Shown piece after piece: positions 1 to 62,183 of a DNA stretch of 62,183 nt (position 1 is its first letter; the number at the start of each line of letters is the position of its first letter). The DNA comes from Pseudomonadota bacterium (GTDB lineage: Bacteria > Pseudomonadota > Alphaproteobacteria > Acetobacterales > Acetobacteraceae), in contig JABBNW010000004.1 in assembly GCA_019352115.1 (NCBI GenBank), forward strand, positions 1 through 62,183, given 5' to 3'. The position numbers and the translations under genes are program-made. The notes under the pieces are model-generated. The model ran no database searches. It was not told the DNA's origin and worked only from the letters and a program-made list of their open reading frames with translations.

Positions 1-345
1 GCGCGGCCCAAGAAGCCGCTGCGCCTGCTGCCCCGCGGCTACGGCTGGCTGGTGCGTATGGGGCCGGATCTGGTGCCGTACGGCATCGAGTTAGCCTATT
101 TCCTGGCGCAGCCGGAGATGGCGGAATTGCTGGCGACCGCCCCGCGCCTGTGGAACGTGCTGCGTCCGGTGTGCCGGATGTTCGGCATTATGCCGCCCGA
201 GACCCTGCCGCTGCCGCCGCCCAGGCCGGCGCGTCGCGCGCCGGCGGGAAGACCCGACCCCGTGCGGATGCTCCGGCTGTCCGACGCCGCGGCGGCCCGC
301 GAGTACGGCCCGCAAGGCTACCGCCCTCCGCTTTTCGGACGCTAG
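1..345 (+). CDS. Hypothetical protein, C-terminal part (5' end outside window)
   Basis: An open frame runs from the first base of the window to a TAG stop at 343-345, giving 114 visible residues, so the gene starts upstream of the window. The visible part holds a mildly hydrophobic segment (residues about 20-60 of the fragment, with IELAYFLAQPE) followed by a proline- and arginine-rich stretch and a tyrosine-containing C-terminus (EYGPQGYRPPLF). No enzyme motif was recognised. Codon use and GC content match the neighbours. An internal GTG at 52 could be mistaken for the start, but the open frame continues upstream of it. Function unknown. Confidence 0.6.
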   Translation, partial: ARPKKPLRLLPRGYGWLVRMGPDLVPYGIELAYFLAQPEMAELLATAPRLWNVLRPVCRMFGIMPPETLPLPPPRPARRAPAGRPDPVRMLRLSDAAAAREYGPQGYRPPLFGR

Positions 346-669
346 AGCGGCGCGGGGTTTCGCACGTCCATATTGTTGCTATATCGAAACATGATTGCCC
401 TACGATTGCCCCATAATCGCCCGCCCCCCGGGCGCGTCCCCCCGGCACCGTCCCCTGGGACGCCGCCACGAGGACACCCCCCCCGGCATCATCCCCCGGG
501 AACGCCGCCACGGACAGCGCCGGGACCGCAGGTCCCCCACCAGCAGACAGCCCCCCGAACGCCAGCCCCCCGAACGCCAGGCCGAAGCCGGCGCGACCGC
601 CCGGACGACGGGGCAGACACGCAGCCGTCCTTCCACCGCGCCCCCGAAGCGCGGCGCGGTCGGCCAGGA
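346..669. other. Intergenic stretch, C-rich, no convincing gene
   Basis: No coding frame with plausible codon use or start signal was found here. An AT-richer patch lies at about 370-415. From about 420 the top strand becomes extremely C-rich, with runs of up to eight C and a perfect tandem duplication of a 15-mer (CCCCCCGAACGCCAG) at 551-565 and 566-580. The stretch separates the 3' end of the left-edge gene from the 3' end of the EthD-like gene, so it is a convergent intergenic region. Confidence 0.5.
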
Positions 670-1338
670 TCAGACCGCGAAGCCCATTTTGCTACGCACA
701 TATTCCAGCCGGTAACACCCGCTCACGATCGGCACCCTGGCGCCGGCGCGCACCAGCATCGCCGCCAGATCGGCCAATGCGAGTGCCTCCGGATCGGAGG
801 CCTCGACCAGCACGAACCAGGCGGGAGGGACATCCAGATCGGCGCGGTCGCGGGTTTCGGTCGTGCGCACGCCCGAGGCCGCCAGGTCGGTGCGGCAGAG
901 ATGCGCGCCGGTGACCCGCGGCAGGGTCGCGGCGCTGCGCACCACGGTGCGCAATTCCGGGGCGAGCCAGGACTCCGCATCGAAGCGCAGGGTCCCCATG
1001 ACGCCGCCCATGCCGGGGCCACGACTTTCGACCACCGCGGCGAGCGCGCGGGTGGTGGTGCGGAACTCGGCGGTGATGGCCCGCGTCGCCGGCGTCGGGT
1101 CGTTCAACCGGGCGGCGTAGTCGACGCCGGTGACCACCGGCAGCGAATCCGCTTCATAGAGGGTGAAGAACTCCGGTGCCGTCCCCGACCCCGCCGCCGC
1201 CATCCGCCGGCCGCGGCGAAAGCCGGGGATGCCGACCCGTTCGGGCATGTGCTCGTTGTTGTGCCAGTCGTAGAACCGGCCCCGCAGCTCCGGTGCGATC
1301 CCGTTCCAGATCGCCACCACCGCCTCACCTGCCAGCAT
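670..1338 (-). CDS. EthD-like dimeric alpha-beta barrel protein
   Basis: The product is 222 residues. The segment WHNNEHMPERVGIPGF near residues 20-35 is typical of the EthD/DUF4286-like ferredoxin-fold proteins (general pattern W-[YH]-x-x-E-H-x-P-E-R-x-x-I-P-G-F), and a weaker second half suggests two tandem ferredoxin-like folds. Members of this broad group are small oxygenase-, isomerase- or stress-related proteins, so the substrate cannot be predicted. The ATG at 1338 was chosen because GGAGGGG lies just upstream and upstream frame codons overlap the divergent tautomerase gene. It is divergent from that gene, with about 66 bp between the two starts. Fold assignment fairly secure; function unknown. 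Confidence 0.7.
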   Translation of the reverse strand: MLAGEAVVAIWNGIAPELRGRFYDWHNNEHMPERVGIPGFRRGRRMAAAGSGTAPEFFTLYEADSLPVVTGVDYAARLNDPTPATRAITAEFRTTTRALAAVVESRGPGMGGVMGTLRFDAESWLAPELRTVVRSAATLPRVTGAHLCRTDLAASGVRTTETRDRADLDVPPAWFVLVEASDPEALALADLAAMLVRAGARVPIVSGCYRLEYVRSKMGFAV

Positions 1339-1404
1339 GATCCCCTCCGCGTTGCGCCACCCTGGGCTATGCTGGCACGGTTCGCGCAACAACGGGAGGA
1401 AGCG

Positions 1405-1590
1405 ATGCCGGAAGTCTATGTGCATGCGGTGGAGGGCCGCTCGATCGAGCAGATGCGCGCGCTGGTGAAGGCCATCACCGCAGCGGTGGTGACGCATTTC
1501 GCCGTGGCGCCGGAAGCGGTGATGGTGGAGATCGTGGAGGCCGCGCGCCACAACAAGGCGAAGGGCGGCGTGCTGTTCAGCGAGCGCTGA
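1405..1590 (+). CDS. 4-oxalocrotonate tautomerase family protein
   Basis: A 61-residue protein of the size typical for 4-OT subunits. Met1 is followed by Pro2, which after Met removal becomes the N-terminal proline used as general base in this superfamily. The sequence MPEVYVHAVEGRS followed by an amphipathic helix (IEQMRALVKAITAAVV) and a short second strand (VMVEIVEAA) matches the beta-alpha-beta fold. A GGGAGG ribosome site sits 8-10 bases upstream. Such proteins interconvert keto and enol forms of oxo-acids in aromatic degradation, but many have other or unknown substrates, and no aromatic pathway genes are adjacent. It converges with the hyf operon, whose last stop is 10 bp away. Confidence 0.85.
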   Translation: MPEVYVHAVEGRSIEQMRALVKAITAAVVTHFAVAPEAVMVEIVEAARHNKAKGGVLFSER

Positions 1591-1600
1591 CCATTCGGGC

Positions 1601-2101
1601 TCACCCGCCGAGCAGCGCGAGCAGCCCCGCCAGCAGCCGCGCCGGGGTCGGCGGGCAGCCGGGGATGGTCAGATCCACCGGCACGACCTGCGCCACCGAA
1701 CCGACGCAGGCCGGGCTGGCGGCGAACACCCCGCAGCCGACGCCGCAATCGCCCACCGCGACCACCCATTTCGGATCCGGCGTGGCGGCGTAGGTGCGCA
1801 CCAGCGCCTCGCGCATATGCCAGGTGACCGGGCCGGTCACCATCAGCACGTCGGCGTGCCGCGGAGACGCAACGAAGCGCAGGCCGAAGCGTTCCAGATC
1901 GTAGAAGGCGTTGCTCAGCGCGTGCAGTTCCAGCTCGCAGCCGTTGCACGATCCCGCGTCCACCGCACGGATGGAAAGGCCGCGCCCGAGCCGCCGGCGC
2001 GCCGCCGCATCGAGCTGCGCGCCCAGCGCGGCCAGTTCCGGGTCCGCCACCGGCGGTTCGGCAAGCGGGGAGCGCAGGCCCGAGAGAAGGGTCCGGAACA
2101 T
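1601..2101 (-). CDS. hyfI: Hyf/NuoB-like [4Fe-4S] small subunit
   Basis: A 166-residue homologue of the NuoB/HycG/HyfI small subunit that carries the proximal (N2-type) cluster in complex I and group 4 hydrogenases. The cluster ligands are visible: C52 and C55 in GSCNGCELE, cysteines around 119-123 in GDCGVGCG, and C149 in the IPGCPPTP motif. It is the last gene of the XRE-hyfBCEFGI operon; its ATG overlaps the hyfG stop by one base (TGATG). It should sit on the cytoplasmic side docked to HyfG and the membrane arm. Electron input cannot be deduced, because no HyfA- or HyfH-type ferredoxin gene accompanies the operon. Confidence 0.9.
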   Translation of the reverse strand: MFRTLLSGLRSPLAEPPVADPELAALGAQLDAAARRRLGRGLSIRAVDAGSCNGCELELHALSNAFYDLERFGLRFVASPRHADVLMVTGPVTWHMREALVRTYAATPDPKWVVAVGDCGVGCGVFAASPACVGSVAQVVPVDLTIPGCPPTPARLLAGLLALLGG

Positions 2102-3597
2102 CAGAGATCGTGCCCCGAATAGGCGCAGTTGAAGGATTTGTTGCACAAGGGGAAATCGGCGATGATGTTGCCCTCGGCGGCGGCTTCCAGCAGCGGCCAC
2201 TGGAACCACGACGGGTCGCGCAGATGCGCGCGCACGACCCTGTCGCCATCCATCCGGACCCAGGCGAGGACGTCGCCGCGGAAGCCCTCCACCAGCGCGA
2301 TCCCCTCCCCGGCCGCTTCGGGCAGCGCGGCGCGCACCGGCCCCGACGGCAGGCGGTCCAGGATCTGTTCGACCAGGCGCAGGCTCTGTTTGATCTCCTC
2401 GATGCGGATCCAGACCCGGGCGTTCACGTCGCCCTCGGTGCGGGTCGGGATGTCGAACGCGAGCCGGTCGTAGGGCGGATAGCCCGGGCTGCGGCGGGCA
2501 TCGAAATCGCGGCCGGAGGCGCGGCCGACGTAACCCCCGGCACCGAAGCGCGCGGCCAGGTCGGCGGTAACGATGCCGGTGCCGACGGTGCGATCCTGCA
2601 AGGACGCGGTGCCGTCGTACAGCGCCACCAGCCGGGCGAAGCGGGTGCGCACGTCGCCCACCAGAGCGCCCAGCCGGGCCGCGCCGTCTTCCGCCAGATC
2701 GACCGCCATGCCGCCCGGAACCACCGCGTCCATCATCAGCCGGTGGCCGAAACAGGCGCTCGCCGTGCGCAGCACCTGCTCGCGCAGCACCGCGCAATGC
2801 GCCAGCATCAGCGCGAAGGCGGCGTCGTTGCAGATGCCGCCGACATCGCCGAGGTGGTTGGCGAGCCGTTCCAACTCCGCGGCCAGCGCGCGCAGCCACA
2901 CCGCGCGCGGCGGCGGTGCGGCGCCGCACGCGGCCTCGGTCGCGCGCGCGAAAGCCAGCGCGTAGGCCACCGTGCTGTCGCCGCAGATGCGCCCGGCGAT
3001 CCGCGCGGCGACGGTGAGGTCGGCGCCGGCGAGCAGGGCCTCGACCCCCTTGTGGGCATAGCCGAGGCGCTGTTCCAGCCGCACCACCGTCTCCCCGTCG
3101 CAGGTGAAGCGGAAATGCCCGGGCTCGATGATGCCCGCGTGCACCGGGCCGACCGGAACCTGGTGCAGATCCGCACCCTCGACCGGGAGGAACGGATAGG
3201 CGGTCGGGTGCGCGCCGTGCGCGAGCCAGGGGCGGGTGTCCGGCAGACCGATCGGGTCGAGCCCGTACAGATCGCGGACGGTACGTTCCAGGCGCAAGGC
3301 GGCGGGGTGCACGCGGCTGATCGCGGGGTAGTGCCCGTCCGGGCAGGGGCGGATCAGATGCCGGATGGTCGCACCCGTCGCACCGCCCGCCACGCCAACG
3401 CCCCCTCTCCCGCTTGCGGGAGAGGGTCGGGGTGAGGGCGGAGCGGACCGCGCTACACCCTCACCCCAACCCCCAAGTGGGAGCGGGGGCGCGCCCTCCA
3501 GCACCGCCAGATGCACGGCCCCCGGCTCGCCCCAGAGCCCGAGCAGGGTCGCCGCCCCGCCCGCAAGCCGCCCCACCGTCTCCCCCCATCCGCTCAT
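2101..3597 (-). CDS. hyfG: Hyf/NuoD-like large subunit lacking Ni ligands, with in-frame repeat
   Basis: A 498-residue NuoC/NuoD-like protein (HycE/HyfG family). Residues about 90-165 hold a shortened NuoC-like part; the NuoD-like domain follows. The [NiFe] motif 1 (RxCGxxC type) is altered: RICGDS gives C205 but serine at 208. The C-terminal DPCxxC motif is absent; instead the protein ends PLCNKSFNCAYSGHDL with C485 and C491. It is therefore probably an Ehr-like subunit without a nickel site, working in ion translocation with an unknown electron partner. Residues about 35-73 (rich in G, P, S, R) are encoded by a REP-like hairpin repeat inserted in frame. ATG at 3597 overlaps the hyfF stop (ATGA). 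Confidence 0.88.
   Translation of the reverse strand: MSGWGETVGRLAGGAATLLGLWGEPGAVHLAVLEGAPPLPLGGWGEGVARSAPPSPRPSPASGRGGVGVAGGATGATIRHLIRPCPDGHYPAISRVHPAALRLERTVRDLYGLDPIGLPDTRPWLAHGAHPTAYPFLPVEGADLHQVPVGPVHAGIIEPGHFRFTCDGETVVRLEQRLGYAHKGVEALLAGADLTVAARIAGRICGDSTVAYALAFARATEAACGAAPPPRAVWLRALAAELERLANHLGDVGGICNDAAFALMLAHCAVLREQVLRTASACFGHRLMMDAVVPGGMAVDLAEDGAARLGALVGDVRTRFARLVALYDGTASLQDRTVGTGIVTADLAARFGAGGYVGRASGRDFDARRSPGYPPYDRLAFDIPTRTEGDVNARVWIRIEEIKQSLRLVEQILDRLPSGPVRAALPEAAGEGIALVEGFRGDVLAWVRMDGDRVVRAHLRDPSWFQWPLLEAAAEGNIIADFPLCNKSFNCAYSGHDL
3403..3467. repeat. REP-like double hairpin inside hyfG
   Basis: Two consecutive inverted repeats: an 11-bp stem with a TT loop at 3403-3426 (CCCTCTCCCGC against its complement) and a second stem GGGGTGAGGG at 3429-3438 pairing with CCCTCACCCC at 3458-3467. 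This architecture resembles GC-rich intergenic REP elements common in proteobacterial genomes. Here it lies within the coding sequence, in frame, and adds low-complexity residues to HyfG. Confidence 0.75.
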
Positions 3598-5027
3598 CCG
3601 AGCAGCGCCGCGACGTGGCGGAACCACGCCACCAGCGGGCCCGGCAGCCAGATGCCGGCGATCAGCACCAACGCCAGATGCGCGAACATCGGCACATAGG
3701 ACGCCTGCACCGGCCCCACCGGTCCACGCGGCGGTCCGAACGCCACCTGCGTGACGCGCAACAGCAGCGCTCCGAACGCCAGCAGCAGCCCGAACACCAG
3801 GGCCACCGCCAGCAGCGGCTGGCGCGCGAAGGTGGAGGACACGATCAGGAACTCGCTCGTGAACACGCCGAACGGCGGCAGCCCGGCGATCGCCGCGACA
3901 CCCGCCAGCAGGCCCCAGCCGAGCAACGGATGGCTTTCCGTCAGCCCGCCGATCTCGGCGATGCGCTGCGTGCCCTTCACCTGCGCCACGTGCCCCACCG
4001 AGAAGAAGATCGCCGACTTCGTCAGGCTGTGCATCGTCATCTGCAACAGCCCGGCAAAATTGCCGAGCGGTCCCGCCATGCCGAAGGAGAACACGATGAT
4101 CCCCATGTGCTCGATCGAGGAATAGGCGAACAGCCGCTTGATATCGCGCCTGCGGTACAGCATGAACGCGGCGAAGATCAGCGACAGCAGCCCGAGCGCG
4201 ATCATCAGCGGCCCCGGCGCGATCGCCCCCGGGCACGCCGCCAGCAACATCTTGAAGCGCAGCAGCGCGTACAAGGCGACGTTCAGCAACAGCCCCGACA
4301 GCACCGCTGAGATCGGCGTCGGACCTTCGGCATGCGCGTCCGGCAGCCAGGCGTGCATCGGCGCCAGCCCGACCTTGGTGCCGTAGCCGAGCAACAGGAA
4401 CACGAACGCCACGTTGAGCAGCGCCGGATCGAACCCGTGGGCGTGGCGCACGAGCACGGTCCATTCCATGGCGCGCAGCCCCTCCCCCACCTCCGGCCGC
4501 GCGGCCAGATAGACGAGGATGGTGCCGAACAAAGCGAGCGCGATGCCGACGCTGCCGAGGATGAAATATTTCCAGGCCGCTTCCAGCGCCGCATGGGTGC
4601 GGTAGATGCCGACCATCATCACGGTCGAAAGCGTCGCCAGCTCCACCGCGACCCACATCACGCCGATGTCGTTGGCCACCAGCGCCAGGTTCATGCCGAA
4701 CATCATCACCTGGAACATCGCATGGTAGAAGCGCAGGTAGCCGGGCGTGAGCCGCCCCGTCTCCAGCTCGTGGCCGATGTAGCTGGCGGAGAAGATGCTG
4801 GTGGTGGTGCCGACGAAGGTGCCGAGCACGATGAACACCACGTTCAGATCGTCGATCAGGAAGAACCGCCCCGGCAGCGGCCGATGGAACAGCAAGGACA
4901 CCGCGGCGAGGAACGCAAGTCCGCTCGCCGCCACGTTGATCCGCGCCGAGCGCCGGTAGTCCGTCTGGCTCGCCAGCAACGCCGCGGCCAGCAGCGGCAC
5001 GATCAGCACGCCGTCGATGCCGATCAT
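3594..5027 (-). CDS. hyfF: Hydrogenase-4-like membrane subunit HyfF (proton antiporter family)
   Basis: A 477-residue polytopic membrane protein of the NuoN/NuoM/Mrp antiporter-like family, about 13-14 helices. Recognisable features include a glutamate in a transmembrane helix (VAVELATLSTVMM), the lysine-containing GYGTKVGLAPMHAWLPDAHAEGPTPISA motif region and AYSSIEHMGIIVFSFG, all conserved in ion-pumping subunits. It belongs to the membrane arm of the complex encoded by the same operon. ATGA overlaps join it to hyfE upstream and hyfG downstream, indicating translational coupling. Family assignment is secure; whether protons or sodium are moved cannot be read from sequence. Confidence 0.92.
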   Translation of the reverse strand: MIGIDGVLIVPLLAAALLASQTDYRRSARINVAASGLAFLAAVSLLFHRPLPGRFFLIDDLNVVFIVLGTFVGTTTSIFSASYIGHELETGRLTPGYLRFYHAMFQVMMFGMNLALVANDIGVMWVAVELATLSTVMMVGIYRTHAALEAAWKYFILGSVGIALALFGTILVYLAARPEVGEGLRAMEWTVLVRHAHGFDPALLNVAFVFLLLGYGTKVGLAPMHAWLPDAHAEGPTPISAVLSGLLLNVALYALLRFKMLLAACPGAIAPGPLMIALGLLSLIFAAFMLYRRRDIKRLFAYSSIEHMGIIVFSFGMAGPLGNFAGLLQMTMHSLTKSAIFFSVGHVAQVKGTQRIAEIGGLTESHPLLGWGLLAGVAAIAGLPPFGVFTSEFLIVSSTFARQPLLAVALVFGLLLAFGALLLRVTQVAFGPPRGPVGPVQASYVPMFAHLALVLIAGIWLPGPLVAWFRHVAALLG

Positions 5028-5689
5028 CGCCGATCGCCGCGGAAGGCGTCGAGCGCACCGGAATCGACGGTGTCGAACCGCTCGCGGATACGGAACAGGA
5101 AGATGCCGATCACGATGAACGCGACCAGCACGGAGAATGCCACGCTGATCTCCACCACCAGCGGCATCCCGCGCGCGCCGGTGGCGGCGAGGCTGATGCC
5201 GTTGTCGATCGACAGGAACCCCACCACCTGGCTGACCGCATTGCGCCGGGTGACCATCACGAGCAGCCCGATCAGCACCACCGACAGCGCGAGCGCGATA
5301 TCCTGGCGCGCCACCGGATCGACCTGGGACGTGACCGGCAGCATCACCTCCATCGACAGCGCGATCAGCCCCATGCCGGCGAGCATGGTGGGGCCGATGC
5401 CCACCACCGTCTCGATCTCCCGATGCAGGCCGAGGCGCACGACAATGCGACGCAGCGCCCAGGGGATGAACACGGCCTTGAAGCCGAGCGCGATCGCGGC
5501 GGTGATGAACAGGTCGGGGGCGTCCTGCAGATGCGCCTGCCAGGCCACCGAGGCCGACAGGATCACCGACTGCGCCGCCAGCACGTTGATCAGCGCCACC
5601 AGGCGGTTCTGGTAGAGCATGGTCAGGCTGGCGAGCACCAACAGCCCGGCGAGCGTATGCGCGACGTCGAACGCGAACCCGCCCATCAT
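5024..5689 (-). CDS. hyfE: Hydrogenase-4-like membrane subunit HyfE
   Basis: A 221-residue integral membrane protein matching HyfE/HycP (NuoK-like with extra helices). It starts MMGGFAFDVAHTLAGLLVL and ends in a short charged tail; the helices contain SVVLIGLLVMVTRRNAVSQVVGFLSIDNG, a family hallmark with buried charged residues near helix ends. The first of two consecutive ATG codons (5689) was taken as start, 2 bp after the hyfC stop. It overlaps hyfF by ATGA. HyfE-type subunits belong to the larger hydrogenase-4 type membrane arm and are absent from the simpler formate hydrogenlyase (Hyc). Confidence 0.9.
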   Translation of the reverse strand: MMGGFAFDVAHTLAGLLVLASLTMLYQNRLVALINVLAAQSVILSASVAWQAHLQDAPDLFITAAIALGFKAVFIPWALRRIVVRLGLHREIETVVGIGPTMLAGMGLIALSMEVMLPVTSQVDPVARQDIALALSVVLIGLLVMVTRRNAVSQVVGFLSIDNGISLAATGARGMPLVVEISVAFSVLVAFIVIGIFLFRIRERFDTVDSGALDAFRGDRR

Positions 5690-5691
5690 CC

Positions 5692-6642
5692 CTACAGCCC
5701 CTTCGAGACGAACAGCAGCAGGGTGGCGAGCAAGCCCAGCATCAGCGCGCCGCCGAGCAAATTCGGCACCCGGAACACGCGCATCTTGGCGATCGCCGTC
5801 TCGAACGTGCCGAGCAGCGCGCCCGCCACGACCAGCTTGGCCGCATAGGCCGCGAGCCCGATGGCGGTGCCGACCGGACCCTCGCCGCCCACCGCGAGGC
5901 CGATGGGGACGAAGATGCAGCCGATCACCGAGATCATCAGCAGCAGCTTGAGCGCGGCGGTAAGCTCGATCATCGCCAGGTGGCGGCCGGAATATTCCAG
6001 CACCATCGCCTCGTGCACCATGGTGAGTTCCAGATGCGTGGCCGGGTTGTCGACCGGGATGCGCGCGTTCTCGGCCAGGGCGACGATCAGGAACGCCACC
6101 AGCGCCAGCGCCAGCGACACGCGCAGGCCGACCGCGGGGCTGTCCATGAAGCGGGCGATGGTGGAGAGCTGCGAGGAGCCGGCCAGCAGCGCCAGCGCGA
6201 TGATGATCATCAGCATCGCGGGTTCGGCCAGCGCGGCGATCATCGCCTCCCGCGACGACCCGATGCCGCCGAACGCGGTGCCGATGTCCATCCCGGCCAG
6301 GGTGAGCAGGAAGCGTGCGGCGCCGAGCAGGGCGATGATGGCGATCAGATCGCCGGTCCAGGAGAACATCAGCCCGGTCGCGAAGGTCGGCACCAGCGCG
6401 GCGGCGACCCAGGTGAAGGCGAACATCAGATAGGGCGCGACCCGGAACAGCCAGGACGCGTTCTCCGCCAGCACCACCTCCTTGCCCAGCAGCCGGCGCA
6501 GGTCGCGGTAGGGCTGGAACACCGAGGCGCCGCGCCGGCGCTGCAACCGCGCCTTCACCTTGCGCACCCAGCCCGTCAGCAGCGGCGCCAGCGCCAGCAC
6601 CAGCGCCATCTGCCCGCCCTGGACCAACAGCGACGCGATCAC
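5692..6642 (-). CDS. hyfC: Hydrogenase-4-like membrane subunit HyfC (NuoH family)
   Basis: A 316-residue NuoH/HycD/HyfC-type subunit, which anchors the peripheral arm to the membrane arm. Conserved charged loops are visible: LQRRRGASVFQPYRDLRRLLGKE, an ENARIPVDNPATHLELTMVHEAM segment (typical NuoH E-N-x-R-x-P-x-D-x-P), and IPVD. The GTG at 6642 was chosen because it gives a four-base GTGA overlap with hyfB, the same arrangement as the neighbouring genes, and begins directly with a hydrophobic helix. Nothing suggests loss of function. Confidence 0.9.
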   Translation of the reverse strand: MIASLLVQGGQMALVLALAPLLTGWVRKVKARLQRRRGASVFQPYRDLRRLLGKEVVLAENASWLFRVAPYLMFAFTWVAAALVPTFATGLMFSWTGDLIAIIALLGAARFLLTLAGMDIGTAFGGIGSSREAMIAALAEPAMLMIIIALALLAGSSQLSTIARFMDSPAVGLRVSLALALVAFLIVALAENARIPVDNPATHLELTMVHEAMVLEYSGRHLAMIELTAALKLLLMISVIGCIFVPIGLAVGGEGPVGTAIGLAAYAAKLVVAGALLGTFETAIAKMRVFRVPNLLGGALMLGLLATLLLFVSKGL

Positions 6643-8669
6643 TGCCACAGCGCCAGCGCCAGCAGCAGCACGACAAGGGCGGCGAACACGAAACCGAGGT
6701 AGCGGCGGATGGTGAGAAATTGCAGCCGGTTGAGCGTGAGCGACGTCCGCTCCACCCATTCCGCCACCGGCGCGTAGCCCCAATCCCAGATCGGATCGCG
6801 GATCGTCTTGACGATCCGTGCCGGAGCGGTATCGCCCGGCGGCGGCACGGTGACGTCTTCATGGGCGCCGAACAGGCTGGCGGCGAACACCCGGCGGATC
6901 GGCTGGGCGAAGCTGTCGGCGGTGTATTGCGTGATCGGATCGGCATTGGGAAAGCCGCAGTCCCAGGCGGGCGCGCGGCGGAGCGCGTGCGAGGCGAAGC
7001 GGTGGATCGCCGCCACCGTGATCCCGCTCGCCGCGGCGACGAACAGGAAGATCAGCAGCCCGTTGTAGGAACTGCGCGCCGCCGCCACCGGAACGACCGA
7101 CACCCACGGCACCGCCAACTGCGCCGGCAACCTTGTGCCGAGCAGCAGATGCGCGACCGGCGCCAGCGCGTCGATCACCACGCCCGGGAAAATCCCGGCG
7201 AGCAGGCAGAGGGCGGCCAGCCCGGCCATGGCGGCGCGGGAAAACCCGTCCACCTCGCGCGCCGCGGCGGCAGCGTCGCTGCGCGGCCGGCCGAGAAAGG
7301 CGATGCCGAACGCCTTGACGAAACACGCCGCGGCCAGCGCGGCGGCCAACGCCAGGAGCGCGCCGTCCGCCGGCAGCATCACTTTGAAGCCCCATTGCGG
7401 CAGGTCGGGATGCAGCAGGATCGCCTGGAAAATCAGCCATTCCGAGACGAACCCGTTCAGCGGCGGCAGGCCGGAGATCGCCGCGCAGCCGATCAGGAAC
7501 ACGAAGCTCGTGACCCGCATCCGGTGGATCAGCCCGCCGAGCCGATTCAGATCGCGCGTGCCGGTGGCGGTCTGCACCGCGCCGGCGCCCATGAACAGCA
7601 GGCTCTTGAACAGCGCATGGTTGAACACGTGCAGCAAGGCCGCGGTCAGCGCGAGCGCCGCCCCGATCGCATCGCCATCGGCGCGGAACGCCATCGCGAG
7701 GCCGAGGCCGAGGAAGATGATGCCGATGTTCTCGACCGTGCTGTAGGCGAGCAGGCGTTTCAGGTCGCTCTCCATCAGCGCATACAGCACGCCGAGCACG
7801 GCGGTGCCCCCGCCCAGCGCCAGCACGACGACCGCGCTCCACCACGGCGGTGCGCCCAGCAGGTCGAAGGCGACGCGGACGAAGGCGTAGACCGCGACCT
7901 TGGTCATCACCCCGCTCATCAGCGCGGAGACATGGCTGGGGGCGGCGGGATGGGCCTCCGGCAGCCAGACGTGCAGCGGGACCAGACCGGCCTTGGCGCC
8001 GGCGCCGAACAGCACCAGCATCAGCGCGAGCGCGGCGATCCAGCCCGACGGGTGCGCGGCGCGCATGGCGGCGAAGCTGTAATCCCCCGCAGGCCCCGCC
8101 AGCAGGCCGAAGCCGAGCAGCAGGGTGAGGCCCGACAGGGTCGCCATCAACAGATAGAGCACGCCGGCGCGCCGCGTGCGCGGCTCGTGATGGTGCGCCA
8201 GGACCAGCGCCCAGGAGGCGACCGACATCAATTCCCAGGCGAACAGGAAGCCGAACGCATCGGCCGCGACCAGCACGAGGTTCATCGCGGCGAGGAAGAC
8301 CGGGTAGAACGGCAGCACCCGTTCCGGCTCCGCCGTGTGGCGGCCGTAGCCGAGCGCGTAGAGGCTGGCCGCCGCACCGCCCAGATTGACCACGAACAGG
8401 AAGAACCCGGCCAGCGGGTCGAGGCGGAACCGGGCGCCGACCCAGGGCAGGAACAGCGGCAGGCTGAGCCCGGTGGGCGGGACGGCCAGGGCGGCCAGCC
8501 CGGCGAGCGCGAGCAGGACGCACAGCACCAGGCAGGCGCCATAGACGAGCACGCGTCCGTCCCGCGCCCGGGCGCGGACCGCGCCGGCCAGCCCGGTGGC
8601 GAGCAGAGCGGCGATTGCCAGCAGAACGAGTTCGGCCAGAAGAGTGGGATGCGAAGGGACTGCGGGCAT
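6639..8669 (-). CDS. hyfB: Hydrogenase-4-like membrane subunit HyfB (NuoL family)
   Basis: A 676-residue polytopic protein of the NuoL/HyfB antiporter-like family, with about 14-16 helices and a C-terminal extension. It shows LFAWELMSVASWALV (buried glutamate), GAGAKAGLVPLHVWLPEAHPAAPSHVSALMSGVMTKVAVY with conserved lysines, and LAYSTVENIGIIFLGLG. The soluble-looking segment ACWDCGFPNADPITQYTADSF-like near residue 580-600 (WDCGFPNADPITQYTA) is typical of HyfB. It is the first structural gene; its ATG shares one base with the XRE stop. The partner subunits follow in order C-E-F-G-I, with no HyfA, HyfD or HyfH gene. Confidence 0.92.
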   Translation of the reverse strand: MPAVPSHPTLLAELVLLAIAALLATGLAGAVRARARDGRVLVYGACLVLCVLLALAGLAALAVPPTGLSLPLFLPWVGARFRLDPLAGFFLFVVNLGGAAASLYALGYGRHTAEPERVLPFYPVFLAAMNLVLVAADAFGFLFAWELMSVASWALVLAHHHEPRTRRAGVLYLLMATLSGLTLLLGFGLLAGPAGDYSFAAMRAAHPSGWIAALALMLVLFGAGAKAGLVPLHVWLPEAHPAAPSHVSALMSGVMTKVAVYAFVRVAFDLLGAPPWWSAVVVLALGGGTAVLGVLYALMESDLKRLLAYSTVENIGIIFLGLGLAMAFRADGDAIGAALALTAALLHVFNHALFKSLLFMGAGAVQTATGTRDLNRLGGLIHRMRVTSFVFLIGCAAISGLPPLNGFVSEWLIFQAILLHPDLPQWGFKVMLPADGALLALAAALAAACFVKAFGIAFLGRPRSDAAAAAREVDGFSRAAMAGLAALCLLAGIFPGVVIDALAPVAHLLLGTRLPAQLAVPWVSVVPVAAARSSYNGLLIFLFVAAASGITVAAIHRFASHALRRAPAWDCGFPNADPITQYTADSFAQPIRRVFAASLFGAHEDVTVPPPGDTAPARIVKTIRDPIWDWGYAPVAEWVERTSLTLNRLQFLTIRRYLGFVFAALVVLLLALALWQ

Positions 8670-8923
8670 CAGCCGGGCGCCCCCTTGAGCCGCACGCCGC
8701 GCCCACCACCGGGGCTGGCGGCCCCCTCGCCGAGCAGCGCGATCCCGGCCTGGTCCAGCGCGCCGACCAGCTTCATCAGCGAATCGACGTTGCCGCGGAT
8801 GACGCCCTCGCTCGCTTCCATGCGCTGGATGGTGGGGAGCGACAGGCCGGAGAGTTCGGCCAGCCGGCGCTGGTCGATCCCCAACAGGGCGCGGGCGGCG
8901 CGCATCTGGCCGGCGGTGATCAT
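8669..8923 (-). CDS. XRE-family helix-turn-helix regulator of the hyf operon
   Basis: An 84-residue protein with a Cro/CI-type helix-turn-helix (MRAARALLGIDQRRLAELSGLSLPTIQRME, residues about 7-36), followed by a dimerisation-like helix and a glycine-rich tail. It is the promoter-proximal gene and shares one base with hyfB, so it is probably an autoregulated local controller of the operon. The ATG at 8923 is preferred over a TTG 39 bases upstream because it begins right before the HTH and the upstream region is AT-rich promoter-like DNA. No good Shine-Dalgarno precedes the ATG. The effector is unknown. Confidence 0.8.
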   Translation of the reverse strand: MITAGQMRAARALLGIDQRRLAELSGLSLPTIQRMEASEGVIRGNVDSLMKLVGALDQAGIALLGEGAASPGGGRGVRLKGAPG

Positions 8924-9196
8924 GTCGGGGGACAAAATCACGCCGTAAACCCTATAAGTCAAGTATAATGCATCACTAGTGCCGGTTCAGACCGGAGAGG
9001 GACAAGGAGCGGATGGCGGGGCTTCCGCCCTCGTGCGGCCGGCCAGGCGGCGACCCCGGCACGGCCCCTCACGCGGATGCGCTCCGTTCCTTGCCGCCGG
9101 CGGCTCGCGCCGGCCCGGCAACGGCCGCATAGTGGCGGCGCCGGAGCCCGACGCCGCGGCTCCGGTTCGCCGCACGCCCGCTCGGAAGCCAAGGTC

Positions 9197-9625
9197 ATGT
9201 CGCAAACCGTTCCGCGCCTGTCCGGGGTGCTGGAGACATCGCTCTACGTCGCCGACCTCGACCGCGCGGCCGCGTTCTATCGTGGCCTGTTCGGGCTCGA
9301 GACGTTCGTGGCGGACCAGCGCATGGTCGCCCTGGGGCTGCCGGGGGGCGCGGTGCTGCTGCTGTTCGCCCATGGCGCCACCGACGTGCCGGCGCCGGGG
9401 CCGGGCGGGACGGAAATCCCCTCGCACGGCGGCAGCGGCGTCCTGCATCTTTGTTTCGCGATCCCGTTCGGCGAGCTGGCGGCGTGGGAGCGCCACCTGG
9501 CGGAACGCGCGGTCGCGGTGGAAAGCCGGATCCGCTGGCCGCGCGGGGGCACCAGCCTCTATTTCCGCGATCCCGACGGGCACTCGATCGAGCTTGCCAC
9601 CCCCGGCCTGTGGCCGAACGCCTGA
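9197..9625 (+). CDS. VOC superfamily (glyoxalase/dioxygenase-like) protein
   Basis: A 142-residue single VOC domain built from two beta-alpha-beta-beta-beta units: LETSLYVADLDRAAAFYRGLFGL at the start and a second half ending TSLYFRDPDGHSIELATPG, the latter carrying the usual glutamate metal ligand. Possible metal ligands include histidine in GVLHLCFAI. Members are glyoxalases, fosfomycin-resistance enzymes, dioxygenases or binding proteins; no specific activity can be assigned. The start at 9197 was chosen because the domain begins there and upstream codons look non-coding. The next gene begins directly at its stop (TGAATG), implying co-translation. Confidence 0.85.
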   Translation: MSQTVPRLSGVLETSLYVADLDRAAAFYRGLFGLETFVADQRMVALGLPGGAVLLLFAHGATDVPAPGPGGTEIPSHGGSGVLHLCFAIPFGELAAWERHLAERAVAVESRIRWPRGGTSLYFRDPDGHSIELATPGLWPNA

Positions 9626-10999
9626 ATGGACGCCGCCACTCCGCCGTCCCCCCGCCGGACCCGCGGGATCAGTGCCCGCCTGATCAGTCCCCGCCTGATC
9701 AGTTTGGGCCTGATCGCCGCCCTGATCGTCCTGGCCGCCGCCGCCGCCCTGGCGCCCTGGGCGATGCCGGGCAACGACGCGGCGGCGCGACGGATCGCTG
9801 CGGGGGGGATTTTCGCCGCGAGCTACCTGGCGCTGGCGATCGGGCGGGTGCCGGGGCTCGCCATCGATCGCGCCGGAATCGCGCTGGTCGGCGCCAGCCT
9901 GATGGTTGCCTCCGGCGCCATGCCGCTGGCGGATGCCTATCGCGCGATCGACCTCAACACGCTCACCTTGCTGCTCGGCATGATGATCGTGGTGGCGAAT
10001 CTGCGGCTGTCGGGGGTCTTCGCGCTCGCCACCGCCTGGGTGGCGCGGCATGCGCGGCGGCCGATCCTGCTGCTGGCGGCAGTGGTTGCGGTGGCGGGGC
10101 TCGCGTCGGCGTTCCTGGTCAACGACGCGATCTGCCTGGTGCTGGCGCCGCTGGTGGTCGATCTGACCCTGGCGTTGCGGCGCAATCCGGTGCCGTACCT
10201 GCTGGCGGTAGCGATGGCGTCGAACATCGGATCCGTCACGACGATCACCGGCAATCCGCAGAACATGCTGATCGGCGGGTTCTCGGGCATACCCTACGCG
10301 ACGTTCGCCGCCGCGCTGACGCCGGTGGCACTCGTGGGCCTGGTCGTCGCCGGCGGTCTGATCGCGCTGTTCTACCGGGCGGAGTTCGCGGCCCGCGCGC
10401 CGCTGCCGCCGCGGTGGATGCACATTCGCGCGAACCGTGTGCTGGTGGTGCGCTCGCTCGTTGCTACCGTGGCGGTCATCGCGCTGTTTTTCGCGGGCCA
10501 GCCGCCCGCCAAGGCCGCGATCGTGGTCGGCGCGCTGCTGCTGCTGACACGGCGGGTGAAAAGCGGGCGCATCTATGCCGAGATCGACTGGTCCTTGCTG
10601 CTGATGTTCGCCGGGCTGTTCGTGATCGTGGCCGGTGCGGAACATCGGCTGCTGACGCCGGGGATGGTTGCCGCGGCGGGGCGGTTGCACCTCGGGCATG
10701 TGGCGGTGCTGAGCGCGCTTACTGCCGTGCTGTCCAACCTGGTCAGCAACGTGCCGGCGGTGCTGGTGCTGCGGCCGTTCGTGGCCCATCTGGCGGACCC
10801 GGCGCGGGCGTGGCTGGTGGTCGCGATGGCTTCAACCCTGGCGGGAAATTTCACCCTGCTCGGGTCGATCGCGAATCTGATCGTGGCGGAGAAGGCGGCG
10901 CGGCGGGGCGTGGTGATCAGGTTCCGGGCGTATTTCCTGGTGGGCGCGCCGGTGACGGTGGCGACCCTGGTGATCGGGGCGCTGTGGCTGGCGCGGTAA
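9626..10999 (+). CDS. ArsB/NhaD/SLC13-type anion or sodium transporter
   Basis: A 457-residue integral membrane protein with about 11-12 helices and two symmetrical halves. Diagnostic helix-break motifs are FLVNDAICLVLAPLV and SNIGSVTTITGNPQNMLIG in the first half, and NLVSNVPAVLVLRPF plus GNFTLLGSIANLIVAEKA in the second. These define the ion transporter superfamily that includes ArsB, NhaD, YbiR and SLC13 carriers. Substrate cannot be told; a tricarboxylate, arsenite or sodium role are all possible. The N-terminal 35 residues contain the repeated LISPRLIS, encoded by three copies of a CTGATCA-type motif. It begins immediately after the VOC gene. Confidence 0.85.
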   Translation: MDAATPPSPRRTRGISARLISPRLISLGLIAALIVLAAAAALAPWAMPGNDAAARRIAAGGIFAASYLALAIGRVPGLAIDRAGIALVGASLMVASGAMPLADAYRAIDLNTLTLLLGMMIVVANLRLSGVFALATAWVARHARRPILLLAAVVAVAGLASAFLVNDAICLVLAPLVVDLTLALRRNPVPYLLAVAMASNIGSVTTITGNPQNMLIGGFSGIPYATFAAALTPVALVGLVVAGGLIALFYRAEFAARAPLPPRWMHIRANRVLVVRSLVATVAVIALFFAGQPPAKAAIVVGALLLLTRRVKSGRIYAEIDWSLLLMFAGLFVIVAGAEHRLLTPGMVAAAGRLHLGHVAVLSALTAVLSNLVSNVPAVLVLRPFVAHLADPARAWLVVAMASTLAGNFTLLGSIANLIVAEKAARRGVVIRFRAYFLVGAPVTVATLVIGALWLAR

Positions 11000-11056
11000 G
11001 GGATCGTTCACACCGAGGACGTATGGTTGTGCGGGTGAACCGCAGACCAGGCCGAG

Positions 11057-11344
11057 ATGCCCGCCATGCCGCTTGAACCCGATGTTGCCCCGCCCTACCC
11101 TTCGCCCATGGAACCGCGGGTTGCCGTCCTGGAGGAGCTTGCCCGTACGACCGGGGCCGCGCTGGAGCGGATGGACCGGCGGTTGGATACGATGACCGCC
11201 GAACATCGCGCCGGCCTGGACGGGCTGCGCAGCGAATACCGTGCCGATTTCCGCTGGCTGCTGGGTACCATGCTGGCCGGGTTCGGCACGATCCTGGGGC
11301 TGCTGGGCGGGCTGATCGGCGTGATCCTGCACGGGTTCCACTGA
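11057..11344 (+). CDS. Small coiled-coil protein with C-terminal membrane anchor
   Basis: Up to 95 residues. A charged helical segment (residues about 20-65, ERMDRRLDTMTAEHRAGLDG) is followed by one strongly hydrophobic helix (FRWLLGTMLAGFGTILGLLGG) at the C-terminus. The layout resembles XhlA-like or phage-holin-accessory small membrane proteins, but no phage genes are nearby, and comparable short proteins are common in Acetobacteraceae. ATG at 11057 is the longest start; an ATG at 11108 (beginning MEPRVAVLEEL) fits the likely domain boundary equally well. Neither has a strong Shine-Dalgarno. Function unknown. Confidence 0.6.
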   Translation: MPAMPLEPDVAPPYPSPMEPRVAVLEELARTTGAALERMDRRLDTMTAEHRAGLDGLRSEYRADFRWLLGTMLAGFGTILGLLGGLIGVILHGFH

Positions 11345-11356
11345 TCCCGCCGCCGC

Positions 11357-12082
11357 CTAGGTCACGGGAACCTGCATCTCGCCCAGATACGCCTCCCGGA
11401 TCATCGGATCGCGCCGCAGGTCCGCGGCATTGCCGCTGAGCACCACCTGGCCTGTTTGCAGCACGTAGGCCCGATGGGCGATCTGCAACGCCATGTTGGC
11501 GTTCTGCTCCACCATGAAGATCGTCGTGCCCTGCTTGTTGATCTGCTGGATGATGTCGAACACCTGCTCGACGAAAATCGGCGACAGGCCCATCGAGGGC
11601 TCGTCCATGCAGAGCAGGCGCGGACGGGCCATCAGCGCGCGGCCCATCGCGACCATCTGCTGCTCGCCGCCGGACAGGGTGCCGGCGATCTGGTTGCGCC
11701 GTTCCTTGACGCGGGGAAACAGGGAATAGACCCGTTCCAGATCCTCATCGAACTCGGGGCCGCGCGCGCGCAGGTAGGCGCCCATCTCCAAATTCTCGAA
11801 CACGGTCATGCGGGGAAACAGCCGGCGCGCTTCCAGCACCGGGGCGATGCCGCGCTTCACCCGTTCCGCGGTCGGCAGCTTCTCGATCGGTTTGCCGTCG
11901 AAGATCACCGTGCCGCGCACCGGGCGGACGACCCCCATGATGGTCTTCATGGTGGTCGACTTGCCGCAGGCGTTGCCGCCGAGGAGGGAGACGATCTCGC
12001 CTTCCTCGATCGCGTAGTTGACCTTCTTCAGGACGTGCAGGTCGCCATAGTACGTATCGATATCCTTGAACTCAAGCAACAT
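11357..12082 (-). CDS. livF: ABC transporter ATP-binding protein LivF
   Basis: A 241-residue ATPase of the branched-chain amino acid (HAAT) importer family. Visible motifs: Walker A GGNACGKST, signature LSGGEQQMV, Walker B RLLCMDEPSMGL, and the H-loop region replaced by the LivF-typical FMVEQNANMAL. It is the last gene of the livK-livH-livMG-livF operon and overlaps the LivMG gene by 11 bp. The cysteine in Walker A (NACGKS instead of NGAGKS) is unusual but retains the key GK[ST]. It provides one of the two nucleotide-binding domains at the cytoplasmic face. Confidence 0.93.
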   Translation of the reverse strand: MLLEFKDIDTYYGDLHVLKKVNYAIEEGEIVSLLGGNACGKSTTMKTIMGVVRPVRGTVIFDGKPIEKLPTAERVKRGIAPVLEARRLFPRMTVFENLEMGAYLRARGPEFDEDLERVYSLFPRVKERRNQIAGTLSGGEQQMVAMGRALMARPRLLCMDEPSMGLSPIFVEQVFDIIQQINKQGTTIFMVEQNANMALQIAHRAYVLQTGQVVLSGNAADLRRDPMIREAYLGEMQVPVT

Positions 12083-14105
12083 GGACGGGCCCCGTGGTGC
12101 CGGCGGCGGCGGCCTGCGCGTTGCGGCCGAGGTAGGCGCGCAGCACTTCCTCGTTGCGTCGCACTTCGTCGGGCCGGCCTTTCGCGATCACTTCGCCATG
12201 GTCGAGCACATAGACGGTGTCGGCCAGGGTGGTGACCACATCGAGCTTGTGTTCGATCAGCAGCACGGTCAGGCCAAGGCCCTTGAGCCCCTTGATCTGC
12301 TCGGCAAGTTCCAGAGTCTCCGCCGGGTTCATGCCCGCCGTGGGCTCATCGAGCAGCAGCAGGCGCGGGCGCGAGGCGAGCGCGCGGGCGATCTCGGTGC
12401 GCCGGCGGTTGGCGTACGAGAGGCCGCTCACCGCCTGGCCGGCGCGCGGAAGCAGCCGGTTGCCGAAGATCGCCAGGATTTCCATCGCCCAGTCGATCGC
12501 CCCCTGCTCCTCCCGCCGCGTGCCGGGCGGGCGGATCACGGCGGAGATGGCGCCGGTGGACAGGCGCGCATGCTGGCCGACCAGCACGTTCTGCAGCACG
12601 GTCAGCGTTGGAAACAGGCGGATGTTCTGGAACGTGCGGGCGATGCCTTTGACCAGGATCTGGTAGTCGTGCAGCCCCAGGATTTCCTCGTCGTGGAAGC
12701 GGATGCTGCCGCCGTCGGCAGGCACGAGACCGGTGATCACATTGAACAGGGTGGATTTGCCTGACCCGTTGGGGCCGATCACCGCGACGACGCCGCCCGC
12801 CGGCACGTCGATATCGACCGCGTTCAGCGCCACCAGGCCGCCGAATTTCACCGTCACGCCGCGCACGCCAAGCGCGAGGGCGCCGGTGTGCGCTTCCCCG
12901 CCCAGGCCGGACAGGCGCAGTTCGCCAAAGCCGCGCTGCACCACCGCGTGCTGCTGGTCGAACGACAGCGCCGCCGGCGCGCGATAGGCCGGGATCAGAC
13001 CCTGGCGGCGATACAGCATCATCAGCACCAGGATGATGCCGAAGATCAGTTCCACCGACTGCGACAGATCCACCTGGGCGAGCCAGCGGTTGCCGATCGC
13101 ACTGCCGGCCGCATCGACCCATCCGGTCAGATCGGGCAGCCACCACGATTGCAGCAGCGACAGGCTGACTGCCCCCGCGACCGCACCCCAGACGCTGCCG
13201 ATGCCGCCGAAGACGATCATCACCAGGATCATCACCGACACCGGGAAGTCGAACATGTCGGGCGTCGCGGTCTGCAGCTTGGCGATGAACAGCACGCCGG
13301 TCATGCCGGCGAATCCGGCGCCGGTGGCGAAGGCGAGCAGCTTGAAGCGCACCCGGTTCACGCCCATCGCACCGGCCGCGATCTCGTCCTCACGGATCGC
13401 CATCCAGGCGCGGCCGATGCGCGAATCACGCAGCCGGAAGCTCATGAAAATCAGCGCCGAGACCAGCACGATCGCGACATAATAATACGGCGTCGCATTG
13501 ACGCCGAAACTGTGGCCGAGCAGCACCGGCGCGGCGACGCCATTGAGTCCGGCGGCGCCATTCGTGAGGCTCGCCCAGTTGCGGAACACGATCGGCACGA
13601 TCTCGCCGAAGCCGAGCGTGACGATCGCCAGATAATCGCCGCGCAGCCGCAACGTGGGCGTCCCGAACGCCACCCCGCAACCGGCGGCGACCAGGGCCGC
13701 CAGCGGCAGGCCGAGCCAGAACGACAGGGTGAAATGCACGACGAAGCCGGTGGTTTCGCCCGGCATTTGCGTCACCAGCCCGAGTTCCTGGAACGGCACC
13801 CAGAAGCTGCTCCACTCCGGCTGCAACTGGAAGGAACTCAGGATGCCGTAGGTATAGGCACCGATGGCGAAGAATGCGGCATACCCGAGGTCGAGCAACC
13901 CGGTGAAACCGACGACGATATTGAGGCCGAGTGCGAGGGAGGCGTAGATCGCCGCGTTCGCCAGGCTGTCGATATCGGCCTGGTTGCCGTGATAGACGGG
14001 AAACAACAGCGCGGCGAGCGCGAGGGCAAGCGTCGCCGCCTGGCGCCGGCGCGCCTCGGGAATGGCGGCGAAGGGGCGGGCGAGGGCAGCGGTGGCGGAG
14101 GGCAT
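12072..14105 (-). CDS. livMG: LivM-LivG fusion: ABC permease and ATPase in one polypeptide
   Basis: A 677-residue protein. Residues about 1-370 form a LivM-type permease: predicted membrane helices, ALGLNIVVGFTGLLDLGYAAFFAIGAYTYG, and the EAA-like loop IGRAWMAIREDEIAAGAMGVN. After a linker (about 370-415) comes a LivG ATPase with Walker A GPNGSGKST, Walker B RLLLLDEPTAGM followed by N-P-A-E, and the H-loop LLIEHKLD. The signature motif is degenerate (SGLSYANRRRTEIA, where LivG usually has a G-Q/E-Q-R-R form). The importer thus needs only LivH, this fusion, LivF and the binding protein. Substrate could be a branched-chain amino acid, amide or urea. Confidence 0.93.
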   Translation of the reverse strand: MPSATAALARPFAAIPEARRRQAATLALALAALLFPVYHGNQADIDSLANAAIYASLALGLNIVVGFTGLLDLGYAAFFAIGAYTYGILSSFQLQPEWSSFWVPFQELGLVTQMPGETTGFVVHFTLSFWLGLPLAALVAAGCGVAFGTPTLRLRGDYLAIVTLGFGEIVPIVFRNWASLTNGAAGLNGVAAPVLLGHSFGVNATPYYYVAIVLVSALIFMSFRLRDSRIGRAWMAIREDEIAAGAMGVNRVRFKLLAFATGAGFAGMTGVLFIAKLQTATPDMFDFPVSVMILVMIVFGGIGSVWGAVAGAVSLSLLQSWWLPDLTGWVDAAGSAIGNRWLAQVDLSQSVELIFGIILVLMMLYRRQGLIPAYRAPAALSFDQQHAVVQRGFGELRLSGLGGEAHTGALALGVRGVTVKFGGLVALNAVDIDVPAGGVVAVIGPNGSGKSTLFNVITGLVPADGGSIRFHDEEILGLHDYQILVKGIARTFQNIRLFPTLTVLQNVLVGQHARLSTGAISAVIRPPGTRREEQGAIDWAMEILAIFGNRLLPRAGQAVSGLSYANRRRTEIARALASRPRLLLLDEPTAGMNPAETLELAEQIKGLKGLGLTVLLIEHKLDVVTTLADTVYVLDHGEVIAKGRPDEVRRNEEVLRAYLGRNAQAAAAGTTGPVHVA

Positions 14106-14120
14106 CGGATCAGTCCCCGC

Positions 14121-15050
14121 TCATGATTTGGTCGGCGCGACCCGGCCGAACAGGCCGGACGGGCGGAACACCAGCACCAGCACGAGGATCGAGAAGATGA
14201 TCACGTCGGCCCATTCGGTGGCGATGAACTGGCCGCTGTAGGCCTCGATCAGCCCGATCAGGATCCCGCCCACCATCGCCCCGGGCACGTTGCCGATGCC
14301 GCCGAGGACAGCGGCGGTGAAGGCGCGCAGGCCGGCGGTGAAACCGATCAGGAAGCTGGTGAAATTATAGTAGAGACCGAAGATCATCCCGCCCGCCCCG
14401 GCCAGCGCCGAGCCGAGGAAGAAGGCGGTCATCACCACCTTGTCGACCTCCACCCCCATCATCCGCGCCGCTTCCGGATCCTGCGCGGTGGCCCGCATCG
14501 CCTTGCCCAGGCGGGACTTCTGCACGAATGCCCAGAGCCCCAGCATCAGGATCGGCGCCACCCCCCAGATCAGCAGCTCCTGCAACGTGACCACCGCCCC
14601 GCCCACGTTCCATTGCAGCGGCGGCAGCGGATTGGGAAAATTCATCGTCTGCGCGCTCGTGATCAACAGCACGATGTTGAACAGGATGTAGGAGACACCG
14701 ATCGTCGTGATCATCGCCGCCGGGCCGGTGACGTTGCGCAGCGGCCGCAACGTCACCCTCTCGATCGCCACCCCCAGCAGTCCGCAGCCACCCATGGTGA
14801 CCGCGAATGCCGCGACCAAGACTCCGACCAGCGGCAATCCAGTCAGCACGATCGCCTGACCGGACAGCCCGAAACCCTGTAGTACCCACAACGCCACGAA
14901 CGAGCCGATCATGAAGACGTTGAAATGGGCGAAGTTGATCAGTTCCAGGATGCCGTAGATCAGGGTGAAGCCGAGGGCGAGCAGCGCATACATCGCCCCC
15001 AGACTCAACCCGTTGATCGTCTGCTGGAGCAACAGCGACGAAAAAGTCAT
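14121..15050 (-). CDS. livH: Branched-chain amino acid type ABC permease LivH
   Basis: A 309-residue permease of the LivH family, with about eight membrane helices. Hallmarks are the N-terminal QTINGLSLGAMYALLALGFTLIYGI, the FAHFNVFMIGSF helix and the cytoplasmic coupling loop LGKAMRATAQDPEAARMMGVEVDKV. A glycine-rich segment near the C-terminus (AAVLGGIGNVPGAMVGG) is typical. It pairs with the LivM half of the downstream fusion to form the channel. It lies 9 bp after the binding-protein gene and 15 bp before the fusion gene, so one transcript is expected. Confidence 0.93.
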   Translation of the reverse strand: MTFSSLLLQQTINGLSLGAMYALLALGFTLIYGILELINFAHFNVFMIGSFVALWVLQGFGLSGQAIVLTGLPLVGVLVAAFAVTMGGCGLLGVAIERVTLRPLRNVTGPAAMITTIGVSYILFNIVLLITSAQTMNFPNPLPPLQWNVGGAVVTLQELLIWGVAPILMLGLWAFVQKSRLGKAMRATAQDPEAARMMGVEVDKVVMTAFFLGSALAGAGGMIFGLYYNFTSFLIGFTAGLRAFTAAVLGGIGNVPGAMVGGILIGLIEAYSGQFIATEWADVIIFSILVLVLVFRPSGLFGRVAPTKS

Positions 15051-15059
15051 TGCCTTGGC

Positions 15060-16298
15060 TCAGGCTTCCGGCGCCGAGCCGAGATAGTGGTATTGCGCGA
15101 TCATGTCGCTGAGCGGCTTCGACTTGTCTTCGCGGATCTGGTACACGCTGACGGTGTGGCTGAGCATGTCGCCGTTCTTGTCGAACTGCACCACGCCCTG
15201 CAGGGTCGGGGTCTTGGAGGCGCCGATCGCATCCCGCATCGTGGCCTTGGTGATCGGCTTCTTCTCCGCGACCAGCGTCTTCACCGCACCGATGATGATC
15301 AGGCCGCCATCATAGGCGGTCAATGCGTAATCGCTCGGCTCCACGCCGTATTTCGAGGTATAGGCCTGAATGACGCCCTGCGCCTGCTTCTCGCCCACCA
15401 GATGCGGGGCAGCGATCGTCGCATACCAACCCTCGGCAGCCGGGAATCCCGCGGCAGTCAGGATGTCCGGCGCATACATGCCGTCCCCGCCGCCTTTGAT
15501 CATTTTCGGAATGATCTGGTACGACTGCTTGACCAGTTTCACCCCGGCCTGGTCGACCCCGCCGTAATAGAGCGCCTGCGGGTTGATGGACTTGATCTTG
15601 GTCAGGGTGGTGCTGTAGTCGGAATTCTTCGGATCCAGCCGGTCACGGCCCATGACCTTCATGCCGATCTTCTTCGCCTGCGCCTCGAACGCATCCGCAA
15701 GCCCGACTCCGTAGGCGCCGCTGTCGTCCAGGATATAGACCGACTTCACCCCCAGCTTCTTGCTGAAGAACATCGTCATCTCCGGACCCTGATAAGCGTC
15801 GGTGGTGACGGTGCGGAAATAGATCGCCTTGCCGGCCGGCATGAATTCGGCAGCGAACCTGGGGTTGGTAATGTCGGGATTGGTGGAGGCCGGGGTGATC
15901 GTGGCGAGATCGCCTTGGCTCAGGATCGGCGCCTGCGCCTTGCCGTCGCCGCTCATTTCCGGGCCGATTGCCGCGACCAGGTGCGGGTCCGACACCATCT
16001 TGCGCGCATTGGTGGCAGCCTGGGCCGGATCGTACTGGCCGGCGGTAGCGGTCGCGTTATCGAACACCTTCACCTTGAACGTGTAGCCAGGCACGGCATT
16101 CGAATCGTTAGCCTGGTCGAACGCCAGTTGGGCGCCGTGCAGGATCAGGGTGGCGCTCTGTGCATCTGCCCCGGTCAGGGGCAGATGGACGCCAACCACG
16201 ACCGTCTTGTCGGCCGCAGCGGCGGCGGGACCGGCGCCCAACGCGGCGGCGGCGGCGGTGCTGGCGAGAAGTTGGGCAGCGGCCCGACGTGTGATCAT
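15060..16298 (-). CDS. livK: ABC transporter periplasmic substrate-binding protein (LivK/J family)
   Basis: A 412-residue periplasmic binding protein of the type I (Leu/Ile/Val) fold. The N-terminus MITRRAAAQLLASTAAAAALGAGPA has twin arginines, a hydrophobic core and an AAA-type cleavage region near residue 28, so export by Tat or Sec is likely. The mature part begins KTVVVGVHLPLTGADA, the standard start of this family, and contains the ligand-loop-like VAAIGPEMSGDGKAQ. ATG at 16298 is preceded by AGGG/AAGGGG. It leads the operon and sets specificity, which the sequence alone does not reveal. Confidence 0.9.
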   Translation of the reverse strand: MITRRAAAQLLASTAAAAALGAGPAAAAADKTVVVGVHLPLTGADAQSATLILHGAQLAFDQANDSNAVPGYTFKVKVFDNATATAGQYDPAQAATNARKMVSDPHLVAAIGPEMSGDGKAQAPILSQGDLATITPASTNPDITNPRFAAEFMPAGKAIYFRTVTTDAYQGPEMTMFFSKKLGVKSVYILDDSGAYGVGLADAFEAQAKKIGMKVMGRDRLDPKNSDYSTTLTKIKSINPQALYYGGVDQAGVKLVKQSYQIIPKMIKGGGDGMYAPDILTAAGFPAAEGWYATIAAPHLVGEKQAQGVIQAYTSKYGVEPSDYALTAYDGGLIIIGAVKTLVAEKKPITKATMRDAIGASKTPTLQGVVQFDKNGDMLSHTVSVYQIREDKSKPLSDMIAQYHYLGSAPEA

Positions 16299-16497
16299 CC
16301 CTGCGACCCCTTTGGTTCTGGTGAATGGCAACCGATGGCTTTGGCTAGCAACGTTCATGCCACCTGTCACGCCGTTTTCGGACGGCTGATGAGCAGTCTT
16401 GGCGGGTCGGGCCCGGAAGCGCAATGGGTAACGGCGGCCCCACCGCCGGGACATTAGCGGATTGTTCATCCGTGCACGGCTTTCCTGGCGGCCCGCC

Positions 16498-17592
16498 ATG
16501 CCCGATCCAGCCCCCCACCCGGACCCATCGGCCGCCCCCGCGGCGGCGCCGCTCCCGGCGCCGGACTGTTCCGACGACGTGCCGGCGGCCGAATCGTCGC
16601 CACCAGGCGGCCCGACCGACTGTCACCTGGCCCACCGGCTGTTCGGCTCCTTCGGCCCGCCGCTGTTCCGCCGCTCGGAAGTGGACGGCGCCCCCGTGAT
16701 GGTTGTCCAACTCGGGGAACGGGCCGCCGCGCTGCCGCTGCGATCGCTCGCCCGGGAATTCGGCATCTCGGAGGATTCCGAGGACGGGCAGATGCTCGTG
16801 CGCATCGCCGAATCGCTCGACTTCGTCTCGGTCCTGCGTCCCGGCGATCCGCTGCCGAGCGAGGTGCTGACCGGCGAAGCAAGCTGGGAACCGGACCCGC
16901 TGCATCTCGAAATCGCCCAGACCCGGCTGCGGGTCAGCCTCGTCGACTGGCTGAACGCGGACCGTGGGTCGGAGCGCCAGGCGCTCGACGCCGGTTCCCT
17001 GCTCGCCGTCGGCAACGACCCCAAACTGCGCCACCAGGTGCAGAAGGCACTGGCGCGCGCCGCCGAAGCCCTCGGCCTGGAAACAGCTGCCGAAGTGGTC
17101 GGGCTGCTCGAAGCCCTGGGCCGGGAACTCGCCTATATCGAGGCACTCCGCGACCGGCTGCTGCGCCGGATTCGGATGATGGCCGGAAAGATCGAACGCC
17201 TCTCCCGCGGTTGGCGCAGCGATGCCAGCCACATCGAAACCTTGACGCAAGTGAAACGCCTGACCGCCATCGCACTGCGCCAGATCGTCACCCGCTTCGA
17301 AGAACTCGACGCGCAAACCGGCGAGGTGATGGCCGCGCTCCGCAACGTCGAAAGCCAGCGCACCTTCATCCGTTCCAACCGCGACTGGCTGTATCGCAGC
17401 CAACGCGCCTGGGAACCCATCCTGACCCAGTGGGACACCACGGTCGGCACGTTCGACGAAGGAACCCTCGCCCTCCTCGGCCGAACCTACCAGTTCCTGG
17501 CCCCACGCTTCATGCCCGTAACGGAATGGATCTCCGCCACCCGCCCCGGACAAGCACAACGCGTGAACCGCGCGCCGCGGATGATCTGGTAG
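16498..17592 (+). CDS. Conserved hypothetical protein, helical
   Basis: A 364-residue soluble protein with no signal peptide or membrane helix. After a proline/alanine-rich N-terminus (about residues 1-45) it is mostly helical, with a long central region rich in charged heptad-like segments (LRDRLLRRIRMMAGKIERLSRGW and LEEL-type repeats, residues about 205-300). The C-terminal segment contains W-rich stretches (DWLYRSQRAWEPILTQWDTT). No catalytic motif was recognised. The ATG at 16498 was preferred over a GTG/ATG 36 bases upstream since that stretch overlaps the promoter of the divergent livK gene. It ends 25 bp before a 300-bp palindromic repeat. Confidence 0.65.
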   Translation: MPDPAPHPDPSAAPAAAPLPAPDCSDDVPAAESSPPGGPTDCHLAHRLFGSFGPPLFRRSEVDGAPVMVVQLGERAAALPLRSLAREFGISEDSEDGQMLVRIAESLDFVSVLRPGDPLPSEVLTGEASWEPDPLHLEIAQTRLRVSLVDWLNADRGSERQALDAGSLLAVGNDPKLRHQVQKALARAAEALGLETAAEVVGLLEALGRELAYIEALRDRLLRRIRMMAGKIERLSRGWRSDASHIETLTQVKRLTAIALRQIVTRFEELDAQTGEVMAALRNVESQRTFIRSNRDWLYRSQRAWEPILTQWDTTVGTFDEGTLALLGRTYQFLAPRFMPVTEWISATRPGQAQRVNRAPRMIW

Positions 17593-17617
17593 CGGCGCAG
17601 CCGCGGGTTCGGCCCGT

Positions 17618-17925
17618 TCGCAAGCAAGGCCATGGGGCTCCGCCCCCTGGACCCCCGCCAGGGAACTCGTCCCCTGGACCCCGGTCTATTGGGTTCCGTG
17701 CGTGTGGGGGTGTCTCGGGTCCGGGTGGGGGCGTGCGCGGAGTTGGGAGGCCGGGTCAGGAGCAGGGCGCAATTGCGCTATGCTCCTGACCCGGCCTCCC
17801 AACTCCGCGCACGCCCCCACCCGGACCCGAGACACTCCCACCCGCACGGAACCTAACGGAAGGGTTCCAAGGGCGAGCCCTTGGCGGGGGTCCAGGGGGC
17901 GGAGCCCCATGGCCTTGCTTGCGAA
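17618..17925. repeat. Long palindromic repeat, copy A (308 bp)
   Basis: An almost perfect inverted repeat spanning the whole gap between two convergent genes. The ends TTCGCAAGCAAGGCC and its complement pair at 17618 and 17925; the centre is GCGCAATTGCGC at 17767-17778. Each end carries two smaller hairpins (for example CCAGGGAACTCGTCCCCTGG on the left and CCAAGGGCGAGCCCTTGG on the right). The outer parts match copies at 40.6, 48.3 and 62.1 kb, but the inner stem has a different sequence that is still self-complementary. No open frame with protein-like codon use lies inside. Confidence 0.9.
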
Positions 17926-17946
17926 CCGACCGACCCGCGCCCGGTG

Positions 17947-19236
17947 CTACTCCGCCACGCGCTCTGCCGGCGGGTAGCGGTGCAGCAGCCGCAGCATCAG
18001 CCCCATTGCCGGCAGGGCGGCGAACATTGCCAGCGCGTAGAACGTGGTCCATCCGGTCGCCGCGGCCAGGAACCCGGACAGCCCGCCCACGGTCCGCAAC
18101 GCGATTGCGGCCAGTGACGACAGCAGCGCGTATTGGGTCGCGGTGTAACCAGGCGAGCAGAGGCCCGAGAGGTAGGTGATGAACGCTGCATCCGCCATGC
18201 CTTCGGCAAGGGATTCCACCGCCACCGTCGCGACCAGCACGTGCGCCCGCCCGGCGGAGGCCGCAAGCACGAGATACATCCCCATTGTCAGCGTCTGCAC
18301 CCAACCCGTCGCGAGCAGTGCGCGTCCGACCCCGATGCGCGCCACCAGCCAGCCGCCCAACGCCGTGCCCCCGAGTGCGCAGCCGAGCGACAACGGTCCG
18401 TTGGCGACCGCGATCGCCGCGCGGTTGAAGCCGAGGTGGGTGTAGAACGGGGCGGTCATCACCCCGGCCATGGCCTCCCCCAGTTTGAACAGGGCGACGA
18501 AGCCCAGGATCGTCGGCGCGCCGGGTCTGGCCAGGATTTCGCGCAGCGGCTCGATCACCGCAACGCGCAGCCGGGCACCGAGGCGCAGGCCGGCGGCCTG
18601 CATGCGCGCCATCGGCTCCGGCGCCAGCAGGGTGTTGAGCGGGGCCAGCGCCAGCAGCGCCGCCATCGCCGCCAGCGCGCCGTGCCAGCCGATCCAGCTT
18701 GCCCCCGCGATCGCGCCGGCGCCGGAGACGAGCAGCGCCACCCGGTAGCCCCAGACATAGGCCGCCATGGCCGCGCCCTGGGCGCGCGGCGGGAACGTCT
18801 CGATCCGCCAGGCATCGATCACGATGTCCTGGCTCGCCGAGAGGAAGGCCACCAGTCCGGCCGCGGCGATGGCGCCCGCCGGCGCGGTGTTCGGGTGCGA
18901 CAGCGCGAGCAGCAGCGCCGCCAGCGCCAGCGCCGGCTGGATCGCCACGAGCCACCCGCGCCGGCGGCCGAGCCGGCCGAGCGGCCCCGGCGGCCGCGCC
19001 TGATCCAGCAGCGGCGCCCAGAGGAATTTCAGCGAATAGGCGAGCCCGACATTGGCGGTCAGGCCGATCAGCGCCAGCGACACCCCGCCCTCCGACAGCC
19101 AGAGCCGGAACGTGAAGCCCGACAGCGGCAAGGGCAGGCCGGAGAAGAACCCGTAGGTGCCCATCATCCATAATCGCCGATCCGCAAGCACGGCGCGGGG
19201 GGCGGAGTCGCGGGCGGACGGATCGGCGGGCGGCAT
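17947..19236 (-). CDS. MFS transporter, AmpG-like
   Basis: A 429-residue major facilitator protein with about 12 helices. The N-terminal GFFSGLPLPLSGFTFRLWLSEGGVSLALIGL and the following AYSLKFLWAPLLDQ are characteristic of the AmpG muropeptide permease subfamily, as is DIVIDAWRIE (SQDIVIDAWRIETFPP). AmpG proteins import anhydro-muropeptides for cell-wall recycling and beta-lactamase signalling. The start at 19236 has AGGAA ten bases upstream and removes a short arginine-rich extension. No beta-lactamase or muropeptide gene is adjacent, so substrate is inferred from family only. Confidence 0.85.
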   Translation of the reverse strand: MPPADPSARDSAPRAVLADRRLWMMGTYGFFSGLPLPLSGFTFRLWLSEGGVSLALIGLTANVGLAYSLKFLWAPLLDQARPPGPLGRLGRRRGWLVAIQPALALAALLLALSHPNTAPAGAIAAAGLVAFLSASQDIVIDAWRIETFPPRAQGAAMAAYVWGYRVALLVSGAGAIAGASWIGWHGALAAMAALLALAPLNTLLAPEPMARMQAAGLRLGARLRVAVIEPLREILARPGAPTILGFVALFKLGEAMAGVMTAPFYTHLGFNRAAIAVANGPLSLGCALGGTALGGWLVARIGVGRALLATGWVQTLTMGMYLVLAASAGRAHVLVATVAVESLAEGMADAAFITYLSGLCSPGYTATQYALLSSLAAIALRTVGGLSGFLAAATGWTTFYALAMFAALPAMGLMLRLLHRYPPAERVAE

Positions 19237-19356
19237 GGATGCGTTCCTGCGGCGCCGCCGCGCCCAAGGCAACCGCCGTCGTGGTTGACGTGCGGGGGGC
19301 GGGCCATGCTACTCAACGGTAGCCAACCGCGCGGCCGTCCACCGGGGAGAGCGTCC

Positions 19357-20637
19357 ATGAAGCTGATGTGGTTCCATCTGATGCCGTACACCGAGTTGCC
19401 GGCGGATTTCCGCGACCACAATCCCTCGGTGTGGGTCGACATCCATTCCTCGCTGTTCGACCCGGCGCGCGCGCACCACATGTACAACGATTTCATGGAC
19501 GAGCTGGAATACGCGGCCGATTGCGGGTTCGATGCGGTGTGCGTGAACGAGCACCATTCCAACGGCTACGGGCTGATGCCCTCGCCCAACCTGATCGCCT
19601 CGGCGCTGGCGCGGCGCACCACCGATACCGCGATCTGCGTCATGGGCAATTCGCTCGCGCTGTACAATCCGCCCACGCGGGTCGCCGAAGAATTCGCGAT
19701 GATCGACGTGATCTCCGGCGGCCGGCTGATCGCGGGCTTCCCGGTCGGCACGCCGATGGACACCTGCTACGCCTACGGCACCAACCCGAGCCAGCTGCGT
19801 TCCCGCTACCTGGAAGCGCATGATCTGGTGATGCGCGCGTGGCAGGAGAAGGATACGTTCGCCTTCAACGGTCGCTACAACCAGCAGCGCTATGTGAACA
19901 TCTGGCCGCGCCCGATCCAGCGCCCGCATCCGCCGATCTGGATCCCGGGCGGCGGCTCGGTGGAAACCTGGCAGTGGTGCGCCGAGATGGACTACGTCTA
20001 TTGCTACCTGTCCTACTACGGCTACAAGGCCGGCCAGGCGCTGATGGATGGATTCTGGGCCGAAATGGCCCGGCTCGGCAAGGACCGCAACCCGTACCGC
20101 GCCGGCTTCCTGCAGTTCGTCGGCGTGGGTGAAAGCCGCCAGCACGCCTACGACCTCTATTCCGAAGCCGCCGAGTATTTCTACGGTCGCTGCCTGCATG
20201 TCGATCCGCGCTGGGCGACCCCGCCCGGCTATGTTTCGGAAGCAACCCAGGTGGCCGGGATCAAGAGCCAGGTGCAACAGGCAGCCAGCGCCGGCGCGAT
20301 CGGCAGCACCGCCGGCACCCGCTTCGGGTCGGTGGCGCGCGAGATGGATGCGATCGTCGACCGCGGCTACGTCATCATCGGCTCGCCGGATGAAGTGACC
20401 GAGCAGTTGCGCGAAGTCGCCCGCAATCTGAACGTCGGCCACCTGATGCTGCTGTTGCAGTTCGGGAACATGGGCAAGGACGTCTGCCGGGCCAACACGA
20501 AGCTGTTCGCCGAGAAGGTCATGCCGAACCTCAAGGACATGTTCGGCGAGTGGGAAGACCGCTGGTGGCCGCAGCCGATGGGCCGGGCCCAGCGCGCCGA
20601 AGTGCCGGCCTTCCTGCCCAAGCTCGCGGCAGAATAG
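19357..20637 (+). CDS. LLM-class flavin-dependent oxidoreductase (luciferase-like)
   Basis: A 426-residue member of the bacterial luciferase-like (F420/FMN) TIM-barrel family. The start MKLMWFHLMPYTELP, the VNEHHSNGYGLMPSPNL segment (histidine motif), and VISGGRLIAGFPVGT are family signatures. Members oxidise organic sulfur, aromatic or alkane substrates with FMN and oxygen. GGGGAGA precedes ATG 19357 by about 8 bases. It is followed by two alpha/beta hydrolases and a DehI-like gene on the same strand, suggesting a small catabolic operon in which an oxygenated product is hydrolysed. Substrate unknown. Confidence 0.88.
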   Translation: MKLMWFHLMPYTELPADFRDHNPSVWVDIHSSLFDPARAHHMYNDFMDELEYAADCGFDAVCVNEHHSNGYGLMPSPNLIASALARRTTDTAICVMGNSLALYNPPTRVAEEFAMIDVISGGRLIAGFPVGTPMDTCYAYGTNPSQLRSRYLEAHDLVMRAWQEKDTFAFNGRYNQQRYVNIWPRPIQRPHPPIWIPGGGSVETWQWCAEMDYVYCYLSYYGYKAGQALMDGFWAEMARLGKDRNPYRAGFLQFVGVGESRQHAYDLYSEAAEYFYGRCLHVDPRWATPPGYVSEATQVAGIKSQVQQAASAGAIGSTAGTRFGSVAREMDAIVDRGYVIIGSPDEVTEQLREVARNLNVGHLMLLLQFGNMGKDVCRANTKLFAEKVMPNLKDMFGEWEDRWWPQPMGRAQRAEVPAFLPKLAAE

Positions 20638-20654
20638 GAAACCGCGGATCAAGG

Positions 20655-20722
20655 CCCGATCCCTTCGACGACCCGATCCCTTCGACGACCCGATCCCTTC
20701 GACGACCCGATCCCTTCGACGA
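20655..20722 (+). repeat. Tandem repeat, four copies of a 17-mer
   Basis: Four perfect head-to-tail copies of CCCGATCCCTTCGACGA (20655-20671, 20672-20688, 20689-20705, 20706-20722) fill most of the gap between the monooxygenase stop and the hydrolase start. The 17-bp period is not a multiple of three and the stretch is non-coding. Such minisatellites can vary in copy number by slippage, which would change the spacing between the two genes. Confidence 0.95.
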
Positions 20723-20742
20723 ACAGCATACGGAGAGCCGGG

Positions 20743-21525
20743 GTGAGCGAACCCGAAACCACGACCATCGACATCAACGGCTTCGCCACCCGCGTCTGGC
20801 GCAAGGGGACGGGGCCGAAGCTCGGCTACCTCGCCGGCCTCGGCGGGCTGCCGCGCTGGATGCCGTTCCTCGATCGGCTGGCCGAAAGCCGCACGGTGAT
20901 CGTGCCGTCGCTGCCTGGATTTCCCGGCGGCGATCGCGGGCACAGCGTGCTCGACACCCATCTCGACTGGCTGCTGGCGGTGCGGGCGACGTTGGACGCG
21001 GCGGGGCTGGCGGGCGCCGACCTGGCCGGGTCGTCGGTGGGCGCCTCGCTCGCCGCGGAGATGGCCGCCGTCTGGCCCGCGAGTGTGCGCAAGCTCGCGC
21101 TGATCGCCCCGTTCGGCCTGTTCGACGCGGCCGATCCGCCGACCGATCCCTGGGCGCAGCGGGCCGATGCGGTGCCGGGGCTGATGTGCGCCGATCCCGC
21201 GATCTGGACAGCGATGAGATCCGCGCCGGAGGGCGCCAACTCGATCGCATGGCCGATCGAACAGACCCGCGCGTCGGAAGCCGCCGCGCGCATCTTCTGG
21301 CCACTCGGCAACACCAGGCTGGAAAAGCGCCTGCCGCTGATTGCTGCGCCCACCCTGCTGCTGTGGGGCGCCGAGGATCGGATCATGCCACGCAGCTACG
21401 CCGGGCGTTTCCGCGCGGCGATCGCGGGACCCACCGAAGTCCAGGTGATCGCGGGCGCCGGCCACCTGGCCGAACTCGATCGACCGGACGCGGTGGCGCT
21501 GGCGATCCTGGGCTGGATGGCATAG
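20743..21525 (+). CDS. Alpha/beta hydrolase
   Basis: A 260-residue alpha/beta hydrolase with a complete catalytic triad: nucleophile serine in AGSSVGAS (residues about 97-103), acid in GAEDRIMP near 215, and histidine in GAGHLAELDRP near 243. The first strand region YLAGLGGLPRWMPFLDRLAE holds the oxyanion-hole area. A GTG start at 20743 is preceded by GGAGAG. The fold is used by esterases, C-C hydrolases and haloalkane dehalogenases; the context after a flavin monooxygenase would fit hydrolysis of a lactone, ester or diketone. It ends 10 bp before the next hydrolase gene. Confidence 0.85.
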   Translation: MSEPETTTIDINGFATRVWRKGTGPKLGYLAGLGGLPRWMPFLDRLAESRTVIVPSLPGFPGGDRGHSVLDTHLDWLLAVRATLDAAGLAGADLAGSSVGASLAAEMAAVWPASVRKLALIAPFGLFDAADPPTDPWAQRADAVPGLMCADPAIWTAMRSAPEGANSIAWPIEQTRASEAAARIFWPLGNTRLEKRLPLIAAPTLLLWGAEDRIMPRSYAGRFRAAIAGPTEVQVIAGAGHLAELDRPDAVALAILGWMA

Positions 21526-21535
21526 GGAGCACCGC

Positions 21536-22477
21536 ATGACCCTCGATCCCGACGTCACACTTGTCCTGGACATGATCCGCCTCGCGGGGCGCCCACCGTT
21601 CGAGCAGATCACGCCCGACGAAGCGCGCGAAGCCTACATGAAGAGCCGGGCCGTGTTGCAGCCGGAGCCGGAAGCGGTGGGCGAGGTGCGCGCGCTCGAT
21701 GCGCCCGGCCCGCACGGGCCGATCCCATTGCGGCTGTACCGGCCCGCGCAGGCGGCGGCCGGCCCCCTGCCCGCGCTCGTTTACTACCATGGCGGCGGCT
21801 GGCTGCTGGGCGGGCTAGATTCGCACGACGTGGTCTGCCGCCGCTTCGCCAACGCGGCGGGCTGCGTCGTGGTCTCGGTCGATTACCGCATGGCCCCGGA
21901 GCACAAATTCCCGGCCGCGGTCGATGACAGCGCGGCGGCGACCCGGTTCGTGATCGCGCAGGCCGCCGATCTCGGCATCGATGCCGGGCGGGTTGCCGTG
22001 GGCGGGGATTCGGCGGGCGGCAATCTCGCCGCGGTGATGGCGCTGATGGCGCGCGACGGCGACCTGCCGCCGCTGGCATTCCAGTTGCTGATCTATCCGG
22101 CGACCGACATGGCGATGACCACGATCTCGTCGCAGACGATCACCTCCGGGGTGCCGCTGACCTCGGGAACGATGAAATGGTTCATCGACCACTACATGCA
22201 GAACGACGCCGACCGGATCGACTGGCGCGCCTCGCCGATCCGCGTGGCCAGCGTTGCCGGCACGGCGCCCGCGTTGGTGCTGACGGCCGCGGTCGACCCG
22301 TTGCGCGACGAAGGGCTCGCCTACGCCGCACGGCTGGAACGCGAGGGCGTGCGGGTGACCGGCGTGCACCTGTCGGACCAGATCCACGGCTTCCTCAGCA
22401 TGGGCCGGGTGATCCGTGCCGCCGACACCGCGATCGACATGATGGCTGTGGTATTGCGCCGCGCGCTGACGGGCTGA
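21536..22477 (+). CDS. HSL-family (hormone-sensitive lipase-like) esterase
   Basis: A 313-residue esterase of the HSL family (family IV). Visible motifs: HGGGW at about residue 84 for the oxyanion hole, GDSAGG at about 158 with the catalytic serine, DPLRDEG near 256 with the aspartate and IHGFLSM near 285 with the histidine, the usual order for this family. It acts on short acyl or aryl esters, in the cytoplasm since no signal peptide is seen. It is the third gene of the monooxygenase cluster; its start lies 10 bp after the preceding stop with GGGAGC upstream. Confidence 0.93.
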   Translation: MTLDPDVTLVLDMIRLAGRPPFEQITPDEAREAYMKSRAVLQPEPEAVGEVRALDAPGPHGPIPLRLYRPAQAAAGPLPALVYYHGGGWLLGGLDSHDVVCRRFANAAGCVVVSVDYRMAPEHKFPAAVDDSAAATRFVIAQAADLGIDAGRVAVGGDSAGGNLAAVMALMARDGDLPPLAFQLLIYPATDMAMTTISSQTITSGVPLTSGTMKWFIDHYMQNDADRIDWRASPIRVASVAGTAPALVLTAAVDPLRDEGLAYAARLEREGVRVTGVHLSDQIHGFLSMGRVIRAADTAIDMMAVVLRRALTG

Positions 22478-22546
22478 ACCCGCCGGTGTCGCGGCTTGCG
22501 GCGCGCGGCGAAGGCTGGTGTCGTGCGGGGACAGGGGAGGCCGCCG

Positions 22547-23383
22547 ATGAACCCACCCGCAACGAAGCCGCCTGACGAACTGCCGGAAGACCGCGCAACC
22601 GGCGCAATCGCCGTGATCTATGACGAGATCCGGCGGTTTTCCGGCGTCCCCTACGTGTCCTCCATGCAGCGCTACCTGGCGGCCACGCCGGGCCTGCTTG
22701 ACTTCGCCTGGGGGGCGCTGCGCCCGGCGATGGCGGCGGGCGCGATCCAGCGGGCGGGCTGGAACCTGGTCGGGGCGACGGCACTTGCGCCGCTGCCGCC
22801 GATCTCGCCGGCGCTGCTGGCGTCATGGGGGATCGATGCGGCCGGTCGCGCCGGCGTCCGCAACGTCGCCGCCAATTTTGTCCGGGTGGCGCCGGTGAAC
22901 CTGGTGTTCGGCCGCTGCCTCGGCCTGTTGCTCGATGGGGCACGCCCGGACGGTCCCGGATTTGCCCCCGGCTGGACCCCGCCTTCCCTGCTGCCGCCGA
23001 TGCCGGGCAACGTCGATCCTGCGGCCTTGGCGGAGGATGCGCGGGCGCACCTGCAGCGCTTCACCACCGAATTGGACGGCAAACCCTTCATCCCCGCCCT
23101 GTATCGCCAGCTCGCGCATTGGCCGGGACTGCTCGGCTGGCTGGCCGAGCACGTGGCGCCGCTTCTGGACTCGGCCGGGATGCACGCAGGCGGGGCGGCG
23201 ATGCGGGACGCGGCCGCCGCGGCGGCACCGGCGATCGTGGCGCGCCTGCCGGGCCTGCCGCCGGGACCGACGCCGGACGCACCGACCGCGGCCCGGGTGG
23301 CGGCGGCGATTGCCCGCTACGGCGTGACCAGCCCGGAGCTGACGATGGTCGGGCAGTTGCTGCTGGACGCGGTGCCGGCCTGA
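22547..23383 (+). CDS. DehI-like (group I haloacid dehalogenase fold) protein
   Basis: A 278-residue, largely helical protein with two related halves, as in the DehI family of 2-haloacid dehalogenases: AIAVIYDEIRRFSGVPYVSSMQRYLAATPGLLDFAWGALRP in the first half (residues about 22-63) and FIPALYRQLAHWPGLLGWLAEHVAPL in the second (about 182-207). Length fits the family (about 290). True dehalogenases use a buried aspartate to activate water; I cannot confirm that residue here, so dehalogenase activity is inferred only from family. AGGGGAGG precedes the ATG. It closes the monooxygenase-hydrolase cluster. Confidence 0.7.
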   Translation: MNPPATKPPDELPEDRATGAIAVIYDEIRRFSGVPYVSSMQRYLAATPGLLDFAWGALRPAMAAGAIQRAGWNLVGATALAPLPPISPALLASWGIDAAGRAGVRNVAANFVRVAPVNLVFGRCLGLLLDGARPDGPGFAPGWTPPSLLPPMPGNVDPAALAEDARAHLQRFTTELDGKPFIPALYRQLAHWPGLLGWLAEHVAPLLDSAGMHAGGAAMRDAAAAAAPAIVARLPGLPPGPTPDAPTAARVAAAIARYGVTSPELTMVGQLLLDAVPA

Positions 23384-23395
23384 CGCCGTCGCGGT

Positions 23396-23620
23396 TCAGC
23401 AGTGCCCGGCCGGGACCAGACGCTCGCGCGTACGGCTGCGCACGAGGGCGGCGAACAGCCGCAGCGCGTCCGGCCCACCGCGGTCGGCCAGGCGGCCTGC
23501 GTCGATTTCGGATGCCAGGTCCTCGGCCTGACTTGCGATCGTATCCGCGGCGCGGTGCAGTGCCTCCCGGGTGACGGCAAGTTGGGTCTCGTCGGAAAGC
23601 GCATTCCAGTCGGCGTCCAT
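23396..23620 (-). CDS. Small hypothetical protein
   Basis: A 74-residue soluble protein, helical throughout (NALSDETQLAVTREALHRAADTIASQAEDLASEID), acidic in the first half and basic near the C-terminus (RSRTRERLV). It converges with the DehI-like gene, 12 bp between stops. Two nearby ATG codons (23620 and 23635) could serve as start; neither has a good ribosome site. No family recognised, but codon bias is gene-like and the helix pattern is regular. Confidence 0.55.
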   Translation of the reverse strand: MDADWNALSDETQLAVTREALHRAADTIASQAEDLASEIDAGRLADRGGPDALRLFAALVRSRTRERLVPAGHC

Positions 23621-23845
23621 CGGGACGGGTCCCATGCAGGCCATTCTGGCACGGCAACGCCGCGGAGGACGGAAGGCGCGCGCGGTCGGCACCAGTGTGG
23701 CCGCGGACGATAAAGCGAAGGTTAACTCACCCCCCCTGCTTGCGTCCGTTGCCCAGCGTCAGATATGCGCGACAGCACGTCTCATTATGGCCCCGAGCGT
23801 TGGCTGGGCGCCCATCTCGCGGGCTAACACCCGAGGCCGCGCCGC

Positions 23846-26800
23846 TCACGCCGCCTCGCGTAACCCCAACCGCCGCAGCGCACGATCGATCCAGTGCGCG
23901 GTCAGCCGCTCCTGCACGCCATTCTGGCCCAGCCGCTCATGCAAGGCCGGGAAATCCACCCGGTCGAGCGCCTGGTCCTGGTTGAAGCAGGAGAACACCA
24001 CCGTGCGTTCGCCGGTCACCGGATCGATCTGCGGCTGCAGGCACTGCGCGCAGACTTCCTTCATCATGCACTGCATCGGGCTGTTGATCGAACCGATCGC
24101 GGTATGACCGGGGTGCAGATACGGCGCCAGCACGCCGTGTCGCGCCGCTCCCACCGCCTGCATCATGCGATCCGAGCCGATCGCGATCAGATGTTCGGCC
24201 GCGCCGAGCGGGATCGCCGCCGACCCGAGCCGCCCGGCGCCATAAGCCGCCATCGCCTCGACGATATTGCCCACGAAGCTGCGATCCTGCGGGCGGTCCG
24301 GGTGGGGAGCGAATCCCGGCGCCTCGTCGCAGCACCAGACGATCGCATCCGCAGCGCGCTCGATCTCCGCCACCTTGTAGCGATCGGCGATCCGCTTGTA
24401 GCCGGCGAAATAGAGCACCTGCGTGCCGGCCGCGCGGAGCGCCGCGCCGATCGAGAACAGCACCGCGTTGCCGAGCCCACCACCCACCAGCGCCACCGTC
24501 GTATCGGCGTGGATCTCGGTCGGCGTGCCGGTCGGGCCCATCAGCACGACCGGTTCGCCCGGGGTCAGCAGCGCGCACAGATCGGAACTGCCGCCCATCT
24601 CCAGCACGATCACCGACACCAGGCCGCGCGCGGGATCGGTCCAGGCGCCGGTCATCGCCAGGCCCTCCATCCCCAGCACGGTCCCTGCCCCGTCCGGTTC
24701 GGCGAGCCGCGGGGCCAGCACCTCGTAGTTCTGCAACCGATAGAACTGGCCGGGGCGGAAGGCGCGCGCGGCAGCGGGGGCGCGCAGCACGACCTCGACG
24801 ATGGTCGGGGTCAGCCGGTGCACCGCATGCACGCGCGCTGTCAGCTCGTCGCGGCAGCGCGCGATCAGTGCGGGACCGGAGACCTCCGTCGCCGGGCGCG
24901 CGGCCAGCCGGCGCGACACCACGGGGTAGCCGCGTTTCGCGCCGCCCATCGCCTTCACGACGTTGCCGAAGAAACTCGGGTGCAGGTCGCCGAAGAAGCT
25001 GATCCAACGGCCGTCCGGGGCCCGGTGCATCAGCACGTCTGCCGCATCCGGCTTGGCAAAGCCGCGCTCCGGGCGGACCGGCGCGCCGTCCTCGTCCAGC
25101 GCCTGGAAATAGCGGCCGTCGAGCGTGATCCGGCCATCCTCGCGCGCGAGCACCGTGTTGGGTTGGGTCCCGGCGGCCACCAGGATGGCGCGGGCCGGCA
25201 GGGTCGCCTCGGAGCCATCGGCGTGCGCGCAGCGGATGGCGCTGGCATGGCCGAAACGATCGGTATCCACCGCGACCGGCATCAGGCCTTCGGCGAAGCG
25301 CACGCCTTCCTCCAACGCCTTGGCCACTTCCTCGTGGTTGAGCGTGTAGGAGGGGCTGTCGATCAACCGGCGGCGGTAGGCGATGGTGGCCCCGCCCCAG
25401 GCATCGAGCAACGCGGCCAGCCGCGGCGCCCGCCCCTCCCCCGCCGCCGCTGCGCGCTCGGCGGCGATGGCGGCGGCATGGGCCAGGAATTCGTCGGCGA
25501 TCGCCGCCTGTTCCTCGCCCCATCCGGCGCGCACCACGGCCACGCCGCGCTCGGCGACCAGCACATCGTAGCGGGCGGCGAATTTCTCCACCTGGCGCAC
25601 GTAGTAGGCGAGGCTTTCGGTCGCGGTGTCGATCGCCGTCAGCCCGCCGCCGATCACCACCACCGGCAGCCGGATCTGCAGATTCGCGATCGACGACCGC
25701 TTCGCCGCCCCGGTCAGTTGCAGCGCCATCAGGAAGTCCGACGCCGCCCGCACTCCGCGCGCAAGCCCATTCGGGATGTCGAGCACGGTTGGCTTGCCCG
25801 CGCCCATGCAGAGCGCGATGTGGTCGAATCCCATCTCCCACGCTGCATCGATCGTCAAGGTGCCGCCGAACCGCACGCCGCCGAAATGGGCGAAGCCCGA
25901 ACGGCGTTCCAGCAGCAGGCGCACCAGTTTCAGGTAGTTCTTGTTCCACCGCACGGTGATGCCGTATTCGGCCACGCCGCCGAACCCGGCCATCACCCGA
26001 TCGTCCAGGTTCTCGTACAGCGCAACGACGTCACGGACCGGGACGGTGGGATCGAAGCCCAGCGGCTCGATCTTCAGCCCGTCGATCGCCACCACCGTAT
26101 GCCCGTCGTTCAGCAGATGGTGCGTCAAGGTGAAGCCGGCCGGCCCCAGCCCTACCACCAGCACCTTCCGCCCGCTGTCGGGGCGCGGCAGCGGGCGGCG
26201 GATGTCGAGCGGGTTCCAGCGGGTGAGCAGGCTGTAGATCTCGAACCCCCACGGCAGCCCGAGCACGTCCTTCAGCACCGAGGTCTCCGCCTGCGGAATA
26301 TCGACCGGCTCCTGCTTCTGGTAGATGCAGGCCTTCATGCAGTCGTTGCAGATGCGATGCCCGGTCGCCGCCATCATCGGGTTATCGACCGCGATCGCCG
26401 CGAACGCGCCCAGCACCGCGCCCTCGGCGCGCAGCGCGTGCATCTCGCTGATCTTCTCGTCGAGCGGGCAGCCGCTCAAGGTCACGCCGAACGGCGATTT
26501 CTGGAATCCGCCCGTCTTGCGATCGGGCAGGCCCTTGGAGCAGGAATCCTTGCCCTGCACATGACACCAGATGCAGTAGTTCATCTGGTCCAGCGCCTGC
26601 TGCGGACCCATTCCCGCATCCGTCAGGGCGAAGCCGTCGCGCGGGCGCCAGTCCGCCTCCGGCAACCGCAGCATGGTCACGCCGTCCCGCATGATGGTTT
26701 CTACCGGTACGAGATGCGCAGGATCGATCCGGTGCGGCACGTGGAACAAGGTGCCGCCGGCATGGGCGGCGTGCCCCGCCGGGGTCAGCGCAGCCCAGGC

Positions 26801-27307
26801 GGCATAGCGTGCAGCAAGGTCCAGCGCCGCGGCGTCCGCCGCCGCTTCCCAGGCGGCGACAGCGCGGGCGAAGCCGGCCTCGCTCAACGTCTCGCCCATG
26901 CGCGCGGCGAGATCGGCGGCCAGCGCGGAGCCGTCGAAGCCGGACGGGTCGGGGTATTTCTTCACCGCCTGGCGCTGCACGAACAGCCGCTTGCAGCGAT
27001 GGATCGGGTCGAGCGCGCGGGTTGTCGCCACCAGCGCGTCCAGCTCCGCCTCGACGCCGAACAATTTGCCCAGGAACGCGTCCAGCGCCGGGCCGAGCGC
27101 CACGACCAGGTCGGCCTCGTCCTTGGTCGCCACCGCCGCCGGTGCGGCGCGAGCGGCGAGCAGACGCGTGTGCAGCGCCGGATCCCGCGCCGCCACTTGA
27201 TCGAGGAACAAGGTGTCGAGCCGGATCAGCCCCTCGCGCGCAGCAAGGTCGGCAAACGTAAAACCGAAGCCGGGCAGGCGGGCTTCGGCACTCGGTCTTA
27301 GGTCCAT
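23846..27307 (-). CDS. Large FAD/Fe-S oxidoreductase fusion (GltD/DPYD-like plus PyrK/NfnA-like)
   Basis: A 1153-residue soluble protein. Residues 1-230 are helical and unassigned. A cysteine cluster follows (C245, C248, C256, C280, C320, C323, C327) like the Fe-S domain that precedes GltD or dihydropyrimidine dehydrogenase. A two-dinucleotide flavoprotein comes next: VLVVGLGPAGFTLTHHLLNDG near 383-403 for FAD and VVVIGGGLTAIDTATE near 560 for NAD(P)H. The last 320 residues resemble a ferredoxin reductase/PyrK module (RAFRPGQFYRLQNYE, ALVGGGLGNAVL) ending in C-x5-C-x2-C-x17-C, a likely [2Fe-2S] site. The combination recalls both subunits of NfnAB joined in one chain. Physiological partners unknown. 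Confidence 0.8.
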   Translation of the reverse strand: MDLRPSAEARLPGFGFTFADLAAREGLIRLDTLFLDQVAARDPALHTRLLAARAAPAAVATKDEADLVVALGPALDAFLGKLFGVEAELDALVATTRALDPIHRCKRLFVQRQAVKKYPDPSGFDGSALAADLAARMGETLSEAGFARAVAAWEAAADAAALDLAARYAAWAALTPAGHAAHAGGTLFHVPHRIDPAHLVPVETIMRDGVTMLRLPEADWRPRDGFALTDAGMGPQQALDQMNYCIWCHVQGKDSCSKGLPDRKTGGFQKSPFGVTLSGCPLDEKISEMHALRAEGAVLGAFAAIAVDNPMMAATGHRICNDCMKACIYQKQEPVDIPQAETSVLKDVLGLPWGFEIYSLLTRWNPLDIRRPLPRPDSGRKVLVVGLGPAGFTLTHHLLNDGHTVVAIDGLKIEPLGFDPTVPVRDVVALYENLDDRVMAGFGGVAEYGITVRWNKNYLKLVRLLLERRSGFAHFGGVRFGGTLTIDAAWEMGFDHIALCMGAGKPTVLDIPNGLARGVRAASDFLMALQLTGAAKRSSIANLQIRLPVVVIGGGLTAIDTATESLAYYVRQVEKFAARYDVLVAERGVAVVRAGWGEEQAAIADEFLAHAAAIAAERAAAAGEGRAPRLAALLDAWGGATIAYRRRLIDSPSYTLNHEEVAKALEEGVRFAEGLMPVAVDTDRFGHASAIRCAHADGSEATLPARAILVAAGTQPNTVLAREDGRITLDGRYFQALDEDGAPVRPERGFAKPDAADVLMHRAPDGRWISFFGDLHPSFFGNVVKAMGGAKRGYPVVSRRLAARPATEVSGPALIARCRDELTARVHAVHRLTPTIVEVVLRAPAAARAFRPGQFYRLQNYEVLAPRLAEPDGAGTVLGMEGLAMTGAWTDPARGLVSVIVLEMGGSSDLCALLTPGEPVVLMGPTGTPTEIHADTTVALVGGGLGNAVLFSIGAALRAAGTQVLYFAGYKRIADRYKVAEIERAADAIVWCCDEAPGFAPHPDRPQDRSFVGNIVEAMAAYGAGRLGSAAIPLGAAEHLIAIGSDRMMQAVGAARHGVLAPYLHPGHTAIGSINSPMQCMMKEVCAQCLQPQIDPVTGERTVVFSCFNQDQALDRVDFPALHERLGQNGVQERLTAHWIDRALRRLGLREAA

Positions 27308-27445
27308 CAGCGGCGGTGTCCATCTGTCCCGGGCGCGGCGCCGCCGGCGGCAGCAGGCCCACGCGCGCGCGGGACATGGGCGGAGCAGCGGGCGGGCGTC
27401 AAGCGCCCGCGTCGCCCCGTATGGGATGGCTGGGTTGCCGGCGGG

Positions 27446-28108
27446 TCAGCCGGCAGCAAGCCCGGTCCAGGGCTCGCCCCAATGATCGCCGTAGACGATC
27501 TCGGCCAGCGCGCCGCGGCCCACGGGACCGAAATGTCCCATCGGGTAGCCGATCGGCAGGATGGCGTAGGAGTGCACGCCCGGCGGCAGTCCCAGCGCGG
27601 CCTCCGCCTCCGCCTCGTACAGCAGGTGCCGCGTGGTCAGGGTCGACCCGAGCCCGAGGGCGCGCGCCGCCAGCAGCATGTTCTGCACCGCCGGGTAGAT
27701 CGACGCGCCGGACCAGCGGGTGGGTGTGGCGCTGCCCTCATCCAGGCAGGCGACAATCCAGACCGGGGCTTCGTGGAAATGCCGGGTCAGGTACTCGACC
27801 GCCCCGTGCTGGCGCTGGTAGCGTTCGGCGCTGACGCCGGGCGGCGGGGCGGCGGCGTGGTAGCGCGGGCCGATCACCTCGTCGAAGGCACGCTGATAAA
27901 GTTGCTGCACCGCGCGCTTGATTGCCGGGTCCTTGACCACCAGGAAGCGCCAGCGCTGCGTGTTGCCCCCGTTCGCCGCCGCGCTGCCGGCTTCCAGGAT
28001 GCGGCGGATGAGGTCGTCCGGCACGGGGTCGGGGCGCAGCCGGCGCATCGCACGGGTGGTGCGCATGATCTCGAAGACATCGGTGTCGGCCGCCGGCTGG
28101 TCCGTCAT
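27446..28108 (-). CDS. Nitroreductase family protein
   Basis: A 220-residue FMN-dependent nitroreductase-fold enzyme. RTTRAMRRLRPDPVPDDLIRRILEAGSAAANGGNTQRWRF (residues about 16-55) is the FMN phosphate-binding region, and LLAARALGLGSTLTT near 150 is the family's second signature. Such enzymes reduce nitro groups, quinones or enones with NAD(P)H, or serve in cofactor synthesis. ATG 28108 has a strong GGGGAGG six bases upstream. It lies 138 bp upstream of the large oxidoreductase on the same strand, too far to assert an operon. Confidence 0.9.
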   Translation of the reverse strand: MTDQPAADTDVFEIMRTTRAMRRLRPDPVPDDLIRRILEAGSAAANGGNTQRWRFLVVKDPAIKRAVQQLYQRAFDEVIGPRYHAAAPPPGVSAERYQRQHGAVEYLTRHFHEAPVWIVACLDEGSATPTRWSGASIYPAVQNMLLAARALGLGSTLTTRHLLYEAEAEAALGLPPGVHSYAILPIGYPMGHFGPVGRGALAEIVYGDHWGEPWTGLAAG

Positions 28109-28154
28109 TTTTTCCTCCCCCGTTTGCCGCCCTGCGCGGCACGAGGGGAGCAGG

Positions 28155-28373
28155 CTACACCATGCGCGCCTGGTCCGCCTCTCCCGCCGACGCGACGGGT
28201 CGCGCACCGGCCGGCAGGGGCTGCGGCGGAAGATCGACAGGGGAATCCGGGGCAATGTCCGACGGGGCGAGGCCGGTCGCAGCCGTCCCGCCCGCCGCGT
28301 CCACCCGGGCGGCGGGGCCGCGCACCAGCAGTTCGTGGCCCAGTGCGAAGCGGCGATAATCGTGCGGGCTCAT
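28155..28373 (-). CDS. Small hypothetical protein (72 residues)
   Basis: A 72-residue frame beginning MSPHDYRRFALGHELLVRG, with GGAGCAGG properly spaced upstream of the ATG at 28373. The rest is rich in alanine, proline and acidic residues and looks disordered. It ends 46 bp before the nitroreductase start on the same strand and is divergent from the PrpE-like gene. Support is only the ribosome site, position and the non-random N-terminus; it could be spurious. Confidence 0.4.
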   Translation of the reverse strand: MSPHDYRRFALGHELLVRGPAARVDAAGGTAATGLAPSDIAPDSPVDLPPQPLPAGARPVASAGEADQARMV

Positions 28374-28572
28374 GCGCCTGCTCCAGTCTCTGACAGTGGC
28401 GAGTGAACACGGAGAGTGTGACCAGAACAAGGCCGACGTGTACACGATACGGCGATGCGCCCAGAGGGCGGCGCATAGGGAGGCACATAGGGAGAGGAAG
28501 ACGGGCGGGATGGTTGCCGCCGCTGCCCCCCGGCGCGATGCTGGCCGCAACGCAGGGAGGGAGGCCCCGACG

Positions 28573-30465
28573 ATGACCGCACCCGCATCCCGCTATCCGA
28601 CCGCCTACGCCGCCTGGCGGCGCGACCCCCCAGCGTGGTGGGCGGATGCCGCGCAAGGGATCACCTGGGACCGCCCCTGGGACCGCGTCTTCGACCCCGA
28701 TGCCGGCCCGTACGGAAGCTGGTTCCCCGGCGCGCGCCTGAACACCTGCTTCAACTGCCTCGATCGCCATGTCGCCGCCGGCCGCGGCGCGCAGCCCGCG
28801 CTAGTCTGGGACAGCGCGATGGAAGGCCGGGTGGAGACCTTGACCTACGCGACCCTGTTGGCGCGGGTGGCGAAATTCGCCGGCGCGCTGGCCGCCCTCG
28901 GGGTGCAGGTCGGCGACCGGGTGGTGATCTACATGCCGATGGTGCCGGAGGCGGCGATCGCGATGCTCGCCTGCGCCCGTCTGGGGGCGATCCATTCGGT
29001 CGTGTTCGGCGGCTTCGCTGCCGCCGAGCTGGCCGCACGCATCGCCGACGCACGGCCCAAGGTGATCGTTTCGGCATCGTGCGGTCTGGAACCGGGCCGG
29101 ACGGTCGCCTACAAGCCGCTGCTCGATACCGCCATCGCGCTGTCGCCGCACCGGCCGGACGCCTGCCTGATCCTGCAACGTGCCGCGCTGCACGCCGAGC
29201 TGACGCCGGGCCGCGACCATGATTTCCGCGCCGCCGAGGCCGCTGCCGCGCCGCATCCGCCGGTGTCCGTCGCGGCCACCGATCCGTTGTACATCCTTTA
29301 CACCTCCGGCACGACCGGCAGGCCCAAGGGCGTCGTGCGCGACAACGGCGGCCACGCGGTGGCGCTGTGGACCTCGATGGCCATGATCTACGGGCTGGAC
29401 GCGGGGGAGATGTTCTGGACCGCCTCCGACGTGGGCTGGGTGGTCGGGCACAGCTATATCGTCTACGCACCGTTGCTGCGCGGCTGCACCTCGTTGATGT
29501 ACGAGGGCAAGCCGGTCGGAACGCCGGACGCCGGCGCGTTCTGGCGGGTGATCGCGCAGCACAAGGTGAAGGTTCTGTTCACCGCGCCGACCGCACTGCG
29601 CGCGATCAAGCAGCGCGATCCCGACGGCGCGCTGCTGGCCCGGCACGACCTGTCGTCGTTGCAGGCGCTGTATCTCGCCGGCGAGCGCTGCGATCCGCCC
29701 ACCGCGCTGTGGGCGGCGGGACTGCTGGGGCGGCCGGTGGTGGATCATTGGTGGCAGACCGAAACGGGTTGGCCGATCACCGCCGGATTCCGCGGCTATG
29801 GGCTGTTCCCGTTCAAACCTGGCTCCGGCGGCCGCCCCTGCCCTGGCTACGACCTGCACGCGCTCGATGACGCCGGCACGCCGGTGGCGGCCGGGGTCAC
29901 CGGCAATCTGGCGCTGCGCCTGCCGCTGCCGCCGGGCTGCGCGCCCACCTTGTGGGGTGACGATCCGGGCTACCGGCGCGCCTACCTCGCCGATTTCCCC
30001 GGGTACTACCGCACCGGGGACGCCGGCAGCATCGATGCGGACGGCGATGTGTGGGTGATGGGGCGCACCGATGACATCATCAACGTCGCCGGCCACCGGC
30101 TGTCCACCGGAGCGATGGAGGAGGTGCTCGCCGCGCATCCGGACGTCGCGGAATGCGCGGTGGTGGGCGCCGCCGATCCGGTGAAGGGCCAGGCACCGCT
30201 CGGCCTCGTGGTGCTGAAGGCGGGCGTGGTGCGCGACGAGGCCGTCGTGGCGGCGGAACTGGTGGCCCTGGTGCGCGAGCGGATCGGTCCTGTGGCCGCA
30301 TTCCGGGACGCGCTTGTCGTGCAGCGGCTGCCGAAGACCCGGTCAGGCAAGATCCTGCGCGCGACGATCCGCGCGCTGGCCGACGGGCAGACGCCGGTCG
30401 TGCCGGCGACGATCGAGGATCCGGCAGCGATCGACGAGATCGCGACGGTCCTGGCACGGGGGTGA
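28573..30465 (+). CDS. prpE: Propionyl-CoA synthetase-like AMP-forming acyl-CoA ligase
   Basis: A 630-residue acetyl/propionyl-CoA synthetase homologue (usual length about 630). The ATP-binding loop YTSGTTGRPKGVV sits near residue 240; SDVGWVVGHSYIVYAPLLRG and DHWWQTETGWPI follow, the latter being closer to PrpE than to acetate synthetases. The C-terminal LPKTRSGKILRATIR contains the lysine that is acetylated to switch off these enzymes. It should convert propionate or a similar short acid to its CoA ester in the cytoplasm. GGGAGGGAGG precedes ATG 28573. No methylcitrate genes are adjacent. Confidence 0.88.
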   Translation: MTAPASRYPTAYAAWRRDPPAWWADAAQGITWDRPWDRVFDPDAGPYGSWFPGARLNTCFNCLDRHVAAGRGAQPALVWDSAMEGRVETLTYATLLARVAKFAGALAALGVQVGDRVVIYMPMVPEAAIAMLACARLGAIHSVVFGGFAAAELAARIADARPKVIVSASCGLEPGRTVAYKPLLDTAIALSPHRPDACLILQRAALHAELTPGRDHDFRAAEAAAAPHPPVSVAATDPLYILYTSGTTGRPKGVVRDNGGHAVALWTSMAMIYGLDAGEMFWTASDVGWVVGHSYIVYAPLLRGCTSLMYEGKPVGTPDAGAFWRVIAQHKVKVLFTAPTALRAIKQRDPDGALLARHDLSSLQALYLAGERCDPPTALWAAGLLGRPVVDHWWQTETGWPITAGFRGYGLFPFKPGSGGRPCPGYDLHALDDAGTPVAAGVTGNLALRLPLPPGCAPTLWGDDPGYRRAYLADFPGYYRTGDAGSIDADGDVWVMGRTDDIINVAGHRLSTGAMEEVLAAHPDVAECAVVGAADPVKGQAPLGLVVLKAGVVRDEAVVAAELVALVRERIGPVAAFRDALVVQRLPKTRSGKILRATIRALADGQTPVVPATIEDPAAIDEIATVLARG

Positions 30466-30515
30466 GCCGCGCGCTCCGCCGGGGCGATCCCGCACTGGGG
30501 GAACGGGCGCATCCC

Positions 30516-30980
30516 TCATGGCCGGCCCTCGCGATGATAGGGATGTCCGGCGGCGATCGCGCGGGCGCGATAGATCTGCTCGGCCAGCATCGCGCGGGCC
30601 AGGAAATGCGGCCAGGTCAGCCGCCCGAGCGACAGCGCGTAATCCGCGCGCGCCAGCACCGTCGCGTCCAACCCCTCCGCGCCGCCGATCAGGAACGCCA
30701 CCGGCCGGCCGCACGCCAGCCACCGATCCAACAGCCCCGCCAGCGCCGCACTGTCCGGCGCCGCGCCGCCGGGATCGAGCGCCACCGCGAAGGCCCCGGC
30801 CGGCAGGGCAGAGAGCAGCGCCGCGCTCTCCCGCCGCTTCACCTCCGCGCCGGCGCCGCGCGCTTCGGGAAGCTCGGTCAGGATCGGGGTCGGGCGGATG
30901 CGCGCGGCGTAGCGGGCGAACAAGGCTGCCTCCGGCGCCTCGCGCAGCCGACCGATCGCGATCACGTGCAGGGCGGGCAT
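30516..30980 (-). CDS. rlmH: 23S rRNA pseudouridine-1915 N3-methyltransferase RlmH
   Basis: A 154-residue SPOUT methyltransferase. The start [28 protein letters not shown], the SAM-binding trefoil-knot region FLIGGAEGL (residues about 98-106) and [23 protein letters not shown], and the conserved C-terminal YHREGRP identify RlmH, which methylates pseudouridine 1915 in helix 69 of 23S rRNA on intact 70S ribosomes. In many alphaproteobacteria it follows rsfS; here no rsfS or nadD is adjacent. It converges with the prpE-like gene. Confidence 0.95.
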
Positions 30981-31257
30981 CGGCGGGGTCCCGGATCGGT
31001 GGTGCACCCGGCAGCGGCAGAGCCTGCAACCAGGCCGTCGGACACGACCGCGGCCAGCAGGCTGCAATTTCGGGAGCGCCGGTATGGTAGCCGGCCTGGC
31101 GCCCCGCGCAACGCCGCGCGATCCGCCCGGTCATGGCCCCCGCCGCGTCCTTACGGGTCCGGCCCGATGTGCCGAACCCGTATCAATGATGTGCCGCTTT
31201 CCCCTTCGCTCCCTCCGTCATCGCCGGCGATCGCCGCCCGTCATTGCCCCGGCCCCG

Positions 31258-32910
31258 TCATTGCCCCGGCATGGCGAATATCTGGCTCGGCTTCGCGCTG
31301 AACGGCCGCTCCCGCCGCAACCGCCCGACCATCGCCTCCACATGGGGCGCCGCGCCGCAGAACAGTTCGAACTGGCGCGCGTTCACCGCAAGCCCGGCAC
31401 GTTCGCACACCGCCGCAAGGGCTGCGCGGCGCGCGGGCGTCACGTCGGCCGGCTCCGGATCGGGCACCGCCGGCAGCGCAAGCGGCGCCGCCGCGGGATC
31501 GAGGATCGGCCGGCGCGATCGCCACGGGGTCGCGGCCTCGTAGGCATGGGCCACGCGCAGCACGGTTGCCTCGTCGAACGGCCGGCCGGTGACCTGCATC
31601 GCCAGCGGCAGCCCGGCCGCGGTGAAGCCGATGCACTGCGCGAGCGCCGGCGCGCCGGTCACGTTGAACGGCGTCGCGAGCGATGGCTTGCGCCAGAAAT
31701 CGAGCGTCCGCCAGGCATCGAGCCGCGCCGCCGGCCCCGGTCCCGCCGTCACCAGCACGTCGTGGCGCGCATAGAGCGGTGCCATCTCCGCGATCATCAC
31801 CCGCCGCTCGCGGGTCGATTGCACATAGTCGCTGCCGGTGATCAGCAGCGCGGCGAGCGAGCGGCCGAGGAAATCCTCCCCGAAATCGCCGAGCCGGGTG
31901 CGCAGCGCCGGTTCGTGCACCGCATAGAGTTCGCTCTCGGCGCCCACGATCTTGACATCGCCGTAATCCCGCGCGGGGCGGATGGACGCCTCCTCCACCA
32001 CCGCACCGAGCCCGCGCAATACGTCGAGGGCCGCCTCCATCGCCGCGTGGACGGCGGGTGCCACCGTGATGTCCCGCTCGTACAGGTGGCGCAGCACGCC
32101 CACGCGCAGGCCGCGAATATCGCCGCTCAGCGCCGCCGCGTAGTCGGGCACCGGGCAATCGGCGCTGGCGGGATCGGCCGGATCGTGCCCGGCGATCGCC
32201 CCCAGCAGCAGCGCGCAATCGGCGACCGTCCAGGCCATCGGCCCGGCGTGGTCGTAGCTGAAGGAATTGGTCCAGACGCCGGCGCGGCTGACCCGCCCGT
32301 AGGTCGGCTTCAGCCCGACGATGCCGCACAGCGCGGCGGGATTGCGGATCGACCCGCCGGTATCGCTGCCGAGCGCACCCAGCACCAGCCCCGCCGCCAC
32401 GCCCGCGCCCGAACCGCTGGACGATCCGCCGGTCGCGTGATCGCGCGCCCAGGGATTGCGCGCCGGCGGCCAGGGCAGGTCGAAGGATGGCCCGCCATGG
32501 GCGAATTCATGCGTGGCGAGCTTGCCGAGCAGCACCGCCCCGGCGCGGTCCAGCAACCGCACCGTCGTCGCATCGAAATCGGGCACGAAATCGGCGCGCG
32601 TGCGCGAATGCCCGGTCGTGCGGATGCCCTTGGTGCAATAGATGTCCTTGAGGCCGATCGGAATGCCGTGCAGAGGCCCGCGATAGCGGCCGGCCATGAT
32701 CTCCGCTTCCGCCGCCCGCGCCTGATCGCGTGCGCGATCCGCCGTGACCAGCAGGAATGCGTTCAGTTGCGGATCGATCGCGGCGATCCGGTCGAGCAGC
32801 GCGTCGGTCAGCTCCACCGGCGAAAGCTGCCGGCGCGCGATCAGCCCAGCGGCCTGCGCGATCGACAGGAAATGCAGCTCCGTGGGCAACCCGCCCGTAT
32901 CTGCGTTCAT
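31258..32910 (-). CDS. Amidase signature family hydrolase
   Basis: A 550-residue amidase. The Ser-cisSer-Lys triad is visible: lysine in GIPIGLKDIY (about residue 88), the GGSSSGSG loop at about 161-168, and the nucleophile serine in GSDTGGSIRNPAA near 187. The core aligns with GatA- and allophanate-hydrolase-type amidases; the C-terminal 90 residues (after SRRPILDP) form an extra helical tail. It begins 13 bp after rutA on the same strand, so a shared transcript is expected and the substrate may be an amide or ureide from pyrimidine breakdown. The last codons overlap a direct repeat of a CCCGTCATTGCCCCGG motif. Confidence 0.9.
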   Translation of the reverse strand: MNADTGGLPTELHFLSIAQAAGLIARRQLSPVELTDALLDRIAAIDPQLNAFLLVTADRARDQARAAEAEIMAGRYRGPLHGIPIGLKDIYCTKGIRTTGHSRTRADFVPDFDATTVRLLDRAGAVLLGKLATHEFAHGGPSFDLPWPPARNPWARDHATGGSSSGSGAGVAAGLVLGALGSDTGGSIRNPAALCGIVGLKPTYGRVSRAGVWTNSFSYDHAGPMAWTVADCALLLGAIAGHDPADPASADCPVPDYAAALSGDIRGLRVGVLRHLYERDITVAPAVHAAMEAALDVLRGLGAVVEEASIRPARDYGDVKIVGAESELYAVHEPALRTRLGDFGEDFLGRSLAALLITGSDYVQSTRERRVMIAEMAPLYARHDVLVTAGPGPAARLDAWRTLDFWRKPSLATPFNVTGAPALAQCIGFTAAGLPLAMQVTGRPFDEATVLRVAHAYEAATPWRSRRPILDPAAAPLALPAVPDPEPADVTPARRAALAAVCERAGLAVNARQFELFCGAAPHVEAMVGRLRRERPFSAKPSQIFAMPGQ

Positions 32911-32923
32911 CGCGGCGTCCCCC

Positions 32924-34003
32924 TCAGGCAGCGGCCAGCACGCCGGCGCGGCTGCGCATCAGCGGCTGGATCCGGGTGCCGAACTGCTCCATCCCGATCT
33001 CGAAATCGTCGAACGCGAGCATCGCGCCACGCACGCCCGGAAGCGCGCCGATCGTATCGAGCAGCCGGGCGACGGTGGCATAGGAGCCGATCAAGGTCGG
33101 CATGTGGGTGGGCAACTGGTTCTCCGGCCGCAGAAACCGTTCCGCAGTAGAATTCACCTCGGCGTTCGCGTCCGCCCCCGCCTGGGCGCGGCGCCAGGCC
33201 AGCGCCTCGTGGTCGGTGCTGGCCTTGTAATGCTCCCATTTCGCCATCGCAGCGGCATCGGTTTCATCGGCGATCACCATCACGAGCACCAGCGCGCCGA
33301 CATCGCGACCGGTGGTCGCGACCGCCGAGTTGAAACGGTCGAGGTTCGGCACCGCCTGCGCGGGATCGTTGCGCCCAGTGCCGCTTACGAAGTTGAAGTC
33401 GCCATATTCGGCCGCGAAGCGCATGCCGCGTTCGCTCTGCCCGGCGCAGATCAGCGGAATCCGGACCGAGGGAAGCGGGCTCAGTCGGCAGTCCTGCATG
33501 CGGAAGAAGCTGCCCTGGAAGTCGGACCGACCGTCGGTCCACAACGCCCGCATCACCTGCACGTATTCGGCGCAGTAATCGTAGCGGCGGGCGAAATGCG
33601 CCTCCCCCGGCCACAGGCCCATCTGCTCGTATTCCGCCTTCTGCCAGCCGGAGACGATGTTCACCCCGAAGCGGCCGCCGGAGATGGAATCGATGGTGAC
33701 CGCCATGCGCGCGGCGAGCGCCGGCGGCAGGGTCAGCACCGCGACCGAGGCGAACAGCCGGATGCGCGAGGTCACCGCCGCAAGCCCTGCCATGAGGGTG
33801 AAGGATTCCAGGTTGTGGTCCCAGTACTCGCTCGGTCCGCCGAAGCCGCGCAGCTTGATCATGGAAAGGGCGAAGTCGAGCCCGAAATGCTCCGCCCGCT
33901 GGGTGATCCGGCGATTGAGGTCGAAGCTCGGCTTGTATTGCGGCGACGTCGTGGAGATCAGCCACCCGTTGTTGCCGATGGGGATGAACACGCCGATCTG
34001 CAT
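32924..34003 (-). CDS. rutA: Pyrimidine monooxygenase RutA
   Basis: A 359-residue flavin-dependent monooxygenase closely resembling RutA, which opens the uracil ring with FMNH2 and oxygen to give ureidoacrylate peracid. The start [18 protein letters not shown], the segments [13 protein letters not shown] and [14 protein letters not shown], and [11 protein letters not shown] are all RutA-like. ATG 34003 matches the RutA N-terminus; an upstream in-frame ATG would add 20 unrelated residues. No rutB, C, D, E, F or G gene is present nearby; instead an amidase gene follows. An FMN reductase must be supplied from elsewhere. Confidence 0.9.
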
Positions 34004-34161
34004 CGTCTTGCGCCCTCTGCTGCGGTGCAGCGAGGAGTTAAGGATGGCGCGGAGAACAGGCAAGGATAATCGTAAAATGCTGTGAATATGGGCAAAAGAC
34101 TACGCGACGGGCAGGCGCGGGAATAGGGCTTCGCGGCCGACTACGCCGCCCCAACCCGCTT

Positions 34162-34238
34162 TGGTGCGCCCGGCAGGACTCGAACCTGCAACCAAGCCGT
34201 TATGAGCGGCCAGCTCTAACCAGTTGAGCTACGGGCGC
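34162..34238 (-). tRNA. tRNA with CAT anticodon, probably tRNA-Ile2 (lysidine-modified)
   Basis: A complete 77-nt cloverleaf on the minus strand with encoded CCA. Acceptor GCGCCCG pairs with CGGGCGC; the anticodon loop is CTCATAA, so the anticodon is CAT; the T arm is GCAGG-TTCGAGT-CCTGC. CAT occurs in initiator Met, elongator Met and the minor Ile tRNA whose C34 becomes lysidine. The C1-type mismatch of initiators is absent. Consecutive C4-G69 and C5-G68 pairs, known TilS identity elements, and an Ile2-like variable region favour tRNA-Ile2 over elongator Met. Confidence 0.9.
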
Positions 34239-34304
34239 ATGGCCACCGCATGTGCCCCGGGACGCGCGGGCACGCAAGCGAAACCCCGGATCACGCCGGC
34301 ACGC

Positions 34305-35012
34305 CTATCCATGACCGGCGGGCGGCGGCGCAACGCGAACGATGCCGCCGGCCGGCGCACCGCCAGGCGCCGGCGGTACCAGGTTGATCGCGAACAACGC
34401 CACCACCAGCAGGGCGAACGCGATCGCGCTATTGCGCAGGCATTTCTGCGCATTGGAAAGATGCAGGAACCGCCAGGTGTTCAGGATTGTCGCGGTCCGG
34501 TAGTTCAACAGGGTCCGGAGCGTGAGGGCACGCACGATGTCGTCGGCCCCTCCCGCCGCCTGCATGATCTCCCGCAGCTCCGTCGAACCGACGGTTGGGT
34601 AGCCCAGCCCGCCGATGCTGCGCAGCGCGCTGATCGTCAGCAGTACGGTCTGGATCACGAGGTATAACGCAAGCCCGGCCAACACCGCGCCACGCCAGCC
34701 GGCAAACATGCCGAGGTGGCCGAGCGCCGCCCCGCCCAACGACAGGAGCGCACTCAGGAACGCCTGCGCCACCAACAGGCCCTGCCCGCGCGACAGGATC
34801 GACTCCTGGCGTGCCCGCTCGGTAGCGAAATGATCCTTCGCCTGCGCGTGGATCAGATCGGCGCTGTCCCGCGGCAGCAACCGCAACGCCGCGCTCAGCC
34901 CCGCGGTGTTGGCGATGTAGGTGGGGTTGGCCTCGGCCGCGTTGAGATAGCGCCGGTTGTCCGCGGCCGCGAGCGACAGCGGGAACAAGACGGCAAGGAT
35001 GCGCCGGCACAT
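34305..35012 (-). CDS. Membrane protein of the putative graspetide cassette
   Basis: A 235-residue protein with a short hydrophobic N-terminus (MCRRILAVLFPLSLAAA), a charged helical region (residues about 20-75), hydrophobic segments at about 83-127 (LLVAQAFLSALLSLGGAALG and WRGAVLAGLALYLVIQTVLL) and another at about 195-213 before a proline/glycine-rich tail. No transporter motif was recognised, and it is not an ABC or peptidase-containing exporter. It starts 3 bp after the ATP-grasp gene, so it is almost certainly co-expressed with precursor and ligase. A role in export, anchoring or immunity of the modified peptide is inference only. Confidence 0.7.
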   Translation of the reverse strand: MCRRILAVLFPLSLAAADNRRYLNAAEANPTYIANTAGLSAALRLLPRDSADLIHAQAKDHFATERARQESILSRGQGLLVAQAFLSALLSLGGAALGHLGMFAGWRGAVLAGLALYLVIQTVLLTISALRSIGGLGYPTVGSTELREIMQAAGGADDIVRALTLRTLLNYRTATILNTWRFLHLSNAQKCLRNSAIAFALLVVALFAINLVPPAPGGAPAGGIVRVAPPPAGHG

Positions 35013-35015
35013 CCC

Positions 35016-35963
35016 TCAGCCCCGCGCCCGGTCGCGATCGTCGAGCAGCCCCGCGAGGGTCGCAGCGATCGGCAGGCCGGCGCCCCGTTCCAGCCACCCC
35101 CATTGGCCGGCCGGGTTGGTTTCAAGGAAACAGAAGTCGCCCGCGGGTGTTTCGATCAGGTCGTGGGTCGCGAACAGAAGCGCGCTCCGCGCGCAGAGGG
35201 AGAGGATCATCCGCGCCACCTCGGCCGGCAGCGCGGCCGCCTCGAAGATCGTGTCCGGGGCTTCGCTGCGCCGCCAGTCGATCGGATGCACCGTCGCGCC
35301 CGCCCGAGTGCGGGCGGCGAACACATGCCGACCGACGGTCGTGAGCCGCCATTCTCGCCGCTTCGCCACGCGCTCCTGGAACAGGCCCGGACAGACGGCG
35401 AGACCTGACCAGTCGGCATCGCCGCCCACAACGCTGGTGTAGGCAACCTGCCCCGCCGGATCCCCCAGCGCGCCGAAGGAGATCGCCTTGGTGACCACCG
35501 CTCCGTGCGCTGCAACGAACGCCCGCGCCGCGTCCGGGTCCTGGGTGAGCAGGGTTGCGGGCACGCGGAACCCCGCCTGCTGCGCCCGGGCGGCTTGCAG
35601 GAGGCGATTGCCCGCGAGACGGTCGGCCTCGAACCCATTGACCTGAAGGCCGGGGATCGATTCCAGGAATCCGTCCAGGGCGGTCGCAAGCTCGCGTGCC
35701 ACGAAGTCCCGATACGCCGGCGCCACGTCCTCGAGCACCGCGGGACGGGCGAAGCGACGGTACCAGACGGAATCGATCCCGGCGGCGGCCACGCAGCGGC
35801 CCCGGCAGTCCAGCACCGGGCCGTCCGCGCCGACCGCGATGCGGCAGGACGGCGTTCCGAGTTCATCGGAATTCATACGCAGGTAGGATGCGCCGCGCTG
35901 CTGCAGATGGCGGATCACCGGATCGGCGCCGAGATCCTGGCTGTGCGTGACCACCAGGATCAT
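35016..35963 (-). CDS. ATP-grasp ligase of the MvdC/MvdD (graspetide) type
   Basis: A 315-residue ATP-grasp enzyme. The N-terminal half has SVWYRRF at 65-71, a signature of RiPP-modifying ATP-grasp ligases. The ATP-grasp core shows VTKAISFG with the nucleotide-binding lysine at about 159, FQERVAKRREWRLTTVG at 195-211, IDWRR at 228-232, and ETNPAGQWGWLE at 281-292 holding the magnesium-binding Glu and Asn. The N-P-x-G-Q-W motif is characteristic of MvdC/MvdD enzymes, which form omega-ester or omega-amide side-chain links in a precursor peptide. It starts 21 bp after a precursor-like gene whose leader contains PFLAQFA, close to the PFFARFL recognition motif of microviridins. Confidence 0.88.
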   Translation of the reverse strand: MILVVTHSQDLGADPVIRHLQQRGASYLRMNSDELGTPSCRIAVGADGPVLDCRGRCVAAAGIDSVWYRRFARPAVLEDVAPAYRDFVARELATALDGFLESIPGLQVNGFEADRLAGNRLLQAARAQQAGFRVPATLLTQDPDAARAFVAAHGAVVTKAISFGALGDPAGQVAYTSVVGGDADWSGLAVCPGLFQERVAKRREWRLTTVGRHVFAARTRAGATVHPIDWRRSEAPDTIFEAAALPAEVARMILSLCARSALLFATHDLIETPAGDFCFLETNPAGQWGWLERGAGLPIAATLAGLLDDRDRARG

Positions 35964-35984
35964 GGGCGCCGCCGCCGCCCGGCC

Positions 35985-36302
35985 TCACCGCCCGCGCGGG
36001 GAGGCGAACCGGATGACATCGGGATCGGGCGCAACGGTCACGATATCGGTGCCCAACCCTACCGCCAGGTGTGCAGTCCGGCCGCTTGCTCCACGCACAA
36101 CGTCGGGGTCCGGCTGATCCGCGTCCGTCCTGGTGAGGATCGTGGCCAGGGTTCCGCCAACCCGGGCACCGTCGTCGAGCGCCGGTCGCTCGGCGCCCGC
36201 TCGACGCAGCAAGCCGGCGTCGTCCTGGACATAACGGGGACGGGCAGGCACGTCGGTCGATCGAGCGAACTGCGCCAGGAACGGGGCGGCGAACCGGGGC
36301 AT
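35985..36302 (-). CDS. Candidate graspetide precursor peptide
   Basis: A 105-residue peptide starting MPRFAAPFLAQFARST. The APFLAQFAR stretch (residues 6-14) resembles the helical PFFARFL motif bound by microviridin-type ligases. The C-terminal half is rich in potential donors and acceptors: Thr 51, 54, 57, 59, 76, 85, 89, Ser 73, 101 and acidic residues at 60, 62, 65, 67, 86, 93, 95. Two similar blocks occur: QPDPDVVRGAS (63-73) and APDPDVIRFAS (91-101), each preceded by threonines, so two core modules are plausible. GAGG lies 7 bases upstream of ATG 36302. Identity as precursor rests on gene order and motif, not on a database match. Confidence 0.78.
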   Translation of the reverse strand: MPRFAAPFLAQFARSTDVPARPRYVQDDAGLLRRAGAERPALDDGARVGGTLATILTRTDADQPDPDVVRGASGRTAHLAVGLGTDIVTVAPDPDVIRFASPRGR

Positions 36303-36650
36303 GGCAGCCTCATGTGGATCGGTGGCGGCTATTCCGGAGCCGAAGCCAGGACCGCTTGCGACCCTGCCCGACCCCCTGCTCCACATCCGACGATTTCGGG
36401 CCCGGAGCCTTCGTCCAGCCGCAACGTGTCTGGCGCTTGCCTGTTTGTCAAGCATAAGAAGCAAATCCGACATGCGTCCGAAGCATGGGTCAAAATCGCC
36501 GCGATCCGCCTGGCAGCGGTTTGCCTGCCCGCCGCGGTTCTGGCATAGGCGGGCAACCTTTCGTTCCGTCCGGCTGGCCTTGGCGCCCCGACTTTCTTTT
36601 CCCGCGGCGCTGGGGAAGCCGTCGCTCCGACCACCAGGGGAATATTTCGG
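36303..36650. other. Divergent intergenic region between graspetide cassette and hppA
   Basis: This 348-bp region must hold the promoters of the minus-strand precursor operon and of hppA. It is relatively AT-rich around 36440-36475. A perfect TTGACA box on the minus strand lies at 36451-36446 and a TATGCT box at 36456-36451, but neither has a well-spaced partner, so no promoter is asserted. The hppA ribosome site AGGGGA is at about 36636-36641. No open frame with coding character was seen. Confidence 0.5.
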
Positions 36651-38747
36651 ATGGGCTTTTCGTTCTTCGTCATCATCATCTGCGGGGTACTGGCGCTGGT
36701 CTACGGCCTCGTCAGCGCCCGCCAGGTGCTGGCCGCCGATGCCGGCACGGCACGGATGCAGGAAATCTCGGCCGCCGTGCAAGAAGGCGCCCGCGCCTAC
36801 CTGAACCGGCAATATACCACCATCGCCATGGTCGGCGTCGTGGTGGTCATCTTCCTCGGCCTCACGCTCGGCATCCATGTCGCGATCGGCTTCCTGATCG
36901 GCTCGATCCTGTCCGGTGCTGCCGGCTATATCGGCATGAACGTCTCGGTGCGGGCCAACGTGCGCACCGCCCAGGCGTCGCGCAACGGGCTGGCGGCGGG
37001 GCTCGATATCGCCTTCAAGTCGGGCGCCATCACGGGGCTGATCGTGGTCGGGCTCGCGCTGCTGGGCGTCACGATCTACTACATGATCCTGCGCAGCACG
37101 ATCGCCGGTCCCGACCTGCGGCCGGTGCTGGACTCGCTGGTCGGCCTGTCGTTCGGCGCCAGCCTGATCTCCATCTTCGCCCGGCTCGGCGGCGGCATCT
37201 TCACCAAGGGTGCGGATGTGGGCGCCGACCTCGTGGGCAAGGTCGAGGCCGGCATCCCCGAGGACGACCCCCGCAATCCCGCCGTGATCGCCGACAACGT
37301 GGGCGACAACGTCGGCGACTGCGCCGGCATGGCCGCCGATCTGTTCGAGACCTACGTCGTCACTATCGTCGCCACCATGCTCCTGGCGGCGATCTTCTTC
37401 ACCGGCGCGGTCCGCAACGACGTGCTGATGCTGCCGCTCGGGATCGGTGGGATCTGCATCCTGACCTCCGTCGTCGGCACCTATTTCGTGAAGCTCGGCC
37501 CCGATAATGGGATCATGCGGGCGCTGTACAAGGGGCTTGCCGTCACCGGCGCGCTGTCGGTGGTGGGCATCGCGATTATCATCGAATGGTTCGTGGGCTT
37601 TGCCACGCCACTCGTGGAAACCGGAGCCGCCTCGGTCACCGGGTTCGACCTGTTCGTCTGCGCGCTGATCGGGCTTGGCCTCACCGGCGCGATCGTCATG
37701 ATCACCGAATACTACACCTCGACCGAATACCGCCCGGTGCGCAGCATCGCCAACTCGTCCACCACCGGGCACGGGACCAACGTGATCCAGGGACTGGCGA
37801 TCTCGATGGAAGCCACCGCCGGGCCGGTGGTCGCGATCGCGATCGCCATCATCCTGTCGTACATGATGGCCGGGCTGTTCGGCATCGCCATTTCGGCAAC
37901 CACCATGCTGGCCCTGGCGGGGATGATCGTGGCGCTCGATGCCTACGGTCCCGTCACCGACAACGCCGGCGGCATCGCCGAGATGGCGGACCTGCCGAAG
38001 GAGGTCCGGGTGACCACCGACGCCCTCGATGCGGTCGGCAACACCACCAAGGCGGTGACCAAGGGCTACGCGATCGGCTCGGCGGGGCTTGCTTCGCTCG
38101 TGCTGTTCGCCGCCTACACGCAGGACCTGAAGCACTACTTCCCGAACCTGCACGTGAGCTTCCAGCTCGAAGACCCGTACGTGGTCATCGGGTTGTTCAT
38201 CGGCGGCATGCTGCCCTACCTGTTCGGGGCGATGGGCATGACCGCCGTGGGCCGCGCCGCAGGGTCGGTGGTGGTGGAAGTGCGCCGCCAGTTCCGCGAA
38301 ATCCCGGGCATCATGGAAGGCACGGCGAAGCCCGAATACGGCAAGGCCGTCGATCTGCTGACCAAGGCGGCGATCCGCGAAATGATCGTCCCGTCCCTGC
38401 TGCCGGTGCTGGCGCCGGTGGTGCTGTGGCTGGTGATATGGGCGATCGGCGGCAAGACCCACGCCTTCGCGGCACTGGGCGCGATGCTGCTCGGCACCAT
38501 CGTGACCGGGCTGTTCGTCGCGATCTCCATGACCTCTGGCGGCGGCGCCTGGGACAACGCGAAGAAATACATCGAGGAAGGCCACCACGGCGGCAAAGGC
38601 TCCGACGCGCACAAGGCGGCGGTGACCGGCGATACCGTGGGCGACCCGTACAAGGACACCGCCGGCCCGGCGGTGAACCCGATGATCAAGATCACCAACA
38701 TCGTCGCGCTGCTGATGCTGGCGATCCTCGCAGGCTGGCTGCACTGA
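36651..38747 (+). CDS. hppA: K+-independent proton-translocating membrane pyrophosphatase
   Basis: A 698-residue integral membrane pyrophosphatase with about 16 helices. The catalytic segments are intact: the block around residues 186-226 ([20 protein letters not shown] then DDPRNP and [10 protein letters not shown]), [19 protein letters not shown] at about 430-448, and [18 protein letters not shown] near the C-terminus. Lysine at position 467 in [16 protein letters not shown] marks the potassium-independent, proton-pumping subclass; potassium-dependent enzymes have alanine there. It hydrolyses cytoplasmic pyrophosphate to pump protons outward. The gene for the soluble pyrophosphatase follows 89 bp later. 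Confidence 0.96.
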
Positions 38748-38836
38748 CGCCTGTCGGTATCTGAGGGCGCAAGCCTGTATAGTGGTCGGGTCCGGGACGC
38801 GCGTCCCGGACCCGACGCGCTTCAGGAGACCGGACC

Positions 38837-39361
38837 ATGGACGTCAGCAAAATACCGATCGGCCAGAAACCCCCGCACGACATCAACGTCGTGATCGAGA
38901 TCCCGCAGGGCTCGGCGGTGAAATACGAGGTCGACAAGACCTCCGGCGCGCTGTTCGTCGATCGCTTCCTGTTCACCGCCACCGCCTACCCCGCCGCCTA
39001 CGGCTTCATCCCCGGCACCCTGGCCGAAGACGGCGACCCCCTGGATGCGCTGGTGCTGATCCCGTCTCAGGTCGTGCCCGGCGCCGTGGTACGCTCCCGC
39101 CCGATCGGGATGCTGCGCATGGAAGACGAGAAGGGACCGGACGAGAAGATCATCTGCGTGCCGCACGATCGGGTGCACCCGCATTACAGCGCGGTGGAAA
39201 CGATCGAGGATCTGCCGCCGATCACCCGCGCCGCGATCGAACACTTCTTCGAGCGTTACAAGGACCTCGAAGTCGACAAATGGGTGAAGGTGACCGGCTG
39301 GGAGGGCCGCGCCGCCGCCGAAGCGTGCATCACCGCCTCGATCGCGGCCGCGAAACACTGA
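38837..39361 (+). CDS. ppa: Soluble inorganic pyrophosphatase (family I)
   Basis: A 174-residue family I pyrophosphatase. The metal-binding signature DGDPLDALV places aspartates at 65, 67 and 70, the same numbering as in the Escherichia coli enzyme; K30-Y31 (VKYEVDK region), E21 and the D98/K-rich segment [12 protein letters not shown] are also present. It hydrolyses pyrophosphate in the cytoplasm, without energy recovery, in contrast to the adjacent proton-pumping HppA. CAGGAGA lies 9 bases upstream of the ATG. It is followed after 11 bp by phnN. Confidence 0.96.
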
Positions 39362-39372
39362 GCCCGCCGGCC

Positions 39373-39951
39373 ATGCAGCCAGGCGTGCTCATCCTCGTGG
39401 TCGGGCCGAGCGGGGCCGGCAAGGACACCATGCTCGATGCCGCGCGCCGGGCGCTGGCCGCCAGGCCCCGCTTCCACTTCGCCCGCCGGGTCATCACCCG
39501 TCCCGCCGACGCCGGCGGCGAAGACCACGAATCCGCAACCGAGGCCGAATTCGCCACCCGCGCCTTCGCCTTGCAGTGGCAGGCGCACGGACTGCGCTAC
39601 GGCATCCCCGCCACGATCGCCGACGAACTCGCAGGCGGCCGGGTGGTGGTCGCCAACGTCTCCCGCACCGTGCTGGCGGACGCCGCGCGGCGCTTCCCCG
39701 CCCGCGCGATCCTGGTGACCGCACCGGCCGCGGTACTGGCGGACCGGCTGGCGGGCCGCGGGCGAGAAGCCGCCGCCGCCATCGCCGCCCGCCTGGCCCG
39801 CGACGTGCCGCTGCCGCCCGGCCTGCCGGTGGAAATCGTGCTGAACGATGCGACGCCGGAGATCGGCGCGGCGCGCTTCCTGGCCGCCCTCAGCCGCGCA
39901 GCCGCAGCCGGGCCGCCAGACAGAACGGCGCCGCCGGCGCCGCCTGGGTGA
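39373..39951 (+). CDS. phnN: Ribose 1,5-bisphosphate phosphokinase PhnN
   Basis: A 192-residue P-loop kinase of the guanylate-kinase-like PhnN family, which makes phosphoribosyl diphosphate in the last step of phosphonate ribose salvage. Walker A GPSGAGKDT is at residues about 11-19, followed by RRVITRPADAGGEDHESATEAEF, typical of PhnN. It sits on the opposite strand to the rest of the phn genes and its 3' end overlaps the DUF1045 gene by 62 bp tail to tail. The C-terminal residues beyond ALSRAAAAG are a low-complexity tail created by this overlap. Confidence 0.92.
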   Translation: MQPGVLILVVGPSGAGKDTMLDAARRALAARPRFHFARRVITRPADAGGEDHESATEAEFATRAFALQWQAHGLRYGIPATIADELAGGRVVVANVSRTVLADAARRFPARAILVTAPAAVLADRLAGRGREAAAAIAARLARDVPLPPGLPVEIVLNDATPEIGAARFLAALSRAAAAGPPDRTAPPAPPG

Positions 39952-40567
39952 ACAGGCAGATCGCCCCCACCCGGCGCGGCACAGCAAGCGCCGGCGCCAG
40001 ATGCTGCTCCGCGGCGGCACGCCAGCCCGCCCGTTCGGAGGGATCCAGGCGGCGGGTCAGGGTCAGGTGGAAGAACCAGGTGCCGAACACATACGGGTAG
40101 CCCCAGCGCAGCAGCATCGCCTCCTGCGCCGCGCTCAGCCCGGCACGACGCCGGCGAGCCAGCTCATCCGGCGCCGGCGGAGCACGGAACGCATCCAGCC
40201 CCGCCACGCACAGGTCGGCCAGCGCCTGCAACGCCAGGGACGGCGCGGTCTCGCGCAGCGCCAGAAACCCATGCACATCCGCCACCGCCAACGGCGGCAG
40301 ATCGAACGGCGCAATGCCCCCCGCCAGAACCCGCGCCGCCGCCTCGAACGCCGCCCAGGACACGTCGGGCAACAGCCGCATCGGGGGCTTCAACGTGGCA
40401 TGAAACCCATACAGCCGCGGGTCCGCCGTCACCTCAGCAATGCCCCCGATCGGCGGCTGAACCACCGCAGCTCCGGTCTCCACATCCCGCCCCAGCCACC
40501 GCGCCGCCGCAACCGTCAACGGATCATCCGCCTCGGGCGCGTAATAGACCGCGACCCGGGCGGTCAT
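39890..40567 (-). CDS. DUF1045 phosphonate-associated protein
   Basis: A 225-residue protein of the family found in alphaproteobacterial phn operons (putative phosphonate metabolism protein, DUF1045). It has the two H-x-T type motifs of the 2H phosphoesterase fold: GFHATLKPP near residue 54-62 and FFHLTLT near 167-173. This supports a cyclic-phosphate phosphodiesterase activity, for example on a ribosyl cyclic phosphate intermediate, but that is inference. The gene is separated from phnM by a 300-bp palindromic repeat, and its 3' end overlaps phnN. Confidence 0.88.
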   Translation of the reverse strand: MTARVAVYYAPEADDPLTVAAARWLGRDVETGAAVVQPPIGGIAEVTADPRLYGFHATLKPPMRLLPDVSWAAFEAAARVLAGGIAPFDLPPLAVADVHGFLALRETAPSLALQALADLCVAGLDAFRAPPAPDELARRRRAGLSAAQEAMLLRWGYPYVFGTWFFHLTLTRRLDPSERAGWRAAAEQHLAPALAVPRRVGAICLFTQAAPAAPFCLAARLRLRG

Positions 40568-40593
40568 GCCGGGCCTCGAAGGGTCGGGCAGCA

Positions 40594-40890
40594 AGCAAGC
40601 AAGGCCAGGGGCGCTGCCCCTGGACCCCGCCAAGGGCTCGCCCTTGGAACCCTTCCGTTGGTTCCTCGCGTGTGGGGGGTGTCGCGCGTGGGCGTGCGGC
40701 GGCGAGGCGGCTGCGGCGCCGGCAGGGGCAGGGCGCCGATGCGCCCTGCCCCCCTGCCGGCGCCGCAGCCGCCTCGCCGCCGCACGCCCACGCGCGACGC
40801 CACCCACACGCGAGGAACCCAAACAGTATGGGGTCCAGGGGACGAGTTCCCTGGCGGGGTCCAGGGGCAGCGCCCCTGGCCTTGCTTGCT
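40594..40890. repeat. Long palindromic repeat, copy B (297 bp)
   Basis: A near-perfect inverted repeat with ends AGCAAGCAAGGCC (40594-40606) and its complement (40878-40890). Order on the plus strand: hairpin CCAGGGGCGCTGCCCCTGG, hairpin CCAAGGGCTCGCCCTTGG, a long stem with a CGAT loop near 40748, then CCAGGGGACGAGTTCCCTGG and a final hairpin. This is the reverse complement of copy C at 48.3 kb, nearly base for base. It separates phnM from the DUF1045 gene within the phn operon. Confidence 0.92.
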
Positions 40891-40917
40891 GGCCGCCCGA
40901 CCGCTCGCAGCCCAACG

Positions 40918-42048
40918 TCATGCCACGCGGGCGCCGGCGCGCCAGACGGCGCGGACGATGGGCATGCCTTCGTGGACGTGCACCTGCACCAGGTCGGCGC
41001 GCAGACCTCCTTCCAGCCGGCCGCGATCGGCTAGGCCAGCCAGGCGTGCCGGGCGGTCGGTGACCAGCGCCACTGCGTCGGGCAGGGCGCCGGCGCTGCG
41101 ATGGAACGCGGCTTCGATCAGGCTGGTCGGGACGTAGTCCGATGCCAGGGCGTCGACCGCGCGTGCCTCCAGCAGCGCGGCGACGCCGACGTTGCCGGAG
41201 TGCGAGCCGCCGCGCACCAGGTTGGGCGCGCCGGCGATCACACGCATGCCGTGCGCCTGGGCGGCCAGCGCGGCGGCCAGGGTGACCGGGAATTCGCTCA
41301 CGGTGATGCCGTCGGCGGCGTTTTCCGCGACTTCCGCGGCCGTACGGTCGTCGTGGCTGGCGACCGCGATGGCGCGTCCGGCGAGGCGGGCGAGCAGGGC
41401 CTGTCGGTTCGGCCCGCGGAGCCGTGCCCGTTGCGCCTGCAATTCGACGATGCGTCCTTCGATCTCGTCGGCATCCGCCCCGCCGTCCCGGCGCAGCTTG
41501 CGATACCAGTCGAGATCGGCGTACTGGCCGACGCCGGGCGTGTGGTCCATCAGGCTCACCATCCGCACCAGACTGTGTTCCGCTACCGGATCGAACAGGC
41601 CCAGCATGTCGGGCGCCGGGACTTCGCAGCGCAGGTGCAGAAAATGTTCCGCCCGCAGCAGCCCCGCTTCCGTCAGGGCGTCGAGATCGGCAACGCCGTC
41701 ATGGAACGTCCGCACCCGATCCTTGTCGAAACCCAGATCGCCGAGACACAGCGCGTCGAACACGGTCGTGACACCGGCAACGGCGCATTGCGCATCGTGC
41801 GCCACCATCGCCGAGCGCGACGGCCAGCGCGCGTTGATGCGCGGCTGCACCTGGCGTTCCAGATTGTCGGTGTGCAGATCGACGATGCCGGGCAGCAGGA
41901 AATCGCCGTCCAGCGCCAGCGCGCCGGGGGCGGCGGAGAGCCCGGGCGCGATCTCGGCAATCCGCCCGTCGCGGACCACGATCGTGCCGGACAGTACGGC
42001 ATCGGGCAGCACCAGGGTTGCCGCGGTCAGGATCGTTTCATGTGTCAT
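40918..42048 (-). CDS. phnM: Alpha-D-ribose 1-methylphosphonate 5-triphosphate diphosphatase PhnM
   Basis: A 376-residue amidohydrolase-fold enzyme that releases pyrophosphate from ribose methylphosphonate triphosphate, the step before the C-P lyase reaction. PGIVDLHTDNLERQVQPR near residue 54-71 is the PhnM form of the metal-binding HxH/HTD motif; ASHDDRTAAEVAENAADGI and NVGVAALLEARAVDALASDYVP are also PhnM-like. Its ATG overlaps the phnL stop (ATGA). The gene ends 28 bp before palindromic repeat copy B. Confidence 0.95.
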   Translation of the reverse strand: MTHETILTAATLVLPDAVLSGTIVVRDGRIAEIAPGLSAAPGALALDGDFLLPGIVDLHTDNLERQVQPRINARWPSRSAMVAHDAQCAVAGVTTVFDALCLGDLGFDKDRVRTFHDGVADLDALTEAGLLRAEHFLHLRCEVPAPDMLGLFDPVAEHSLVRMVSLMDHTPGVGQYADLDWYRKLRRDGGADADEIEGRIVELQAQRARLRGPNRQALLARLAGRAIAVASHDDRTAAEVAENAADGITVSEFPVTLAAALAAQAHGMRVIAGAPNLVRGGSHSGNVGVAALLEARAVDALASDYVPTSLIEAAFHRSAGALPDAVALVTDRPARLAGLADRGRLEGGLRADLVQVHVHEGMPIVRAVWRAGARVA

Positions 42049-42746
42049 GCGGCGTCCTGCAATGCGGTCATCGGGAAGGCGCGGTCGGCAGCGGCAGCGA
42101 GCGCGGCGGCATCGTGCAGGATCGTCACGATCGCCGCGCCGCGCGCTTTCGCTTCGCTTATCAGCGTCAGCACGGTGGCGCGATTCGCCGCGTCCAGCGC
42201 GGCGGTGGGTTCGTCGAGCAGCAGGATCGGGTGGCCGGCAACGAAGCCGCGCGCCAGGTTCACCCGCTGCTGCTCGCCGCCGGAGAACGTTGCCGGCGGC
42301 AGGTCGTGCAGCCGCGCCGGGATGGCAAGGCGCAGCAACAGCGCCTCGGCCGCCGCGCGCGCCGCCGCCGGCGCCTGGCCGCGCGCGATCGCCGCCTCGG
42401 CCACGATCTCGCGCGCCGCGACCCGCGGCACCACGCGCAGGAATTGCGAGACGTAGCCGAGGGTTTCCGTGCGCACCGCGACGATGGCGCGCGGATCGGC
42501 GGCCGCCAGGTCGAGCAGCGTGCCGCGATGGCGGATCAGGATGCGCCCGCCGTCGGCACGGCAGGTGCCGTACAGGCTGCGCAACAACGTGGTCTTGCCG
42601 GCGCCGGAAGGACCCGTGAGCGCGACGCATTCCCCCGCGCGCACGGCGAGATCGATCCCCGCCAGCACCGCCAACCGCAACCCGCCTTGCAGATGCAGGG
42701 TGAAGCCTTTGGTCAGGCCCTCAGTGCGCAGCATCATGTCGGGCAT
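42045..42746 (-). CDS. phnL: C-P lyase ATP-binding protein PhnL
   Basis: A 233-residue ABC-type ATPase. Walker A GPSGAGKTT (about residue 44-52), Q-loop YVSQFLRVVPRVAAREI, signature FSGGEQQRVNLA and Walker B PILLLDEPTAAL are intact. PhnL is needed with PhnGHI for coupling adenine release to phosphonate attachment. Unlike the other phn genes it is not coupled to its upstream neighbour: a 292-bp gap separates it from phnK, containing a small hairpin (GACCGGGC stem at 42803-42823) but no recognised gene. The start at 42746 was chosen over a second ATG nine bases further in. Confidence 0.93.
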   Translation of the reverse strand: MPDMMLRTEGLTKGFTLHLQGGLRLAVLAGIDLAVRAGECVALTGPSGAGKTTLLRSLYGTCRADGGRILIRHRGTLLDLAAADPRAIVAVRTETLGYVSQFLRVVPRVAAREIVAEAAIARGQAPAAARAAAEALLLRLAIPARLHDLPPATFSGGEQQRVNLARGFVAGHPILLLDEPTAALDAANRATVLTLISEAKARGAAIVTILHDAAALAAAADRAFPMTALQDAA

Positions 42747-43038
42747 GGCAAGGCTTCGTTCAGGACTGGCGGCGTAAGCCGAAAGATGCGGCGGCCCCGG
42801 ATGACCGGGCGTCCTGCCCGGTCGCTCAAGGCGCCGCCGCCATCGGAGGTGACCCATGCAGGTCCGCATGGTGCTCGCTTTCCGGTGGGGTTGGCGGCGG
42901 ATCCGAATTGAACTCGTGATCCGTCTCTGACCCACCGGGAGCCGGAGCGGGGACAGCCACCCCCGCTCCAGTATCCCGCATACCATGCACCCGCGGCACG
43001 AGGCAATGAAATCCCCGCGCGCATACACCCGCATGTGG

Positions 43039-43815
43039 TCATGCCTGCAACACCGAGCTGACAAGAAGTTGCGTGTAGGGATGCTGTGGGTCTTCCAGCA
43101 CCTGGTCGGTCAACCCCGTCTCCACCGCCAACCCGCGACGCATCACCACGATCCGTTGCGCCAGCAGCCGCGCCACTGCCAGATCATGCGTCACCAGCAC
43201 GACGGCCAGCCCGTGCCGCGCCACCAGCCGGCGGATCAGGTCGAGCAGCCGTGCCTGCACCGAAACGTCCAGCCCGCCGGTCGGCTCGTCCATGAAGACA
43301 AGCCGGGGGTGCGTCGCCAGGGTGCGCGCCACTTGCAGCCGTTGCAGCATCCCACCGGAGAAAATGCGCGGCAGGTCGTCGATGCGGGCGGGATCGATCT
43401 CCACTTCGGCGAGCCAATCCAGCGCACTGGCACGGATGCGGCCGTAGTGGCGTGCGCCGGCGGCCATCAGCCGCTCGCCCACATTGCCGCCGGCGCTCAC
43501 GCCCATGCGCAGGCTCTGGCGCGGGTCCTGGTGCACGAAACCCCAGTCGGAGCGGTGCAGCCGGCGCAGCAGCGGGGCTTCCATCGCGTGCACGTCGTGC
43601 AACGCGCCGTCCGGGTCGCGGTACCACACCACGCCGGCGTCGGGACGCACCCGTCCGGACAGCACATTCAGCAGGGTGGTCTTGCCGGAGCCGGACTCGC
43701 CCACGACCGCGAGCACCTCGCCCGGCCACAGATCGAGATCGACACCCGCCAGCGCCGGAATCGCGCCGAAGGAAAGTCGCAGGCCGCGGGCGGAAAGCAG
43801 GGTGGGATCGCTCAT
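43039..43815 (-). CDS. phnK: C-P lyase ATP-binding protein PhnK
   Basis: A 258-residue ABC ATPase resembling dipeptide-transporter ATPases, as PhnK does. Walker A GESGSGKTT, the PhnK-like insert GVVWYRDPDGALHDVHAM, Q-loop FVHQDPRQSLRMGVSAGGNVGERLM, signature FSGGMLQRLQVA and Walker B RLVFMDEPTGGLDVSVQA are visible. In the E. coli enzyme PhnK docks on the PhnGHIJ core. It is translationally coupled to phnJ by an ATGA overlap. Confidence 0.95.
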   Translation of the reverse strand: MSDPTLLSARGLRLSFGAIPALAGVDLDLWPGEVLAVVGESGSGKTTLLNVLSGRVRPDAGVVWYRDPDGALHDVHAMEAPLLRRLHRSDWGFVHQDPRQSLRMGVSAGGNVGERLMAAGARHYGRIRASALDWLAEVEIDPARIDDLPRIFSGGMLQRLQVARTLATHPRLVFMDEPTGGLDVSVQARLLDLIRRLVARHGLAVVLVTHDLAVARLLAQRIVVMRRGLAVETGLTDQVLEDPQHPYTQLLVSSVLQA

Positions 43816-44660
43816 GCCGCCACACCTTCGCAGCCGGCCGCGCGGCGGGACGCGCAGTGGTCGGTATCGGAACAGACGAACATCCGCCCGCCGCGATTGT
43901 CGGTCACGACCTCGTCCAGATACGACTGCCGCGATCCGCACAGCGCGCAGGCCGCGTCCGCGCGGTGCGGTCGGAACGGATGGTCCTCGAAATCGAGCGA
44001 GCGCACATCGGTATAGGGCGGGATCGCATAGATGCGTTTCTCCCGACCGGCGCCGAACAATTGCAGCGCCGGCATGCGGTGCAGTTTCGGATTGTCGAAC
44101 GCCGGGATCGGGCTCGGCGAGGTCAGGTAGCGCCCGTTCACCATCACCGGATAGTCGTAGCTGATCGCCACCTGGCCGAGCCGGGCGATGTCCTCGTAAA
44201 GTTTCACGTGCATCGCGCCATATTCGGCCAGCGCGTGCATCCGCGTGGTTTCCGCGCGCGACGGTTCCAGACGGTACAACGGTTCGGGCTGCGGTACCTG
44301 ATAGACCAGGATCTGCTGTTCGGTAAGCGGCGCTTCCGGAATGCGATGACGGGTCTGGATCACCGAGGCGTCCGCGGTGCGCGTGGTCGTCTGCACGCCC
44401 GCGGTGGCGGCGAAGAAGCGACGGATGGAGACGGCGTTGGTGGTGTCGTCCGCACCCTGGTCGATCACTTTCAACACGTCCTCGCGCCCCAGGATCGACG
44501 CCGTCACCTGGATCCCCCCGGTGCCCCAGCCGTATGGCAGCGGCATCTCGCGCGAGGCGAACGGCACCTGGTGACCCGGGATCGCGACCGCCTTCAGGAT
44601 GGCGCGGCGGATCATGCGCTTGGTCTGCTCGTCCAGATAGGCGAAATTGTAGCCGTTCAT
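43812..44660 (-). CDS. phnJ: C-P lyase catalytic radical-SAM subunit PhnJ
   Basis: A 282-residue carbon-phosphorus lyase. The cysteine pattern C-x2-C-x21-C-x5-C is exact: C238, C241, C263 and C269, each three less than the E. coli numbering (241, 244, 266, 272), so the Fe-S ligands and the catalytic thiyl cysteine are all present. The N-terminal FAYLDEQTKRMIRRAILKAVAIPGHQVPFAS region is strongly conserved. It cleaves ribose 1-phosphonate 5-phosphate to an alkane (methane from methylphosphonate) and a cyclic phosphate. ATGA overlaps on both sides. Confidence 0.97.
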   Translation of the reverse strand: MNGYNFAYLDEQTKRMIRRAILKAVAIPGHQVPFASREMPLPYGWGTGGIQVTASILGREDVLKVIDQGADDTTNAVSIRRFFAATAGVQTTTRTADASVIQTRHRIPEAPLTEQQILVYQVPQPEPLYRLEPSRAETTRMHALAEYGAMHVKLYEDIARLGQVAISYDYPVMVNGRYLTSPSPIPAFDNPKLHRMPALQLFGAGREKRIYAIPPYTDVRSLDFEDHPFRPHRADAACALCGSRQSYLDEVVTDNRGGRMFVCSDTDHCASRRAAGCEGVAA

Positions 44661-45742
44661 TCTGCCGCCTCCGCCAGCGCCGTCGCGGCCATCGCGCGCA
44701 ACCGGCGCACCGCTTCGATCTCGCTCTGGAAATCGACGTAGTGCGGCAGTTTCAGATGCTCGACGAAGCCGGTCGCCTCGATATTGTCGGCGTGGCCCAG
44801 CACGAATTCGGCGTCCTGCGCCGGGGCGGTCGCGTCCTCGCCGAGTTCGCGCGCCTGCAAGGCGCGATCGACCAGCGCCATCGCCATCGCGCGGCGGTCG
44901 GCGTGGCCGAACGCGAGGCCATAGCCGGTGGTGAAGCGCGCGGGTTCGGTCTTCGTGCCGGCGAACTGGTTCACCATCTGGCATTCGGTCAGCACGATCT
45001 CGCCGATGTCGATCGCGAAACCAAGTTCCTCCGGAACGATCTCCACCGAAACCGCGCCCATGCGGATCTCGCCGGCGAACGGGTGGCTGCCGCCGTAGCC
45101 GCGCTGGGTGGAATAGCCGAGGCCGAGCAGGAAGCCCTCGTCGCCGCGCGCGAGGCTCTGCAGGCGGGCATCGCGCGGTGGCGGGAAACCCGGCGCTGCG
45201 CGGGTGATGTCGGCGGGCTCGGCCGCCGCCGGCGGGTCGGGGCGGATCAGGTCCTCGGCGGCCAGGATATCGGCCACGCGCGGCATCGGTGCGCGATCCG
45301 GATCGGCAACGGGCGCGGCCGGCGGCGCCTGCCCGTCGCGTAATCCGAAATCGAGCAGCCGGTGGGTGTAGTCCGTTGTCGGTCCCAGCACCTGCCCACC
45401 CGGCAGATCCTTGAAGATCGCCGAGATGCGCCGGCGGATCGCCATGCGTTCGGTATCCAACGGCAACGAGGCGCCGAAGCGCGGCAGGGTGGTGCGATAG
45501 GCGCGCAGCAGGAATGCGGCCTCGATCAGGTCGCCCTCGGCCTGCGCAATCGCCAATGCCGCAAGCTTGCGGTCGTACAGCGAGCCCTCCGCCATGGCGC
45601 GATCCACCGCGCGGCCGAGTTGGCCCTCGATCTGCGCGGGGTCGAGCGCGGGAAGCGCGGGATCGCCCCGCCGCGCCTCGGCCCGCCAGGCGTGCGCCGC
45701 CTCGATCGCCCGCTCGCCGCCCTTGACCGCGACATAGGCCAT
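44657..45742 (-). CDS. phnI: C-P lyase core subunit PhnI
   Basis: A 361-residue PhnI, the core subunit that, with PhnG, H and L, transfers the ribose triphosphate of ATP to the phosphonate. The start MAYVAVKGGERAIEAAH and segments LAGLAIAQAEGDLIEAAFLLRAYRTT-like (residues about 60-85) and GYGGSHPFAGEIRMG are characteristic. Its ATG shares one base with the phnH stop (TAATG) and its own stop overlaps phnJ. Confidence 0.96.
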   Translation of the reverse strand: MAYVAVKGGERAIEAAHAWRAEARRGDPALPALDPAQIEGQLGRAVDRAMAEGSLYDRKLAALAIAQAEGDLIEAAFLLRAYRTTLPRFGASLPLDTERMAIRRRISAIFKDLPGGQVLGPTTDYTHRLLDFGLRDGQAPPAAPVADPDRAPMPRVADILAAEDLIRPDPPAAAEPADITRAAPGFPPPRDARLQSLARGDEGFLLGLGYSTQRGYGGSHPFAGEIRMGAVSVEIVPEELGFAIDIGEIVLTECQMVNQFAGTKTEPARFTTGYGLAFGHADRRAMAMALVDRALQARELGEDATAPAQDAEFVLGHADNIEATGFVEHLKLPHYVDFQSEIEAVRRLRAMAATALAEAAE

Positions 45743-46341
45743 TACAACGCCTCCACGGAGACCGAACGCGGCAGCGCCGCGAGCTCGGTGCCGGCACAGA
45801 GCAGCAGGTCGATCCCGCGCGGGAACAAGGCCCGGTTCGCCCACCAGGCGGCGACGAATCCGGCGCCGAGCCCGGTGGCAGCGAACAGGCTCGGCGCGGC
45901 GAGACCCGGTCCCGTCAGGCGCATCCGCGGCCCGGTGCCGAGGGCGGCCAGTTGCAGGATGACGCTGGCCCCGGCCTCCGGCGCCTCGTCGCTGCCCGCG
46001 GCCAGACGGTCGAGCGGCGGCAGTTCGGTGGTGACGACGAACGCGGCAGCCCCCGGGTCAGCCACCAGCGGCGCGCCGCAATGGAACACGATCCAATCCC
46101 GTGCCGCGGCCAGCGCCGGGGCGAGCCAGATCGGCGTGTCGGGATCGACCAGGGTGAGCAGCAGCGCGGCGGTGGCCGGAGCGAGCGGGGCCGGCGCGTC
46201 CAGTCCCACCCCGGCGGGGTGGATGCGACCCGGACGCGCCAGCGCATCGAGCACCGCGCGGAACGTCGCCTGCGCATCCGCCACCGGATCGGCGAAGCCT
46301 GGCCGATCGGGTGGGACGACCGTGGCGGGTGCGACGCTCAT
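45742..46341 (-). CDS. phnH: C-P lyase core subunit PhnH
   Basis: A 199-residue PhnH. The opening GFADPVADAQATFRAVLDALARPGRI (residues about 15-40) and the C-terminal FPRGIDLLLCAGTELAALPRS are hallmarks of this subunit, a PLP-transferase-like fold without cofactor. It is part of the PhnGHIJ core complex. Coupled to phnG by ATGA and to phnI by one-base overlap. Confidence 0.96.
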   Translation of the reverse strand: MSVAPATVVPPDRPGFADPVADAQATFRAVLDALARPGRIHPAGVGLDAPAPLAPATAALLLTLVDPDTPIWLAPALAAARDWIVFHCGAPLVADPGAAAFVVTTELPPLDRLAAGSDEAPEAGASVILQLAALGTGPRMRLTGPGLAAPSLFAATGLGAGFVAAWWANRALFPRGIDLLLCAGTELAALPRSVSVEAL

Positions 46342-46799
46342 GTGCGCATCGTCTGCAAGGCGAAGAACTGCACCCGGGTCGCGGCGGCGCGGGCGGCGAT
46401 GGCCTCCCGCGCGGCGTCCTGCCCGGCCGCCAGCGGGGCGATCAGGGCGGCGTGCAGGGCGGCGTGGCGGGCGGGGTCCTGCAACAGCGCATCGGCCAGG
46501 GCGGCGAGCTCGGCGTGGCGTGGGTCCTGGCCGGCAATGGTGGCGTGCCCGACCTGTCCGGTCGCCAGTCGCAGGGTGCAGCGGGTGACGGTCATTTCCG
46601 CCAGATTGAACGGGGCGCCGGCCCCGCCGGTCCGGCCGCGCAACATGATGAGCCCCGCTTCCGGTCCGCGCAGCAGGCGCCAGCCCGGCAGGAGGTCGTT
46701 CGGCGGCAGTTGGTCGGCGATCGCGGCGGCATCGGCGCGCGCAAGCACGGCCATCCAGGACTGGCGCGGCGTTTTCGGGGTGGGTTCCGGGTTCAACAT
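46338..46799 (-). CDS. phnG: C-P lyase core subunit PhnG
   Basis: A 153-residue PhnG, first gene of the C-P lyase operon. RQSWMAVLARADAAAIA near the start and LAEMTVTRCTLRLATGQVGHATIAGQDPRHAELAALADALLQ (positions about 68-110) are typical. The ATG at 46799 directly abuts a perfect 14-bp palindrome and has no Shine-Dalgarno, while promoter boxes are placed so that transcription would begin at or one base before the ATG; a leaderless message is likely. Confidence 0.94.
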   Translation of the reverse strand: MLNPEPTPKTPRQSWMAVLARADAAAIADQLPPNDLLPGWRLLRGPEAGLIMLRGRTGGAGAPFNLAEMTVTRCTLRLATGQVGHATIAGQDPRHAELAALADALLQDPARHAALHAALIAPLAAGQDAAREAIAARAAATRVQFFALQTMRT

Positions 46800-46800
46800 G

Positions 46801-46835
46801 TCTAGACGTCTAGATGGGTTGCGGCCGGCTGTCAA
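46801..46835 (-). promoter_or_regulatory. phn operon promoter with palindromic operator
   Basis: On the minus strand a consensus TTGACA (46835-46830) is followed by a 17-base spacer and TAGACG (46812-46807). The -10 box is embedded in the perfect palindrome TCTAGACGTCTAGA (46801-46814), which ends one base before the phnG ATG. A repressor bound there would block RNA polymerase directly; PhnF-type GntR regulators control such operons in related bacteria, but no regulator gene lies in the window. Confidence 0.7.
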
Positions 46836-47098
46836 CACCCGCCGCTCCGAACGATCGCCGCGCCCCAGCAGGCCAACGAGCCCCAGCCGCCGAATGATAC
46901 ACCGCTGCCGCCTGCCGGCCCGGCGGCCGCACATTCTTCACCGGCCCGTCACATGCCCCGCTGCGCCAACACCCCTGCCCCTCCGGCGCCGCGCCTTGCT
47001 TGACAACCCTTCCCTCGGCTTCATCATCGCGCGAGGGATACATCCGCAAATGGAGTGTCCCGAAGGGGCCACGACACCCCAAGGGGAGAACGACGCCG

Positions 47099-48292
47099 AT
47101 GACCGCGCTCGACCGCTGCTACAACGTGAACGACCTGCGCGCGGCGGCAAAACGCCGGCTGCCCCGCGGCGTGTTCGAATTCGTCGATCGGTCCACCGAG
47201 GACGAAATCGCGCTCCGCAACAACCGCGCCGCATTCGAACGTATCAAGCTGCGCCACCGCGCGCTGGTCGACGTCTCCGGACGCAGCACCAAAACCACCC
47301 TGTTCGGCAAGGAAATCGCCCTGCCGATGGCAATCGCGCCCACCGGCGCCGCCGGCCTCTGCTGGCACGAAGGTGAGCTGGAACTCGCCAAAGCCGCCGC
47401 GGCGGCAAAAATCCCCTTCACCTTGGCCACCGGCGCCATGACGTCGATGGAGAAGATTGCGAAAGAAGCCAACTTCCGCCTCTGGTTCCAGCTCTATGTC
47501 TGGAAGCAGCGCGAGCTTTCCTACCAGCTCATCGAGCGCGCCAAGAACAACGGCTTCGAGGCATTGATCGTCACGACCGACACGATCGTGCCGCCGAACC
47601 GGGAATACAACGCCCGCAACGGCTTCCTGCTGCCGTTCCACCCGACGGTGCGCTTCACGGTGGACATCATGCGCCACCCGACCTGGTTCGCCACCGTGCT
47701 GATGAAATACTTCACCACCATCGGCATGCCGCGCAACGAGAACTACCCCGAACCCTACCGCCGCCCGATCGGCACCGATCCCGGCACGCGGGAAGTGATG
47801 CGCCAGGATTCGCTCAACTGGGACGACATCCGCATCTTCCGCGACAAATGGCCCGGCATCCTGATGCTGAAAGGCATCAACCGCCCCGACGACGCGCTGA
47901 AAGCCATCAGCTACGGCGTCGATGGCATCATCGTGTCCAACCACGGCGGCCGAAACATGGACAGCGCCGCCGCCACCATCGACCTGTTGCCGGAGATCGC
48001 CGAAGCCGTCGGCGACAAGGCAACGGTCATCCTCGACTCCGGCGTCCGTCGCGGATCGGACATCGCCAAAGCGCTGGCCCTCGGCGCAAAATGCGTCCTG
48101 ACCGGACGCGCCACCCTGTACGGCACCGCAGTCGGCGGCCAGGCCGGCGCAGCCCAGGCCGTGAACTTCATCCGCACCGAACTCGACAAGACAATGGCCT
48201 ATACCGGGTGCCGCACCCCCGAGGAAATCAGCACCGACATCTTCTTCGGCCTGCGCGACGGCAACCGCCTGCGCGCCATGGCCGAGGCATAG
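47099..48292 (+). CDS. lldD: FMN-dependent alpha-hydroxy-acid dehydrogenase (LldD-like)
   Basis: A 397-residue member of the family that includes L-lactate dehydrogenase LldD, mandelate dehydrogenase and glycolate oxidase. FMN-site segments MAIAPTGAAGL and the phosphate-binding LDSGVRRGSDIAKALALGA are present, and the catalytic histidine lies in IIVSNHGGRNMDSA near residue 283, followed by the substrate-binding arginine. AAGGGGAGAA precedes the ATG. A TTGACA box at 47000-47005 may belong to its promoter. Lactate is the likeliest substrate but mandelate or another 2-hydroxy acid is possible. It is divergent from phnG and ends 20 bp before repeat copy C. Confidence 0.88.
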   Translation: MTALDRCYNVNDLRAAAKRRLPRGVFEFVDRSTEDEIALRNNRAAFERIKLRHRALVDVSGRSTKTTLFGKEIALPMAIAPTGAAGLCWHEGELELAKAAAAAKIPFTLATGAMTSMEKIAKEANFRLWFQLYVWKQRELSYQLIERAKNNGFEALIVTTDTIVPPNREYNARNGFLLPFHPTVRFTVDIMRHPTWFATVLMKYFTTIGMPRNENYPEPYRRPIGTDPGTREVMRQDSLNWDDIRIFRDKWPGILMLKGINRPDDALKAISYGVDGIIVSNHGGRNMDSAAATIDLLPEIAEAVGDKATVILDSGVRRGSDIAKALALGAKCVLTGRATLYGTAVGGQAGAAQAVNFIRTELDKTMAYTGCRTPEEISTDIFFGLRDGNRLRAMAEA

Positions 48293-48311
48293 CCCGGCAG
48301 GCGAGCGGTCG

Positions 48312-48610
48312 CGGCAAGCAAGGCCAGGGGCGCTGCCCCTGGACCCCGCCAGGGAACTCGTCCCCTGGACCCCATACTGTTTGGGTTCCTCGCGTGTGGG
48401 TGGCGTCGCGCGTGGGCGTGCGGCGGCGAGGCGGCTGCGGCGCCGGCAGGGGGGCAGGGCGCATCGGCGCCCTGCCCCTGCCGGCGCCGCAGCCGCCTCG
48501 CCGCCGCACGCCCACGCGCGACACCCCCCACACGCGAGGAACCAACGGAAGGGTTCCAAGGGCGAGCCCTTGGCGGGGTCCAGGGGCAGAGCCCCTGGCC
48601 TTGCTTGCCG
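48312..48610. repeat. Long palindromic repeat, copy C (299 bp)
   Basis: Inverted repeat with ends CGGCAAGCAAGGCC (48312-48325) and complement (48597-48610). Plus-strand order: CCAGGGGCGCTGCCCCTGG, CCAGGGAACTCGTCCCCTGG, long stem with central GGCGC-type hairpin near 48460, CCAAGGGCGAGCCCTTGG and CCAGGGGCAGAGCCCCTGG. It is nearly identical to the reverse complement of copy B and fills the gap between two convergent genes, starting 20 bp after one stop and ending 4 bp before the other. Confidence 0.92.
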
Positions 48611-48613
48611 GAA

Positions 48614-48835
48614 TTACACGCGCGCCGGGGTACGCAGGTGTTCCACTGCCTCGGCGACCAGCGGGTCGAGGTTTGTTTCGCCGCCATCGAGGCCTTCCAG
48701 GATGGCGCTGCGCATGCGTTTGTCCCAGAACTTGCGCAGGTGGTCTTCGATCGCTGCCACGGCCTTGTCGTGCGGCTGGTGGGCGAAGAACTTGCCGATC
48801 TGGTTGGCCATATAGGCCAGTCGGTCAGGCGACAT
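48614..48835 (-). CDS. fdsD: Formate dehydrogenase delta subunit FdsD
   Basis: A 73-residue protein matching the delta subunit of NAD-dependent molybdenum formate dehydrogenases: MANQIGKFFAHQPHDKAVAAIEDHLRKFWDKRMRSAIL is the conserved core (residues about 9-46). FdsD is a small accessory subunit needed for active enzyme. Last gene of the fds operon; it overlaps fdhD by 11 bp. Its stop lies four bases from palindromic repeat copy C. Confidence 0.92.
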   Translation of the reverse strand: MSPDRLAYMANQIGKFFAHQPHDKAVAAIEDHLRKFWDKRMRSAILEGLDGGETNLDPLVAEAVEHLRTPARV

Positions 48836-49658
48836 GTTGCGTGGTCTCCGCCGGCAGCACGATCCGCTGCTTATGGGTGAAAATCTCGAACCCGTCGTCG
48901 CGCGCCACGCCCACCAGGGTCAGCCCCGCCGCTTCCGCCACCCGCACGGCGAGCGCGGTCGGCGCCGAGACCGCGACCACCACCGGCGCGCCGATCGCGG
49001 CGGCCTTCTGCACCAGTTCGACGGACAACCGGCTCGACAGCACAACGATCCCGTCCGCCGCACCGCGGCCGCTGCGAGCCAGCGCACCGGCAAGCTTGTC
49101 GAGGGCGTTGTGCCGCCCGACGTCCTCACGCAATGCCACCAGCCCCTCGGCCGCGGTCCAGAAGCCCGCCGCGTGGGTGGCGCGGGTGGCGGCGTTCAGC
49201 GCCTGGGCCGGCGCGAGGGCTGCGATGGCGGTCGCGATCTGGGCCGATGTGAAGCGCGCGGCAGCGCTCACCGTCGGGGGCGTGCGGATGGCGGCGGCCA
49301 GGCTGTCGATCCCGCACAGCCCGCAGCCGCCCAGCCCGGTCAGCCGCCGGCGCCGCGTCTCAGCCGCGGCGGCCCGCGCCGGCGTCAGCCACATGCGCAG
49401 TTCCACGCCGGCCGGCACGGCGACGACGGCCAGTTCCTCGATCTCCGCGGGCGCCGACACGACGCCTTCCGTCAGGCTGAAGCCGACCGCGAAATCCTCG
49501 AGGTCGGCGGGGGTCGCCAGCATCACCGCCAGGGTCGCGCGGTTGTAGCTGAGCGCGACGGGCGTTTCCTCGGCCAGCACCCGCCGCCCGGCGGCAGCCG
49601 CGCCGTCACGCCAGGCGGTGCGCGCGACGGCGCGGGTAGGGGCAGGCGGGGCGGTCAT
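48825..49658 (-). CDS. fdhD: FdhD/FdsC sulfurtransferase for formate dehydrogenase maturation
   Basis: A 277-residue FdhD-family protein (called FdsC in fds operons). It binds the molybdenum cofactor and helps transfer sulfur to it before insertion into FdsA. The redox-active pair is C112 and C115 in GLGGCGLCGID. Other family segments are EETPVALSYNRATLAVMLATPADLEDFAVGF and ALREDVGRHNALDKLAGALA. Start codon overlaps the fdsA stop (ATGA). Confidence 0.94.
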   Translation of the reverse strand: MTAPPAPTRAVARTAWRDGAAAAGRRVLAEETPVALSYNRATLAVMLATPADLEDFAVGFSLTEGVVSAPAEIEELAVVAVPAGVELRMWLTPARAAAAETRRRRLTGLGGCGLCGIDSLAAAIRTPPTVSAAARFTSAQIATAIAALAPAQALNAATRATHAAGFWTAAEGLVALREDVGRHNALDKLAGALARSGRGAADGIVVLSSRLSVELVQKAAAIGAPVVVAVSAPTALAVRVAEAAGLTLVGVARDDGFEIFTHKQRIVLPAETTQHVA

Positions 49659-52495
49659 TTGGCCGGTACGGGCTCGATCCGCCGGCTGCGCTGCGTGAGC
49701 GCACGATAGGTCTCCTGCCATTCGGTCGGCCCGTTGGCCGGCGAGACCTGCACCGCGGTCACCTTGTACTCCGGGCAGTTCGTCGCCCAATCGGAATATT
49801 CCGTCGTGACCACGTTCGCCTGCGTCTCCGGGTGGTGGAAGGTCGTGTAGACCACGCCCGGCGCCACCCGGTCGGTGATCTTCGCCGGCAGCGCCGTGGC
49901 GCCGGCACGGGACGCGAGCCGCACCAGGTCGCCGTCCCGGATGCCGCGTTCCTCGGCGTCGTGCGGATGCATTTCCAGCACGTCCTGGTCGTGCCAGACG
50001 GAATTTTCTGTGCGCCGTGTCTGCGCCCCGACGTTGTACTGGCTCAGGATCCGCCCGGTGGTCAGCAGCAGCGGGAAGCGCGGGCCGACGCGTTCGTCGG
50101 TCGGGATGTATTCGGTGACGACGAACAAGCCCTTGCCGCGCACGAAGCCGGCCTCGTGCATGATCGGCGTGCCCTCCGGCGCCACGTCGTTGCACGGCCA
50201 CTGCACCGAGCCCAGCGCGTCGAGCTTGGCATAGGTCACGCCGGCGAAGGTGGGCGTGGTGCGGGCGATCTCGTCCATGATCTCGGACGGGTGGCGATAC
50301 GCCCAGGATTCGCCCATCGCGTTGGCGATCAACTGGGTGACTTCCCAGTCGGCGTAGCCGTTCTTCGGCGCCATCACCCGGCGTACCCGGCCGATCCGGC
50401 GTTCCGCGTTGGTGAAGGTGCCGTCCTTCTCCAGGAACGAGCAGCCGGGCAGGAACACATGCGCGTACGACGCTGTCTCGTTCAGGAACAAATCCTGCAC
50501 GACCACCAGCTCCATCGCCGCGAGCCCGGCGGTGATGTGTTTCGTGTCGGGATCGGACTGCACGATGTCCTCGCCCTGGATGTAGATGCCGCGGAAACTG
50601 CCATCGAGCGCCGCGTCGATCATGTTGGGGATGCGCAGACCTGGCTCGGGGTCGAGCGCCATGCCCCATTCGCGCTCGTAGATCGCGCGCACCTCCGGCC
50701 GGGAGATGTGGCGATAGCCGGGCAGTTCGTGCGGGAAGCTGCCCATGTCGCAGGAGCCCTGCACGTTGTTCTGGCCGCGCAGCGGGTTCACCCCGGTGCC
50801 CGGCTTGCCGACGTTGCCGGTCGCCATCGCCAGGTTGGCGAGCGCCATCACCGCGGTGCTGCCCTGGCTGTGCTCGGTGACGCCGAGCCCATAATAGATC
50901 GCCGCCGCGCCGCCGGTGGCATAGAGCCGCGCCGCGGCACGCACCTGCCCCGCCGGCACGCCGGTGAGGGCTTCCACCGCCTCCGGGCTGTTGCGCGGCT
51001 CGGCAACAAAGGCCGCCCAGTCGGCGAACGCCTCCGCATCGCAGCGCGCGCGGACATAGTCCTGATCGACCAGCCCCTCGGTCACGATCACATGCGCCAG
51101 CGCGTCCAGCATTGCGACGTTGGTGCCCGGCCGCAGCGGCAGGTGGAAATCCGCCTGCACATGGGCGGTGTGCACAAGATCGATCCGGCGCGGATCGACG
51201 ACGATCAGCTTCGCGCCCGCCCGCAGCCGATGCTTGAGGTGGGACGCGAACACCGGATGCCCGTCGGTGGGATTGGCACCCATCACCAGCACCACGTCGG
51301 CGTGCTCGACCGAATCGAACTCGTTGGTGCCGGCGGAGGTGCCGAAGGTGGTGCTCAGCCCGTAGCCCGTGGGCGAATGGCAGACGCGGGCGCAGGTGTC
51401 GGTATTGTTGTTGCGGAAGACCCCACGCGCCAGTTTCTGCACCAGGTAGGTTTCCTCGTTGGTGCAGCGCGAGGAGGTGATGACGCCGATCGATTCCCGC
51501 CCGTGCGCGCCCTGCAGGCGGCGGAACTCGGCGGCGACATGCGCGATCGCCTCGTCCCAGCCGACTTCCCGCCACGGGTCGGTGATGGCGGTGCGGACCA
51601 TCGGCTTCAGGATGCGGTCGCGATGCTGCGCGTAGCCCCAGGCAAAGCGGCCCTTCACGCAGGAATGGCCGTGGTTGGCCTTGCCGGATTTGGCCGGCAC
51701 CATGCGCACCACCGTCTCGCCCTGCATCTCGGCGCGGAACGTGCAGCCGACGCCGCAATAGGCGCAGGTGGTTTCGACCGCATGTTCCGGCTGGCCGATG
51801 GCGACGACGGATTTCTCGATCAACGAGCCGGTCGGGCAGGCCTGCACGCAGGCGCCGCAGGAGACGCATTCCGACGTCAGGAACGGCTCGTTCATCCCGG
51901 CAACGATCTTGGACGCGAAGCCGCGGCCTTCGACCGTGAGCGCGAAGGTGCCCTGGGTTTCCTCGCAGGCGCGCACGCAGCGCGAGCAGACGATGCAGCG
52001 CGCCGGATCGAACTGGAAATAGGGGTTCGAGCCGTCGATCGCCGCGTCCAGATGGTTCGCACCGGCATGGCCGTAGCGCACGGTGCGAACGCCGACGAGG
52101 CCCGCCATCTCGTGCATTTCGCAATTGCCGGCGGTGGGCGCGGTCAGGGTCTCGACCGGATGGTCCGAGAGATACAGTTCCATCACCCCGCGCCGCAGCC
52201 GCCGCACGCGCTCGGACCCGGTAGCGACCTTCATCCCCGGCGCGACCGGCGTGGTGCAGGAGGCAGGGGTCCCGTTGCGGCCTTCGATCTCTACCAGACA
52301 CAGCCGGCAGGAGCCGAACGCGGTCAGGCTGTCGGTGGCACAGAGCTTGGGGATCTTGATCCCGGCTTCCATCGCCGCGCGCATCACGGACGTCCCCTCC
52401 GGCACCGTGACCGCCTGGCCGTCGATGGTCAGGGTCACGCTCGCTGCGGCGCCGGTCTCCGGCGTGCCGTAATCGGTCTCGGCCAGCAGGGTCAT
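49655..52495 (-). CDS. fdsA: NAD-dependent formate dehydrogenase alpha (catalytic Mo) subunit
   Basis: A 946-residue molybdopterin oxidoreductase. The N-terminal [2Fe-2S] domain has C52, C63, C66 and C80; a His-Cys segment follows near 125-130; two [4Fe-4S] ferredoxin motifs use C167, C170, C173, C177 and C210, C213, C216, C220; a further cluster uses C244, C247, C251 and C279. The molybdenum-ligating residue is cysteine 372 followed by histidine 373 in ARVCHSPTGYG, so this is not a selenoprotein. It oxidises formate to carbon dioxide in the cytoplasm and passes electrons to FdsB and NAD+. All cofactor ligands appear intact. Confidence 0.97.
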   Translation of the reverse strand: MTLLAETDYGTPETGAAASVTLTIDGQAVTVPEGTSVMRAAMEAGIKIPKLCATDSLTAFGSCRLCLVEIEGRNGTPASCTTPVAPGMKVATGSERVRRLRRGVMELYLSDHPVETLTAPTAGNCEMHEMAGLVGVRTVRYGHAGANHLDAAIDGSNPYFQFDPARCIVCSRCVRACEETQGTFALTVEGRGFASKIVAGMNEPFLTSECVSCGACVQACPTGSLIEKSVVAIGQPEHAVETTCAYCGVGCTFRAEMQGETVVRMVPAKSGKANHGHSCVKGRFAWGYAQHRDRILKPMVRTAITDPWREVGWDEAIAHVAAEFRRLQGAHGRESIGVITSSRCTNEETYLVQKLARGVFRNNNTDTCARVCHSPTGYGLSTTFGTSAGTNEFDSVEHADVVLVMGANPTDGHPVFASHLKHRLRAGAKLIVVDPRRIDLVHTAHVQADFHLPLRPGTNVAMLDALAHVIVTEGLVDQDYVRARCDAEAFADWAAFVAEPRNSPEAVEALTGVPAGQVRAAARLYATGGAAAIYYGLGVTEHSQGSTAVMALANLAMATGNVGKPGTGVNPLRGQNNVQGSCDMGSFPHELPGYRHISRPEVRAIYEREWGMALDPEPGLRIPNMIDAALDGSFRGIYIQGEDIVQSDPDTKHITAGLAAMELVVVQDLFLNETASYAHVFLPGCSFLEKDGTFTNAERRIGRVRRVMAPKNGYADWEVTQLIANAMGESWAYRHPSEIMDEIARTTPTFAGVTYAKLDALGSVQWPCNDVAPEGTPIMHEAGFVRGKGLFVVTEYIPTDERVGPRFPLLLTTGRILSQYNVGAQTRRTENSVWHDQDVLEMHPHDAEERGIRDGDLVRLASRAGATALPAKITDRVAPGVVYTTFHHPETQANVVTTEYSDWATNCPEYKVTAVQVSPANGPTEWQETYRALTQRSRRIEPVPAK

Positions 52496-52505
52496 CGCGA
52501 CCTCC

Positions 52506-54035
52506 TCACTCCGCCGCCAGCGCGGGGCGGCGGAAATCCTCGGGGAAATGGACCAGCGCGCTCATCACCGGATAGGGGATGAAGCCGCCCAGCGCACAGA
52601 GCGAGCCGAATTTCATCGTCTCGCACAGATCGCGCAGAAGTTCCAGATTCGCATCGACATCGCGGCCGGCCAGGACCCGGTCGATCACTTCCATGCCGCG
52701 CACCGAACCGATCCGACACGGCGTGCACTTGCCGCAGGATTCCGCGGCGCAGAATTCCATGGCGAAGCGCGCCTGGGCCAGCATGTCGACCGTATCGTCG
52801 AACACCACCACCCCGCCGTGGCCGATCAGCCCGTCGCGCGCGGCAAAGGATTCGTAGTCGAACACGGTGTCGAACAGGGCCGGCGGGAAATACGCCCCGA
52901 GCGGCCCGCCCACCTGCACCGCGCGCACCGGCCGCCCGGTCGCGGTGCCGGCGCCGAGGTCCTCCACGATTTCGCCCAGGGTCAGGCCGAACCCCGCCTC
53001 GAACAGCCCGGCATGGCGGATGTTGCCGGCCAGCTGGATCGGCATGGTGCCGCGCGAGCGGCCATAGCCGACGCCGTGATACGCCGCCGCGCCCTCGGCC
53101 AGGATGAACGGAACCGAAGCCAATGTAATGACGTTGTTGATCACCGTCGGCTGGCCGAACAACCCCTTGATCGCCGGCAGCGGCGGCTTGGCGCGCACCT
53201 GGCCGCGCCGTCCTTCCAGGCTGTCGAGCAGGGAGGTTTCCTCCCCGCAGATGTACGCCCCCGCGCCCACCCGCTGCTCGATGTCGAACGCCATGCCGGA
53301 GCCGAGCACGTCCGTCCCGAGCAGCCCGCCGGCGCGCGCGGCGGACAACGCACGCTCGAACGCCGCGATCGCATGCGGGTATTCGGAGCGGGTGTAGACG
53401 AAACCTTTCGTCGCACCGACGGCGAGGCCGGCGATCGCCATGCCCTCGATCAGCGCGAACGGATCGCCCTCCATCAGCATGCGGTCGGCGAAGGTGCCGG
53501 AATCGCCCTCGTCGGCGTTGGCAACGATGAATTTCCGGCCCGCGACCGCATCCGCCGCGGTCTTCCACTTGATCCCGGTCGGGAACCCGGCACCGCCGCG
53601 ACCGCGCAGGCCGGACGCGGTGACCTCGGAGATGGTCGCCGCCGGCCCGATCTCGAGCGCCCGCCGCAGGCCTTTCAGCCCGCCCGCCGCGCAATAATCG
53701 TCGAGCGAGGTCGGATCGACCACGCCGCAACGGGCAAAGGTGAAGCGGGTCTGCCCGGCGAGGAAGGGAATGTCCTCCGGCCGCCCACGCCGCAGCGGAT
53801 GGGCCCCGCCGGTCAGCATGCCGGCGGCGACCAATCCGTCGACATCGGCCGCCCGCACCGGCCCGTAGGCGATCCGTCCGGCGGGCGTTTCCACCTCCAC
53901 CATCGGCTCCAGCCAGAACATCCCCCGCGAACCGGTGCGGACCACCTGCGCCCCGGCGGCAGCCAGGCGGGTCGCCACTGCCTCCGCCCCCAGCGCCAGT
54001 GCGGCGGCGTCGCGCGGGACGAAGACGCGGGTCAT
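52506..54035 (-). CDS. fdsB: Formate dehydrogenase beta (FMN/NADH-binding) subunit
   Basis: A 509-residue NuoF-like subunit. After a thioredoxin-like N-terminal domain of about 110 residues without cluster cysteines, the NuoF core shows GLRGRGGAGFPTGIKW (NADH), NADEGDSGTFADRMLME and GAGAYICGEETSLLDSLEG (FMN), and the C-terminal [4Fe-4S] motif ESCGKCTPCRIG with the distal cysteine in LCALGG. It receives electrons from FdsA and reduces NAD+. ATGA overlap with fdsG; 10 bp to fdsA. Confidence 0.96.
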   Translation of the reverse strand: MTRVFVPRDAAALALGAEAVATRLAAAGAQVVRTGSRGMFWLEPMVEVETPAGRIAYGPVRAADVDGLVAAGMLTGGAHPLRRGRPEDIPFLAGQTRFTFARCGVVDPTSLDDYCAAGGLKGLRRALEIGPAATISEVTASGLRGRGGAGFPTGIKWKTAADAVAGRKFIVANADEGDSGTFADRMLMEGDPFALIEGMAIAGLAVGATKGFVYTRSEYPHAIAAFERALSAARAGGLLGTDVLGSGMAFDIEQRVGAGAYICGEETSLLDSLEGRRGQVRAKPPLPAIKGLFGQPTVINNVITLASVPFILAEGAAAYHGVGYGRSRGTMPIQLAGNIRHAGLFEAGFGLTLGEIVEDLGAGTATGRPVRAVQVGGPLGAYFPPALFDTVFDYESFAARDGLIGHGGVVVFDDTVDMLAQARFAMEFCAAESCGKCTPCRIGSVRGMEVIDRVLAGRDVDANLELLRDLCETMKFGSLCALGGFIPYPVMSALVHFPEDFRRPALAAE

Positions 54036-54502
54036 CGCGTGCCCTCCAGCGCCGCGTCCAACCCGGCGGCATCCAGCCGGCCCAACGGCGCGCCGTCCAG
54101 CATCCCCGACGGCGCCACGGCACACAGGCCGAGGCAGAACACCGGTTCGAGGCTCACCGCCCCGTCCGCCGTGGTCTCGTGCCAGCCGATGCCGAGACGC
54201 CGGCGCGCGGCCGCGTGCAGCCGGTCCGCCCCCATCGCCTGGCAGGCCTCGGCGCGGCACAGGTGCAGCACGTGCCGGCCGGGCGGGGTGCGGCGGAATT
54301 CGTGGTAGAACGTGGCGATGCCATGGACTTCCGCGCGGGTCAGATTGAGCGCGGCGGCGACCAGCGGGATCGCTTCGGCGGGCACGTAGCCGAACTCCTC
54401 CTGCAGCGCGTGCAGGATCGGCAAGGCGGCACCTTCACGGTCCTGAAGCCCGGCGATGACGGAGGCGGCCCGGTCTGCGTTCCATGGCGCGTGTGCGCCC
54501 AT
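54032..54502 (-). CDS. fdsG: Formate dehydrogenase gamma ([2Fe-2S]) subunit
   Basis: A 156-residue NuoE-like protein. Thioredoxin-like [2Fe-2S] ligands are visible in LCRAEACQAMG and FCLGLCAVAPSG (a C-x4-C ... C-x3-C pattern). ALPILHALQEEFGYVP near the N-terminus is typical. The ATG at 54502 was chosen because GGGAGGAAG lies just upstream; a longer frame from 54529 lacks a ribosome site. First gene of the fds operon, 101 bp downstream of moaA. Confidence 0.94.
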   Translation of the reverse strand: MGAHAPWNADRAASVIAGLQDREGAALPILHALQEEFGYVPAEAIPLVAAALNLTRAEVHGIATFYHEFRRTPPGRHVLHLCRAEACQAMGADRLHAAARRRLGIGWHETTADGAVSLEPVFCLGLCAVAPSGMLDGAPLGRLDAAGLDAALEGTR

Positions 54503-54603
54503 GTCTTCCTCCCGGCGGGTTTGGTGCATGCCGCAGAATTCGGGCCTTTCGCCGGAAATGCAAGCGTCCCTGCGGGGACGGGCGACCGGGACGCGAGCGG
54601 GAA

Positions 54604-55623
54604 CTACCCCCCGGTCATGCTCATGTGCCGCGCTACGGCCGGCTGGTCGTGGCGGCGGTCGATGATGAAATCATGCCCCTTCGGCTTGCGTGAGATCGCC
54701 TCCCGGATCGCCGCCGTCAGCGCCGCATCGTCGGCGCCGGAGCGCAGCACCGCGCGCAGGTCGGCCTGGTCGTCCTGGCCGAGGCACATGAACAGGGTGC
54801 CGGTGCAGGTGAGCCGCACCCGGTTGCAGCTTTCGCAGAAATTATGCGTCATCGGCGTGATGAAACCGATCCGCCGCCCGGTTTCCCGCACGCCGAAATA
54901 TCGCGCCGGGCCGCCGGTGCGGTAGTCCGTCTCGTCCAGGGTCCAGCGCCGGCGCAGGCGCGAGCGCACGACCGACAACGGCAGATACTGGTCGGTGCGG
55001 TCCTCGCCGATCTCGCCCATCGGCATCGTTTCGATCAGGCAGAGGTCGAAGCCCTGTTCGCCGCACCAGGCGATCAGCGCGTCGAAATCATCCTCGTTGA
55101 CGCCCTTCATGGCGACCGTGTTGATCTTCACGGCAAGCCCGGCCGCCTTCGCCGCGGCAATCCCCTCCAGGGTCGGGCCGATTTTGCCCCAGCGGGTCAG
55201 CAGGGTGAATTTGGCCGGATCGAGCGTATCGAGCGAGACGTTGATCCGCCGCATCCCCGCCGCCGCCAGCCCCGCCGCGCAGCGCGCAAGCTGCGAGCCG
55301 TTGGTGGTGAGGGTCAGCTCGTCCAGCCCCTGCTCCGCGCCGACACCGATCCGGGCGCCAAGCCGCTGCACCAGCCGCATCACGTCGCGCCGGACCAGCG
55401 GTTCTCCCCCGGTCAGGCGGATCTTGCGGGTGCCGAGGCCGATGAAAGCGACCGAGAGGCGTTCCAGCTCTTCAAGCGTCAGCACGTCCTTTTTCGGCAG
55501 GAAGTGCATGTCCTCGGCCATGCAATAGACACAGCGGAGGTCGCAGCGGTCCGTGACCGACACCCGCAGATAGGTGATCGCGCGGCCGAACGGATCGAGC
55601 ATGGGGGAGGGCAAGGAGCTCAT
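54604..55623 (-). CDS. moaA: GTP 3',8-cyclase MoaA (molybdenum cofactor synthesis)
   Basis: A 339-residue radical SAM enzyme catalysing the first step of molybdopterin synthesis. The N-terminal cluster motif is C27-x3-C31-x2-C34 in [10 protein letters not shown]; the C-terminal cluster motif is [12 protein letters not shown]. The conserved GTP-binding arginines region [14 protein letters not shown] and the essential C-terminal double glycine (MTGG) are present. Its position just upstream of the molybdenum formate dehydrogenase operon on the same strand fits supply of the cofactor. Confidence 0.96.
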
Positions 55624-55747
55624 GACAGGTTCACTTGCGCCATCCCGTGCCGGGCTTCAAGCGGCGGCCCCTCTCAATCCATGCCGTGCATCGCACCATC
55701 CTGCGCCGTACGCCCTGCCGGCATGGGCAGCCATGCACGTCCAGCCC

Positions 55748-55939
55748 TCAGTCCGGCGGCTCGTCACAAATATCGAGCGCTATGACCATAGTGTTCACCA
55801 GCACTTTGCCTGCATGCAGGAAATTCACCGTGACCCGCGCCCCGATCACCGACTGCACCTGACCGGGGCCCCAGTCGGGGCGACCGGGATGACGCACCCA
55901 TTGGCCGGGTTCGATCGCACTGTCGGGGGAAGACGGCAT
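55748..55939 (-). CDS. DUF3553 protein
   Basis: A 63-residue protein whose centre, GQWVRHPGRPDWGPGQVQSVIGARVTVNFLHAGKVLVNT (residues about 12-50), matches the small DUF3553 domain, a predicted SH3-like barrel related to RNA polymerase-interacting CarD-type modules. Function unknown; often a stand-alone short protein in alphaproteobacteria. Its start codon lies at the head of a divergent region facing the ChpT-like gene. Confidence 0.8.
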   Translation of the reverse strand: MPSSPDSAIEPGQWVRHPGRPDWGPGQVQSVIGARVTVNFLHAGKVLVNTMVIALDICDEPPD

Positions 55940-55992
55940 GGCACACTCCGAAACACGGGCAGGCGGATTCCTGCGGCAAGCGTTAACAAAAA

Positions 55993-56022
55993 TTGACGCG
56001 TGTATCAAAAACGATCTATCGT
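55993..56022 (+). promoter_or_regulatory. Candidate promoter of the ChpT-like gene
   Basis: TTGACG (55993-55998) and TATCGT (56017-56022) are separated by 18 bases in a locally AT-rich patch unlike the surrounding DNA. Transcription would begin near 56029, which lies downstream of the longest possible start codon and therefore supports a shorter reading of the following gene. Confidence 0.5.
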
Positions 56023-56051
56023 GTCGCGCCTCGAAGGGAAGGGCCGAGACC

Positions 56052-56681
56052 TTGCGCGACCGCCTCCGTCTTGCCGAGCTCATGTGCGCCCGCATGTGCC
56101 ACGATCTGGGCGGCCCGCTCGGCAGCCTGACCGGCACCCTCGAACTGTCGCAAGCCAGCCCCGATAGCGCCAGCGTAACGGAGGCGGCGGAAGCGTTGTC
56201 GTGCCGGCTGCGCCTGCTGCGCGCCGCCTGGGGCGGCAACGCCGGGCGCCTCGATCCCCCGCGGCTGCGCGAGCTGGGGCGCGGCGCACCCGGGGCCGAT
56301 CGGATGGAGCTCGACCTCGCCGCCCTGCCGCCCCGGACGGTGTTCGCACCGGGCATCGGCCGCATCCTGCTCAATCTGCTCCTGCTCGGTCCCGAAGCCC
56401 TGCCGCTTGGGGGCAAGTTCAGCGTCACGCCGCTCGACGACGGCGGCATGCTGGTGCGGATCGCCGGCCCGCGTGCCGCGTGGCCCCAAGGGTTCGCCCT
56501 CTACCTGACAGACCCCGAGGCCGCGTTCGCCGCGCTGAGCGGCCCGCGCGCCGTGCTCGGCCCATGGATCGGAATGCTGGCGGCGCAGTTGGACGTGCGG
56601 GCAGCCCTGCTGCTGCCGAGCGGCAGCGGCCGGGGCGTCGGCCCGGCCCCGCTGCTGCTGCATCAGAGGGTGCCCGCTTAG
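56052..56681 (+). CDS. chpT: ChpT-like histidine phosphotransferase
   Basis: A 209-residue protein. RLAELMCARMCHDLGGPLGSLTGTLELSQ near the start is the DHp-like helix of ChpT, with the phosphorylatable histidine in MCHDLGGP. The remainder (AARTVFAPGIGRILLNLLLLGPEAL and a C-terminal GGMLVRIAGP segment) forms the degenerate ATPase-like domain that does not bind ATP. ChpT relays phosphate from CckA to CtrA and CpdR, controlling cell cycle or motility. Start choice: TTG at 56052, preceded by AAGGGAAGGG and downstream of a promoter-like sequence; an ATG at 55938 would give 247 residues but overlaps the divergent gene start. Confidence 0.75.
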   Translation: MRDRLRLAELMCARMCHDLGGPLGSLTGTLELSQASPDSASVTEAAEALSCRLRLLRAAWGGNAGRLDPPRLRELGRGAPGADRMELDLAALPPRTVFAPGIGRILLNLLLLGPEALPLGGKFSVTPLDDGGMLVRIAGPRAAWPQGFALYLTDPEAAFAALSGPRAVLGPWIGMLAAQLDVRAALLLPSGSGRGVGPAPLLLHQRVPA

Positions 56682-56754
56682 GGCGACCACATAGGCACCG
56701 CGCGATCCGGAGCAGAGGCCGATCGGGCAATCGCGCCGGCGCGCCGGAACCCGA

Positions 56755-57219
56755 TCATGCGTCGGCAGGAGCGGATCCCGCCGCCGGCGGTAGCACGATG
56801 CTCGCCCGCCCGCGCAGCAGCAGCCGCCCGGTCGCCGCGCGCACCACGAAGCCATAGACCATCCCCCCCGGCTGCGCCCCCTCCAACCGCGCCGAGACCG
56901 CGAGCGGGCCGAACGCCGCCACGTCCAGCCGGTGCACGCGCAACTCCACCCGGCGCAGGGCAGCGAACCAGCCGGGCGGGGGCGGCGGTGCGCCCGCGTC
57001 GAGCGCGCGCAACGCCCCGTGCAGAGCCGCGGCCTGCAACCCGTATTCGATGCCGCAGGAAGCGCCCAATCGGCCCTCCCGCCGCAGCGGATTGTCGGGC
57101 GCCAAGTGGGACGTGGCACGGCACAGGATGTCCGTCCGGTCCCAGCGCAGCGCCGCATCCAGCAGGCACATCGTCCCCTGGTGCGGGATCAGTGCGCGGA
57201 TGCGGCCGCGGTCGAGCAT
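56755..57219 (-). CDS. Hotdog-fold 3-hydroxyacyl-ACP dehydratase-like protein (ApeP-like)
   Basis: A 154-residue hotdog protein similar to the dehydratases of aryl polyene clusters. IRALIPHQGTMCLLDAALRWD carries the active-site histidine (IPHQGTM, residue about 13) and GASCGIEYGLQAAALHGA holds the conserved acidic residue in the central helix. It would dehydrate beta-hydroxyacyl chains on a carrier protein. It overlaps the chain-length factor gene by 31 bp and is the last gene of the visible cluster. Confidence 0.8.
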   Translation of the reverse strand: MLDRGRIRALIPHQGTMCLLDAALRWDRTDILCRATSHLAPDNPLRREGRLGASCGIEYGLQAAALHGALRALDAGAPPPPPGWFAALRRVELRVHRLDVAAFGPLAVSARLEGAQPGGMVYGFVVRAATGRLLLRGRASIVLPPAAGSAPADA

Positions 57220-58079
57220 GGGTCCAGCGCCACATCCACCTGCCCGTCGAACAGCGCGAGCGAAATGCGCTCGGCGCGACCGGCGGCAAGGGCCTCCAGC
57301 AGGCGGAGCGACCGCGCCGCCGGGTTGGCGCCGGCCAGGTCGTGCAGCTCGGACCGCCGCGGCAGCTCCCGCCCGGCCTCCACCGGAGCGGCAACGAAGT
57401 CGAGCCCGAACCCGGCCAGGCGGGCAACGCCGGCCCCCTCCGTCCCCGCGCCCTTCGTCCCGGGGCCCTCCATCTCACCCGCCCCCGGCGCGACAGCGGC
57501 GGCCGGCACCAGCACCAGCGCCGTCGCAAACGCGAAGCGCGTGCCGCGCAGGGCCATCATCGGCGGCGGCACCGGCAGGTCGTAAACCACCAGCAGTACC
57601 GGCCCTCCGGTGCTGCACACCTCGGCCGTCGCCCGCAGCAGGCCGGCGGCAAAGCTGCCGTCATGGCCGCTCAGGCAGGTGACCGGTGCGCGCGATGCGG
57701 TCGCGATCGTCCAATAGCCGGCCGCCGCGTTGTGCACCGAGTTGTGGAACTGGGTGGGGGAGACCTGGGGCGCATCGCTCGCCAGGGTTTCGAGCAGCGC
57801 GCCCACCACGACCCCGTCCCCGTTCGAAGTCGCGAACACCCCCGGCAGGCTCCCGGCGGCAACCCCGGCCCCGGCGCAGGCCTCCGCCGCGACCGCGAGC
57901 GCCAGCCGCGTCGCAGCGCCGGCCCGCCGCCGTTCCGCCGGAGCCAGCAGCGCCGGCGCGGGCGGCAGGCCCTCGTCCGGTTGCCAGGGCGCGGTCCCGG
58001 CCAGCACCGCCCGCGCCGCGGGCCAGCCCGCCAGCCCCGGCCCCCAGACGCCCACCCCGCCGATCGCCGCGCGGATCAC
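57189..58079 (-). CDS. Beta-ketoacyl synthase chain-length factor (ApeC-like)
   Basis: A 296-residue ketosynthase-like protein of the chain-length factor type. SPTQFHNSVHNAAAGYWTIAT near residue 113-133 is the family signature; the catalytic cysteine of true synthases is missing in the equivalent region (THLS-like VTCLSGHDGSF is not an active-site elbow). It probably pairs with the adjacent ketosynthase. GTG at 58079 gives a GTGA overlap with that gene. Residues about 205-225 are a low-complexity G/E/A/T insert. Confidence 0.82.
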   Translation of the reverse strand: MIRAAIGGVGVWGPGLAGWPAARAVLAGTAPWQPDEGLPPAPALLAPAERRRAGAATRLALAVAAEACAGAGVAAGSLPGVFATSNGDGVVVGALLETLASDAPQVSPTQFHNSVHNAAAGYWTIATASRAPVTCLSGHDGSFAAGLLRATAEVCSTGGPVLLVVYDLPVPPPMMALRGTRFAFATALVLVPAAAVAPGAGEMEGPGTKGAGTEGAGVARLAGFGLDFVAAPVEAGRELPRRSELHDLAGANPAARSLRLLEALAAGRAERISLALFDGQVDVALDPCSTAAASAH

Positions 58080-59260
58080 GCTTCCCCCAGCACGAGGCTG
58101 CAATTGATGCCGCCGAACCCGAACGAATTGCTGACCACGCGGCGCACCGGCCCGGTCGCGTTCGCGGTCAGGATCCGCGCCCCCAGCGCCGGATCCGGCG
58201 CGTCGAGACCGAGGCAGCCCGGCAGTAATCCTTCCCGGATGCACAGCGCCGCAATCACCGCCTCCAGCACCCCGGCCGCGCCCAGGGTATGACCGGACCA
58301 GCCCTTGGTCGCACTGCACGGCGTGCCGGTGCCGAACACCGAGACCACCGCCTTGTCCTCCATCGCATCGTTCTGCGGCGTGCCGGTACCGTGCAGGTTC
58401 ACGTAGTCGATATCCGCCGGCGCCAGCCCGGCCGCGGCAAGCGCCGCGCGCATCGCCGCTGCCGCGCCGAGGCCCTCGGGGTGCGGAGCGGACATGTGGT
58501 GGCCGTCGCTGCTGGCCCCGCTGCCGAGCAGCGCCACCCCCTCGCCCGTCGGTTCCAGCAGCACGAAGCCCGCCGCCTCGCCGACCGACAGCCCGGCCCG
58601 ATCGGCTGCGCAGGGCCGGCAGGGCACCGGGGAGATCAGCTCCAGCGCCGCGAACCCGCGCAAGGTCATGCCGCACAGGCTGTCCGCCCCGCCCACCACC
58701 GCGGCATCGACGAGCCCGGCTGAGATCAGCATCGCCGCGTCGGCGAACGCCTTGGCGGAGGAGGCGCAAGCGGTGGAGACCACGAAGGCCGGGCCTTCCA
58801 GCCCGAGCGCGGTCGCGACGAAACGGGCGAGCGCGGCCATGTCGTATGTATGCGCGTAATCGAACCAGCCCGGCAGCGCGCCGGTCACAGGGTCGCGCTC
58901 GCGATAGGCCGTCTCGCTCTGGAGGATGCCCGCGGTGCTCGTGCCCAGCACCACCGCGATCCGCGCGGCGCCGTAGCGGCCCCGGGCGCCGGCGACCGCC
59001 TCGGCGAAACCGTCGGTGCGCAGGGCGAGATCGGCCAGGCGGTGGTTGCGGCAGTCGAAGCGGGCGAGCGCCGGCGGCAGCGCGTGCGCCGCGATCCCCG
59101 CGACCTGGCCGACATGACCGAAATCGACGCCGGCGAAGGCGCAGGGCCGCAAGCCGGAGCGACGGGTGCGCAAGGCGGCCAGAGTCGCGTCCTGGCCGCG
59201 CCCCATGGCGCTGACCACGGTGGCGGCGGTGAGGAACAACGGGCGTCCGCGCGGGCTCAC
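58076..59260 (-). CDS. Beta-ketoacyl-ACP synthase II type (ApeO-like)
   Basis: A 394-residue FabF-type ketosynthase. The nucleophile is C165 in VSTACASSAKAF; the two catalytic histidines lie in NLHGTGTPQND and ATKGWSGHTLGAAG, and the C-terminal SNSFGFGGINCSLVLG is standard. It condenses malonyl-ACP with an acyl starter. GTG 59260 was chosen as start since its first bases overlap the stop of a 15-codon mini-ORF with a strong ribosome site, a coupling arrangement. Neighbours (chain-length factor, hotdog dehydratase, MMPL exporter) point to an aryl polyene or related lipid. Confidence 0.85.
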   Translation of the reverse strand: MSPRGRPLFLTAATVVSAMGRGQDATLAALRTRRSGLRPCAFAGVDFGHVGQVAGIAAHALPPALARFDCRNHRLADLALRTDGFAEAVAGARGRYGAARIAVVLGTSTAGILQSETAYRERDPVTGALPGWFDYAHTYDMAALARFVATALGLEGPAFVVSTACASSAKAFADAAMLISAGLVDAAVVGGADSLCGMTLRGFAALELISPVPCRPCAADRAGLSVGEAAGFVLLEPTGEGVALLGSGASSDGHHMSAPHPEGLGAAAAMRAALAAAGLAPADIDYVNLHGTGTPQNDAMEDKAVVSVFGTGTPCSATKGWSGHTLGAAGVLEAVIAALCIREGLLPGCLGLDAPDPALGARILTANATGPVRRVVSNSFGFGGINCSLVLGEA

Positions 59261-59304
59261 CTGCGGACGGCTCCGGCGGCGATCCGGCGGCTCCGGGTCA
59301 GCAT
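59257..59304 (-). CDS. 15-codon mini-ORF coupled to the ketosynthase
   Basis: ATG at 59304, preceded by GAGGAAGG at optimal spacing, opens a frame encoding MLTRSRRIAAGAVRR and stops at 59257, overlapping the ketosynthase GTG start as GTGA. It probably serves translation re-initiation rather than making a functional peptide. It begins within one base of the exporter gene's stop. Confidence 0.4.
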   Translation of the reverse strand: MLTRSRRIAAGAVRR

Positions 59305-62052
59305 TCAGCCTTCCTCCCCGGCGCGTCCCGGCCGCCGGCCGGCGAACAGGAAGGCGGTGAGCATCGAGGCGGCGGCGCCGACGACGACCGCGACGCCGAT
59401 CTGGCGCAGCAGCGGCGTATGGGCGGTGGCGAGCAGGCCGAAGGTCAGCAGGGTCATCGCGTTGCAGGTCATCAAGGTGCGCAAGGTCCGCGCCCGCTCC
59501 TCGGCGTCGATCTGCGGGCGGGCGAAGAACAGAGCGTAGTCCAGCCCGACGCCGGCGGCGAATTGCAGGCCGACGATCTGCAACAGGGAGAACCGCACGC
59601 CGGCGGCGGTGAGCACCGCCACCGCAAGCAGCAGCGCCGCCAGCACGGCGCCGGCCACCCGCAGCACATGCCGCGGATCGCGCAACACGAGAAGCAGAAG
59701 GATCACCGCAGCCAGCCCCCCCCACGCCAACCGGCGCAGGGCCGCGGCGGTGGACCCGGTTACGATCCGCTCGGTTTCCGCCGCCACATCGACATAGAGT
59801 ACCCCCGCCGCGCGCAGCCGCGCGGCCACATACGGTGGGTCGGTCACCCCCGCGGGCGCGATCAATCCGTACCACCGCGCCCCGGTGGGGCGGCATGCAA
59901 CACGCCCTCCCCCCTTGTCGGGGCTCGGCTTGTCGGGGCTTGGGCCGCGATGCGGTCCGACGGGGGTTGTTGGTGCTGACGGCACGGACCTTCCGGGGGC
60001 CGGCTGCCCCCCACCCCGGCCCTCCCCCGCAAGGGGGGAGGGAGACGGCGCGCAGCCGGTCCCCTCGCGCCGGAACAGCAGCGCGCCCAGCCGGGCCGCG
60101 AGTACCGGGTCGCGCACCGTCTCCGGCCCCAGCGGCGCAGCGTGGCGGGCGGCGGCAACATCGGCGCGGAACGGCGCGAACGCCGCCCTGCGGAACCCGA
60201 GCCCCGCCGCCGCCGTCCGCAGCCGTCGCGCCAGCACCGCGGCAGACGGCAGCGCCGCCTGGCGGGCCAGCTGGGTGGCCCGGCTCGGGAACAGCCGGGC
60301 GGCATCCTCGACACCTGCGATCTTGCCCGCCGCCCGCAGGCCGGCGAACACCGGGGCCAGACGTTCCTCCGCACGCAGGACCGCCTCGGCGCTCGGCCCC
60401 TCGACCAGGCCAAGTTGGCCTGCGTCCGGCGCGCCCACTTCGGCGCGCAACTGCGCATCGGCGGCGAGTGCGGGGGCCGGCACCGGGCTCAACGCCGCCA
60501 GGTCATGCGCCGCACGCGGGCCGCCGGTTGCGACCAGGGCGATCGCGGCGGCGGCGCAAGCGGCCAGGCCGAACGGACGGAACCGGCGCCAGGGCTCGAT
60601 CCGCCGCACCAGCCCAAGGTCGCCGAACGCCGACGGTGCCAGGTCCGCCGCCACGATCAGCGGCGGCAACAGGAACCCGGTGACGAGCGCCGCCACCGCC
60701 AGCCCGGTCACCGCGAACAGACCCAACTGCCCGATCGCCGGGAATCCCGCGAACACCATGCCGGAAAGCCCGAGAATCGCGGTCGCCGCCGCCAGGGCAA
60801 AGGCCTGGCCGATGCGGCGGAAAGTGGCCGGCGGCGCCTCGCCCGGCTTGCGGTGGCCGACCAGCAGCACCGGGTAGTCGACGCTGACGCCGAGCATCGT
60901 CATGCCGAAGCCGAACGCGATCCCCTGCACCGAACCATAGACCGCCTGCACCACCAGCGCCGCCGCGCCCAGCCCCAGGACGATCGGGATCGCGATCGCC
61001 GCGATCACGAGCGGCGCGCGGAACCGCCAGAGCAGCAACGCGACGACGATCAGGGCGGAGAGAATCGACAGCCGTTCCGCATCCGCCCGCACCGCCCGCG
61101 CGGCGGCGGCACTCAGGATCGCCGTGCCGCCGAGCACCAGCCGCGTGCCCGGCGGCGCCACCGCGGCGAAGCCGGTGCGGATGGCGGCGATCGCGCCGGC
61201 CTGGGCGGTGATGTCGGTCCCGCCCGCGCGTGTTTCCGCCACGATCAGCGCCCGCGGCCGCCCTGCGGGACGGTCGGCGGCGAACCATACGCCGTCCGCC
61301 AGGCCGATATGGCTGCCGCCCAACCAGACCCGGGCCAGCGCCAGGAACGCCCCGGTCGGGTCGGCCAGCCCGAAGCGTTCGACCAGCGGTGCCGCGGAGG
61401 ACCGCAGGCCCGCCAGCACACGTTGCAGATCGGCCCGCAGCGCCGCCGTGGTGAAAGCCGCCGGCGTGACGGACGGGGAGAGCAGGTAGCGGTGCGCGAA
61501 CAGGAACTGCACCTCGGGAGCGCCGGCGAGACTGCCGGCACCATTGCGCACCAGGGTGAACGCCCCGGAGGCGGTGAGCCGGGCAGTGAGCGCGCGGCTC
61601 GCCTGCGCCAGTTGCGCCTGGGTCGGGCGCCCCGAAGCACGGCGGGGGCGATCAGGAGGTGGGCGATCAGGGTGCGGGGCAGGTTGGGCCGGCACGCGCC
61701 CGGTTCCGCCGCCTTGGGTTCGGCCGCCCTGGACCTGCCCGCCTTGGTCCGACCCGACTTGCGCCGCCGGCGTCCGGGCCGCGCGCAGCGGAGCCGAGGC
61801 CTCGATCCCGATCAGGATCAGCCGGTTGGCGGCGCCGGAGCGCAGCTCCCGCAGCATGAAACGGGCCGCCGGGTCCTGTCCGCGCGGCAGCAGCGCGGCC
61901 ATGTCGGTGCGGATGCGGCAAAATCCCAGGGCAAGCCCGGTGGCCAGCAACGCCGCGGCCAGCGCGAACAGGATCGGCAGGCGGCGCGGGCCGCCCGCGG
62001 GTCCGGGCGCGATCGGGCCGCCGGCATCGGCAATCGGAGCGGGTCGGGTCAC
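59305..62052 (-). CDS. MMPL/RND-family exporter of the polyene-like cluster
   Basis: A 915-residue membrane transporter with two halves, each one helix, a periplasmic domain and a five- or six-helix block (for example SALIVVALLLWRF and GFGMTMLGVSVDYPVLLVGHRK in the first half, and QIVGLQFAAGVGLDYALFFARP in the second). The D-Y motifs in GVSVDYP and GVGLDYA are the proton-relay positions of MMPL proteins. Two periplasmic loops carry low-complexity inserts: residues about 90-140 (glycine, proline, aspartate, arginine) and about 660-725, the latter from a REP-like repeat. Likely exports the lipid-like product. Start GTG 62052 is uncertain. Confidence 0.85.
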   Translation of the reverse strand: MTRPAPIADAGGPIAPGPAGGPRRLPILFALAAALLATGLALGFCRIRTDMAALLPRGQDPAARFMLRELRSGAANRLILIGIEASAPLRAARTPAAQVGSDQGGQVQGGRTQGGGTGRVPAQPAPHPDRPPPDRPRRASGRPTQAQLAQASRALTARLTASGAFTLVRNGAGSLAGAPEVQFLFAHRYLLSPSVTPAAFTTAALRADLQRVLAGLRSSAAPLVERFGLADPTGAFLALARVWLGGSHIGLADGVWFAADRPAGRPRALIVAETRAGGTDITAQAGAIAAIRTGFAAVAPPGTRLVLGGTAILSAAAARAVRADAERLSILSALIVVALLLWRFRAPLVIAAIAIPIVLGLGAAALVVQAVYGSVQGIAFGFGMTMLGVSVDYPVLLVGHRKPGEAPPATFRRIGQAFALAAATAILGLSGMVFAGFPAIGQLGLFAVTGLAVAALVTGFLLPPLIVAADLAPSAFGDLGLVRRIEPWRRFRPFGLAACAAAAIALVATGGPRAAHDLAALSPVPAPALAADAQLRAEVGAPDAGQLGLVEGPSAEAVLRAEERLAPVFAGLRAAGKIAGVEDAARLFPSRATQLARQAALPSAAVLARRLRTAAAGLGFRRAAFAPFRADVAAARHAAPLGPETVRDPVLAARLGALLFRREGTGCAPSPSPLAGEGRGGGQPAPGRSVPSAPTTPVGPHRGPSPDKPSPDKGGGRVACRPTGARWYGLIAPAGVTDPPYVAARLRAAGVLYVDVAAETERIVTGSTAAALRRLAWGGLAAVILLLLVLRDPRHVLRVAGAVLAALLLAVAVLTAAGVRFSLLQIVGLQFAAGVGLDYALFFARPQIDAEERARTLRTLMTCNAMTLLTFGLLATAHTPLLRQIGVAVVVGAAASMLTAFLFAGRRPGRAGEEG
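60020..60042. repeat. REP-like hairpin inside the MMPL exporter gene
   Basis: CCCTCCCCC at 60020-60028 pairs with GGGGGAGGG at 60034-60042 around a short loop; the surrounding 59900-60060 region also contains a 12-mer CTTGTCGGGGCT duplicated at 59914 and 59929. The whole stretch is in frame with the exporter and encodes a proline/glycine/serine-rich insert. The hairpin resembles the one inside hyfG. Confidence 0.7.
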
Positions 62053-62090
62053 GCGCCTTGGCGACCGGTGATGCGGCGGCCGGTCATGCG

Positions 62091-62099
62091 ATAATACCA
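62091..62099 (-). promoter_or_regulatory. Extended -10 promoter element upstream of MMPL operon
   Basis: On the minus strand TGGTATTAT (TGn followed by TATTAT) matches an extended -10 element. No convincing -35 box is present, as is usual for this class. Transcription would begin near 62084, about 30 bases before the chosen GTG start of the exporter. The element lies between that gene and repeat copy D. Confidence 0.45.
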
Positions 62100-62126
62100 A
62101 CCTGCGGAATGTCTGACCCATCGCCA

Positions 62127-62183
62127 GCAAGGCCAAGGGGCTTCGCCCCCTGGACCCCCACCAAGGGCTAGCCCTTGGAACCC
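62127..62183. repeat. Long palindromic repeat, copy D (cut by window end)
   Basis: The last 57 bases repeat the end of the palindrome family: GCAAGGCC, hairpin CCAAGGGGCTTCGCCCCCTGG, linker ACCCCCA and hairpin CCAAGGGCTAGCCCTTGG followed by AACCC. The order matches copy B. The rest lies outside the window. Confidence 0.8.

Follow-up and report, generated by a model that had tools for sequence, protein, structure and literature searches.

This analysis addressed whether three adjoining genes of an alphaproteobacterial genome form a graspetide biosynthesis locus, and whether such a locus is of a new kind. The window, which means the whole stretch of DNA that was analysed, was 62,183 nucleotides long. 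An earlier note, made from the letters alone, had described a 105-residue peptide with the leader motif PFLAQFA, an ATP-grasp ligase with VWYRR and ETNPAGQW that began 21 bp after it, and a membrane protein after another 3 bp. It had taken them for a graspetide-like locus with one ligase of the MvdC/MvdD type and a membrane partner, and had called this arrangement undescribed. The gene coordinates agreed with that description, and the graspetide assignment agreed with the ligase models, the leader motif and the Thr/Asp repeats. The three genes are probably a minimal graspetide biosynthesis cassette, in which the ligase would close Thr-Asp ester rings and the 3-TM protein would be the membrane partner. 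The arrangement itself also occurred in many other loci.

Gene trio and cassette site

The genes were located on the minus strand in the order precursor, ligase and membrane protein. The features of the cassette and its flanks were as follows.

35985..36302, minus strand: precursor peptide gene, 105 aa, with homologues in two other genomes (L002 and L003)
35016..35963, minus strand: ATP-grasp graspetide synthetase, 315 aa, with the PF21068 pre-ATP-grasp domain and the motifs VWYRR, DWRR and ETNPAGQW
34305..35012, minus strand: 3-TM membrane partner, 235 aa, linked by profile to other graspetide-associated 3-TM proteins
34162..34238, minus strand: tRNA-Met (CAT), which borders the cassette site on the left and is conserved
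36651..38747, plus strand: hppA-like proton-pumping pyrophosphatase (named from sequence), the conserved right flank, divergent from the cassette
34239..36515, no strand assigned: stretch without counterpart in congeners, which contained the three genes and nothing else

The cassette was missing between tRNA-Met and hppA in two congeners (G003 and G004). The distance from tRNA-Met to hppA was 211 bp in G004, and that from the tRNA to the conserved hppA upstream region was about 400 bp in G003, compared to 2.3-2.4 kb in the window. Since these intervals were short and the unshared stretch consisted of the three genes only, the trio has been gained or lost as one block at the tRNA-Met/hppA site. 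A ligase search of five congeners, whose assemblies are incomplete, gave no match. As had been stated before, no acetyltransferase, protease or ABC exporter was encoded between the flanking tRNA-Met and hppA. The tRNA was the sole Rfam match, no promoter-like site was found, and the three terminator-like sites that were predicted all lay within genes.

A complete trio with the same gene order was found in two more genomes, L002 and L003. Both were alphaproteobacterial by a class search, and L003 carried the label Nitrosovibrio. Their ligases showed 48% and 44% identity to that of the window, respectively, and the membrane proteins showed 33-35% identity over 159-166 aa. The leader and the repeat of both precursors were as in the window, and the leader took the form P-[FV]-L-x-x-F-A. 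These results provided the homologous peptide adjoining an orthologous ligase that had been proposed as a check, and the 3-TM protein was co-conserved in both genomes. Upstream of the trio, L002 encoded a VWA-domain protein and L003 a CoA transferase, with both names taken from the sequence. Because these neighbours differed, the trio was regarded as the shared unit. A ligase search of about 1,480 genomes gave no trio of the window type beyond these three, and the type is therefore rare. It is known from three genomes only, all of which are MAGs or draft assemblies. In addition, plasmids searched by tblastn with the L003 membrane protein gave no match, and a viral-contig search gave no relatives.

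Membrane protein and the wider class of triads

The membrane protein had hydrophobic segments at about residues 79-97, 112-130 and 195-213, a cytoplasmic-looking N-terminal helix and a Pro-rich C-terminal tail. It matched no named family. The AF2 model, built with three sequences, was poor (pLDDT 63, pTM 0.49), and Foldseek with this model against BFVD and PDB gave nothing below E 0.1. Since no transporter was encoded at the cassette, export or membrane delivery would be its simplest role.

Other Proteobacteria, several plasmids and one Leptospira phage also had the layout of a precursor, a single synthetase and a 3-TM protein of about 210-300 aa. The carriers were plasmids of Croceicoccus, Agrobacterium, Sinorhizobium and P. 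aeruginosa RW109, the Leptospira phage, an unverified 'Bacteriophage sp.' scaffold and the genomes L016, L018, L019 and L021. The cores of these triads were LLTKTxxxQExDDD or TKTSEGIDQSE repeats, and their leaders showed P-F-L, a downstream Y-x-x-E-x-x-x-W-V-V segment and then a Pro-Ile stretch. When the leader profile of the window clade was compared with the leaders of other 3-TM-associated precursors, the score was 23.2 over 44 columns (at most 13.7 in 200 shuffles). The membrane-protein profile and that of the LTKT-type 3-TM family aligned over 140 columns with a score of 38.4, where shuffles reached 22.7 at most and the reversed control 14.7. The hhalign probabilities that linked the window clade to the wider family were moderate, at 61-67%, and clearly above those of shuffled controls. 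The LTKT and L018 3-TM families scored 44.9 against each other (shuffles at most 20.0).

The LTKT-type triads (the Croceicoccus, Agrobacterium, Sinorhizobium and P. aeruginosa RW109 plasmids; G544 and G688) had the same gene order as the window. Their PFLxxxx leader was followed by a YSxExxxWVV-type segment, and leader and 3-TM protein were similar to those of the window clade at the profile level. However, they differed in their LLTKTxxxQExDDD core repeats, and their ligases formed a separate clade with support 100/99. When plasmids were searched by tblastn with one of the LTKT-type 3-TM proteins, five records matched, and each match lay in a region that had also yielded a synthetase. The triad on P. 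aeruginosa RW109 plasmid 1 (LT969519, L059:2623-4609) was LTKT-type with the ligase annotated rimK_1, and the annotated start of its precursor was probably too short.

Several other loci were recorded. Leptospira phage vB_LalZ_80412-LE1 (KF114876, L040:2886-4580) encoded a 37-aa peptide with TKT/acidic motifs, an ATP-grasp synthetase and a 207-aa 3-TM protein (phrog_21292). The record MT835913 (L041), deposited as 'Bacteriophage sp.', held a multi-core triad closest to that of the Croceicoccus plasmid and may be bacterial DNA. In L018:1043-3383, a precursor with four near-identical GET[IV][TMV]T.TSEG.DQSE repeats adjoined a synthetase and a 3-TM protein. A deltaproteobacterial MAG (L010:5645-7639) had ETLLT[CK]TAEAKD repeats, a synthetase and a TM protein downstream. 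Another synthetase was found within the window's own family (L031:1090-2466, G1247), with a candidate 112-aa precursor carrying YYDPKTQTWIG upstream. A triad of a different type was common to Rhizobiales and Azospirillum plasmids (L062:2789-4712, L063:2789-4712, L035:2727-4787 and L064:2789-4608). It consisted of 62-82 aa precursors ending in KK[NQ]D[LV]ETGEDQKG[QE], a RimK-like ligase and a 3-TM protein, whose gene was split or truncated in L064. AbiE lay near one of these triads and a SIR2-family gene near another. The similarity of the Rhizobium/Azospirillum plasmid-type 3-TM proteins to the window protein did not go beyond shuffles, and common ancestry with them is therefore not claimed.

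The 3-TM protein might also be a membrane-acting effector of the SLATT/PycTM kind, with the modified peptide as its regulator. The peptide could, for example, inhibit a protease, and its loss during infection would release the effector. In that case the cassette would serve as a small module for defence or exclusion and would not make a secreted natural product. PADLOC PycTM effector models matched four of the 3-TM proteins associated with LTKT-type graspetides, with E from 4.1e-7 (best) to 0.036. Related triads occurred on plasmids and in the Leptospira phage, and some adjoined defence genes, among them AbiE, a gene annotated SIR2 and one for a PDC-M01-like ATPase. The insertion of the window cassette as a block beside a tRNA gene and the absence of encoded export machinery at the cassette would also fit. 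However, neither the window membrane protein nor its orthologues in L002 and L003 matched anything in PADLOC, and PycTM or SLATT models did not match them either. The PycTM matches were weak and came from the distant LTKT-type relatives only. In G528, the fragment examined encoded a related TM protein with no synthetase beside it, so that the family may be a generic one of TM proteins. In addition, the genes surrounding the window cassette looked metabolic, without defence character. We consider a conflict system unlikely here. It also seems doubtful, to the same degree, that the pairing is a conserved two-part conflict module across Proteobacteria, on plasmids, in phage and at tRNA sites, with the peptide modulating a membrane effector or target.

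Ligase and precursor

The graspetide cassette remained the preferred reading, and the ligase bore on it directly. VWYRR was located at residue 66 and ETNPAGQW at residue 281, and the enzyme carried the MvdD pre-ATP-grasp domain (PF21068). The ligase scored 228.8 bits with TIGR04187, 191.7 with MvdC, 157.4 with MvdD and 26.8 with RimK. The best of these scores lay below the curated TIGR04187 cut-off of 350. The ligase was under the curated cut-offs of all three graspetide subfamilies, and it is therefore a divergent member outside them. The nearest PDB chains were ATP-grasp ligases (e.g. 5ig8, 7m4s, 9bou, 7mgv and 5ig9), which we take to be microviridin- and other graspetide-type synthetases. 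It was the single enzyme of this type in the genome, which agreed with the earlier proposal. In the tree, the ligases of the window, L002 and L003 formed one clade on a long branch with support 100/100. The L018 ligase was placed as the sister of this clade, with weak support.

Judging from its sequence, the ligase is a graspetide synthetase-type enzyme of the MvdC/MvdD/TgmB lineage and not RimK. Amino acids might instead be added to the small ORF product without cyclisation, by RimK-like glutamylation or tailing. RimK and graspetide synthetases share one ATP-grasp fold, and RimK-family models matched the ligase weakly (3.1e-6). However, RiPP synthetase models scored about 200 bits better, the ligase grouped with RiPP synthetases in the phylogeny that had been suggested as a check, and the pre-ATP-grasp domain and a leader-bearing repeat precursor are typical of graspetides. 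Such a modification is very improbable.

The precursor frame was open upstream, and the ORF listing gave one 919-codon ORF. The start was set at 36302, because the L002 and L003 precursors start alike and a GAGG Shine-Dalgarno-like site was present there. The leader motif PFLAQFA corresponded to residues 7-13, and P-F-L-A-Q-F at residues 7-12 followed the Phhx(1,2)h pattern of graspetide leaders. A second conserved segment, RYVQDDAGLLRRAGAERPALDD, covered residues 23-44, and the core region covered residues 50-105. PDPDVVRGAS was found at residues 64-73 and PDPDVIRFAS at residues 92-101. Comparison of the three precursors gave the full repeat unit T-x2-T-x(3-5)-D-x(1-2)-D-P-D-x-[VIL]-R. The earlier note had seen two PDPDV blocks after threonines. 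Both were present, but they were merely the C-terminal half of this longer repeat, which was intact once in the window. The two copies in the window were as follows.

36093..36143, minus strand: intact core repeat TILTRTDADQPDPDVVR, precursor residues 54-70, with the same pattern three times each in L002 and L003
36009..36053, minus strand: degenerate second core repeat GTDIVTVAPDPDVIR, precursor residues 84-98, from pattern comparison

L002 and L003 each had three clear copies, while the window had one intact and one degenerate copy. In the latter, DPD and one Thr of the pair were kept, while its first Thr and the Asp ahead of DPD had been lost. T-x2-T-x(3-5)-D-x(1-2)-DPD was found in seven of the eight repeats across the three precursors. 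Conserved Thr donors thus stood ahead of Asp acceptors in the core, as in graspetides. The idea that the 105-aa ORF is spurious, with the true substrate elsewhere and only the ligase and membrane protein of importance, can hardly be upheld. In its favour, the genome is GC-rich, the open frame extends beyond the ORF, and the GC3 of the ORF is 0.76, below the 0.84-0.91 of its neighbours. However, the idea was largely refuted by the L002 and L003 homologues in the same place, with common leader, repeats and matching start, and by a test in which the window precursor was shuffled 20,000 times and never gave two or more DPDx[IVL]R blocks.

Expected product and known graspetide systems

The ligase family and the PFFARFL-like leader were common to the window and the microviridins (group 1; MdnA/B/C, MvdC/MvdD). 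However, the window had one ligase, not two, and the TxKxPSD core, the acetyltransferase and the peptidase-containing ABC exporter were absent between tRNA-Met and hppA. The core was thus not microviridin-type, as had been noted before. TgmA/TgmB/TgmC of actinobacteria (TIGR04187) provided the best-scoring curated ligase model, and there too the precursor lies directly upstream of a single ligase. In contrast, the window had no TgmC methyltransferase or TgmA match, its third gene encoded a TM protein, and its ligase stayed at 228.8 bits against the cut-off of 350.

The thuringinin type (group 3) was similar in its single ATP-grasp enzyme, its several core repeats with a Thr pair and then acidic residues, its Phhx(1,2)h-type leader, its uncharacterised membrane protein and its lack of a known exporter. 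The thuringinin core motif is reportedly TxxTxxxExxDxD. The window type was mostly TxxTxxxxDxxDPD-x-[VIL]-R, with one more residue, Asp for Glu, and an invariant DPD and Arg. The thuringinin spacing was matched in L003 repeat 1 only, with Asp. No Bacillus thuringinin locus was among the plasmid matches listed. Makarova et al. 2022 described an uncharacterised membrane-protein cluster (cluster 18) that is specific to thuringinin loci (precursor cluster 13); these loci mostly lack known transporters, and transport was suggested for the membrane protein (PMC8939145). By their published descriptions, thuringinin and cluster 18 resemble the window type. Since the triad layout recurs in many loci and this cluster has been published, the architecture is known in outline, and the claim that one ligase with a membrane partner is undescribed did not hold. 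What looks new is limited to the core sequence and the ligase clade. Carter 2026 graspetide groups 34 and 35 likewise have repeat precursors (PMC13097080). In our best reading, the window cassette represents a core family that is rare and probably new, with a graspetide architecture that is already known, although it may belong to one of the numbered graspetide groups.

We infer ring formation and its connectivity, leader removal, the role of the membrane protein and the final activity. Most graspetides with a characterised activity are protease inhibitors. The ATP-grasp enzyme would bind the N-terminal leader of the precursor through the PFLAQFA helix and the conserved segment after it. It would phosphorylate the Asp side chains of the C-terminal repeats, and the Thr side chains would attack the activated Asp to form omega-ester rings. 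Multi-core graspetides such as thuringinin have two Thr and then acidic residues, with two esters per repeat (PMC12291112). Two esters would be expected per intact repeat of the window type, as in these thuringinin-like peptides, because each has two Thr spaced T-x2-T and then three Asp. By extrapolation of ring number and connectivity, repeat 1 of the window precursor should carry two rings and the degenerate repeat 2 at most one, so that the peptide would lose 36 to 54 Da. The 3-TM protein would be a dedicated partner, most likely for delivery of the modified peptide to the inner membrane or across it, or else for protection of the cell from the peptide.

If the product forms, a repeat core with Thr and Asp only and a fixed DPDx[VIL]R ending would join the graspetide repertoire, and this new core would be made by a single enzyme from a separate clade. 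Export, immunity, scaffold and effector are the candidate roles of the recurring 3-TM protein. Since it is paired with precursor and synthetase in one phage as well as in many genomes, its role becomes a question that a 2-kb cassette would allow to be tested.
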